Origin: Branchiostoma floridae
Taxonomy: Eukaryota > Chordata > Leptocardii > Amphioxiformes > Branchiostomatidae
Assembly: GCF_000003815.2 (NCBI RefSeq)
Contig: NC_049993.1
Coordinates: 2,611,627-2,675,626, forward strand
Length of the DNA: 64,000 nucleotides
Direction: 5' to 3'
Positions within the stretch are counted from its first letter, which is position 1. Every line of letters starts with the position of its first letter. Below are positions 1 through 64,000 of this stretch, piece after piece. Both the position numbers and the translations under genes were made by a program. The notes below the pieces were generated by a model. That model was given only the letters and a program-made list of their open reading frames with translations, was not told where the DNA came from and ran no database searches.

Positions 1-3000
1 TTATATAGTCAAAGTCATAATTTACTTAACAGCAATTGCGTAAGGTATAATATACTTAAGGTGTAGTAGTAATTTGTAACAACTGCAAGCTATCTATACT
101 AGTGTGTTTGTCTAGTATCATTCACTCATTACATAATATAGTGAGAAAGTGCGTTGCACGTTGTTTTGCATAGCATAATATATAAATGTGTAAATATGAA
201 TTGGTCCGATATAGTTCCAGAATAAGTATATTAATATTTCTCTACATGTTATATAAAATAGTCAGTGGTAAAATTGTACGACCCATAGGGGAACTAAAGA
301 TGGCAAAAGTACATATTCAATGTGTTAGCATCTTAATGTATAAGAAACACGAATGTACTTTAGAGACATTTTCTTCATATTTATCTTTATAAACATAGAA
401 AATCATATAATAAACATAGGTAATAACTACTCGGTAAGCTCGCATAACATATAAGTCGTGTGATCAATTATTTATTTATAATCAAGGAAAGATGCCCTTA
501 ACCATAACGAACTATATATATATATATACCTTATCATGATAGAAATGTCAAGAAAAAACTAAGCTATAAATTCAAAAGATATAACTGGTTTTAAAGAATT
601 ACCTTTCTTTCTGAGTTTCAGGAAGAAATCTGTAACTAACCAAAAGAAATTTGACCCTTTAGAGCTGACGAAACATGGCGAATGCTAGGTAAAAGCCTAT
701 CACAGCAAACTTCCAGTCATAGTGGGCACTAGTATTTTGTATTACTCCCAATATTATGAAAATAATTAGTTATTGACAGATGTACTATTATATTTGTTTT
801 AAGAATAAAACTTCTAGTCATGAGTACTAGTTTAATTCCCTTGATTAATGGTGTTTTCCCTCTATTCTTATTCTTTATTCTATTCACATATGTCTATAAC
901 AATTACTGGAAAGTGATCTCAAACACAAAGTAGTCATGTTGGTCTTAAGCTCATGAAACATCATGATAAATGGTTATGAAGTTAAGTAATATACAAAGGT
1001 AACAAATAACTCAGTTCAAACCAAATAAGAAAACCAACTAAAGACATCACCCATAGGCTAGGTGCATATAACAAAATGTGCGATACTCTAATTAATGTCT
1101 ACATAACTTATAAATACATTTTATGCTTCTTTTATGCTCAATTTATAGCAGAGGCTTCATATTGGAGATGTATAGGTTGCTTGAGGACAGGTGAATACAA
1201 TGAAATACATCTTATGTCGAGACTCAAGTATGTGCAATAATGGGAATACAAGAGGGTATACGTAGGGTCGCTGCGCTCTCACTGCGCTCTCACTGCGACC
1301 AAAAAAGGCAATGTGTAACATTCGCTTTCACACTATGTACATCATACAAAACGTAAAAGTGTGACTGAGAAAACAGCAAGACACAGAAAATGTAAAAAGA
1401 TTCGTTTCTTTTCTATAGAATTCGTTGAGCGATCTGTCAAATTTGAGCTCGCAGAGAGAGCGCGGCGAGAGCGCCGTCCAAGTGGAAAGGGGTTAAGAAT
1501 GGTTCTACATTTTTTTTGTTGGAAAATGCAGTTTGTTAACTGTTCTTGTTACTTTTAAGCCATGAAGTTTGCACCCACGACACAGATATAGACACAGTAT
1601 AGTGATAGTACACCCATGTGATATATTCATAATCCATTTCAAATTATCAGTTGACAGAAGCTACTGCCATTAGGCACCCAAAGCATTATTTGAACATCAA
1701 TAAGCCATATTATAGTGTTTGAATGTGTTAGAATTATTATGTGTTCAATGATGTGAGTCTTAAATTATTGCTAGATCCTTGATGTAGTTTTTGTAACAAA
1801 TAACCGAATGATAAGTGCAAGATATAGCATTTCGAATGGCGACAACATAATATCAATTTAATCTAGTTTCTGGCATTAGATTGGCCATAGAATACTGCTT
1901 AGAGCAGATACATGTACATGTATCTGCAAACAAGCCTAAGGCTTGCCTGGAAAATAAAAAAAAAACTAGAAAGGCCGACATTTGCTTAAGAGCAAATACA
2001 GCATATTTCAGCCATACCCCTTCCCACGCAACATTGGACTGTTCCAAATCACCCCTGCGCATAAATGGAACATCCTCTTAACAGTACATTATCCCCCAAA
2101 GTGGACTGGTATTGTGAATTGATTCCAGGTAAAAACAGAGCTTGCTTCTATTTTTCAGAAAATGACAATAATCACACCTTCCATTCAGAAAATTTTCATC
2201 ATGACTGAAAATTGTTGAATGACTTCATGTAATGTCATTAACAATTTTCAGTACGATAACTAGGTGTAAGTTTAAAAAAGTATAAGCTCCTTGTGATGTG
2301 GGTACATTTATTATTGCAGTGAACTTTTTTTATTCAAGTAGGGCATACGATTTAATAATTATCAAGCAGGTGCAGGTACTGTAGGAGCGTTTGTTTTCTT
2401 CAAGCTGTAAAACTGTTAAACTGTTTTACTTTGTATGCAATCAGCCATCGAGCCTATTCTTATTTTAGTTTAACAACTTCCTGCCAGACCCGGAAGATAC
2501 GATTGAACCTTGTTCGAGGATTTATTTTCGTCTGTCTGGTCAGTCTGTTCATACCCTGGCACTGAGAGTGTTTTATTGGGCTGAAACTCTGGCAGTTTAA
2601 AGTTACTTACAATTTAAATGTTCAAAGTTTATGTCAAACAACAACAGCACTAGGAAATGTGGCCACTATAGACAGGTGGTCACTATAGAGAAAATGCTGA
2701 TCTATTGACTAGGAGCCATACGTTACACATGATTTCAGTACACTGATCATTAATCATATAAACATTGCACAGGTAAGCCAATTGTTTAGATGTACAATTA
2801 AGTTCAAATAATTCTGAAGAGAAATATTGATGAGAAAATAATCATTCTCGCCACTGTCTAACTTATAATTACGTATCAAAACTAAACGCAGATTTTCTAA
2901 CTAACGCACCTTTCGCCGACTTCATCAAAGGACCGCCGGCTATCAATCAAACACGGCTGTTGATTAGACTTAGAGTTTCAAACAGTCACGTGCTGTGTGC

Positions 3001-3200
3001 CAGTTGACAGCGAACTTCATGCTACGTGATGTTTTACATTGCTTGGACCTTCTTTCCTACAGCGGTGCTTCTACAAAATATTTAGACTGTAACACTGAGT
3101 CCCACATGTTTTATAGAATAGAATTTGACGCAGAATAGCGTTTTTTGCTGGGTATTCTTCTTGAAACATGTCCGTGGGAATATCAGCGAGGCGGCGACGT
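1..3200. other. Non-coding, AT-rich region with no supported gene
   Basis: Only short stop-bounded frames without domain signal are present. A short (AT)n tract lies near 513-528. Around 1260-1310 is a small self-complementary GCGCTCTCACTGCG-type block. The block 1966-2050 recurs, diverged, at 57578-57665. Near 2655-2700 is a GTGGCCACTATAGACAGG / GGTGGTCACTATAGAGA direct repeat that looks like the edge of a dispersed element. I see no exon with paired splice sites and coding-like protein. Confidence 0.6.
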
Positions 3201-3204
3201 AGGG

Positions 3205-4555
3205 ATATCAGACCGTCAACAAAAGTCGCACGGCGGCTAACGGCGCAGCGAAGATACTAGCGCTATAAATAAGCGCTTCAACTAAGGATGGTAACCCGTA
3301 AAATATTTTTGTATACTGTTGAGCTAATAAGTAAAGCTTGTTGTTTATGAGGTTTTAGTTGTCTTTGAAGCTTTGACCCGAAATATTTTAAAGTCAAACT
3401 GCTGAAGAGAAGTAAGTGACTGCTACGATTATCGTAGATATGGCCCTAAAAAAACTGATAAAAGAAGCCTTCTCAATAGTCTAAAATGCAAGAGCTTCCG
3501 GGGGGGTTTCGCCCACCTGGGTCCCCCCCCCCCCACAGTGGCCCTGCCCCTGGACCCCGCCAGGAACATTCGGCGGCCCCCGGACCCCTGTCCGACGCTT
3601 TGAAAAAATCTTGGCGAGAAGTCTGTACGGCCTGAGTCTTCAAGTTAACGTATTGTGTGGTCCCGCTTATGAATATTAATTAGCCTTCGCTTTCCTCTTC
3701 GCTGATTGGCTGAACCATTAATTGAATTATCTCTTCCTGCACGCTAGACGCAGGTGCAGATGTCGGCTCTGTGGGGTGAACGTCCGAAAGGTCATGGCAT
3801 GGAGAACGAAAGAAAACCAATTTCCCCTAAAAAAGTGCTGTAATTAAGCCTTTTACAGTACTTTATGCCAAAAATTTTACTTGGATCATTTTACCAACTA
3901 TCTTATGCCTATCTATACCAAATGTTACTCATACCAGGGTACAGGGGTGCAAAATATACCGTTATAAGACCGTCAACAACAGTCGCACGGAGCTAACAGA
4001 GCAGCGAAAATACCATCGCTAGCGTTTCAACTTCGGATAACAAGTTATAAGTACTGTTGAACTCAGTAACGTTAAAGTTTGTTTTTAGTTGCCTTTGACG
4101 GTTTGACCTGAAATAGTGTTACGCTAAACTCCTGAAGAGAAGATAAGTGACTGCTGCAATTATCATAGATATGCCCCTAAGAACTGATACAATATAAAGC
4201 CTTCTGAATAGTCTAAAATGCGAGAGCCTTAGGCGGGCTTCGCTCCCCCTGGCGGGAACACTGCTATATACGGGATCATCAGGCCCCGCTTATGAATATT
4301 AATTAGCCTTTGGCCTCCTCTTCGCTGATTGGCTAGGTCTTTGATTCAATTAACTCTCCGGCTGACGCGCACAGGTGTGGCTCTGTGCGGGGTCACGGAA
4401 GGTCACGCCAGGAGGCCAAAAGAAAACAAATTTCCCCTCAGAAAAGTGCCAAAATTAATCATTTTAAAGTTGTTTATGTCAAAAATTTTACTTGAATCTT
4501 GTTACCAAGTATCTAATGCCTATCTATACCAAATTTCAGGTCATTTAATTGTAAT
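3205..4555. repeat. Tandem direct duplication of a ~0.6-0.75 kb non-coding unit
   Basis: Two diverged copies lie head to tail. Copy 1 starts near 3205 (GACCGTCAACAAAAGTCGCA) and copy 2 near 3964 (GACCGTCAACAACAGTCGCA). Both run through a C-rich stretch, TATGAATATTAATTAGCCTT, CTGATTGGCT, and an AAATTTCCCCT...AAAAGTGC block in the same order. Copy 1 has a longer poly-C segment near 3500-3560. The TATGAATATTAATTAG and CTGATTGGCT words also occur separately elsewhere (59523, 58490), so this is a dispersed family that duplicated locally. Confidence 0.75.
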
Positions 4556-5262
4556 ACCAGGGTACAGGAGCCAAAAGTGTCCTTTTTTGGTCAAAAATTG
4601 GCCAAAAATCGCAAAAATAAGCATTTTGTTGCACTGTACACCAAAAGTGTTATTGAATTTATATGAAGGAATTATCAAGGCACATCTGTGTCAAATTTCA
4701 GCTCATTCGGTTGCAATACCAAGGTACAGGAGCCAAAAGTGTCATTTTTTGGTCAAAAATTGGTCAAAAAATCGCAAAAATAAGCATTTTGTTGTACTGT
4801 ACACCAAAAGTGTTATCGAATTTATATGGGGGCATTATCAAGGCACATCTGTGTCAAATTTCAGCTCATTTGGTTGTAATACCAGGGTACAGGGGCCAAA
4901 AGTGTCCTTTTTTGGTCAACAATTGGTCAAAAAATCGCAAAAATAAGCATTTTGTTGTACTGTACACCAAAAGTGTTATCGAATTTATATGGGGGCATTA
5001 TCAAGGCACATCTCTGTCAAATTTCAGCTCATTTGGTTGTAATACCAGGGTACAGGGGCCAAAATATACAGTTTTGGTCTAAAATTGACCAAAAAATCTC
5101 AATAAAATCATTTTAGAGGCAGATATGAAAAAACTGAGAAAAAAGCATCAAGGTATTGGCCCATTCTACCCCTGTGCCAAATTTCAGGTCATTCAGTCCA
5201 GGAACGGCGGAGATGAATCACTTTGAAGATTTGACAGGAGAAGAAGAAGAAGAAGAAACATG
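4540..5262. repeat. Tandem ~150-bp repeat array with dispersed-repeat tail
   Basis: At least three units of about 150 bp repeat the words TTTCAGCTCATTTGGTTG, ACCAGGGTACAGG, CCAAAAGTGT and AAGCATTTTGTTG(C/T)ACTGTACACC. The apparent 139-205 aa frames here are just the repeat read through and show no domain. The array ends in GTGCCAAATTTCAGGTCATTC followed by an (AGA)n tail near 5236-5259. The same ending recurs at 59908-59995, marking a dispersed element family with a purine-rich 3' tail. Confidence 0.75.
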
Positions 5263-6204
5263 ACGAATACAATATATTTCACCATACTATGTATGGCTGA
5301 AATATAATAAAGTAATTCTATTTGCATAAAGTTTTTGATAAATATCAACAGCATGTGATGAAGCCATGTTGATTTGATCATATGGATGACACCCACGCAC
5401 GCATTTTCAAAAAGAAGCTTTCAATCATACTCAAAATCGTACAAAACAGGTGCAAAATGAACAAATGTATGCCGTAATTTAAAAGGAAAGAGATTGGAAA
5501 GGTTGCAGAATACCAATTCCAAAGATGAAGATGTGAATGAACAGAAATGAAGAATCTGTTGTTCGGTATACCATAATCTGTGTGTTTAGTCATTTGTTCA
5601 ACCTTCCTGAACACTGATATTTCATGATAAAGCCAACTTTTTCGGCCAAGCTTTTTTTATTCGCCTGCTCGCTTCAGTTTTGGGGTTCCCAGATGATGTC
5701 ACTCCATATTGTTAAATCAACATTGCCTAAAGACAAAGTAAATGTACTATAACGATAAAAGATGACATTGGCGCACCGGATCTTGAATAACTCCAGTGAG
5801 CATGTGAACAAATGATACTTTTAGCTGTCATCACACACATTACTGTGATATTCTACTTCTATTCTCAATGTTATCCCAAGTATGACGCAATATACAATAA
5901 GACTATGAAAAACAATTGTAACAAGGCACAGTGTTACTGCCCAGGACACCTACTTAAGTCCATGGAATTGAGACAAAGGGGTCTCTATTTGTAAACTTGT
6001 GTTACCTGCAAACTGCCACTTATCTCTCTAACGTTTTTATTTTAATGCTGTTTGCTAAATTAACAACACTATGTTTTGCTGTCTATTTCAACAACATATC
6101 TTTTTTTATCATAAATGTTCCTTTAAAGAATTTTCCTTACGGTAATAACTACTTTCTATATATGTACTATAAGCATATGATATAGGTTGTTGACACCTAG
6201 ACCA
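5263..6204. other. Non-coding region, nothing recognised
   Basis: AT-rich sequence with only short frames of low-complexity hydrophobic composition. No exon or repeat signature could be supported. It ends at an assembly gap. Confidence 0.5.
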
Positions 6205-6304
6205 NNNNNNNNNNNNNNNNNNNNNNNNNNNNNNNNNNNNNNNNNNNNNNNNNNNNNNNNNNNNNNNNNNNNNNNNNNNNNNNNNNNNNNNNNNNNNNNN
6301 NNNN
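6205..6304. other. Assembly gap (100 N)
   Basis: A run of exactly 100 N, the usual placeholder for a gap of unknown size. Frames crossing it are meaningless. Confidence 0.99.
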
Positions 6305-6648
6305 ACATAACCGTTCCCCCAATGCAAACTTCTGCTTAGCCTGGACTCCAGCCATGTTAGCTTGAGTTTGCTCCCAGCAGCACGGTACCAACGGTTGGGA
6401 ACGGACTGAAGCCTAGAAGGCTGGGCTCCAGTCTGGATTTTACGCTAATTCCAGTAGATTTTTGTGAAAATTCCTAGCAAAAAATTTGAAAAGAAACATG
6501 AAAAGGGACTAGTAATCATATGTATTTGTTAACATGATGAGCAGATGGGAACAGTCATGCCACTGTAATTCAGAAATCTGTGATGTGCCTTTGCGGAGGT
6601 TGCTGGATTTGCGGCGCTCACATCTTTCAGTTGGAAAGAAAGATGTGC

Positions 6649-16243
<9,595 letters not shown>

Positions 16244-17419
16244 TCAGATGACACTTACGTGATATATGCATGGTCTTTTCCATTAAAATAGCTAATTATG
16301 AGATTCCTGTTTGTTGGTTTGTTTGTAGATAAAATTGAGCTATGAATTTTATGTCAGGTTATGATCATACATCATACTGGGCAGATATCGCTTCCTGGTG
16401 GATTTTTGTTACTTATTCCAAACGAAATAGACAGACGTAGAATTTACTATACGAAGCCATCGGATCAATGGCAGCTTTTTCAGCGTTTAGATGAGGTCGT
16501 AATCCAGAAATCGGGAAAATACCTCCTAAAAACTCAGAAGTATTCATATATGATCATGCAACACCTCAATTAAACGGGAGTCTACGATACAAATTAGTGC
16601 GTGCATGATATAATCCTTGCAAGAGAAGAATTCAGCATTACATGCGAGAAACTGCCTAATATCTGTACAAGTTTATACTCTCAGTCTCATCTCACTGATA
16701 GAGTAGTTTAAGCTAGTAAAATTGTTGTCTTGAGAAAGAAGTTGTCACATATTTTATCTATTGTGATTTTCAGGCAAATTATTTCATTGTGATTATACTA
16801 CAAATATACTGATTGGCCCCGACTCATAGCTTAAATGTGCAGGTAGCAGACCGGTCCGACAAGATTAATAATTGGGCAATTAAGCAGTTAGCAAAATATC
16901 AACGAGCTGATGAAATAATGTTCAAAAGCTCCCTCTTTTATTCTTTCGGATGTCTGCAGATGCTCTGTGAATGAAGATTTGCAAAGACACCGTTTTTTCA
17001 CGGAGTAGCAATTATTCGGTTATTATAATGTAGGCGTGGCCACAAAGCTGAGTCATTTCTTCTGAGTAATTGTGGTTTACGCCCCGGTTACACATAGCCG
17101 ACCATTGCCCTCCGAACACACCCAACCTTCCCCCAACCATGGTTGGGGAGCAAGGTTGACTGCAGGTGGTAGTTGATAAGCGCCTGACCAGGGCACATAC
17201 GTGCCCAATCAACGTTCCCTATAAACCTACAAGAAAAGTAGTGATATTGTTCATATAGAGCACATTTATGCTCCATCAAGTAACAATAACAACAGCCTCA
17301 ACAATCCCTTTTTATGAAAAATTGCAAACGAAAGCAAAGGAAATCTAAATATTTAACACATTTCTAAACTAATATTTGCACTTTCTGTAAGAATGTATTA
17401 AGATACCTATTTCATGCTG
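16244..17419. other. Upstream flank of the sushi/EGF gene, nothing firm
   Basis: This would hold the promoter and any 5' untranslated exon of the minus-strand gene. I see short frames only and no convincing TATA/initiator pair on the minus strand. Confidence 0.4.
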
Positions 17420-17689
17420 TAAGAAGAAACAATCCAACTTCTTAAAGCAGTTATTTATTAATACGAGGCGACGCACGCCAACTGCCCTCTCGCCGCAAAA
17501 ATTTGCTCGCCACTAACCAAGTGCCCTTACTGACCCTATACTGATAATGTCCGATATAACTTATTTACAACAAACCGTACGTGTGTAAAGCTGATATCTG
17601 TAACTCCACTTCAACAAGCATTCTTTCGTATCCACCGCATGTTGACAACTCTAGCTGTCGAATTTCTTATCTCAGCCGTGGAGTTCGAT

Positions 17690-18200
17690 TGAAATAGATC
17701 GACACAATTCGCCCTTTCGCGAAGCGAAGCAAAGTTAACCACGAAATAGGCTTCTGTGACGTTTTTATATCGTCACTTCGTGTTCGACAAAAATAGATCG
17801 ACGCACTTCGCCCTCTCACGAAGCAAAGTTAACTACAGATAACATATTATACAGGGTTCTGTGACGTTTTTATGTCGTCACTTTGTGTTCGACAAAAATA
17901 GATCGACGAACCTCGCCCTCTCACGAAGCAAAGTTAATTACGGACAGCTAATTAAACTAAACAGGCTTCAGTGACATTTTAAATCGTCACTTCGTGTTCG
18001 ATAAAAATAGATCGACGTACCTTGCCCTCTCACGAAGCAAATTTTAAAATTAACTACGTATAACATAATACACAGGATTCTGTGACGTTTTTATATCGTC
18101 AATTCGTGTTCGACAAAATAGATCGACGTACCTCGCCCTTTTACGAAGCCAAGTTAATTACGGATAACCTACAAAACAGGCTTCTGTGACGTTTTATTTC
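17690..18200. repeat. ATAGATCGAC / GTGACGTTTT minisatellite, copy A
   Basis: About five units of roughly 105-115 bp, each with AAAATAGATCGAC, CTCGCCCTCTCACGAAGC, AAGTTAATTACGGATA, TTCTGTGACGTTTT and TCGTCACTTCGTGTTCGAC. The same array is shorter in copies B (19878-20065, about 2 units) and C (22330-22640, about 3 units). Confidence 0.88.
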
Positions 18201-19173
18201 GTCGCATTCCGATAACGACAAATATTATAAAAAAACACAGTTTGCGTTTCATATTGTACGCACAGAGGAAGTAAAAAGGCAGGCGCATTGCCTATCCAGC
18301 AAACAGTTAAAAAAATGAAGGCAGTTAAAAACGGCCATTCGAAGTCTGCTGTGGTGACCTTGACGAGATTACCCATCAACCCCCAGGGGCTCTCACTCAT
18401 TAAAAGTGGCAGGGTCACCACACCTAAAACTGTCAGTAGATTTTGATTATGGCTGCAAGTCGTCAAAGCTGACATGAAATAAATAGACTGGGAATTTCTC
18501 ACCTCTGTAGAAATACGCTTATGTTGCCTTTTTCTTGTTAGACCCCTTTTTTTCTACAAGAATAAGAATAACTTACAGCAACTATTAGAAAGCCTTCTAT
18601 CATGTCAAATATTGTAGTAGCCGTAGTCTAAAACATCTTTGGCAGTGATGACGATATTGAAGAAAGGGGAAAATATTGCGCGAGGAATGCAACTACTGGA
18701 CAATGGTTCGTTATAGTATCCTATTAATAATTGCGCCGTTGTAGTCTACCAAGCCATTTAAAAATAGCACGTCACACCTGGTGCATTGTTCTTCCACATT
18801 CCTTTTGCCTAATGTCAGATGCCAACGACCTCCGGCGTGTGTCACCATTTATGCACTACATACGATTTTTGTGTCAAGATTGTATTCTTGTGGGGATTGG
18901 GCATGTGCTTAGTGTAAATAGTAAGAGAATATCTTTTGGACCGGCCAAATACATACAATGAATATCTTGTATTTACGTACAAGATATTCAACAAAGAAAT
19001 CCTTCAGAATGGATTTGGATTACACATGAATATTATTGAGAAAGGATTTAAATACAGAACTATAGATTTGAACAGTCTGCCATATGAGGTACGAATAGCG
19101 CCATCTCACGGTGAATTTAAATTCAGAATTAATGGAACACATTCGAATTTATCAAAGCTGAAACTCGTACCCC

Positions 19174-19388
19174 AGGGCGCGGTCAAATAGGTCCTAAGAT
19201 CGTCGTACGATCGCTAGCTTCGGAAAATTTCGAGGACAATCATGTACGTCTCTTGTAAAGTTCAACTATCCTAGTGAACAAAATACTATTTTAGATCCAT
19301 GTCAGTGGTTGGATCGGTAACGGCCTGGTTGAAAATCTTATGGCATCAAAATCGTACAACGATCGTACGACGAATCTGACCGCGCCCT
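19174..19388. mobile_element. ~215-bp MITE, GGGCGCGGTCA inverted ends, within copy A
   Basis: Left end AGGGCGCGGTCA ... GTCGTACGATCG, right end CGATCGTACGAC ... TGACCGCGCCCT. The interior carries GACAATCATGTACGTC and TTTTAGATCCATGTCAGTGG. Related copies lie at 24241-24420 (right end lost) and 33677-33868 (diverged). No coding capacity. Confidence 0.8.
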
Positions 19389-22300
19389 TAAAGCGCACGC
19401 GGACAAAAAGGCGAGCGAAACGTAGGACGTCTGACGTTTTACCAGTTGGAAGGCATTGTGAAAGTTTTATGTTGACTGTTGACTGTTGACTACAATCTTA
19501 TGTTATCTGTATGTTTGCTGTATTTTATATATATACTGTCTCATACACAAGGTTAGAAGAATAAAAACAAAAAGACTGCTGGCGTTACCCCAATTTTTGT
19601 GCCCAACATACAGTGAATAATCGAACAATATATTTCATAAACTTTTCTTAGTCCCAACCCGAGGCGGCGAAAGGCAAGCCGCCCGCTCATCGAAAAGTTT
19701 TCTCACCACTAACCACTGTTGTAACTGACAGAACACCCCACAAAACTTTTTAAAAACAGACTGCTTCGTGAAAACCGCTGAAAGCCGGTAACGACATTTC
19801 AACATGTACTCTTTCGTACTCACTGCATGGTGGCGACTCTAGCCGTCAAATTTCTGACCGTCTCAGCCGGGGATTTTGATTGAAATAGATCGACACACTT
19901 CGTCCTGTTCAGAAGCAAAGTTAACTACGGATTGACTACCAAATAGGATACTTTGACGTTTTATATCGTCACTTCGTGTTCGACAAAAATAGATCGAACC
20001 ACCTCACCCTCTCACGAAGCAAAGTTAATTACGGATAACCGACAAAACTAGCCCCTGTGACGTTTCATATCATTGCATTCTGTCCGATAACGCCCAGTAT
20101 CTAAAAAAAGCCAGTTATAGCTTCTGCGTTTGCTACTTCTTCGTACATTGTAACTTCCATGTCCAGCAACAAGCAGTCAAGAAAGCACCCTCAAAGCCTG
20201 CTATCTTGACTGTCATAAGATAATTCTCTTCGTCGTCCGTACTCAGGGGCAAAGGTGGACTGGGTCATGACACCGACCATCGTTTACAGAGTTTTCGGTC
20301 TGTTTTCAAAGATACATGGACATGATAAGATTCTAAAAGAGGGAAATGGAACTATCAGATAGGGTCTTGAATGAATGTCATTCTTGCAAAAGGTGGGTGA
20401 AGACCTAGAATGTACTAGAATGTAACATAGGGCAGTAGAAGGGGGTACTGTTTGCAAAGATATCTTTCCAAACAGTCTTATGACGTTCTAATATCGTCTT
20501 TTTGGCATGTATGGTAACGACCAATTGTGACAAACGCTCTGTTTAAGAAGATTGAGTGCGAGATTTCAGGAGCAGGGCGTATTAAACAAACAGTTAGAAA
20601 AGCAAGGCAGTTAGAAACGGTAATTCAAAGTCTGCTGTGTTGACCTTGACGAGATTACCCATCAACCCCCAGGGGCTCTTACTCTCTTAAAGTGGCGGGG
20701 TCACCACACCTGAAATTGTCTGTAGATTTTTGCTGCAGGCCTGCAAAGCTGACATGAGATAAATAGATAGGGAATTTCTTATCGCGCTATGAGCACACGC
20801 TTATGTTGCTTTTTTTTGTTAGACCAATCTTTTACAAGAATGAGACCTTCATAATAATAATATAAATTTATTAGACAAAAGTTGACAAATCTTTCTATCG
20901 CGTCAAATTTCGTAGTAGCTGTAGTTCAAAACAGACTTATCAATAGCTGAGTGCAAGAGGACTTTTCGGAGTTACACAACACTAAGTAGGAAAGGTTAGA
21001 AAAGTACACTCAAGCGGGACCTTGCAAATACGGGTTGCAGATGGAAGGTGGCGCAACGGACAGCATTGAACAAAAATATGGAGAGCAATGGCTACCCCCT
21101 CAGTGTAAAACACTAGAGATGCGATAAAAATGATGGTGATAATTATGGTGAAGAATGCCTGGGGAAAATATTGCGCGAGGAACTACATACGGAACAATGG
21201 TTCGTTATAGAAAAAGACAATATGATATAAATGTATGTGCCGTAGTGGTCTAGCTTAAGCCATTTAAAAATAGCACGTCGCACCTGGTGCATTGTTCTTC
21301 CACATTCCTTTTGCGTAATGTCAGATGCCAACGACCTCCGGCGTGTGTCACCATTTATGCACTAACGTTACATACGATTTTTGTGTCAAGATTGTATTCT
21401 TGTGGGGATTGGGCATGTCCTTAGTGTAAATAGTAGAATTAGCAGAGAATATCTATTGGACCCACCAAATACATACAATGAATATCTTGTATCTACGTAG
21501 ATATTCAACAAAGAAAGCCTTCAGAGTGGATTTGGATTGCACATGAATATCATTGAGAAATGATTATATACAGAACTATAGAGTGGAATAGTCTGCCATA
21601 TGAGGTACGAACAACGCCACCTCACGGTGAATTGAAATCAGAATCACAGAGAAGACACCATTCCACTAGACGGCGATCGTGCTGCTATCTAATTTAGCTT
21701 GGTGTAACGTTTAATTTATACTGTTGACATATCAAAATGTAAAAGTATTGCTATAAAAACAACAAAGCACTTACGAAGTTCATTAAGTGCTATGTCATGT
21801 TTGTGTCGCAGCATGGTCGCTGCATGGTTGCTTTTTTTTGGGGATTGGGGTACAAGATTTAAAAAAAAAAAAACTGCTGGCGCTTCCCCCCATTTTTGTA
21901 CCCATCATGCAGTCGATACTCGAACAATCAATTTCTTAAAGCAACTATTTCTTGGTCCCAGTCAGAGGCGGTGATAGGCCAGTCGCCCGCTCATCGCAAC
22001 GTCGCCACCAAACACTAATGTAACTGACAGAACACACCACACAGTCTTTCAAAAACCGACTTCTTTGAGAAAATTTAACTAATCTCCAAGCAGATCCTAC
22101 GGTAGCATAAGAAAGTATCAAAAGCTGACAGACGAGTGAAGCCGGCCTATGACCGAAAGCAAAACACACTCCTAGAACCGCTTCACTTCTCTGCCAGCTT
22201 CTGATACTATCTTATTCTACCGTAGGTTCTGCTTGAAGATTACTTTAAGAGACATTTCAACAAGCGTTCTCTCGTACTCACCGCATGGTGGCAACTCTAG

Positions 22301-24240
22301 CTGCCGAATTTCTGACCGTCACAGCCGAGGAGTTCGATTGAATTAGATCGACACACTTTGCCCAGTCAGAAAGCAATGTTAACTACAAATAGCCTACTAA
22401 ACAGGATTCTGTGACGTTTTATATCGTCACAAAAATAGATCGACGCACTTCGCCCAATCACGAAGCAAAGTTTAACTACGGATAGCTAATTACAATAAAC
22501 ATGCCTCCTTGACGTTTTTCATATCGTCACTTCATGTTCGACAAAAATAGATCGACAAACCTCACCCTCTCACGAAGCAAAGTTAATTACGGATAACCGA
22601 CAAAAAAAGCTTCTGTGACGTTTTCATATTGTCGCCTTCTGTCCGATTACGCCCAGTATGTAAAAAAAAAGCCAATTATTACGTTTGCTACTACTTCGTA
22701 CATTGTTACATCCATATCCAGCCACAATAACAGCCAAGAAAGCACCCTCAAGCTATCTTGACTGTCAGAAGATAAGTTTCTTCGTCGTCCACGCTCAGGG
22801 GCACTCGTGGGCTGGGTCATGACACCGGCCATTGTTCACGGATTTTCCTGTCTGTTTTCAAAGATACACGAAACACCGATTAGATTCGAAAGCTGTGAAA
22901 GTAAACCATCAGATAGGGTCAGAAATGAATGTCATTTTTTCAAAAGGTGGGTGAAGACCTAGAATGTAACAAAGGGCAGTAGGAGGGGAGACTGTTTGCT
23001 AGGATAGCTTTCCAAACAACCTTCTAACTTTCTAATATCGTCTCTGCCGTTTTGGCATGTATGGTAACGACCAATTGTGACAAACGCCGTGTTTAAGAAG
23101 ATTGAGTGCGAGATTTCAGGAGCATGGCATATTCAGCAAACAGTTAGAAAGGCAAGGCAGTTAGAAAAGGCCATTCGAAGCCTGCTGTGTTGACCTTGGC
23201 GAGATTACTCGTCAACCCCCAGGGGCTCTTACTCTCTTAAAGTGGCGGGGTCACCACACCTAAAATTGTCTGTAGATTTTTGCTGCAGGTCTTCAAAGCT
23301 GACATGAGATAAATAGATTGGGAATTTCTAACCGCGCTATGAGCACACACTTATGTTGCCATTTTTTTGTTAGGCCGATCTTTTATACGAATGAGACCTT
23401 CATTATAACAATGCAAATTTATTAGACAAAAGTTGACAAAGCTTTCTATCACGTCAAATTTCGTACTAGCTGTAGTCCAAAACAGACTTATCAATAGCTG
23501 AGGCATGTTGTGAGGATGCACAAGAGAAGATTTCTCGGAGTTACACAATTGGGGCCCAACATTTAGTAGGAAAGGTTAACAAAGTACAATCAAGCGGGAC
23601 CTTGCAGATACGGTTGCAGATGGAAGGTGGCGCAACGGTCAGCATCGAACATAAACTCTGGATAGCAATGGCTGCTGCCTTGGTGTAAAACACTAGAAAT
23701 ACAACATAAATGATTATGGTGAATAATGATGATGATGAAAATATTGCACGAGGAATGCATCTACGGGACAATGGTGCGGTATAGAAAAAAGCATTATCAT
23801 ATTATTGCATGTGCCGTAGTAGTCCAGCAAGCCATTTAAAAATAGCGCGACGCACCTGGTGCATTGTTCCTCCACATTCCTTTTGCCTAATGTCAGATGC
23901 CAACCGCCACCGCCGTGTGTCACCAATTAATGCACTACATATGATTTTTGTGCCAAGATTGTATTCCTGTGGGGATCGGGTATGCCCGTAGTCAACATTT
24001 AGTATAAGTAGAAAATATCTATTGGACCGGCCGAAGACATACAATGAATATCTTGTACCTAGATATTCAACAAAGACAAAGATTGGAATTACACATGAAT
24101 ACTATTGAGAAAGGATTTACATACAGAACTATAGAGTGGAAGAGTCTGCCATACGAGTTACAAACAACGTCACCTCACTTTGAATAAAGTTAGAATTAAT
24201 GGAACACATGCGAATTTAACAAAGCTGAAACTCGTACCTC

Positions 24241-24420
24241 AGGGCGCGGTCAGATAGGTCGTAAGATCGTCGTACGATTTCCAGCTTCCTTAATTTTAGA
24301 GGACAATCATGTACGTCTCCTTCAAAGTTTAACTGTCTTGGTGAACAAAATGCTATTTTAGATCCATGTCAGTGGTTTGATCTGTAACGGCCTGCTTGAA
24401 AATCTTATGGCATCAAACTG
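24241..24420. mobile_element. Truncated copy of the GGGCGCGGTCA MITE in copy C
   Basis: Starts AGGGCGCGGTCAGATAGG and matches the 19174 element through TGGCATCAAA, after which the right inverted end is missing. It occupies the equivalent place in segment copy C, so the insertion pre-dates the segment duplication; copy B lacks it. Confidence 0.75.
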
Positions 24421-24648
24421 TAAATTAAAGCGCACGCGCTCAAAAAGGGCGAGCTAAACGTAGGCCCTCTGACGTTTTACTAGTTGGAAGGCATTGTATA
24501 AGTTTTATGTTGACTAAACTCTTATGTTATATGTAAGTTTGCTGTATTTACTGTCTCATTTATTGTGTTTTTCTCCTGTACTAGAAGAGTTGTAAACAGT
24601 TTAAGGTTACAGGTTAAGTAAAACATCCAGAAGACACCATTCCACTAG

Positions 24649-24748
24649 NNNNNNNNNNNNNNNNNNNNNNNNNNNNNNNNNNNNNNNNNNNNNNNNNNNN
24701 NNNNNNNNNNNNNNNNNNNNNNNNNNNNNNNNNNNNNNNNNNNNNNNN
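24649..24748. other. Assembly gap (100 N)
   Basis: Placeholder gap. The bases to its left (GAAGACACCATTCCACTAG) match 21652-21670 of copy B, and the bases to its right are the inverted form of 21670-21720, so the gap probably hides an inverted-repeat structure that did not assemble. Confidence 0.98.
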
Positions 24749-25866
24749 GTAACGTTAAATTTATACGTTACACAAAGCTAAATTAGATACCTGCGCGATC
24801 GCCGTTGTCTCGTTGTCTTTAATGTTTATTATTGGTTATAGCAGAATCCCTAATGTCTGCCGACAGTTTAAGCCGTTATAATCTCACGTTTATATTTCCT
24901 CGGGTATTACTGCCGTTATCAACCGTCACGTGACGATCTGATAGCCAATCAGCTTCCTTAATGCCCCCAGGCGGAGCGATATGTAAGTGGCCTTATCAGG
25001 CGTGAATGATCCCATTAGGGAAGTGCTTGGGTTAAGATTAATGCGCGACATTACATAATCCGTGGGCAATAAGTTCGCGTTAGCGGGTATTTCTATGCAG
25101 AGCTTCTCTTCGTTACTGAAAGGTCAACCACGCCTCTCGTTTCTACAGATTTGATCTTAACAGAGTTGAGTGGCCAAGGGCTACAGAAATCGAGACGGGC
25201 ACCGCCCCATGCACCATTGGTACAGTCAGGATTAAATCTAACGTCGGTAAAGATTTTTACCGACGTTAGATTTAGTCCTTACCAATGCGCAATCACTACA
25301 GTAGGAGCTAGCACACTGCTCGTGGTGTGTGTGTTCAACTGACATACTATTTCTCAAATACTCTTTCTCTTTCTTAGCGTGTACTAGTTTGTAAAGTTTT
25401 TTTTTTGGTATGATTCGAACTAGGGTCTGTATCTGTATCTATATAGCCGGTATGACCACCCTTCGGCGTAACACACAAGCTTCGCAGGTACGCGGTGCGG
25501 CAGCAGCTGGTTATATTACACTGAACAACCTGAATCCAACTACCGAGGGCGAGGCGAACACTCTCCCCACTCCGTCATTGCACCGGCCCAAATTTCCACC
25601 GGAGCTTTAAACGTAAGACGTATCCTGCAATGAAACGCTCGGGTTTTGTTCTTGTTTAAGTTAACATAGAGTAAAACATGGTCAACCAAATGATAGATCG
25701 GTTCTACCTTCCTATTCTCTTTGTGTTTTTTTTCTTTATTCTAGCGTTTTCTTAATTTTTTGTCGTTTTCTACCAGATAAAAAGCTTTTAGTTAACTCAC
25801 AGGAGTGAAACTGTTTTTCCTGTTTTCACGTTTTACCATTTTCTTGCTTGTTTAGCGAGCCGGCAC
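24749..25866. other. Non-coding region with one strong hairpin
   Basis: No gene recognised. 25229-25251 and 25256-25278 form a 23-bp stem with one mismatch and a 4-nt loop (GGATTAAATCTAACGTCGG arm). A word GTACGCGGTGCGGCAGCAGC near 25490 recurs, diverged, near 61437, showing a dispersed repeat. Confidence 0.5.
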
Positions 25867-25944
25867 AGCAGCGTGGCGCAGTGGAAGCGTACTGGGTCCG
25901 TGACCCGGAGGTCGGTGGATCAAAATTCAAAACCACCCGCTGCT
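25867..25944 (+). pseudogene. Initiator-tRNA(Met)-like pseudogene with anticodon CGT
   Basis: Seven-base acceptor stem AGCAGCG/CGCTGCT is perfect, with the A1-T72 pair typical of eukaryotic initiators. D arm TGGCGCAGTGGAAGCG and the GGG/CCC pairs in the anticodon stem match initiator tRNA. The anticodon loop is TCCGTGA, giving CGT where CAT is expected. The T loop is doubled (ATCAAAA followed by TTCAAAA between GGTGG and CCACC), adding 7 nt. No immediate T-run terminator follows. These defects indicate a pseudogene or tRNA-derived repeat. Confidence 0.7.
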
Positions 25945-26509
25945 CGCCTTTCATCGCTTTCATCTTCTTTCTTCCGTTTTTTTATTTCACCTTTTCCTTG
26001 ATTAAAGGTCGATTGGGCCAACGGTTGGAGTAAGAAATTTGTGAAGGATCTTGTAACAGGCACGTTTAAGAAGGTTAGACATCCAGGTCAACAATATTCA
26101 AATACAATTCCAACTCTACAACTGGAACGTCTGGAAGCAATTCGATTCGTTTTTATCCAGTTGTAACTTGCAGAGATTTAATTGTATCTAAAAACCTTAA
26201 AAGGTTTCAGAGACAGGTTATCAACTCTTTTATAAAAAAAAAAACGAGCAAAGAAAGACATCTTTATCATTGCTATTTATGTGTATGGTTGTTCTTCCTT
26301 GTCAAGAAACATTTCACATTCAGCATTTTAGCAAGCAAGGAACACCGGTATCATATTCCGATTCTGCCCATGTATCCGGAAAAGAACAGAAATCTTCCAA
26401 GATTTTCCCGGAAAAGGATCAGAATTCCAAATAAGGCAGTAAAAGGTCCTCCTGCCGCTAATGGAGCCGCTAAAAGGTTTTCTGAGGCTCCGCGGAGAAA
26501 CATGCGATT

Positions 26510-26830
26510 AACCCTCTGTATACCAAGCCGCGTCATTCCACAGGTTACTCCGTACGTGTGGTCGGGGATGCCGTCCGGCTGGTGCGATTAACTCTCAGTA
26601 TACCAAGCCGCTGCACTCAGTCTCTCTCCACAGGTTACTCCGTGATGCTTAACCCCCTGTATACCAAGCCGTTCTGCTCAGTTCTCTCCGTACGTGTGGT
26701 AGGGGATGCCGTCCGGCTGGTGGGCTTAACCTTCTACATGCCAAGCCGCATGACCCAGTCTCGGTCCACAGGTTACTCCGTACTTGTGGTAGGGGTCAAG
26801 CTGGTGGGCTGGACCGTCTTCCAGCCAAGT
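26510..26830. repeat. Imperfect minisatellite, ACCAAGCCG / CACAGGTTACTCCGT units
   Basis: Three to four diverged units containing TATACCAAGCCG, CACAGGTTACTCCGTACG, GGGGATGCCGTCCGGCTGG. One further diverged unit lies beyond the SINE at 27118-27190. The short frames here are not genes. Confidence 0.8.
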
Positions 26831-26836
26831 AGTGGG

Positions 26837-27105
26837 ATCTTGTGGCGTATAACTGCAGGGTGTTTGGCCTAAAACCCAGAGGTTCCGAGTTCGAGTCCTG
26901 TAATGCTATTGATCTTGTGCTCTTTGGGAAAAGGCCCTTTATACACGACTGTACTTCAATCTGGTGTAAAAGTCGGTTAAAGGCGTTTAGGGTAAGAGTC
27001 GGTGAAAGGAGAGGGATGGGCTCCACCTCCCAATACCATACCCTAGACACCGTGGATAACAACCCACCCACTTCCACTACGGTCTCTAAAAGGATGTAGG
27101 ACTAC
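26837..27105 (+). mobile_element. tRNA-derived SINE, copy 1
   Basis: The tRNA-like head has an A-box-like TGGCGTATAACTGCAGGG (26843-26860) and a B box GAGTTCGAGTCC (26887-26898). The body includes GTAAGAGTCGGTGAAAGGAG and a tail CTAGACACCGTGGATAAC. The body and tail match the inverted copy at 31195-31522, defining the family. It interrupts the 26510-27190 minisatellite. Confidence 0.82.
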
Positions 27106-27479
27106 CTTTACCTACTTACGAAGCCACAGCACTCAGTTTTCCACAGCAGATTACTCCGTACGTGTGATGGGGGATGCGTGTTGATGAAGGGTTAATGGAC
27201 CCACTAAAAGGTTTTCCCGACACTACCTCGCGGTGAAACGTGCCGTCCGCGGTGTGTATGGCCTGCAGATCGCCGCCCGTTTGCGGCAGGCGTGTTTCAT
27301 GTTCGCCGGAACAAAGCGTGCCGCCTCCCGCCAGTGATCAGGGGATTTCTGCGGTGCGGTGAAGGTGACCCAAATTTTCACCTTCGGGCTCCATTTTACA
27401 ACCTTCTTGTCGTCTTTTATTTTCAACACGTCCGCCACTGACTAAGAAAAAAGCTTCTGCACCGCCCCATCTCGCTAAT

Positions 27480-27915
27480 TAAACCGTAATCTACTGACTG
27501 ACATATCTCTACAGCGGACCCAGCAGGGTAATCAGGACCTAAGTAATGACCGGAACATAGCTCTTAGGTAAATATGGCTGTAGGGTAGTCAGGGCCCAAA
27601 TTCTACACATTTCTACAGTGAACACAACATCGGAGTAACTAGGACCGCATTTTCCCGAATAGGGCCTTAATCGACTGACTGACATACTTTTACAGCAAAC
27701 AGAACATCGGGATAAGTAGGAAAGGATCTACATTACAGCGCTTCTTAGGTCCAAGTGCCATAATCGACTGACATATCGCTACAGAGAACACAACAGCAGG
27801 GTAGCCAGGACCCCATTTCCCCAACATCTGGGTAACCAGGACAGGATTCTACAAATAGTGCTGTAATCGACTGACTGACATATCGCTACAGGCAACCCAG
27901 CAGTAGGGTAACCAG
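27480..27915. repeat. Degenerate satellite, GACTGACATAT..CTACAG units
   Basis: Five diverged units of about 80-110 bp share AATCGACTGACTGACATAT, CTACAG, GAACACAACA, CAGGGTAACCAGGAC. No coding sequence. Confidence 0.8.
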
Positions 27916-28828
27916 GCCGATAGAAATCAGCGCTCGGCAGACGTTGTTTCCCGCCGCCTTTCAGCGCGAGATGTGATTTGTATCGGATCGTCTGCTCCAA
28001 TTTGTGCCGAACTCCGCGGAATTGCCCCGGGGCCAACCTTAACTGCTCTGTGGAGACCGCCCGTCTAGGGGCTAACGCAAGGTGCTCCATGGAGGCCACA
28101 TGTCCATGGGATAACGTGAACTACTCCGCGGGTATCCGTTGACCTCAGCATTACTAGTGTGTTACATTGATTCAAACTTTAGATTTGATAGCATCGATAT
28201 GCTCCAGATTTTCGTCAGAAATCGAAACGTTAGCGTTTCTTTGCGGTGTTTACTGTATGTGACCTTGGGAGAACAGCTGACCTTGGCTTTCTGAAAGGCC
28301 TGGTTCGATTCTATGTTGCTTTAGATTTCTGACTTAAGTTGAAAACTGGACAGCTTACAGTTGTATTCACAGTTAATGGCTTAAATCAGTACTACGTAGC
28401 CCTCATGACCGTATGCGATGCCGCTTATTACCTGTATTATAAGGTGAATCAGTGGAAGGGAGGGATGGAAGGAGAGAAGAAGGCAAAGATAGAGAAAAGG
28501 AAGGAAAGAACGGAGGGGGGATAAAGTATGGACGAAAGAAAGGAAATACAGCCAAAGAGAAAATACAACATAAAACAGCGCGTGACGATTTTACCTCCAC
28601 CTGACAACATTACATAGAACCGTCTGCATGTTATCCCGCACTTCCGCTAGCAAACATCCTGTACTGGCTCTGAGGGACAGGCCTTGTAACGCAAGTCGAC
28701 AGGCAAAGTCCAGCGGCTAAAATGGCCATAACGTAACGGCAATGCTACAAACCCCCACATAGATTGTGATGCAGTTTACAAGACTAGACATTTGCCTGCC
28801 AAGCTGCATCACTCAGACTGTTAACGTG
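27916..28828. other. Non-coding region, nothing recognised
   Basis: Includes a purine-rich GGAAGG/GAAAGA stretch at 28455-28560. Short frames only. Confidence 0.5.
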
Positions 28829-28935
28829 GGGTCGCGTGGCGTGCCTGCAGGGTGAGTGGCCCAGAAACCAGAGGTCCTGGGTTCAAATCCTGCCATGCTG
28901 CCAATCTTGTGCCCTTAGACTTTCCTCACTTCAAC
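28829..28935 (+). mobile_element. tRNA-derived SINE, copy 2 (truncated)
   Basis: Head GCGTGGCGTGCCTGCAGGG with B box GGTTCAAATCC at 28880-28890, followed by TGCCATGCTGCCAATCTTG as in the other copies; the body is lost soon after. Confidence 0.82.
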
Positions 28936-28939
28936 CAAG

Positions 28940-29732
28940 TGTTCACGTCCATACTGTTTACGTGTCGCTTCGTACGCGTGGTGTGGGTTTTATTTGCTTT
29001 TGGACAGACATTGACAATGTGGCACAGCACTAACAGTGTCACAAATACAGAACAAACAAGAGTTCGTAGACCTCAGGCCTGCATGAAATGTATTGGGTTT
29101 CTGTAGACCTATTGGGTATTTTTGCCTTTTTGTCTGTGGTACGTGGTTGGAAAAATGAGCTTTTTACCGTGTTGGTTGTGCACCATGCAAAAGTCTGACT
29201 CTGAAATTCCATTTTCTGAATTTGTAAGTTTGGACATGGATGAACATTACTTATTTTGGATTTCTTAAGTATGTAACCAACCACAGTACTTTGAAGTTGT
29301 TGAGACGCTACCTTTTTTTGTCTCAGATGGCCCATGCACATGTAGTTACTCTGTCACATGATATACTAATATCTTCCTATTTCAATGTACTGACCTAATG
29401 CAGCTGCTAAGTCTCCTTGGTTTGTGTTCTTCCAATGATATTCATTAAAGATTTATTTCTGGGGTGTTATTCACTTGACATCGGAATGTTACTTGCATAA
29501 TTTGACCAATGATACTTTTATCTGTAGTTCCATAGACATTAGACAATATGAATAGTGGTAGCCCCCATGCAGCAGCAACAGTTAGTCCCCAGGGTGGTAT
29601 GATATTTTCATTCAATCCATCCAACCCAAACCTAAATCTCCTGTAGTATCTAAGCCAAATTTAACAGCATAATTTACTATGAAAAATGTCCTTGTCAATC
29701 CCATTTATAGATGGCAAGCTGCTGGCAATGTA
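28940..29732. other. Non-coding region, nothing recognised
   Basis: AT-rich sequence without paired splice sites around a coding-like frame. Confidence 0.5.
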
Positions 29733-29840
29733 GCCTGATTAAATCTCGCTTATAGCAGCCCGCCAAACATCCGCCGGCCCGCGGGGAGGGGCCAGTTACA
29801 GCCCTGGACAGCGGAGTTTGTGTTACACAGACTACTGGCA
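29733..29840. repeat. Dispersed repeat fragment shared with 38627-38727
   Basis: TAGCCTGATTAAATCTCGC ... GACAGCGGAGTTTGTGTTAC ACAGACTA recurs at 38632-38727 as TAGCCTGATTTAATCGCGC ... GGCGGAGTTTGCGTTACACA. The family is unnamed. Confidence 0.7.
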
Positions 29841-30535
29841 ATGGAAGCTTTGAAAAGTTCAGAAGCTGTTGTAGTCAGAGCAAACATCCAGCAAACATCC
29901 CCGCAAACCAATGAGCAGTTGCTTAGAAGGGGAATTTCATCATATATTTGCCGCGACAAAATGCAACCAACGATACTGAATTTAAAACAGAACAAAGCTA
30001 AGCCTCCACCACTTAACCCTGCCTGTACCATAGATTAAGCAGGCCCAAAAAACCAAGCGAATATGACTAGCCCAAAACAACAAATTACCTGTATACAGTA
30101 TGGAAATGGCATTACCAAAGAAACAAAAAAGAAACACAGGACAAATCATACACATACCTTTCTCTTATGCCCACATTCTATACAGTTCTCCTCCACATTA
30201 GAAAATTGCATCTTCTTCTGTTTAAGTTCAAGTTCAACCATGATTGCCAACAGGGTAAAGGAACTTGTACCGAAACTTAAAACTCAGTACTATACAGCTC
30301 TAGAAACACCACAAAGAGTAATAAGCAAACTCCAATTATACCTGACCAACAGATATATAATCTTGTACACTCCCGTCATCTGGCAAACTGTCAGTGCCAC
30401 TAAGTAACCTGATACATTGAAGGTGGCCCAGGCCAGATGATGGTTCTACACCCAACCATAATCTATTTTTAAAACCAAGCAGATATTGGGAGGATGCCCC
30501 AACCACACAAAAACAGGATCAACCTATACAGTATC

Positions 30536-31150
30536 AAGTTCAAGCACTAGGAGGCCCAAAATCAAACCTGACCACCAGGACACCACAAACAACTCACGTA
30601 CCAAATAGCAACACAATGGTACCTTGCGTTCCGGAGATACAGCGCACGCCCCGTGCCCGCACAAAAGGTAACCTAAAATGTCAAGTTCAAGCACCAAGGG
30701 CGCCAAAATCAAAATTGAGCATTATTCAGCCACCGCCGACACATGTGCCAAATATCATCGCGCCAGCACCAGCCGTTCAGAAGATATAACTCCGGAAACA
30801 CCCCTCTCGGACACAAAATTCGACCTGCCGAGACAAGTTCAAACGCGACAAGGCCCAAAGTCAATCCTAGGCAACAGGCAACAACCCCCCACCCATGCAC
30901 CAAAAATCGTCGCAATCGCGCGTATCGTTCCGGACACACAGCGCCAAAAGTGCCCCAAAAACACCAAAAATGCCACCTGCAATGTCAAGTTCAAACACCA
31001 GGAGGCCCAAAATCAAACCTGAGTGTTAGGCTACCACCCCCAACCCACGTACCAAAAATCGTCGTGCTCGCACCATCCGTTCACGAGATACAGCGCCCTA
31101 CATCCCCGGCTACCGAAAAGTTCCCACCAGCATCAAAACCATACCTGCAT
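30536..31150. repeat. Four tandem ~150-bp units, CAAGTTCAAGCACC family
   Basis: Units start near 30536, 30680, 30836 and 30985 with CAAGTTCAA, then GGCCCAAAATCAA, an ACGTACCAAA(A/T) block and CCGTTC(A/C)GAGATACAGCGC. They are strongly diverged. Frames of 114-139 aa over the array are read-through of the repeat. Confidence 0.8.
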
Positions 31151-31194
31151 ACATGCAGGTAACAAGCATGATAAGGTAACACTACTCCTATAGC

Positions 31195-31522
31195 CTTATT
31201 GCAGCGTTTTTATCCACCGTATCTAGCCCTGCTGCTATTGCCGCATTGCCTGTGGACAGACAGAAGTGGATAAGACTCTTGACCAACCGCACAGCAGCCG
31301 ACCGATGATGATGATGATGATGATCTAGACTGTAGAGCACGGTATTGGAATGCGGAGACACAATCCCTCTCCTCCCACCGCCTTTTACCTCCCCAACCGA
31401 AGTCAGGTACCCATGTTTACACCTAGATGGAGGAAAGCCGTGTAAAGATTGGTAGCATGACAGGATTTGAACCCAGGACCTCTTGGTTCTGGGCCAAACA
31501 CCTTGCAATTCCGCCACACGCC
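31195..31522 (-). mobile_element. tRNA-derived SINE, copy 3, near full length
   Basis: On the minus strand the head reads GTGGCGGAATTGCAAGGTG, with B box GGTTCAAATCC (31473-31463). It runs through ACACGGCTTTCCTCC and AGGAGAGGGATTG to a tail GGGCTAGATACGGTGGATAA. It contains a GAT microsatellite on the plus strand at 31300-31324. Body and tail match copy 1. Confidence 0.85.
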
Positions 31523-31569
31523 CCCATAGGTGGGTTGAGTAGAAGCTAATGATGGCTTAAACTTTATCC

Positions 31570-32050
31570 GCCCTGTCAAGTTTGATTTTTGTGTTCTACT
31601 CAGAGACGTTTTTTACTATAGGATCTCATGTAAATTAACATCTTACCGAGAAGTCGACTTCGATTAAAGTATCCACTTTCTATTACAGCGTGATTTTACT
31701 TAAAACTTTCTTTAAGTCTTGTGCTTCGCCTGTCTTTAGCCCACATTGCTTAAGACAACCACTTAACTCTAAAAGCTACGATTACAAAACATGTATATTC
31801 ATATCCTACGTAAGGAGTCAGCTTTCATCCTAATGTCCTGCTCAGAGATGCTTTTTGCATGGGTTTTATGTGACTTAGTATCTTATCGAGATTATACAGT
31901 ATCCATATTCCATTTTCAGTGTACTCTAACTTAAAACTTTCTTTAAGACTGGCTAAAACCCTGCACCTCGCATGTCTTGAACCCACATTGCTTAAGACAA
32001 CCTCTCAACACTAAAAGCTGCAATTACAATACATGTATATTCATACCACC
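31570..32050. repeat. Tandem direct duplication of a ~245-bp unit
   Basis: 31575-31810 and 31820-32045 share CTCAGAGA(C/T)G, AAACTTTCTTTAAG, CCCACATTGCTTAAGACAAC, CTAAAAGCT and ACATGTATATTCATA in the same order. Confidence 0.85.
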
Positions 32051-32059
32051 ATGGTGCCA

Positions 32060-33676
32060 GCTACACGGGCGCATTGCTAAACCGTTAGTTTTCGGTATGC
32101 GGAACTTTCATGTGTGCTATCTAACCGTGTGACTGGTGCGGTGGCGGCATCGCTGTGGTCTGGTTGAGTTTGTGTTAACCTTGACTTTATTATCCAAGAT
32201 CAACGCATACAAAGCATGCAAAGATTCGGGTGTTTTTTTTATCGACAAATTTCGTTGAGCGCACTGTGACTCAGTGACGCCGGCCGCCAACATGCCACAG
32301 CGTCTGAGATACCCACTAATTGCGCACGTTAGTTGTAAACTTATGTGGAACCTCTCTGGCCAATTACGGCATGTGAGTTTCTATCGAACATGAATCTGGT
32401 ATTTGGACTAGTCCATTTTCAGCCCACCTGGAGGGTGACTTAACCAAGACTTTGCTATTTGACGGAACAGGGAGCTTGCTGATGATTTTCAATGTTTTCA
32501 TGCTGTCTCTTAGTGGGAACAATGAAATGTTGATTAATAAAAGTATCTGCCTTGTGAAGAGACATGTAAAGGATTGACATCGCAAGTGCAGCACAGATCA
32601 GTAACGTTACTTTGTCGATCACCCACAGCGACTGGAGTTCTCTCTCGTATCTTGGCCATAAACCTGTCTTTTTGAAGAACTCAAGCCTGTTATTGGAGAG
32701 TTATTAACATCATTATAAAGTGTATATAACTATGGACAACTTTCGTTTGGCAAAGTACGTTAAAAATAATCTAAACGGACCCCATGTAGCCGCAAATCGA
32801 GTCAGACAAACCAGTGACCGCAAGTGACCCCAAAGGAAAGGCGAGCCATCAGAATAGTCCAATGTTACATTCAATTTACATACAAATTTCCATTGGATTT
32901 GTAAAAGAACAGGAAGTTATAATATATTGCACACACAAATGTATTATGGGAAGTCCTATGAATGATACCCCTTATAAATAACGATCGAATGTTCATCGAA
33001 TACGAATGTATAACGAAAAAAGGCACCCCCACCAAAGCGGCATAATGGTACCTTCCGAACGCGTTCTACCCCCCGGAGTGTGAAATGGCGCGAAAACGGA
33101 GACTGAGAGGCCGGGGCTGACCGCGGAACGTGTTTACTACCTTTAAATGCTATTTCCCCGGTCAAAATTGTATTCTTGAAGGAAAAAGTAGTTATTTTGT
33201 TGACATTATAGCTTGCAGATAAATATTATCCAAGGGTATTTGAACTTAGAATGATAATATTTTTGTAAGAGCGATATTTTGGCGGAAAATGTAGGAAAAA
33301 TCTTTGTTTTTGATGTTTTTGCCCCAAAATTATCACGATTTCGTTACATAATCCAAAATACCCTTGGACAGATTATTTCCGTTGGGAATAAGCTCTTATC
33401 TCGTAAAAAATCAAGGCTATAGTCCGTGTCCCCGCTGGGGAATTGATACATGAATGAAACAACAATATTTTTTAACCAAAATCGTTATTTCTAACCCAAA
33501 ATTACAGGGCAGCAACAGATATCACATGTGCATTTTATGTGTACCGCATAGAACTAACTCTGTATGAAGTTTCGTTACAATACGACAATGCGTTAAAACG
33601 TTACAAGAATACACGTGTTTTCAACTAACTAGAACCGTGTCACATGCCGTAATTGACCAGAGCTGTTTTCCAGGCT
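32060..33676. other. Non-coding region, nothing recognised
   Basis: Mixed sequence without a supported exon, although A/T-rich words repeat (ACCAAAATCG, CCCAAAATTA). Confidence 0.45.
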
Positions 33677-33868
33677 AAGGGCACGTGTTGTGTGATCGTC
33701 GTAGTGAACTTCGGCCATTTTGGGGGACAGTCATGTACGTGTCCTGTCTTGGTACACAAACGGCTGTTTTGGATCCATGTCAGTGGTTGGTTCTGTCACA
33801 GCCTGTTTGAAAATTCTAAGGCATCAAAGTCGTACGACGATCGCACGCCCCATGTGAGCGCGCCCTAC
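33677..33868. mobile_element. Diverged copy of the GGGCGCGGTCA MITE
   Basis: Interior ACAGTCATGTACGTGTCCTG, TTTTGGATCCATGTCAGTGG, GGCATCAAAGTCGTACGACG matches the 19174 element. The right end is GTGAGCGCGCCCT; the left end is AGGGCACGTG, more diverged. Confidence 0.7.
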
Positions 33869-33871
33869 CCC

Positions 33872-34058
33872 CCCCCCCCCACATTAGGCGAACAACGATC
33901 GGACGACAAGTCTGCGAGCTCTAAATTACGAGGAGACATGACCCTGACGGGAAGGCGGGAACTCTGCCATTTCTTCGTCGGCATCAGGATCATGTCTCCT
34001 CGTAAATTAGAGCTCGCAGACTCGTCGTCCGATTGAATCGCGCCGAATGTGAGGGGGG
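33872..34058. mobile_element. Foldback MITE with ~75-bp inverted arms, orientation 1
   Basis: Arms CCCCCACATTAGGCGA ... GTCTGCGAGCTCTAAATTA and its inverse TAATTTAGAGCTCGCAGAC ... CGAATGTGAGGGGGG surround a 37-nt loop. TA lies at both flanks (CCCTA|CCCC ... GGGG|TATG), consistent with a TA target duplication. No frame of note. Confidence 0.9.
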
Positions 34059-34302
34059 TATGACCAATCGAGCACGTTAGTTGTGTGACCGTTCGCGAAG
34101 TCCAAAGTGTAGGTTACGTAATTGTGACTGGGGCCAGCTGTGATCTCAATGCGGCGCACAACCCGCCCGTGGGCGGAAGAAAATGTACAAACGGGAGGAC
34201 CCCGGCCCTCGTCAGGAGCTCCCTGTTCCGCATGTGGCTCGGCATGTAAGCACAGACTGACACTGTGTGTTTCTCCACTCGAACACCCGTATGCGGTATA
34301 TA
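34059..34302. other. Spacer between two foldback MITE copies
   Basis: GC-richer 244-bp stretch with an open minus-strand frame, but no domain, start context or splice pair that would support a gene. Confidence 0.4.
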
Positions 34303-34489
34303 CCCCCCGCACATTAGTCGAAAGTCAATCGGACGACGAGTCTGCGAGCTCTAAATTATGAGGAGGCATGACCCTGCTGCCGACGAAGAAATGGCATAGT
34401 TCTCCCCTTCCCGTCAGGATCATGCCTCCTCGTAATTTACAGGTCGCAGACTCGTCGTCCGATCAATTTTCGCCTAATGTGAGGGGGGG
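34303..34489. mobile_element. Foldback MITE, orientation 2
   Basis: Same arms as the 33872 element, but the loop (GCCGACGAAGAAATGGCA) is the reverse complement of the first copy's loop (TGCCATTTCTTCGTCGGC), so this copy inserted in the opposite direction. Flanks are TATA on both sides. Confidence 0.9.
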
Positions 34490-34902
34490 TTATAGGACAC
34501 CAGCCGGCGATATCAGCTTTCGTGTCCTTGTAGGTGCCGTTTGTGGGAGTTTGGCGTGTTTTATCTCGGGGTATGTTACAAACCCCAAGGGAGCCCCCGC
34601 GAACGCGTGTACATCAGGTTGTCATAAAACCCCAGAGGAGCCCCACTGACACGCCCATTAATCTGGGCCAGACTTGGACACGATCCAGACCTTCTGTGAC
34701 TGATGAGCACTTTTACCCTCACACGGGACCTGCAGAGCCGGGGTGAAATATGGCCTGTCGGGCGGAGAAGCGCTGGGCGTCCCGAGAGGTTGGCTGACAG
34801 GGAAGTGCGGGTTAAAGGCCGACTGAGTTTATTCATGTCTTTTTACCATTGTTACTGGTAATGCTACTCCACGTTCACCCATGTCTATTCTAATGGCTTT
34901 AG
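34490..34902. other. Non-coding spacer before the orphan exons
   Basis: No exon supported; a short GACTTGGACACGATCC-type unique sequence. Confidence 0.4.
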
Positions 34903-36235
34903 GTTTGGGGAATGTGAGGTGAACAAGCTGAAAGGTTATTTCACTGCGGTGAAGCCATATCTTCAGAGCCTTGCAGGAGGACAGGTATGTTTTCAAAGAA
35001 AATATGCCTTCCAAGTCATACATTTTCACTACTTTTTTAAAAATATAAGGTGGGCAGACTGCATCAATATTACTAACCATTATGGCACAACCCAAATACA
35101 GAATCTTTTATGCAAAATGCATTGAGTACATTGCATCTTTCACTCATTTTTATTTTAGATCCCAGACAACGAGAGGCATAGCCTCTTCTCCGGGCGAGAG
35201 GAGAATGGATGGTCCACCAGAAGTAAGTAAATGTTCTCATTATTATAGAGAATGCTGTATGCACTTTAACTTATCTGCAATGCTTGTAGTGTAATCAGAC
35301 AGATACATATAGGAAAATTATAATACACACTAAGATACGTGTATTCTGTACGTGTTATCTGTACTCAGTTGGCTTGTGTGATGCATGCTCAATGTACATG
35401 TCTCTCTCTAACTTGTACATACAGCTCTAACTCATTGAAACCTTGTCCTTCACTTATAGAAAAACTGTGGGATGTGCATCACTCAGGGGCCTTCACAGAG
35501 GACCAAGCAAACCTCGTGGACAAGTGGGTGATTGAAGAGGTGGATATTCCTCTTCAGTACGAAATGGTAAGACGTTGTTGTAGCCGTCAGGAACAGACAA
35601 CAGACCCTGATCCTGCATTTCAAGCCTAATACATAGACTCAGTATATACAGATATATGCTGTGCTTGCATATGCTTTTACTTCATTTTGCAGTTTTTGCT
35701 AGGCAAGTTACAAGTAACTGTTGAACACCACAAATTTGCTGAAAATTTATGAATTTTTTATCATCATCACTATCCTTGGGGTTTTTATTAACTATTTCAC
35801 TTCTCCTTGAGTGCTAGTTGAGTACATCACCCATCGGTAATAGCCCACCAACTTCTGCTCATGTGCATGTAAGATTGACTAAGGTTGAACAAAGATTTTT
35901 ATTCATTGCAAAACTATTAGGCCGTACTCTGTATGTTACAATGTATGTAATCTTTGAATCATACAACTAAATCCCTCTTCTAATCCAAATAAGATATGCA
36001 ACATAGCTGCCTATTACATATTACAGTGCATGTGAGGATAATGTTGAAAGAGAGAAAACTTATTTTAACAACCTCCTTCTTTTGGCTACAGCGGTTGGAG
36101 TATGGCGTGATGGTAGTGCTTCCTGAAGCCTTGCTGCAATCTACCAGCTGCACAAAGGCACAGCCACCCTGCAGGAGGCTAGGGATTGTGTCCGGAAAGC
36201 AGGAGTTCGTGATTAGTTCGTGGGAGCATTTTCAG
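34903..36235 (+). pseudogene. Orphan exon set, 3' end of an unrecognised gene with frameshift
   Basis: Four exons join in phase: 34903-34983 (product GECEVNKLKGYFTAVKPYLQ..), 35159-35221 (PDNERHSLFSGREENG), 35460-35565 (KLWDVHHSGAFTEDQANLVD.., ending at GTAAGA) and from 36092 (RLEYGVMVVLPEA). Splice sites are GT-AG (TATTTTAG, GTAAGT, CTTATAG, GGCTACAG). After VLPEA the reading shifts by one base: the continuation IYQLHKGTATLQEARDC is in another frame and ends in TAG near 36212. I recognise no named family; the V-L-x-P-E-A ending looks like a conserved C-terminal module. No start codon or upstream exons were found, so this is likely a gene fragment. Confidence 0.5.
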
Positions 36236-36249
36236 AGTAGACTAGAGTT

Positions 36250-36667
36250 GAACTTTGACCTGTTACTGGTCTGTAAGATAATACTATTTTCTGTCTTAGT
36301 GCTGTTTAATCATCTTGGTTGTTTACAAAATGTTACCCACATATGTAAGATGTTGACTTCATTTTTAGTTCTTGATGGCAATCAAAAACGAACTTTGACC
36401 TGTTACTGGTCTGTAAGATAATACTGTTTTCTGTCTAGTGCTGTTTAATCATCTTGGTTGTTTACAAAATGTTACCCACATATGTAAGATGTTGACTTCA
36501 TTTTTAGTTCTTGATGGCAATCAAAAACGAACTTTGACCTGTTACTGGTCTGTAAGATAATACTGTTTTCTGTCTAGTGCTGTTTAATCATCTTGGCTGT
36601 TTACAAAATGTCACCCACATATGTAAGATGTTGACTTCATTTTTAGTTCTTGATGGCAATCAAAAAC
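36250..36667. repeat. Three tandem 139-bp units
   Basis: Units begin at about 36250, 36391 and 36530 with AACTTTGACCTGTTACTGG and end TTGATGGCAATCAAAAACG. They are almost identical, so this is a recent expansion just 3' of the orphan exons. The edge words GCATTTTCAGAGTAGA recur at 36837. Confidence 0.93.
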
Positions 36668-36669
36668 GT

Positions 36670-37549
36670 GCACATAAAAAGTGCAGTCAGGAGCTTATGT
36701 TCTTACACACGTGAGCTTATATTCTTACAGACATGAGATATTCTTACACACAGTATTTTTGTATGACATGTTTCACAAGTTAGATTTCATGGAGCAAAAT
36801 GCTCATTCATCTGGAAAGAGTGCCCTTGTGTTCAGAGCATTTTCAGAGTAGAGTAGTGTTAACCTTTGACGCAGGAGGAGCTGCGGGTATGTTAAAAGTA
36901 TGTTGTAAATTGTCTTGTTGACAAATGTTCAACTATCTGGTTGAACCTAAACATACTGTTTTGAAGGTTTATTAAAATTTTGAAATGATATTGGTCCAGT
37001 CATTTATCTAACACATCTTGTTTCTAAAATAAAATGAGATTATATATATCTGTAACAATCCTTTTAGTTAGTAACAAAATTTCTCAAAACCCTGTCGTGC
37101 TGCATATTCATAACTTTTATTTCTCTTTCTTGGATAGATCTATTTATTAGGCAAAGAAAAGATGACAAATCTTATAATAAAAGTTATCTTTATTGCAAGT
37201 TAATGCACAGAGGTAATTGTTCACTGCTGAATACAATAAGTATACAGTGTACACAGATAATGGGAAATTTATCAAACTTAATTCCATGCAGATTAAACAC
37301 TATTTTGTCCTTTTGATTGCAACTATATGATTTTCATCAATCTAATTGTGCAAGGAAAAACACAGAAAGCACTTCAATAGTGCATCCCAAGATGTACTAC
37401 AAAATGTACCATAAAACATGACTGTCAGTGAAAACGTTCAGCTGCACATTGATCAATTTCCCAAGCCATTCAGTTCCCAGGTTGTATTCTATCGCAAAAC
37501 CGCTTCTTGGATAGAAGTAGATGTCCGTCTAACATTAAAAAGAATAGTA
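36670..37549. other. Non-coding region, nothing recognised
   Basis: AT-rich. An isolated fragment of the adjacent foldback element (CGCTTCTTGGATAGAAG) lies near 37500. Confidence 0.5.
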
Positions 37550-38521
37550 GATTGTTGTCTATCCTATAAAAAGCGCTTTTGGGATAAAATGTGCTTCTAT
37601 CCTAAAAGCGCTTCTGGGATATCCAGAACACGTCGCAACCGAAGGAGCACATTCTGGATATCCTAAAAGCGCTTTTGGGATAGAAGCAAATTTGGGATAG
37701 ATCTGCATCCAAAATGTTCTTCTATCCTAAAAGCGCTTCTAGGATATCCAGAACACGTCGCAAGCGAAGGAGCGCATTCTGGATATCCTGAATGCGCTTC
37801 TGTCGAAGGAGGCCGACATCTGTCTTCTCCTGTGCAGGGTGACTTTGTTAATAATGGTTTGCTGAATTTCATGATCAGCTGCTCAGGTTTGTTTCGAACC
37901 GGAGATAGCGATGCTACCTCGGTGTGTGGGGTCCATGCAGTCAACACGTCGCGAGAAAATGGCAGCGGTCACTTCCGGTGATTGTTTGCACCTGTCCAAA
38001 GTTTCCATATTAAGTTCGACCTCGCGACACCTGCCGTAATCTACTTGATCGAAATCCGCAGTTTATAAAGCAACCGCTGAACCTAGATTTTACGTGATTA
38101 TGGGAGGGTTAGACCGGCCCACGTAGTCCCCCAAAATGATTTGGTTTGTGCAAACTACGTTGATTTGGTGTAAGTATATGCGATCATCTATCACAATCAA
38201 ACCCGGAAGTGACCGCGTGGGGAGAACAAAGATGGCGGCCTTTTGACTACGAAAAATCACATGCAAGATAGTCTCCGCCTCCAAAGAGACTAAGCTCCTC
38301 CCACAAGTGCACGTTCTGGATAAACACGTCGGCTTATCCTGAATGCGCTCCGACAGAAGCGCATTCAGGATATCCAGAATGCGCTCCTCGCTTGCGACGT
38401 GTTCTGGATATCCCAGAAGCGCTTTTAGGATAGAAGCACATTTTGGATGCCGGTCTATCCTAAAAGCGCTTCTATCCTAAAAGCGCTTTTAGGATAGACG
38501 ACATTCTAGGATGTAACAATC
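37550..38521. mobile_element. ~970-bp foldback transposon with AAAGCGCTT subrepeats
   Basis: Left arm 37550-37830 and right arm 38310-38521 are inverted copies: GATTGTT...CTATCCTAAAAGCGCTT, GATATCCAGAACACGTCG, GGAGCGCATTCTGGATATCC. The palindromic words AAGCGCTT and GGATATCC repeat many times in each arm. The 480-bp centre has no transposase but holds GTCACTTCCGG (37968-37978), CCCGGAAGTGAC (38202-38213) and AAGATGGCGGCC (38229-38240), motifs seen in TATA-less promoters (ETS and YY1 types). Confidence 0.85.
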
Positions 38522-38885
38522 AGCAGCAGATAGGCCGCGCTCAGACGTGAGGAGCTGCAGGGGGTCACCTTTATCTGCGGGGTAACCTATTTCCGTCAGC
38601 AGGAGATCAGCAGCAGATAGGCCGCGCTTAGCCTGATTTAATCGCGCTTCTCAGGCCCGTCGTACATTGCCGCGCCGGGAGGAGGCTACCAGCTCCGGAT
38701 GGCGGAGTTTGCGTTACACAGACTAGGCCGCGCTCAGACGTGAGGAGCTGCAGGGGGTCACCTTTATCCGCGGGGTAACCTATATCCGTCAGCAGGAGAT
38801 GAGCAGTAGATAGGCCGCGCTCAGACGTGAGGGGCTGCAGGGGGTCACCTTTATCTGCGGGGTAACCTATATCCGTTGTTTTTGA
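38522..38885. repeat. Three ~95-bp repeats, AGGCCGCGCTCAGACGTGAG family
   Basis: Units at about 38530-38615, 38723-38810 and 38811-38880 share AGGCCGCGCTCAGACGTGAG, GCTGCAGGGGGTCACCTTTA and GCGGGGTAACCTAT(A)TCCG. Between the first and second lies the dispersed repeat also found at 29733-29840. Confidence 0.88.
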
Positions 38886-38889
38886 AATT

Positions 38890-39700
38890 CAGGGTATGTG
38901 TACGGGTATCAAGTCGATGGACGGTGATTTCAAACTGCAATATTTTGAATTTATTGCAGTTTTACATCACTTCCCGCGGACTGTATATCTCTAAATACCC
39001 TGTTTCTTGATACAACGGATATAGGTTCCGCGCAGATAAAGGTGAATTAGCTTAAGAACTTCATAAAAAGTTACCAACATGTGGTGAACACAATAAAATG
39101 GCTTTAGATACAGGCGCACAACTTCAAACATCAAACTTGCCTCCGAGTCGTTTATATCATTTTCTCATCAATATTAGAAGCAAAGCAGAGACTGGGCCGT
39201 CACTTTGTGTGGACGTGGGGACATCTAGCGCCTTTAGTAATATCTGCAGAATCCTTCTAACTGGCACATGCAGTACTGAGCGCTATTGGTACATATATAT
39301 TGCCTTGGAGGCAATGACAATGAAATAGAAGATCGTCTCTTCTTCGGGTCCTTTGAAGTCCCCTAAGGTTATAGTTGAGCTGTTTAGACTAGTGCTTCTC
39401 CGCCTCACGACCCAACAGTCAACTGATGAGCGCCGCCTGGGAGATCCTATGTGAACTGCATGCCCGTCAGGCAAAGATTAACGCCAAATTTGGGCTTGAC
39501 TTTGACCTTGTGCCAGGAGTGTACCATTTGACGGTCCCACTCTGGAGGGGGGGTAAGAAAACGTCCGAGTGGGAATCAATAATCGAGAATTATGTGTGTC
39601 GAGCCTATACCACATATGTCAAGTAAAACTTCAATATTAATAAAACTTCAATGTAACCATGTATACCAGAAAGGAATGTGAAAGTTAATGTTTAAGAGTC
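38890..39700. other. Non-coding region upstream of the NTase-TPR gene
   Basis: Short frames only, none with splice signals and domain content. Confidence 0.5.
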
Positions 39701-39704
39701 TCGA

Positions 39705-39839
39705 GACCTGACGTCACACACACACCCGGTGATTTCCTGCTGACACTTCCGCATTACGTGGCGACCGGAAGTCGTTTCTAGACATAGTCAGTTATCAGCA
39801 GCTGTTATATATCTGCATATCATCACCAGCCTGACCACC
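39705..39839 (+). promoter_or_regulatory. Likely promoter of the NTase-TPR gene
   Basis: Upstream of ATG 39840 lie a full CRE palindrome TGACGTCA (39709-39716), an ETS-type ACCGGAAGT (39764-39772) and a TATA-like TTATATAT (39805-39812). The TATA-like word is only about 30 bp from the ATG, so the start site would lie almost at the start codon, or the TATA word is fortuitous. Confidence 0.4.
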
Positions 39840-40253
39840 ATGTCGAACATGCTGCGTGTTGCGGGCACACTTCTCCCTGTAGACGTGCGATGCCGGAGGT
39901 TTGTTACGGCTGACAGGTATGGTCTGGCCGAGACGGGGTACGGCCGCGCCCTTCTGGCCGCCATGTCTGATATGGACAGGCTACAGGAAGTGGAGGTACT
40001 GAAGGGCCTGGGAGACTTGAACGTGGAGAAAGGAAGATTTCACAAGACCGAAGCTTCACGGAACTTGGAACTCTTGAACCTGTACAGGGCCGCACTGCCT
40101 CCGGTGTGATGACCCGGGGGAAGGGGAGTCTCTCGTACATAGGGTCAAACTCGCCCAGAAACTCAGGCAGAAAACGCGCATAGCTGGCTCAACCAGCGAC
40201 ACAAAGCTTAACTCTGTCGCAAGAACGTCAGAAATCTTTCAAGACTTGGATAA
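39840..40253 (+). pseudogene. NTase-TPR gene exon 1, 5' part, frameshifted
   Basis: ATG in good context (CACCATGT) opens an 89-codon frame through [18 protein letters not shown] and LNLYRAAL, then stops at TGA TGA. Shifting by one base at about 40098 (extra C in CTGCCTCCGG) restores [20 protein letters not shown] and continues to IFQDLD at the transposon border. The paralogous stretch at 42550-42640 ([11 protein letters not shown]) supports the corrected frame. Confidence 0.75.
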
Positions 40254-42403
40254 CCTCTGTGAAAATTCAAGCGTCCGAAACTGCCCGGACGGCGTCTACA
40301 AGCGTCCAATGGCGTCCGAGCGCGTTTCAGACGTTCTGGACGCGTTCATTGCCGTCCGAAACGGCCGCGGACACATCGTGAGCGTCCGTGCCGTTCTGTC
40401 AGTTTTTATGGTGAACGCCCGAACGGCTGAAAGACCTTCCATTGCCGTCGGAGACGGCCACTGATGGGGCTATAAAATACTTAGTCACCCGACGCCGGCA
40501 GACGGCTGCGTCTTTTCTTATGATCCCCACGGGAAACATGACGTTTTAACTTCTGCACATGCGCCAATTTCAGCGGGTGAATTCGAATTTCAGACCGTTG
40601 AACACTCCGGCGGTTGCAGGACTTATGTTCAGAAGGTGACTATTTCTGTGGATTTCATGTCCGTTTGTTAAATTTTGCGCACTTTTGGACCAAGGAATTC
40701 ACGTCTAGACGTAGCAGCTGATGTTTGTACGACATTGTGCTGAGGTTGGGTTTACGGCGATGACTGTATCCGTTATTTATACTAAAAAGAATGTACAAAA
40801 ATTATTTGTCGTGCGCCGACAAGGGGGAAAAATTATATTACTTACTCAAAGCAGCAAACCTTGGACAGCAGAAATCACAGATGTGACAGACGTCAAAAGA
40901 AGCAGCGGTTCTTCCGTTAGCTGATTGTCGATACTTTGCAGGCGCCGGTAAGTGAATACTTCGCATTTTATTCTAATTTTTTGTACATTCATCTGTTGCA
41001 AAGCTTACCGACGACTTGTTGTTACGGGTGCCCTCCCCACATACGCGAAGAAATGATAAAATTTAGGATCTTGTTTTGATGCCACAAAATAAAAAGAATT
41101 ATGAACACGTTGTAGAATACTTGTAAAAAATATCTGTTGCTTCTATTAAGAATGATAATGCTGTTAAAATGTAGATTTAGACAACAGATAATGAGATAGC
41201 ACCTACCGATTTTGCCGGTGCCAATCAAAATCTTAGTCGGCTCTTCCAACTACTTGGGGTTAGGAACTTATGAAACGGAAGACTTTAGTTCGCTACCTCG
41301 AAATAAAAAAAATGACTTATGATCTTTGTAGAAACTTTAACGTTATTTCACATTTATATATCCAGTCTTTAGCAAATACTGGTGCAATTAAAATTTACGA
41401 TAGAAAATTTCAAACGTCCTGTATTTACCCTTGATGTTATGTGGGCTCGTCCATTCTGATGTAACGTGTCGGCACGGCGGCACAAAAAGCCGCGGACACG
41501 ATTGAAGGCCGGATTGAATTTCGTACATGTAGCAAAGTTGATTAAACGCCGCGGAGTACGTGTAAACAATTTACGAAGAAATGTGTTCAAGTTGTGTTTG
41601 ATTTTAGCTAAACCTGACGGCCCGGTGGTGGGTGGTCTTCTACAATTCACTGCCTGGCTGAATATTTGTTTGTTTGGTATGTGGCAACGCTAAATGTCCC
41701 AACAGGCCATAAAATTATAGCCGTGACCGGACGGCGTCAGAAACGGCGTCCGGGCAGCCGTCTACGCACGTTCCAAATTAAATGCACCGGCCCGTTATGA
41801 GTTTCTACCGTACTGCCTGACTAACTAAAACTGTGTCTTGAAGAAAAAATATTTTGCTAGGAGTTTGGCCCAGATATTAACCTTTAATAATATAGCGATG
41901 ACAGCCTCTTGGCCTTTCATTCCATTTTCTGTCGAATTTTACGATCTGTACCCCCCGTGGGAAGGCGTGGTGGAGGCTACCGCCCGTACCAGCGGCCTGG
42001 ATTACGCCGTTTATGCCCGTCGCAACCGGCGTCCGATCCGTCCCAGCAGCCTGGATTACGTCATTTACGTCCGTCGCAATCGGCGTCTGGTCCGTCCGCA
42101 GAGACGTCTGTTCCCAGCGGGGGGCCCGCCCGACGGAGCGCGGGAGCGTCCGGCTGCCCGCTTTCAGACGCCGTCTCGGACGTCCCGAACGTCCGACCGG
42201 ACGCGTCTAAAGTGCCAATCTAGACGCGTCCAAGCGTTTGTTATGCCGTTCGGACCGTCTTGGACGTTTCGTCGGGCGTTCAAAAGCCCGTCCCATGCCG
42301 TCCGCCGCCGTAACCGTCCAAAGCGTCCCAATAATTTAAGACGCCTTGGACGGTTGTCGCAAACGGCGTTTCGCCGTCTCAGACGCTTGAATTTTCACAG
42401 AGG
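40254..42403. mobile_element. 2150-bp transposon inserted in exon 1 of the NTase-TPR gene
   Basis: Perfect 22-bp inverted ends, starting CCTCTGTGAAAATTCAAGC, at 40254-40275 and 42382-42403. The host AA is present on both sides (40252-40253; 42404-42405). Taking out the element and one AA gives GAT AAG GCA TGG in frame, which fixes the borders. Subterminal 200-400 bp at both ends are packed with CGTCC/GGACG words in both orientations. No transposase is recognised; the 201-codon frame at 41838-42443 is a CGTCC repeat read-through. The 2-bp duplication plus subterminal repeats would fit an EnSpm/CACTA-like group, but this is inference. Confidence 0.88.
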
Positions 42404-42700
42404 AAGGCATGGGCTAATGGTAGTCATTTGGACTCCATCTTAGATGGCTTGGGGAAGTTTCTTGTAGAAGGAATAGCAGAGAAAAGAAAGCTGTTAGAAG
42501 TAGAGGCCATAAAAAGTCTCGGAGACGTAAACCTTAAGAGAGGAAGAGACTTGAAGGAGCCCAGACACTTGACCAAGGCGACAGCCCTGTACAGCACAGC
42601 CCTGGAGCGATGTGACGATCTACATGGGAAAACCGTCCTCACACATCGCTTACTGCACGCAGCAAAGGTCAGGAGAGACATACAAGGGAAAAGGAGACAG
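42404..42700 (+). CDS. NTase-TPR gene exon 1, 3' part
   Basis: Open 99 codons: [17 protein letters not shown], then [43 protein letters not shown], ending at donor CAG|GTAGGT, phase 0. It is homologous to the 5' part of the same exon, so the original exon held a tandem pair of helical units. Confidence 0.75.
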
Positions 42701-43524
42701 GTAGGTATTTGCTTCCTACATTACTACTTCTGTCAGTAGTCATACAGACGAGGACTCTGCTTCCTATATAGAATAACGTATTGCATTGTTGTATCGTTCT
42801 CAGCATATTCTGCTATTGTAATTAAAACACAAAAGTTAGCATTGCTCTGAACAAAGTTCTAACCAGCGTATCTCTTAGCAGAAGTACGTATCTTTGCTCG
42901 GTCTGCATTGTTTCCTTTGTTGATGTCACCTATGTACGAAGCTCGTGTTTGTAGTAACCGATGACATTTGGACTTGTCATGTGTTTGCTCACCTGTGTCT
43001 GCCGTTCCCCTGTACGTGACGTATTGAAGCAATGTCGGTGTTCATTGTACGGCCTCACGTGCCGACAGAGGTGTTGCTGTTCTGCTGTTCGTGTGCTTCA
43101 TTAACGGTGTTAATGTCAATTACCTTTGCTAAAAAGGTTCTGTTGTCGATAGCGTCTGTGTGTGTGTCTGTGTGTGTGTGCATGCGCGCGCGTGCGCGTG
43201 TGTGTGTGTGCGTGCGCGCGCGTGTGTCTGTGCATGTGTGTTTCTGTGTGTGTGCGTATGTGTATGTGTGCGTTTCTATGTGTGTTTGTGTATGTGTGAG
43301 TGTGTGTGCGTGCATGTGTATGTGTGTGTGTGTGTGTATTTGTGTGCGTGTGTGTCTGTGTGTGTGTGTGTATGTGTCTGCGTGTCTATGTATGTGTGTG
43401 TATGTGTGTAGAATGCAGTATTGATACTTGGTATGTGACTAGGTATTGATAAGACTTTGAAAGGTATTGTTAGTTGCCATTATCTATAGGCATTTACGTT
43501 GCCTCCATTGCTACGTTTCTGAAG
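42701..43524. other. Intron with (GT)n microsatellite
   Basis: A GT/TGCG-rich microsatellite spans about 43157-43412 (spurious CVCVCV frames). The rest is unremarkable intron. Confidence 0.8.
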
Positions 43525-43619
43525 GGCAAAAAGACAAACAAGCGGCTGTCAACTGGACCTAGCAAGGTCATTCCATCTATTCCTAAAGGTCATGACCTCT
43601 CTACGGCAGATAGGTCAAG
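43525..43619 (+). CDS. NTase-TPR gene exon 2
   Basis: 95 nt, phase 0 to 2, acceptor TTTCTGAAG|GGC, donor TCAAG|GTGAGT. Encodes a basic, Ser/Pro-rich linker (GKKTNKRLSTGPSKVIPSIP). The polypyrimidine tract is modest; the exon is chosen because phase and donor fit. Confidence 0.6.
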
Positions 43620-44030
43620 GTGAGTGACGTCAGTTCAATAGTAATCATGTCTTTTGTAACACTAATCAATCAATTTTTGCCTGTGACCATTTTAATCAAC
43701 TTCACAATATGGCTGAGGGTCTGTTTGATATGTGACCCATTACAACATTTTAGGACTTTCATCTCAAATACACCAGGCAGAGTGTTTTGAAAATAGATAA
43801 AAAAGTTGACAAAAGAGAGCGACAGAGATTTCTACTAAACAGTGCCAAACTTTAGGACCATTTTTAACATCAGTTGCACTTTTTTATAGTAGCAAAAACG
43901 TATCGCCAATATGAAACTGTGAACTAACAAACATATAGTTTCCTCAATTGGGCTCATTGATAACTTGGCATCAGTCGTAACTAAGCGTCAACTTTTACTT
44001 CTCTTCACGTATTTTGTAAACCCTCCGTAG

Positions 44031-44143
44031 TGCAAAGAAGTACAAGGAACACCTACAGAAAGGTGACAAGGCGGTACAGAATGGAGACCTGGACTCAGCA
44101 GAGCAGCACTTTGCAACAGCGCTCAGGTTCGTACATATCAGAG
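44031..44143 (+). CDS. NTase-TPR gene exon 3 (TPR-like helix pair)
   Basis: 113 nt, phase 2 to 1. [20 protein letters not shown] then [14 protein letters not shown] looks like a TPR. The donor is AGAG|GTATTT; an earlier GTTCGT would break the phase of the next exon, whereas this choice gives Asp across the junction (HIR-D-PTVQQ). Confidence 0.75.
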
Positions 44144-44390
44144 GTATTTAACAAGTTTTAATATATAAACAAGCTTTGCAATTTAACACTGTACTTACAC
44201 TGCAAAACCTCACTAAAACGTACAAAATTTGCACATTTTGCAAGCTATTTATCTATTTGTTTTATTTATTAACTTATTAATTATGGTTTTATTTTGCCAT
44301 TAAGTGTAAACAGATAAAACTGGCAACGAAACCCGTGAATCCCAATACCACTCAAAGATTAGACAATTGTGCAACACTTGTGTCTTACAG

Positions 44391-46852
44391 ACCCTACTGT
44401 TCAACAGTATGAACAAGAAGTGTCACCCCTGCGCAAGTTGGGCGATGTCTACCGCAGGCGAGGCTGTCAAACAGGAGACGGGGGAGACTTTGTCAAGGCG
44501 GCGGCGCTGTACCAGGCAGCAGCAGCCAGGTCGAAGGGCTCCAATAAGTCTCTTAAAGAAACCATAGAAGAGACAGAAGTGCTGTTTCTTAAACATGTCT
44601 TGAAGATAGATTATAACAGGAATGAAAATTATACAGTAAAACACAGAAACCAGCTGAAAGAAATTCGCGAGCTAATCAAACTAGAAATGGATACCATAGA
44701 CAAAGAGCTGAACCCCTACATACATGATGAGAAAAGTCAGTTAGCAAGGGAGATAGAAGCCAAGCGAGCTGACGCTGTCAGACGGTTGTTTGAGAAGATT
44801 GCAGGAGATAGAAAGGTGTTCATTGGACAGCTAGTAGATGAGTGTATCGCAGTGATGGGTCCCCCTCCCTATAAGTATGCCCTGATAGGTTTGGGTTCAC
44901 AAGCCACAGGGCTGGTAACTCCGTACTCAGACCTGGAGTTCGCCATCTTGATAGAGGAAGAAAATGAAGCAAATGTCGCGTATTTCCGACGACTGACTCA
45001 CTACCTGCACCTCAAGGTGGTCAACCTGGGAGAAACCATCCTCCCAGCCATGGGGATAACAAGTCTGAATGACTTCTACTCAGACGATCCACTGGACAAC
45101 TGGTACTATGACTCTGTTACACCCCGTGGGTTTGCCTTTGATGGCTCCATGCCAAAAGCTAGCAAGACTCCACTGGGCAGACAGGGAACTTCAACTGAAC
45201 CAGCCAGTGAGCTCATCCGCACCCCAAGAAACATGGCGGGAACCTTATTAAAGGATTTTTCCTTGTATCTCAAAGAAGGGTATCACCTCTGCAATGTACT
45301 GAGAAACGGTTGCCTGTTGGCGGGAGAACAGAGTTTAGTTGATGACTATGACGTCATTGTGACTGAGACTCTAAAGGCTCGGGGTGGAGAGATGGCCCGT
45401 CAGATGGCCAACGAGACGATCCGGGAGAATTTTGAGACAATATGTGAGCCAGAACGACACATACTTAGTGATGCGCTGTTGGATGTGAAGAAAGGAATCT
45501 ACCGGTTCCCAGTAATCGCAGTGGACTGTCTGGCACTCTGCTTCAATATCATTCCCACGTCGGTGTGGAAAACTATAGAAGAGATGCAGACTAAAGGCAT
45601 GGTCAGTGCAGAAAACGCGCATCACCTGAGGATGCTGGTCAGCATCTCAGCAGAACTCCGACTCAGAACCTACATTGCAAATGGCGGCCAGAAGGAAAGC
45701 CTGTCAGCCCTGCCATCTACGCCTACATCCTGGGACAACAGCAGTGGCAAACCAATTAACGACTTGCAGAAGGTGTTTTACATTTCCGACATGAATCTGC
45801 TCTTCAGGTATATCTTCACAGCACTTCCTTTGAAGCGTTTTTTGTCAGACGAACGCTCGGGCCGAAACTCGCTGCCTCGATCCTTGGATCGGCATGAAAA
45901 TTTATATGAACAATCTGCAGAAAAGAAAAGTTTAATCTACCGTTATTTTGGGTATCACAAAAAAGCCGTCAGGTGTCATGAAAAAGCTTTGGAAATAGGC
46001 AAATGTAATGGTAGTTTTGAAACCGCGTTGTCACTGAGCAACCTTGGAACAACCTTGGTATACAATGGAGATCACAGAAAAGCCTTCTCCCACTTGGAAC
46101 GAGCGGTGAAGATATTCCAAGATAGCTGTGTAGTTTTGTACGATGCCGGACACCCTAACATTGCTTGGACTCTGATCGCACAAGGAATGGCCTTGTATGA
46201 GATGGCGGACTTTAGAAAGGCACTCAGCTGCTTAGACACAGGAATGGACATGTACAGGAAATTGTATGGCCAAGAAAGTGCACACCGTGATGTTGCATTC
46301 ACTCTACACTTCCAGGGTTTAACATTTGTAGAACTTGGAGACCACCAGAAAGCACTCAGCTGTTTTAAACAGGCATGTGAGATGTACAGGAGGTTCTATG
46401 GAGGAAAGGACCATCCTGAAATCGCCAGTTCACTTACCGATGTTGGATCAGGCTGGCGAATGGTGGGTGATCGTAAGAAAGCTATCAGTATCCTTGAACA
46501 AGCACTGCAGATGAGCCAGAGGTTGCTTGGACCGAGAGCAGCACATCCTCATATAGCTCAGTCACTAGCCGAGCTAGGAATGAGCTGGTTTGAAATGGGG
46601 AATCCCCAGAAAGCTATCAGTTACGCAGAAGGAGCCTTGCAAATGTTTAGAAAAATCTACGGCGAAACTGCAGAACATCCTAAAATTGCGCGTTCACTCA
46701 TCAACCTTGGAGCGCCGTGGATACCGCTCGATCGAAAACGGGCACTCCTGTACTTCCAGCAGGGGCTGGAGATGACGAAGAGTCTGTATGGAGACGCGCA
46801 TCCCAAGACTAAAAACGCCAAGTGCTTTGTGCGATTCTTGGAGATTAGGTGA
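44391..46852 (+). CDS. NTase-TPR gene exon 4: nucleotidyltransferase core and TPR array
   Basis: Acceptor CTTACAG at 44390. 820 open codons to TGA 46850-46852. Numbering from 44369: residues 15-55 are another helical pair; 171-195 carry the nucleotidyltransferase signature [17 protein letters not shown] (Gly-Ser then D188 and E190); about 375-435 resemble the substrate-binding helical domain next to GlnD/DUF294 NTases ([23 protein letters not shown]); about 545-815 hold 5-6 TPRs of about 44-48 residues with LG..GD..KA..C.E.AL and HP.IA motifs, as in TPR_12/nephrocystin-type arrays. A third catalytic acid is not certain; DDYDVIV near 325-331 is a candidate. The protein is probably cytosolic. 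The fused NTase-TPR layout suggests a signalling or scaffold protein; the substrate is unknown. Confidence 0.85.
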
Positions 46853-46965
46853 ACGCAAAAAAAGCAATGTACTACTGCGAAAAAGCCTTGCAAATATTTA
46901 AGACAATCTACGGTCTAGGTACAGCACAGCCTCACATTGCCACCAACCTCGCCGACCTGGGTACA
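46853..46965 (+). pseudogene. Orphan TPR repeat relic downstream of the stop
   Basis: Immediately after the TGA, in another frame, the sequence reads KKAMYYCEKALQIFKTIYG, AQPHIATNLADLG, a clear TPR unit of the same array. It has no start and runs out into non-coding DNA. It indicates that an ancestral or neighbouring copy had more repeats and that the present stop follows an unequal rearrangement. Confidence 0.7.
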
Positions 46966-47049
46966 TTCACTGATGAGAAAATAATACATTCAAGCCATTA
47001 TTTTATCAACAAGTCAATACAAAGTTTATTGCACAAGCAAAAATTTTAA

Positions 47050-48700
47050 CGAGGAAAATGTAAGACAAAGAAATGACTATTGTATATGTATATGTATAAG
47101 ACAGTTGGCTATATTGTAACCGTAATCTAATACTCTGCATGCAAATTAGTGTAATATTATCTATGGCTCCTCTTCTGCCAAACAAATGTTTTGTATCCTC
47201 TGAATAGTCTAAGTCTAAGAAAAGTCTTGTCACAACAGGCGACTGAGAAAAACCGACAGAGCGCAGTCTGGGTCCATGGCGGTGTTTCTGCCGATGGTTT
47301 GTGAACATGATTAACTGTTCAGTCACGCCACCTATTGTCATTTGGGAGACTGCATGTGATTTTTTGTATTTCTTCTAGCGGCTATTTCTGGTCGCAAGTA
47401 GGGCGTTTTTGATCCATTGAGTGAATGTTGCTCCATCCTTCACTATCATGAGCATTTAAAGACGTTTCCTTTAAAGAGTAATAAAGGACATAAACACTAT
47501 AGAATGGCAGGCAGGTACTAGGTTTGTAATTGGCCGTTAATTGAGCTTTGTTTCGTTTCTGCATTCTTTCTTATCAACTAAATAAAAAGCCTTTTGATGG
47601 CCGCTATCATGATCTGCAACGTTGTCATCATTCTACATGCAAAGAAGACAGCTTAAACTTCACAATTGGTGTGTCTAGTTAATACTAGCTATAGGTGTAC
47701 ACAAGGGTCAGAAAGGCATGGCTGTAGTTACCTTTTTTTCAAGTTTTAATTCTTTATTTCCATAAACAATACAATACATAAGCCAATACATGTTCCATGG
47801 TTCAGTTTTTTAGTATCATGCTATCCCTGTCTCAGAGTAGTTAAGGTTATTTTCTCACCAAATGAGGCAAACAAGGGCCGGCAACGCGTGACAGTGGGGA
47901 CACCCAGCGGCTTAAGCTATGTTTGCAGTGTCCTGATAACTGACACTTGTAATGTCATTCGTAATTGATATGTAAATTAATTGTAAATTGATAAGAAAAT
48001 TAAGTATTTCACAGGTGTCCATGTGTCGTCTGTTAGTCCTTCACTCGACTCTACTGTTGGAGCATCGGCCATAACCAAGGTAAGCGGGAACTGAAAACGT
48101 TGTTGCGAGTTTTCTTACACAGGAAGCGAGCTAATATATCCCACCCTACTGTAGGGCAAGCAACTGGATATGATTTTGGAAACTGTGAGACTTTCCAGGT
48201 AGCATCCACTAGCTTTCATCAGTGACACACTGTTTTTTATGTAAACGTGGTTAGAAAAAATAAGATAGCCCAATAGGGAACAAAATAAGACAAGGCCGCA
48301 TGCAAATGAGCCGATCCTATCCAGTTGTTTACGTACAGGAGCTAATGTTGTCTTGTGGAGGCAGGAAGGCACAGTTTCCAACACGTAGAGGCATGGCGTT
48401 TACATGCATAAATGGCAAATATGGTAACCTAGCAAATACTAGTACAACTAATAACTTGCGGCGTGTTCACGAATCTAACTGCGCATGAAGGGGTCAGAGG
48501 GGAAGGCGAAGAGACGTCAACAAAACACACCTGGGCATCTTTATGTAAACCGACCGAAAAAGATATGTTTAAATCATGTTAGGGACAAGAACTGTTTACA
48601 AGTCATATTAGTAATATTTCGCATGCGTACTAAGAATCATAAAACTCTGTAAATTCCGACAGTGTCATTTTTTCTTTAATCCCTGCAGTCAGAATCCATT
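47050..48700. other. Intergenic region between NTase-TPR and SDR genes
   Basis: AATAAA at 47581-47586 could serve as a poly(A) signal for the upstream gene. 48015-48079 is flanked by CAG and GTAAGC and is open in one frame, but too short to claim. Otherwise nothing recognised. Confidence 0.45.
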
Positions 48701-48705
48701 TTTGG

Positions 48706-48713
48706 TATAAAAA
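48706..48713 (+). promoter_or_regulatory. TATA box of the SDR gene
   Basis: TATAAAAA lies 66 bp before the SDR start codon (ATG 48779), a spacing that allows a short 5' leader. No intron is needed between it and the ATG. Confidence 0.55.
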
Positions 48714-48778
48714 CACGGCGTCGCGACAACGTTTGTCTTGGTTTTAGCATCATTTCTGCTGCTCCAACCTTCCCAAAC

Positions 48779-48936
48779 ATGAGTTCTACCAAAGTCGCTC
48801 TCGTCACCGGGGGTACCCGCGGGATCGGCTTCGGGATCGCCGCTGAGCTGGCCCGAGCAGGGCACGACCTCATCCTGGGGTACCGGGAGAACCATCAGCG
48901 GGCCGAGGCCGCTAAGGCAGAGCTTGAAGAGACCCA
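48779..48936 (+). pseudogene. Short-chain dehydrogenase/reductase, N-terminal part (gene split by insertion)
   Basis: ATG 48779 opens MSSTKVALVTGGTRGIG: the beta1 strand and the TGxxxGxG dinucleotide-binding motif (residues 10-17), then AAELARAGHDLILGYR. The frame reaches the 6-bp target duplication GACCCA (48931-48936) and is then broken by the 6231-bp element, giving an early TAG. Joined with 55174-55816 it makes 801 nt, 266 aa plus stop, a normal SDR length. The gene is intronless and GC-rich compared with its surroundings, suggesting retroposition or transfer, but it keeps an apparent TATA box. Confidence 0.9.
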
Positions 48937-48979
48937 AGTAGTATAGTAGCGACAGAATGAGTCCCATTTTTCAGGTGGA

Positions 48980-49195
48980 GCAAGGTGGAGCAGGTCAGAG
49001 GTCAAATATGATTTATTCAAGCGCGGGTCATAGGTCAGGGGTCAGATATGTATTCAGGCGCAGGTCGGGGGTCACATATCATTTATTCAGGTATAGCAGG
49101 TCAGAGGTTAGATATAATGTATTCAGGTGGAGCAGGTCAGAGGTCAGATATAATGTATTCAGGCGCAGGTCAGAGGTCAGATTTTATGTGCCCTT
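48980..49195. repeat. Array of DR1-type AGGTCA direct repeats, left arm
   Basis: Six AGGTCA-N-AGGTCA-like elements at 48992, 49032, 49062, 49098, 49134 and 49167; those at 48992, 49134 and 49167 are perfect AGGTCAGAGGTCA. Spacing is 30-40 bp with ATATRATTTATTCAGG between. This is the DR1 consensus of RXR/HNF4/COUP-type nuclear receptors; function is inference. Confidence 0.85.
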
Positions 49196-49347
49196 TTGAT
49201 ACCCCCCCCCCCCCCCCGCCACAAATGAACCTCCCCCTCCCCATTTGTGAAAGACATGCCCTTATTTGGCCTGGTTCTAAGTCTCTATCGTATAAGATAA
49301 AGATGACAATGACCGTTTGATTTTTTCCGTTCTTTTATTCTGTACTT

Positions 49348-49680
49348 TCAAAAGTCAGCATCCAGCGTGAACTTTTGCTGTTCAGAGGAGGACATAACCC
49401 CCATCTTCTGGTACTCTCCCACCTTTTTCTCAAAGAAGTTGGTCTTTCCCTCCAGAGAAATGTTCTCCATGAAGTCAAAGGGGTTCTCGCTGTTGTAAAG
49501 CTTACTGCACATGAGTTCGCCCAGCAGCCTATCTGCGACAAACTCGATGTACTGTTTCATCAGGTCTTGATTCATCCCAATCAGCTTCACAGGAAGAGCT
49601 TCCGTCAGGAACTCTTGCTCAGTCTTAACAGCATCGTCGATAATCTGGTGAATGCGCTCCTCACTAGGCTTATTGGTTAC
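49348..49680 (-). pseudogene. Captured 3' end of ribonucleotide reductase small subunit, left arm
   Basis: Encodes the C-terminal ~107 residues of RRM2: [70 protein letters not shown], ending FTLDADF, the R2 tail that binds the large subunit. The first two thirds, with most iron ligands and the radical Tyr, are absent. An AATAAA-type signal follows the stop. The frame is intact and identical at protein level to the right-arm copy. No start codon context at its edge, so it is a fragment. Confidence 0.93.
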
Positions 49681-49684
49681 TTTA

Positions 49685-50960
49685 TTCTAGAGTAGCTATA
49701 TGTGTTGCTCAGGAGTAAAAGAAACTGCTCCGGAGTAAAATAAAACTGCTCCGGAGTATGCTCCGGAGTAAGTGAGTAAGTATATTTGTTGTAAGTATGT
49801 ATATTTGTCATGTACGTACGAACATATACCATCTATATGTACATGCAGTGAAACATTGCTTTGGAGTAACAATACGTGTTGCTCCGGAGTAAAAAAAAAC
49901 TGCTCCGGAGTAAAAGAAAACTGCTCCGGAGTAAAATAAACTGCTCCGGAGTAAAAGAAAACTACTCCGGAGTAAGTGAGTAAGTATATTTGTTGTAAGT
50001 ATGTATATTTGTCATGTACGTACGAACATATACCATCTACATGTACATGCAGTGAAACATTGCTTTGGAGTAACTATACGTGTTGCTCCGGAGTAAAAAC
50101 ACTGCTCCGGAGTAAAAGAAAACTGCTCCGGAGTAAAATAAACTGCTCCGGAGTAAAATAAAACTGCTCCGGAGTAAGTGAGTAAGTATATTTGTTGTAA
50201 GTATGTATATTTGTCATGTACGTACGAACATATACCATCTATATGTACATGCAGTGAAACATTGCTTTGGAGTAACTATACGTGTTGCTCCGGAGTAAAA
50301 ACACTGCTCCGGAGTAAAAGAAAACTGCTCCGGAGTAAAATAAACTGCTCCGGAGTAAAATAAAACTACTCCGGAGTATGCTCCGGAGTAAGTATATTTG
50401 TTGTATGTATGTTTGTCATGTACGTACGAACATATACCATCTATATGTACATGCAGTGAGACATTGCTTTGGAGTAACTATACGTGTTGCTCCGGAGTAA
50501 AACACTGCTCCGGAGTAAAAGAAAACTGCTCCGGAGTAAAATAAACTGCTCCGGAGTAAAATAAAACTACTTCGGAGTATGCTCCGGAGTAAGTGAGTAA
50601 GTATATTTGTTGTATGTATATTTGTCATGTACGTACGAACATATACCATCTATATGTACATGCAGTGAAACATTGCTCCGGAGTAAAAACACTGCTCCGG
50701 AGTAAAAGAAAACTGCTCCGGAGTAAAAGAAAATTACTCCGGAGTATGCTCCGGAGTAAGTGAGTAAGTATATTCGTTGTAAGTATGTATATTTGTCTAA
50801 GTATATTTGTTGTAAGTATGTATATTTGTCATCTACGTGCGAACATATACCATCTATATGTACATGCAGTGAAACATTGCTTTGGAGTAGGTATACGTTT
50901 TGCTCCGGAGTAAAAAAAAACTGCTCCGGAGTAAGTGAGTACGTATATTCGTGTTAAGTA
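49685..50960. repeat. CTCCGGAG minisatellite in ~203-bp higher-order repeats, left arm
   Basis: Short units (A)CTGCTCCGGAGTAAAA are grouped into about six higher-order units starting near 49768, 49975, 50177, 50380, 50588 and 50757. Each has GTAAGTATATTTGTTGTA, CATGTACGTACGAACATATA, CATGCAGTGAAACATTGC and TTGGAGTAACTATACG. Short frames over it are artefacts. Confidence 0.95.
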
Positions 50961-51198
50961 ACGCATACGTATTTGCCATGTACGTGCCTGTTATGTACTA
51001 GGCATATATCAACACAGCAATACAAAAGACAGGAGTGTACGGTGATCCTGTTTCTTAAGACTTTACTAGCACTTGACGTCTATAAAAAATGTATCAAGGA
51101 ATTCATAACCGATGTACATCTCGTCCGATCCTCTATGTCAAACATGGTATGACATTAGGAAATAAAAGCTGTACTGCATGCGATATGGCGACCTCACA

Positions 51199-51942
51199 TT
51201 ACTTCAGGACGAGGTAACCATATTTTTTCATCAATGTCTGTTCTGAGACCCAGTTCTTGCTGTGTACAATCTCATTACTGTAACGAGGCAACGCAGCGAA
51301 CTCTATTAGATAAAACTTTTTGCCAGCGCGCTTCGTCTGTTTGATGACACTTTGAGGAACATCGCCTGGCTGGTGAGGTAGTGCGATGGTCAAGTCTCGA
51401 TAGAGTGTCCACTCCTCCTCGTCACCGCTGTGGTAGCCGCTGTCGTAGCCAGTGCGTTCACTTTCATCAGATGAAACCGTCCCTGAGGACACATCTGTCC
51501 CTGTATCACTCTCGGAACCACTTTGGTCGCTGTCGGTTTCTTCTGTGGAGTCTCCCGGCTCGGAACCCATCACAGATTCGGCGTCTGAGACGCTTTCTTC
51601 ATCTTGTGACACCATCGAATCTTCGGAACCAACCGTGTCCGTATCGTGTTCAGACGACACGTCGGAGTCGTCGAAAACATCGCGCTCCCGGTAAGAGCCC
51701 GTCTCGGCATCAACGACGACTTCTCCCGAGGCACCACCTGACTCGTCTCGGTGTTTTCTTTCCAGATGACGCTCGAGGTTGAACGCACGATCAAATTCCC
51801 GATCACAAATGTCGCAGACGTGAGGCATACTTTTTGTTCGGCGGACAGAAGGGAAATGATAAGGTATTGATGTGCACACATATATTTGTGGCGCATGAAA
51901 GTTTTTAAGGGATCGGTCGTTTATCTTGTATGCATCATGCAT
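51199..51942 (-). CDS. C2H2 zinc-finger acidic protein encoded by the element, left arm
   Basis: 247 codons from ATG 51942; an internal Met at 51828 (MPHVCDICDREF) gives 209 aa and may be the real start. One C2H2 finger CDICDREFDRAFNLERH..H (C-x2-C-x12-H-x4-H), then about 100 residues extremely rich in Asp, Glu and Ser (SVSDAESVMGSEPGDSTEET), then a structured C-terminus (WTLYRDLTIALPHQPGDVP, AGKKFYLIEFAALPRYS) ending YGYLVLK. A DNA-binding protein with an acidic region is plausible; no homolog is recognised. It is transcribed outward from the centre of the palindrome. Confidence 0.75.
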   Translation of the reverse strand: MHDAYKINDRSLKNFHAPQIYVCTSIPYHFPSVRRTKSMPHVCDICDREFDRAFNLERHLERKHRDESGGASGEVVVDAETGSYRERDVFDDSDVSSEHDTDTVGSEDSMVSQDEESVSDAESVMGSEPGDSTEETDSDQSGSESDTGTDVSSGTVSSDESERTGYDSGYHSGDEEEWTLYRDLTIALPHQPGDVPQSVIKQTKRAGKKFYLIEFAALPRYSNEIVHSKNWVSEQTLMKKYGYLVLK

Positions 51943-52358
51943 CTACGTATGCCGTTACTGCATACGTGGTATTGAAATATTGTTAAGGATAATGAATATG
52001 ACAGTGTAAATCCGTACATTGCGCTTCGCTTAGACACTAACGGATGCCCGATAGCTTGCTCACGTCACCAAAGAAGGGAACCCTATGGATTTTGAAAAAT
52101 TTCGTGCGGTTCTTACAACTAGGCGGTCGCGGATAGTTATGCATAACATGAACACCACAAATATTGAGAATGTGTACTATGCAGTTCGCTTTGAAAATAA
52201 AACATGGCCGATNNNNNNNNNNNNNNNNNNNNNNNNNNNNNNNNNNNNNNNNNNNNNNNNNNNNNNNNNNNNNNNNNNNNNNNNNNNNNNNNNNNNNNNN
52301 NNNNNNNNNNNNNNNNNNNNNNNNNNNNNNNNNGGCAATCATGCCCTATCTTTACACA
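51943..52358. other. Asymmetric centre of the palindromic element, with gap
   Basis: Unique sequence between the arms, including a small TACGTATGC...GCATACGT stem near 51946-51967 and a 121-N gap at 52213-52333. The gap size differs from the 100-N placeholders, so it may be a sized gap. Confidence 0.7.
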
Positions 52359-52819
52359 TGTCGTCTGAACACGATACGGACACGGTTGGTTCCGAAGATT
52401 CGATGGTGTCACAAGATGAAGAAAGCGTCTCAGACGCCGAATCTGTGATGGGTTCCGAGCCGGGAGACTCCACAGAAGAAACCGACAGCGACCAAAGTGG
52501 TTCCGAGAGTGATACAGGGACAGATGTGTCCTCAGGGACGGTTTCATCTGATGAAAGTGAACGCACTGGCTACGACAGCGGCTACCACAGCGGTGACGAG
52601 GAGGAGTGGACACTCTATCGAGACTTGACCATCGCACTACCTCACCAGCCAGGCGATGTTCCTCAAAGTGTCATCAAACAGACGAAGCGCGCTGGCAAAA
52701 AGTTTTATCTAATAGAGTTCGCTGCGTTGCCTCGTTACAGTAATGAGATTGTACACAGCAAGAACTGGGTCTCAGAACAGACATTGATGAAAAAATATGG
52801 TTACCTCGTCCTGAAGTAA
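52359..52819 (+). pseudogene. 5'-truncated copy of the element's acidic protein, right arm
   Basis: From SSEHDTDTVGSEDS to the end the protein is identical to the left-arm copy, with the same stop (TAA 52817-52819), but the start and zinc finger are missing; other sequence precedes it beyond the asymmetry point. Only the left arm keeps an intact gene, unless the missing part lies in the gap. Confidence 0.85.
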
Positions 52820-53069
52820 TGTGAGGTCGCCATATCGCATGCAGTACAGCTTTTATTTCCTAATGTCATACCATGTTTGACATAGAGGATCGGACGAGAT
52901 GTACATCGGTTATGAATTCCTTGATACATTTTTTATAGACGTCAAGTGCTAGTAAAGTCTTAAGAAACAGGATCACCGTACACTCCTGTCTTTTGTATTG
53001 CTGTGTTGATATATGCCTAGTACATAACAGGCACGTACATGGCAAATACGTATGCGTTACTTAACACGA

Positions 53070-54315
53070 ATATACGTACTCACTTACTCCGGAGCAGTTT
53101 TTTTTTACTCCGGAGCAAAACGTATACCTACTCCAAAGCAATGTTTCACTGCATGTACATATAGATGGTATATGTTCGCACGAAGATGACAAATATACAT
53201 ACTTACAACAAATATACTTAGACAAATATACATACTTACAACGAATATACTTACTCACTTACTCCGGAGCATACTCCGGAGTAATTTTCTTTTACTCCGG
53301 AGCAGTTTTCTTTTACTCCGGAGCAGTGTTTTTACTCCGGAGCAATGTTTCACTGCATGTACATATAGATGGTATATGTTCGTACGTACATGACAAATAT
53401 ACATACAACAAATATACTTACTCACTTACTCCGGAGCATACTCCGGAGTAGTTTTATTTTACTCCGGAGCAGTTTATTTTACTCCGGAGCAGTTTTCTTT
53501 TACTCCGGAGCAGTGTTTTACTCCGGAGCAACACGTATAGTTACTCCAAAGCAATGTCTCACTGCATGTACATATAGATGGTATATGTTCGTACGTACAT
53601 GACAAACATACATACAACAAATATACTTACTCCGGAGCATACTCCGGAGTAGTTTTATTTTACTCCGGAGCAGTTTATTTTACTCCGGAGCAGTTTTCTT
53701 TTACTCCGGAGCAGTGTTTTTACTCCGGAGCAACACGTATAGTTACTCCAAAGCAATGTTTCACTGCATGTACATGTAGATGGTATATGTTCGTACGTAC
53801 ATGACAAATATACATACTTACAACAAATATACTTACTCACTTACTCCGGAGTAGTTTTCTTTTACTCCGGAGCAGTTTATTTTACTCCGGAGCAGTTTTC
53901 TTTTACTCCGGAGCAGTGTTTTTACTCCGGAGCAACACGTATAGTTACTCCAAAGCAATGTTTCACTGCATGTACATGTAGATGGTATATGTTCGTACGT
54001 ACATGACAAATATACATACTTACAACAAATATACTTACTCACTTACTCCGGAGTAGTTTTCTTTTACTCCGGAGCAGTTTATTTTACTCCGGAGCAGTTT
54101 TCTTTTACTCCGGAGCAGTTTTTTTTTACTCCGGAGCAACACGTATTGTTACTCCAAAGCAATGTTTCACTGCATGTACATATAGATGGTATATGTTCGT
54201 ACGTACATGACAAATATACATACTTACAACAAATATACTTACTCACTTACTCCGGAGCATACTCCGGAGCAGTTTTATTTTACTCCGGAGCAGTTTCTTT
54301 TACTCCTGAGCAACA
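53070..54315. repeat. CTCCGGAG minisatellite, right arm
   Basis: Inverted counterpart of 49685-50960 with the same higher-order units and few base differences. Confidence 0.95.
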
Positions 54316-54337
54316 CATATAGCTACTCTAGAATAAA

Positions 54338-54670
54338 GTAACCAATAAGCCTAGTGAGGAGCGCATTCACCAGATTATCGACGATGCTGTTAAGACTGAG
54401 CAAGAGTTCCTGACGGAAGCTCTTCCTGTGAAGCTGATTGGGATGAATCAAGACCTGATGAAACAGTACATCGAGTTTGTCGCAGATAGGCTGCTGGGCG
54501 AACTCATGTGCAGTAAGCTTTACAACAGCGAGAACCCCTTTGACTTCATGGAGAACATTTCTCTGGAGGGAAAGACCAACTTCTTTGAGAAAAAGGTGGG
54601 AGAGTACCAGAAGATGGGGGTTATGTCCTCCTCTGAACAGCAAAAGTTCACGCTGGATGCTGACTTTTGA
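54338..54670 (+). pseudogene. Captured 3' end of ribonucleotide reductase small subunit, right arm
   Basis: Same ~107-residue RRM2 C-terminus as the left arm, stop TGA 54668-54670, poly(A) signal AATAAA at 54679-54684. Orientation is outward, so a transcript could run towards the SDR 3' exon. Truncated at the 5' side by the CTCCGGAG array. Confidence 0.93.
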
Positions 54671-54819
54671 AAGTACAGAATAAAAGAACGGAAAAAATCA
54701 AACGGTCATTGTCATCTTTATCTTATACGATAGAGACTTAGAACCAGGCCAATAAGGGCATGTCTTTCACAATGGGGAGGGGGAGGTTCCTTTGGGGTGG
54801 GGTGGGGTTGTCGTACTTA

Positions 54820-55130
54820 CCGAGGCTCCGCCTGAATATATGATATCGGACCCCTGACCTGCGCCGCCTGAATAAATCATATTTGACCTCTGACCTGCTA
54901 TACCTGAATAAATGATATATATGACCCCTGACCTGCTGCGCCTGAATAAATTATATCTGACCTCTGACCTGCTCCACCTGAATACATTATATCTAACCTC
55001 TGACCTGCTATACCTGAATAAATGATATGTGACCCCCGACCTGCGCCTGAATACATATCTGACCCCTGACCTATGACCCGCGCTTGAATAAATCATATTT
55101 GACCTCTGACCTGCTCCACCTTGCTCCCCC
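54820..55130. repeat. Array of DR1-type repeats, right arm
   Basis: Inverted counterpart of the left array (TGACCTCTGACCT on the plus strand), expanded to about eight or nine units. This copy-number difference is the main asymmetry between the arms. Confidence 0.85.
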
Positions 55131-55173
55131 TGAAAAATGGGACTCATTCTGTCGCTACTATACTACTGACCCA

Positions 55174-55816
55174 CAAGGTGCGTGTGTTCCTTATAGCAGG
55201 CGGGACAGAGGAAGAGGCTACGGCCGACGCCTTCTTCGCGTGCGTCCATACGAACTTTGGCGGCAGGCTCACCGCGCTGGTCCACAACGCCGACGGGCAC
55301 TACCGCAGCGGACCCCCGCCCTGCAAGCCGGACGCGACCGGTAGCTGGTTCGCGGGCTGGGACGCCTACGAGTACTACCACAACATCTACGCCAAGTGTT
55401 TCCTCCGTTTGGTAGAGCAGGCCGTGAGTCGGATGGAGGACGACCGGGGGTACATCGTGGCCGTGGCAGGGCTCGGGTGTAACAGTAACACCAGCCCCAG
55501 CCTGCCGTACTTCACCCCGGGTACGGCCAAGGCCAGTATGGAGTACATGGTGAGGCACTACGCCAAGCAGCTGGCGCCCAGACGCATCACCTGTAACACC
55601 GTCATACCGGGGATGGTCGACACGGAGGCTTGGGCACCGGTGAGGGCGAGGATCGGGAAGGAGGGGGTAGCGGACATGGTGGGCAGGCTCTGCGGGATGG
55701 GGCGCTGGGGCACCCCGAGGGACGTCGGCGGCGTGGTCGCCTTCCTCTGCTCGGAGCGAGCGGGCTTCGTCACGGGCGCGGCTATTCCCGTGGACGGGGG
55801 GTTCCATCTCAAGTAG
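55174..55816 (+). pseudogene. Short-chain dehydrogenase/reductase, C-terminal part
   Basis: Resumes after the second GACCCA with HKVRVFLIAGGTEEEATAD and runs to TAG 55814-55816. Contains HNADG at the NNAG position, VAGLG, the active-site region LPYFTPGTAK and the cofactor/C-terminal motifs CNTVIPGMVDT and GAAIPVDGG. Tyr165 and Lys172 (joined numbering) are spaced Y-x6-K, as in the divergent enoyl-ACP-reductase-type SDRs, rather than Y-x3-K. Substrate unknown. Codons are strongly GC-rich. Without the insertion the gene would appear intact, so the damage looks recent, or the insertion is one allele. Confidence 0.9.
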
Positions 55817-55870
55817 GGGACAAAAAGATGTAGAAAAGTAGTCTGAGACCATCCTCCGTATACGTAGTGG

Positions 55871-55970
55871 NNNNNNNNNNNNNNNNNNNNNNNNNNNNNN
55901 NNNNNNNNNNNNNNNNNNNNNNNNNNNNNNNNNNNNNNNNNNNNNNNNNNNNNNNNNNNNNNNNNNNNNN
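55871..55970. other. Assembly gap (100 N)
   Basis: Placeholder gap 54 bp after the SDR stop; the 3' UTR of the gene is lost in it. Confidence 0.98.
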
Positions 55971-57059
55971 TCAAGGTCGTTATACAGTACACAATGGTTT
56001 CTAAAACTGATCTAAAACATGGATTCTAAAAACTATTCTAATACATTTGTTCGGCTTCTTCTCGTTTCTTAGTAATGTTAAATATGTAGCTTGAGATGTG
56101 TTTGTATAACGTCGTTTGATCAAAACTCATAAGAAAAATGAATTTTTTCAACACTAGACAAATATTCAAAGCGAGGAAACTTCCCTATAATGTAGCTAAA
56201 AAGAATACTTCTATCGTTACTATATAAACTACAATCAAAAGAAAGTGGGATTAAATTTCGACCTTGAGGTAATCTAACATGGCGCAGATGACGTCAAACA
56301 AAAAGCCTGTATTGCGGAAATGCCAGCTTCTGTAGTTTAACCATGCAGTTATTTTTCGACTTGGTGGTAGTAATCATGCAACCTGCGCAACGGACATTTT
56401 GGTGTGATGCAATAGGCTATATGCGCAAAGAACAAAGCGGGACGAACCAGCACATCATAAAAGAAGTGGGTATATTCGTCTTCCACTGCCTAAAAAGAAG
56501 AAGTCAAACCCAACAAAACCAGCAGAATGTACACTTTAGTAGCACAGCACAATCATAGAATGTAGTTCCCAGCACCTTTGTATTTTCCTTATTCTACATG
56601 TTGTTTGTGCCTGCAGTTAGCCCTCGGGCAAGAATTTGCAATCAACATATTTAATTGCAGGGCACTGACATGGTCGCATACCCCTTGCAGAGAAGGGGCG
56701 GGTCTACGGTGTGCCCTCCAGCCACACCCTCCACCAACTTCTCAAAAAGATTCGCCGAGTGACCCAACATTGCCACAGCAACGTTCGCCCTTAACTCCAA
56801 TAAGTACCTTTTTACAGCGGTATCGGCGTGATTTTCCTCAGTACTAGAATGATGAACAGAACAAATGCAGTTTGATCTAGTGTCTTCCTGTAAAGATTCT
56901 CCCGGCCTGCTCCTTTTTCAATATTAGACAAAAACGGCTGGATTCAATAGCGGAAATGAATCCATCGCTAAGAGGCTTTCTACGTATTAAAGCCTGCAAA
57001 ATCAAATAACTGGAAGCCAAAGCGTATCATCTACTTGGATATATGTTCCATGTGATTCC
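55971..57059. other. Non-coding region, nothing recognised
   Basis: Short frames without splice or domain support. Confidence 0.5.
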
Positions 57060-57385
57060 GGCACTAGACATGTATACTTTTGTTTTTCTTCTGCCTTTCT
57101 TTGGAATGCCACAGGCAATGGTTTGAAGCTTTTTCATAGCCCTTTTCACAATATGGGAATCACACACCATTTTTTCCTAAACAGACCCCGAAAGCCTTCT
57201 TGGCTCCATTCTTTTTATTGCTATGGCTACACCATGGATGTAGACAACGATGATTTGAAAAAAAATAAATGTCAAAGATTTTGCTGGATCAGTTTGACCC
57301 GGTCATTGACCCTGGCACACATATCGACCCATGGACCTTGTCACTCCATCCATCATCTCCGCTTCACTGAAAACGTACAATAAGC
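57060..57385. repeat. Diverged duplicate of the block 61800-62125
   Basis: Shared words in order: AGGCAA, GCTTTTTCATGG/AGC, GGGAATCACACACCAT / CGAGAATCAAACGCCAT, TCCTAA, AACGATGATTTGAAAAAA / AACAATGATTTGGAAAAAA, TTTTGCTGG, CATCTCCGCTTCACTG / TATCTCCGCTTTACTG and CGTACAATAA. Confidence 0.75.
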
Positions 57386-57577
57386 ATGTATACATGTATA
57401 GTAATTTTTCCATATGCTGTCCGATTATACATAGTATGTCACAGCATTACGGGGATGTAACATCGATTATCATCATTCCACCAGGTGCCATAATACCGCC
57501 ACCTCAAAAAACGTTGGTATAGAGGTCTTCCCAAGATTGTCTTGAACACTGAATGTTAAGTATCATAAATGTAATAC

Positions 57578-57665
57578 TAGAAAGGCCGGCATTTGCTTAG
57601 GAGCAAATTCAGCTATTTTCACTCCGCTCTCCCCCTTTATGCAAACATGGACTGTTCCAAAATTG
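57578..57665. repeat. Dispersed repeat shared with 1966-2050
   Basis: ACTAGAAAGGCCGGCATTTG CTTAGGAGCAAATTCAG ... ACATGGACTGTTCCAAA matches the earlier copy at about 80 percent by eye. Confidence 0.75.
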
Positions 57666-59634
57666 AATTTGAAAAAAATAAATCCCATGTGAGAATGACC
57701 TGGAACTACGTTGCTACTATACTATTTTTATGATGTATACGGTAATCCAATTTTTATTTCTTGATAACAACACGCACACAACATGCTAGTGTTTCACACA
57801 TTAACAAAGAAGGCACCGTTTTACTTCAAGAAAAAAGGTTTTATTTCACAAACGGAAATTGTGTTGTATTTTTTCTACAGATGCGTTAACACGTTATGCG
57901 ACCCTAAACGTTAGTATTACGTACCCACAGCAGACAATAGCGTGGTTATGATTAAAGTTTTCCTGCTTATTTACACAAGGCAAGGGCAGTTACTGCACTT
58001 ATTCAAGGTTGTCACAAGCATAACTAATCTTCATACAAGCAGACCTCTCCAAACAAACTTCACTATACTTTTAACTCTTTACCAAGATATGCTTATTAGC
58101 CGTTTTTAGCAAAGTGCATTTTTTTAAAAATCCGATTGGATATCATGGCTGAACTGCAATGACATTATCAGTACAAATACATATAAAGTTATGCACATTG
58201 TATTCAGACAAAAAGGATCACATTCCGTTTTTATACCTAGAGTTAATCAGGTAATACATTATATTGATGAACAAAGATTATTAGCCACTGTATGTTTGCA
58301 CGAAGTCTGTTTCATATATCTAAATGTTTTGTATGCTTTTTGTGTAAAAGGACTCAGCAATTGCAGTAATTATACGTCTGTTATAACCTTAAAGTTCCAT
58401 TTATTTTTCACATAAACTAACAGATCTCGAGAACCTTATTATGCGCGGCACTGCGCACGTGATCCACTAAGTAGTACGAAGTCTTTGCTGATTGGCTACC
58501 GAGACAATTCAATTAGCAGACCGTGAACCCGCCGCACCTGCCAGCTGCGTGTTCAAGGACCGTTTTGTCGGCTTTGTTTACCACAAATGGTGAGACGTAG
58601 GAACGCGTTGAGCGCCGCTGAGAATACTGTAGTTGCAAGTTAGGAATTTACGTGTTTGCAAGCAAAAGTCAGTGAGATTTCTGAAACAACAGCAGTTCCG
58701 TGATAAACGGAACCTTCTCAAAAATGATAATTCAACGCTAATACATATGTCATTATTTTTTTTATGTGATCATGTGTACATGTGGCAGCAAGGCGACCCG
58801 CGCGGCGGTTGATTAGCCACTACCAGACTTCCGCCTGGTTGAATAGAGGACTTTTGCCAAGTTCAAGGAATAAAAGCCTAGTATATAACCTTCTTGGTTG
58901 GAGTTAATTGGCCTATAAGTGTTGGCCGGCCTGGCAAATTGCAAGTCGCAAACTATAGTCCTCGGCCATGTGACGTTAACTTATCTGGCGTGTTTTCTGT
59001 CTTTTCCTGACCAATTTCTTCTATTTTTTTTTACGCGGAGCGGCTTTTAATTGTGGACAGTGTAACAGCGGGGCTCAAGCACCGCCAAATCGACCATGCC
59101 AAACAGCTCTGAGCTATAAGGTTAGGCGTTGTGGTTTTCGCACTGGGATTGCGATATTTTTTCTCTCCGTTGTTGATGACTTGTTCTGTGGTGAATCCTG
59201 CACTTGAAATGAATCCTCTGGCCGGCCGACTCTCCTAGCATACTATTGACTCTATTTGTCCACTTTCTACAATTAGACCACCGAACCGTGGAGCCTGGTA
59301 GAGGCTACACTTGACTGAGGGTGGCCTCCTGTCTAAAATGTGCCAACGTATCTTGTGCTTGCGTCGAGGTTTGTGACAATAAATTTGATTTGAATTGGTG
59401 ACAATAGCACTGAGAACAATGCCCTCACACCGTGTCATTATTCGTCGTTCATGAATTTGATAACTGCAGATATTCCAACAACACCCGCATTCGCCGGATG
59501 ACGTTTGCGACGCGTGTTCATGAATATTAATTAGAGCAAGCAGGGGTGACCACGTGCACGGCCGCCACCTGGTCATACCACAGGGAAGGTGATTACGTCA
59601 TTTACCATATATGGTGAGACGCTCAGAGGCGGTG
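57666..59634. other. Non-coding region with short dispersed-repeat words
   Basis: CTGATTGGCTACCGAGACAA near 58490 and CATGAATATTAATTAG near 59520 are the same words seen in the 3205-4555 duplication. No gene recognised. Confidence 0.5.
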
Positions 59635-60010
59635 AAGACGAAAACGCAGACGAAAAACCCCGCCAAATTGGCTTATAAATCATTTTTAAGTGATTTTGTG
59701 CCAAAAATGATAACAGGGTTCTTTTAGTAAATATCTCATGCACTATCATACCAAATTTCGGGTCCCTTGGGTTTAATACCTGGGCACGGGAGGCACAATT
59801 ATACAGTTCGGTCAAAACACCACCTAAAAACATCCATAAAATCATTTTAAAAGTATCTATCAAAAAACCGAAAAAAACGTCTGAGGGTATTGACCCAAGG
59901 TACACTTGTGCCAAATTTCAGGTCATTCGGGCTAAGAACGACGGAGAGGAAACACTTTAAAGGTCGTGACAGGAGAAAGAAAGAAAGAAGAAACGGTACG
60001 AAAACAATAT
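59635..60010. repeat. Dispersed repeat with GTGCCAAATTTCAGGTCATTC end and GAAAGAA tail
   Basis: Related to 5040-5262: AAAATCATTTTA, ATCAAAAAACCGAAAAAA, GGTATTGACCCA, TGTGCCAAATTTCAGGTCAT, AACGACGGAGAGGA and a purine tail at 59972-59994. Just after it the inverted words TTTTCACTCGAAGCGTACC / GGTACGCGGAGTGAAAAT form a hairpin at 60011-60050. Confidence 0.75.
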
Positions 60011-60511
60011 TTTCACTCGAAGCGTACCTACGGTACGCGGAGTGAAAATAACAATTCAGATATTTAGGTGTTGAAGACAATTTTGAGAAGTCCTCTGTAA
60101 CAAAGTTTTTTTGAGGTGGCGGTCTAATGGCACCTGGTGGAATTATGCAAATGTAGGTTACGTCAGAACATACGATCTTTGTTTCAGGGATGGCGACTTC
60201 TGAGAAAAAAAAAACACTCCGTGAGAGATCTAAATAGAATCGTAGCTCCGAGCAAGTATAAACATTCTTATCACAAACACGAGCTATCTAACATAACCAC
60301 TAAAAAAATCAGCGCTGATCATAGCATGCCCAGAGCACGAGATGTAAAAAAACGGAAGTTTTGTTGCTGTAGTACTGTTGAAAGGCGCTAGGAGGCCAAT
60401 TATCGACTTTCGTTTTCCCGACCCTCTGAAAAACCTACCAAATATCAACAAAATCCATCAGCGATTTCTCGAATTATTCTGTTCAAAGGCACACCGACAC
60501 AGACACAGACA

Positions 60512-60530
60512 CACACACACACACACAAAC
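60512..60530. repeat. Short (AC)n microsatellite
   Basis: Perfect AC run preceded by ACACAGACACAG. Confidence 0.9.
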
Positions 60531-60604
60531 TGCAGCAAATATCCTTCTTGACGAAGGCAATTACCCCATCATACAGAACAATTCTGTGTCACACCTGACT
60601 GCAT

Positions 60605-61300
60605 TTTGGCTTATATAAGCTCGGGCATCCAGAAATTTGTTCCTGGTTGTCATCAAGCCGTCCTTGTCCCACATCCTTTCGCAACAACACACCACAAAGT
60701 CATTTACAGACAAGAACGCAACAACAGGACTAGACAAGACTCGACACAAACCGTTCTCAAATTTGAATTTCGCCAGAAATAGATCTCAGTTGTTTCTTAA
60801 AACGTCTGGAAAACGTGTCTATACCCCTTTAAGGGGAGTGGATGGTTGAGTCTAATTGTGAAAACCGTCGAAATGCACGTCTTCTTGATACTATCCGACT
60901 GAAAAGCCATATACACATGTACATGCAATTAAGGTTTTTAAGGATTACCACTTTTATAAGCAAACTAATCCATAAACGACACAGTTTTTGTCCCTATGGT
61001 GACCTATCACCTTTTCCAATAGGTCAATTCATCCTATCATTATCGCTCGTCTCTGATTGGTCGAAAAAAGTCTCATAGGGTCAATCCGCCCCTTTTTTCC
61101 ATCTGTTGGTGGAAAAACATGTCCAACAGCTAGAGAAGTCTATAAATAAGCATTCAAACCCACAGCAGCTCTCAGTCAGAGAACTGTTCTCCTCAGAGCG
61201 TTTGTCGAGAGTCTTCAAATCCACCCGTAACCGTACCGCCCCGAGTAGCCGAGACACAGACCACAAGTCGACTTTCTTCGGAACCGAAAGCTTTAAGGTA
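60605..61300 (+). promoter_or_regulatory. Two TATA-containing promoter-like blocks
   Basis: TTATATAAGC at 60611-60620 is followed about 30 bp later by CATCCAGA. A second block has a reversed CCAAT (GATTGGTCG, 61055-61063), TATAAATA (61141-61148) and an initiator-like CTCAGTC about 27 bp later, then a GC-balanced stretch ending at a good donor (TTTAAG|GTATCT, about 61297). This could be a first untranslated exon, but no downstream coding exon is visible in the window. Confidence 0.35.
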
Positions 61301-61799
61301 TCTTACTTGTATATTTGTGCTTCTTTCTTTTTACAATTCAAGTATAGACTTTTTTATCCGTTGGCGTGTTAATTTTTTGCGTCTGTATCAATATAAATGC
61401 ACGGTGTAACACGCAGCTATGGCGTCTCGGGTATGCACGCGGTGCGGCGGCAGCTGGCTTGGGAAGTACTCCTTATCCTAGTTCACTCCAAACGTAGTTT
61501 CCTAATGGACAGTGCCTTGTCGTTATTCCGATATCGAATTCCGTTTTTCGACAAATAATGGCTTATTTTGGGACACCTGGCGAATTTTGCGAACGCGCAC
61601 GACCGAAGGACAGCTGCAAATTAAGCAAAAAACGCTGCTTGACAATTAAGATTTGAGTCATTACTTTGTAAGCACAGGCGCTATTGAAGAGTAATTTGAA
61701 GTTGCGTTCCTTTCTTTAATGTACAGTACGATGATTATTTTGACGCGGTGAATATATTTTTTACTTGGATATTTGAGAAATTGGTTCCGTTCGACTCCC

Positions 61800-62125
61800 A
61801 CACTAGGCTTGTTTGCCTGTTTTTGTCTTCTCCTTATCATTTGGATGGCCATAGGCAACATCTGGGCTTTTTCATGGTCCTTCTGACACTTCGAGAATCA
61901 AACGCCATCTATTTTCCTAATCAAACCACAAAAGCTTTATGACTCCATTCTCTTCCTTTGGTACCGGTGTATCAGCACAACAATGATTTGGAAAAAAACA
62001 TGTTAATTGCACGACAAGGTTTTTGCTGGGTCATCCTGGCCTGGTAATTGCCCGGTTACACAGGTAGGCTCAGTTGAGTAGTCCATCTATTATCTCCGCT
62101 TTACTGCAATCGTACAATAATTGCG
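61800..62125. repeat. Diverged duplicate of 57060-57385
   Basis: See that entry for shared words. The flanks also share CGCTGATTGGTCGAAAAAAG (62510) with 61053, so this is part of a larger, repeatedly duplicated non-coding block. Confidence 0.75.
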
Positions 62126-62129
62126 GTGA

Positions 62130-64000
62130 CCTGTTATTATAGAGGTATGTCCGATGTCTATATATCATCTATAGTCCGCTGCACACTCACAATAGCCGTC
62201 TATCCAGATTGCAGTTGTTGTCACGCAAAGAAGATTCCCCTCCGAATTGGCGGTATTGTCACAACTTATCAAATATGCAAATAATCAGATTGTCTTGATT
62301 GATGCAACTTTGTGTTCAGACCACAGATAACTTGATATGATGCAGAATATCCTTAATTCAAGACTCTCAAATCTCATGAGAAATGAGAATAAGAATATCT
62401 TTCCCTATAAGAAAATGTATAAGCAGAAGTATTTGACGAAGGTTTGACAGAGTTGTTACCAAGGTGACCTCTCTCTCTTTCTTTTTGATCCAATCTTTAT
62501 CACGCATCGCTGATTGGTCGAAAAAAGCTTAGAGTCACGATGGTTGAAGTAGCTAACAGACGCACACACCAAGAACAATACCTCCCACTCGGAGGTATAC
62601 GGAGGAGAAATTCTGATACCTAAATGGAACTAAACACATAAACAAATATGATCGCATTCGGCTTTTGCTGTTTCCACAAGGACAGTAGGATGTGCTTAAC
62701 ATTACATGTATCAGGTGGCGCCCCTAAGCAATGAACATTGCGAGTCTCTACATCAATCAGTCCATGTTGTGTTGGATGGCGATGAGTGGGACCACCACGC
62801 TCCATTGTATTCTTCAGGCACGCCCTGCAAATTAATTATCCCCTGTGGCTATGAATAAATAGGCTCTCACAGGTGATCTTAAAGAACACAGTGCCCATGC
62901 GCGGATCCAGGGGGAGGCGCGCAGGGCCCTTCAGGGCCCTTCAGCTGGCAAAAAAAAAAAAAAAAAAGGCAAGATAAACCATGGCTACTAGAGGTCTTCG
63001 GAAGTTACGCCAAGAATATTGACAACGTTATAAAACTAATTCGCTTATTTGAAAGGAGATTTTCTGGTAATTATTTAGAGAAACTTGCAGTTTGCAATTA
63101 CTAGTGGGTCTTTCGAGTCACGTAAACGTACGGTAAAGGCCCGAGGCGCGGCCGCATCAATTTCTCCCCAAGAAACTGGTGGGTCGCTGTAAGCCAAAAT
63201 CGGCGCTCAAAAATATAGAAAGACCGTGGAAATTTTGTAAGATCTCCAGAAAATCAGCGGAAGTTACTTATTTTTGATGAACTGATGATTTCTATCGTCC
63301 GTAATCGGCTTAGAGAGACGCAACCCGCCTTGGGAAAATCGGCGTCGTGCGCTGACACCCCCCTCCCCACTCCAGTTCTGATCAGTCGCCGCGGTGACCG
63401 TGCTGACGTTTTTGTTGTCATTTCCCCCCGATTTATATAATAATCGTCATCAATTGCCACCGCAGAAGCAAAAAGAGTCCGAAATATATGCATTTTCAAA
63501 TGCGTAAGACACTTTCAAAATCGTCTCCGGCAAGCCACTCAGATCCCACGAGATTTCTATGCGATTTTATAGGAGCGCGAGCCGCTTCGCGGAGAAAGGC
63601 AAATCGGCAGCCAGGTACAAATAATTTTGCGATATTGTCTGTGTAGCGTGCCGTCATTTATGAATATTAAGAAGGACTGAAGGAGGAACTAGCCTTCGTT
63701 AGGTTTGTCCTCAGTGGTAGTAAAAGATGTCCCTGAAGTGAACTAGACAGCCACAGACATGACAAAAAGTTAGTGTTAGTTTGCTTCTCAAATTGTTGTG
63801 AAAATTTACCCAGAGCCTGACACAACTTCTTGTAAGGTAACAAAGGCATGGGACGGTCAACTGAATTGGGGCATAACGCACTTAACTACTAGTAGCAGCG
63901 CTACAAAGTATACTTACTTTAAATGATCTTGTGAGGCACTGTTTGACGTATAAGATAGTGTTTACAAACTGTAAGTGTAAATTCTATGTACGTTAAATGT
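62130..64000. other. Non-coding region, nothing firm
   Basis: Contains a poly(A) stretch at 62950-62967 after GCGCGGATCCAGGGGGAGGC, which looks like the end of a mobile element, and TATGAATATTAAGAAGG at 63658. Short frames only. Confidence 0.45.

Follow-up and report, generated by a model that had tools for sequence, protein, structure and literature searches.

Satellites that exploit a helper are familiar from phages and giant-virus systems. P4-like and PICI phage satellites and virophages carry genes of their own and use the ends or the machinery of a helper, while core genes are missing. Adenoviruses, linear replicons with protein-primed replication, form palindromic defective genomes in which one end, along with the genes next to it, is present as an inverted second copy. 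Among transposons, the vertebrate Mavericks (Polintons) described in PMC8097293 are 12.7-24.6 kb long, with terminal inverted repeats (TIRs) of 46-1,447 bp and 6-bp target duplications. The same source gives (AGT)2//(ACT)2 as their commonest end motif; repetition of this motif is held to permit 'jumping-back' during protein-primed replication. Tetris and Galileo of Drosophila have long TIRs, internal tandem repeats of ~210-220 bp and non-autonomous copies (PMC4079207, PMC3573991). For Galileo, TIR growth through recruited internal sequence, a P-type transposase and a 7-bp duplication are described (PMC3573991). Tetris has an 8-10-bp duplication, and the account of its three complete copies gives no conserved ORF (PMC4079207). 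The open-licence PMC literature and listings showed no title that deals with palindromic Maverick satellites or with Mavericks of amphioxus.

The window analysed here is a stretch of 64,000 nucleotides of the Branchiostoma floridae genome (contig NC_049993.1). Read directly, positions 48937-55167 are a 6,231-bp insertion with GACCCA on either side (48931-48936 and 55168-55173). The initial annotation had claimed this 6-bp target duplication, inverted ends and the restored frame of a short-chain dehydrogenase (SDR) gene, and all three were confirmed. The first 25 bp were equal in both termini, AGTAGTATAGTAGCGACAGAATGAG. The interrupted SDR gene lies on the plus strand, with its 5' part at 48779-48936 and its 3' part, in which Pfam detected adh_short_C2, at 55174-55816. 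Joining 48779-48936 to the sequence from 55174 onwards gave a single ATG-to-stop frame of 266 aa. The left TIR (48937-49287, plus strand, ~350 bp) has an AGTAGT end and a 36-bp subterminal minisatellite and is related to both ends of large Maverick copies. The right TIR was located at 54731-55167 on the minus strand. The 19-bp end was present twice in the window, compared with 0.01 occurrences expected by chance at up to 3 mismatches. With its AGT..ACT termini and 6-bp duplication, the element shares the (AGT)2//(ACT)2 end type of the vertebrate Mavericks, from which it differs in its length of 6.2 kb and its arms of ~2.7 kb. IS3EU/GingerRoot elements would fit the 6-bp duplication, but have TA..TA, occasionally TG..CA, ends. 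With a probability of about 85%, we interpret the element as a young insertion of a gene-bearing palindromic satellite of Mavericks/Polintons that would have been moved in trans.

The proposal of a single mobile unit made of two gene-bearing arms was borne out. The arms show near mirror symmetry across the element. The outer pair (48937-49168 and 54936-55167) differed by 2 substitutions in 232 bp and the core pair (49266-51662 and 52356-54752) by 6 substitutions in 2,397 bp. A patch at ~49155-49265 versus 54753-54949 was divergent between the arms, with the right side ~88 bp longer, mostly 36-bp minisatellite. Because of this patch, the earlier description of the arms as almost identical is true of most of the arm, including the core, and not of all of it. 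Simple recent copying does not predict the divergence at 49155-49265. The inner arm ends were asymmetric. On the left, a complete C2H2 gene of 209 aa with an acidic middle and a conserved C-terminal domain was found (51199-51828, minus strand), and on the right only codons 57-209 (52358-52819, plus strand). Positions 51663-52212 had no counterpart on the right side. The centre comprised an upstream region with the left portion of the palindrome centre that is conserved in the family (51829-51984), 228 bp matching none of the fetched loci in a comparison of centres (51985-52212), an assembly gap of 121 N (52213-52333) and a short right-hand sequence absent from the left arm (52334-52355). The centre of this copy is rearranged or misassembled. 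A search for relatives of the loop ORF at 52085-52212 found none, and its similarity to the N-terminus of P0027 was rejected, as the score was reached by 79 of 1000 shuffles.

The left arm contains an array (49706-50934) in which ~202-bp repeats carry 32 TRCTYCGGAGTA-type boxes around the palindromic core CTCCGGAG. The array of the right arm spans 53084-54312. The core was counted 63 times in the window region, 4-59 times in 11 other small copies and not once in L032-L039, representing four large copies. The C2H2 gene was present in 9 of 25 stretches and integrase, ATPase, protease or capsid-candidate genes in 10, with no overlap between the two sets. The median dN/dS of the C2H2 ORFs was 0.33 (51 non-independent pairs from 11 ORFs), showing purifying selection on the predicted gene, and stops occurred in 3 of 52 long C2H2 matches. 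Among the fetched copies, it appears as a conserved private gene that is absent from the putative helpers. Locus L048 had one C2H2 gene only; in L040 (2,930 N), L046 and L047 the array was present and a C2H2 match absent.

The element had been suggested to be non-autonomous, and its readable part, the 121-N gap aside, gave no match to integrase, ATPase, protease or capsid genes. None of its ORFs exceeded 247 aa in a scan of ORFs of at least 120 aa. The further statement that none of the Polinton/Maverick genes is present was not upheld. Over its outer ~740 bp, each arm resembles a Maverick end and takes in the 3' part of a ribonucleotide reductase (RNR) gene, which is full-length in five large copies. 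Both arms carry the last 110 codons and the stop of a Maverick-type RNR small subunit, on the right at 54338-54670 (plus strand; Pfam and comparison with the full RNR) and on the left at the mirrored coordinates 49348-49680 (minus strand). As the remnant is an open frame, a function is possible. Other small copies also held RNR only as 3' remnants, of differing lengths. An origin of the piece as a captured host exon was dropped once full RNR genes turned up in Mavericks.

The element is a member of a dispersed family and no lone oddity. A TIR search with its end returned 50 matches across its own genome, with some ends in several pieces. Target duplications were assessed in 20 end pairs by the best fit near each end, with AG..CT required. 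Perfect 6-bp duplications were found in 14 of them (10 of 16, plus 4 of 4 palindromic copies), and all 14 had AGTAGT ends. One pair showed 5 of 6 bp and five showed no duplication, some ends being imprecise or not fetched. The check for further insertions that share this end and have a 6-bp duplication was thereby positive, and versions with one gene arm exist as well. Terminal-repeat identities overlapped, with 95.6-100% within 12 copies and 81.2-98.0% between copies.

Four larger copies of 15.6-17.7 kb with the same ends were Mavericks in which the integrase frame was open. Three of them contained a full RNR small subunit, and an RNR match was absent from C12 (L038/L039, 840 N). Pfam, run on 10 ORFs picked from two large copies, detected Ribonuc_red_sm (9.5e-116), rve (1e-12) together with Chromo (1.9e-11), Pox_A32 (1.7e-5), PC4 (4.1e-27) and Bcl-2 (4.3e-10); Peptidase_C5 (8.4e-4) fell under the Pfam cut-off. 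The integrase of 393 aa was without stop in five of six loci, and the sixth aligned over 1-380. The RNR of 345 aa was without stop in L032, L034, L036 and L050 and, with one gap, in L043. The polymerase candidate was a 1,435-aa ORF with one DTDS, which we take to be a polymerase motif. It had no Pol match in Pfam, and the best 60 of its 240 matches to solved structures were zinc-finger matches. With integrase, A32-type ATPase and C5-like protease, these copies resemble known Mavericks, whereas no core gene was found in the window element, which has an array and a gene of its own. Because its ends are common to integrase-bearing copies of the same genome, the element is called a Maverick derivative. 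Its AGTAGT ends and 6-bp duplication match those of the resident Mavericks, in line with the Polinton-like ends recognised at the outset. Judging from sequence, the family probably depends on these Mavericks to move.

Palindromes recur across the family; their gene copies have diverged, and the asymmetric centre between them is shared. Six two-arm copies showed arm-to-arm identities of 93-99.8%. C2H2 segments were 99.0-100% identical within copies (5 copies) versus 91.4-97.9% between copies (86 pairs), and in all 5 copies compared the two arms were sisters or identical. In L053, L054 and the window copy, the arms were uniform beyond 2 kb. By eye, the same centre was seen in L055, L042, L048 and the left side of the window copy. 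The centres of L052-L054 were gapped; the L055 palindrome contained no N. C2H2 clusters had copies on both strands in only 17 of 70 cases, with two long copies in 8 and a convergent arrangement in 1 of the 17. In seven loci besides the window, long C2H2 copies were paired on opposite strands. Some two-arm copies carried one type of Maverick end, either RNR or Bcl-2, on both arms, and neither was matched in L052 and L054.

A single terminal duplication of a full Maverick with subsequent insertion, that is, a one-off snap-back defective genome, would produce core arms with as few as 6 differences in 2,397 bp that start with a Maverick-type end. We regard this origin as very unlikely, since array and C2H2 gene were absent from all large Mavericks examined, other copies have the same palindrome centre and further paired C2H2 genes exist. 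The defective adenovirus genomes are deletion products, in contrast to the present family, which is dispersed and has a gene of its own. Independent snap-back events were dropped once the shared centre was seen. Equally improbable is an assembly artefact in the form of a haplotype misjoin around the gap, which the initial annotation had raised. It finds some footing in the centre, where the right-arm gene is truncated beside the 121-N gap and the unmatched 228 bp, and in the gapped centres of L052-L054. It fails at both ends, where the flanks are the two parts of a single SDR gene and carry a 6-bp duplication, and the N-free palindrome of L055 and the seven other loci with opposite-strand long C2H2 pairs also speak against it. 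A foldback element of a cut-and-paste superfamily (P/Galileo, hAT, MuDR) without Maverick kinship is hardly credible. Long TIRs and internal tandem repeats of ~200 bp recall Tetris (PMC4079207) and Galileo (PMC3573991), but the duplications reported there are 8-10 bp and 7 bp, compared with 6 bp here, and the ends are common to integrase-bearing Mavericks.

The uniformity of the arms is a more balanced question. Arm-to-arm gene conversion after insertion might alone maintain it, with ordinary integrase movement and no fold-back replication. Closely spaced inverted repeats are good substrates for gene conversion, which accounts for the arm identity about equally well, as identity is higher within than between copies. 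The same Maverick end on both arms would require conversion tracts reaching the termini, and the uniformity over >2 kb in L053, L054 and the window also weighs against conversion without excluding it. We consider this alternative a serious one, somewhat short of an even chance.

For the Maverick satellite that we favour, shared ends and duplications suggest that Maverick integrase and protein-primed polymerase would act on it in trans. Its C2H2 protein may bind the CTCCGGAG boxes, and binding might favour the satellite in replication, in the capture of helper proteins or by silencing. Arms could be renewed during replication if the growing strand runs past the centre, turns back on itself and takes its own arm as template. 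Through such fold-back copying, either Maverick end, RNR or Bcl-2, could appear on both sides. At close to even odds, the family would be a long-lived germline satellite of virus-like transposons with borrowed Maverick ends, a selected DNA-binding gene and ~60 palindromic boxes, in which hairpin propagation equalises the arms and can swap the helper end; it may be a parasite of Mavericks or a defence against them. Compared with phage and virus satellites, the putative helper is a chromosomally resident Maverick. If true, such a dispersed, palindromic and gene-carrying Maverick satellite in the germline of a chordate would bring helper-satellite conflict within reach of tests in an animal genome whose helper genes are open. 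The likeness of the two arms might be used to date individual insertions and would allow fold-back replication to be tested in protein-primed elements. The RNR small subunit and the Bcl-2-family protein in Mavericks point to viral-style host manipulation.

Rfam gave no match in the whole window at gathering thresholds. The 19-bp end had one exact match in IMG/VR (L001), which was taken as chance because similarity was confined to the 19 bp. No match of the C2H2 family in viral_contigs was confirmed, and the BFVD fold search returned no match at E <= 0.001. The RNR fragment gave 3,934 protein matches at E <= 1e-20 with a length filter that leaves out full-length RNR; among the 120 matches listed, none had a Branchiostoma name and most had no name. 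The C2H2 protein search returned 30 matches, whose automatic names, such as 'Crystallin, lambda 1', were ignored; 28 of the 30 bore Branchiostoma names and the other 2 had none.

The 6,231-bp element at 48937-55167 was flanked by GACCCA on each side and carried identical inverted ends. Removal of the element together with one GACCCA regained a single 266-aa frame of the short-chain dehydrogenase (SDR) gene. Sequence and repeat analysis thereby confirmed the insertion, duplication and frame restoration described in the initial annotation. The 19-bp end occurred twice in the window against 0.01 occurrences expected (up to 3 mismatches). The claim of near-identical inverted arms held for the inner arms, 49266-51662 and 52356-54752, with 6 substitutions in 2,397 bp, and for the outermost 232 bp with 2 substitutions, but not for the patch separating them, a divergent minisatellite of variable length.

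The terminal 364 bp had 50 matches in the B. floridae genome, some ends being in several pieces. Many formed inverted pairs with spacings of 2.5 to 24 kb; the numbers of copies in the genome are minimum values. The sample comprised 14 inverted end pairs, fetched as 20 stretches, and four palindromic copies picked from matches to the C2H2 gene of the arms. Duplications were scored as the best fit near each end in 20 end pairs, including the window and one nested pair. Other insertions with the same end and 6-bp duplications, a check proposed in the initial annotation, were present: 14 of the 20 pairs had perfect duplications (10/16 in the first set, 4/4 palindromic copies) and one had a partial duplication (5/6 bp). 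No duplication was found in five pairs, nor on retesting two of them, some ends being imprecise or outside the fetched sequence. All 14 pairs with perfect duplication started with AGTAGTATA. Terminal repeats were 95.6-100% identical within 12 copies and 81.2-98.0% (median 89.2%) between copies, with overlapping ranges. In published vertebrate Mavericks, the commonest end motif is (AGT)2//(ACT)2 and duplications are 6 bp (PMC8097293). The repeated end motif is held to permit 'jumping-back' during protein-primed replication. IS3EU likewise shows 6-bp duplications, but has TA..TA ends (PMC10045372). In the one-gene satellite L048, each end bore terminal repeats that were doubled and nested.

Four copies of 15.6-17.7 kb (C158, C11, C17 and C12:5.27 Mb; pieces L032-L039) are Mavericks. 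A Pfam search with 10 ORFs from two of them identified an integrase core with chromodomain, a Pox_A32-type ATPase, a PC4 protein and a Bcl-2-family protein; the match to a C5-like protease was under the Pfam cut-off. The polymerase candidate was a 1,435-aa ORF, L034:4556-8863 (+), with N-terminal C2H2 fingers and one DTDS motif; at E <= 0.1 it hit none of the Pfam polymerase models. By tblastn, all four large copies contained the integrase, ATPase, protease and capsid candidate, and the C7 and C12:19.8 Mb copies contained some of these. One Maverick end adjoined a full-length, animal-type ribonucleotide reductase (RNR) small subunit of 345 aa beside the terminal repeat, at L032:884-1921 (-). 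Among the five large Maverick copies that encode it, it was stop-free in L032, L034, L036 and L050 and had one gap in L043; no RNR match was found in the C12:5.27 Mb large copy. A Bcl-2-family gene lay beside the other end, at L035:8165-8659 (-) (Pfam), and also in the small copies L040, L042, L045, L047 and L048, stop-free in four of the five. The first ~740 bp of the window arm aligned to the RNR-side end of L032, L034, L036, L043 and L050 with 83.8-90.9% identity (L034 and L036 from position 121), whereas alignment to the opposite Maverick ends was confined to the first ~350 bp. The RNR piece in the window is therefore most plausibly what is left of a terminal gene belonging to the Maverick itself. 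The small copies retained differing lengths of it: RNR residues 127-345, 129-345, about 235-345, 237-345, 237-328 and 267-345.

The box motif CTCCGGAG of the arms was not found in the four large Mavericks (eight pieces); it occurred once in L043 and 4 to 63 times in each of 12 small copies. Of 25 stretches, 9 had the C2H2 gene and 10 had at least one of integrase, ATPase, protease and capsid candidate; no stretch had both. Genome-wide, the C2H2 gene had 103 matches; 52 reached 190 aa or more, and stops interrupted three of the 52. It showed purifying selection, with a median dN/dS (NG86) of 0.33 over 51 non-independent pairs with dS > 0.03 (11 ORFs, seven loci). The protein search returned 30 matches, 28 Branchiostoma-named and two nameless, with identities of 68-99% for B. 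floridae and 40-68% for B. belcheri entries. The gene is old, because relatives occur in B. belcheri.

Clustering the C2H2 matches by a 6-kb rule gave 70 clusters. In eight, including the one in the window, two copies reached 150 aa or more. Since only 17/70 had both strands (16/17 divergent), most are not demonstrably paired; the set also includes copies that are damaged or gapped or, like L048, carry a single gene. Inverted arms were 99.8% identical in L053 (2,747 bp) and L054 (2,092 bp), 99.3% over 1,800 bp and 99.4% over 882 bp in L042, 99.2% (outer) and 97.6% (inner) in L055, 97.8% (inner) and 93.3% (outer) in L052, and 99.7% in the window's core arms. The C2H2-proximal segment was 99.0-100% identical between arms of the same copy (five copies) and 91.4-97.9% between copies (86 comparisons). 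In a tree of 14 such segments, arms were sisters in 5/5 two-arm copies, either identical in sequence or joined with bootstrap support >= 99. The centre of L055, which contains no N, was ~60 bp and asymmetric; read by eye, this centre recurred in L042, L048 and the left side of the window copy to ~51984. The remainder of the centre of the window copy was unlike it, with 228 unmatched bases, a gap and the right-hand gene cut at codon 57. Because the centre recurs and within-copy identity lies above between-copy identity, the palindrome probably predates the spread of these copies, their arms having been homogenised copy by copy.

The observations comprise the ends and target duplications, the sequence in common with Mavericks, the private module, selection on it and the homogeneity of arms within copies; that these elements, the one in the window included, are a Maverick satellite family has a probability of about 0.85. 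The Maverick integrase would insert the satellite and the Maverick polymerase would copy it, and the C2H2 protein may act on the box array. Renewal of the arms by fold-back, for which we see even odds, would have the nascent strand fold back at the palindrome centre and copy its own arm. Fold-back copying of one arm naturally predicts the same end doubled on both arms. RNR remnants were present in both arms in the window, L041 (damaged in one arm), L042, L053 and L055 (with a stop in both), and the Bcl-2 gene in both arms of L040, L042 and L045. L046 had one good and one diverged RNR remnant, L047 one RNR remnant and one Bcl-2 gene, and L052 and L054 neither RNR nor Bcl-2 match. Gene conversion could keep the arms alike instead, and its long tracts could likewise double one Maverick end; we put gene conversion at somewhat below even odds. 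Searches of open-licence literature listed no title on a palindromic Maverick satellite arrangement, a negative that proves little.

Elsewhere in the window, two MITE-like inverted-repeat structures were present. That at 33872-34489 (618 bp) had arms 88% alike and no convincing duplication; that at 37659-38496 (838 bp) had arms 93% alike and, close to its ends, the direct repeat ACATTCT (7 bp). An 827-aa ORF at 44369-46852 (+) contained a DUF294-type nucleotidyltransferase region and TPR repeats.
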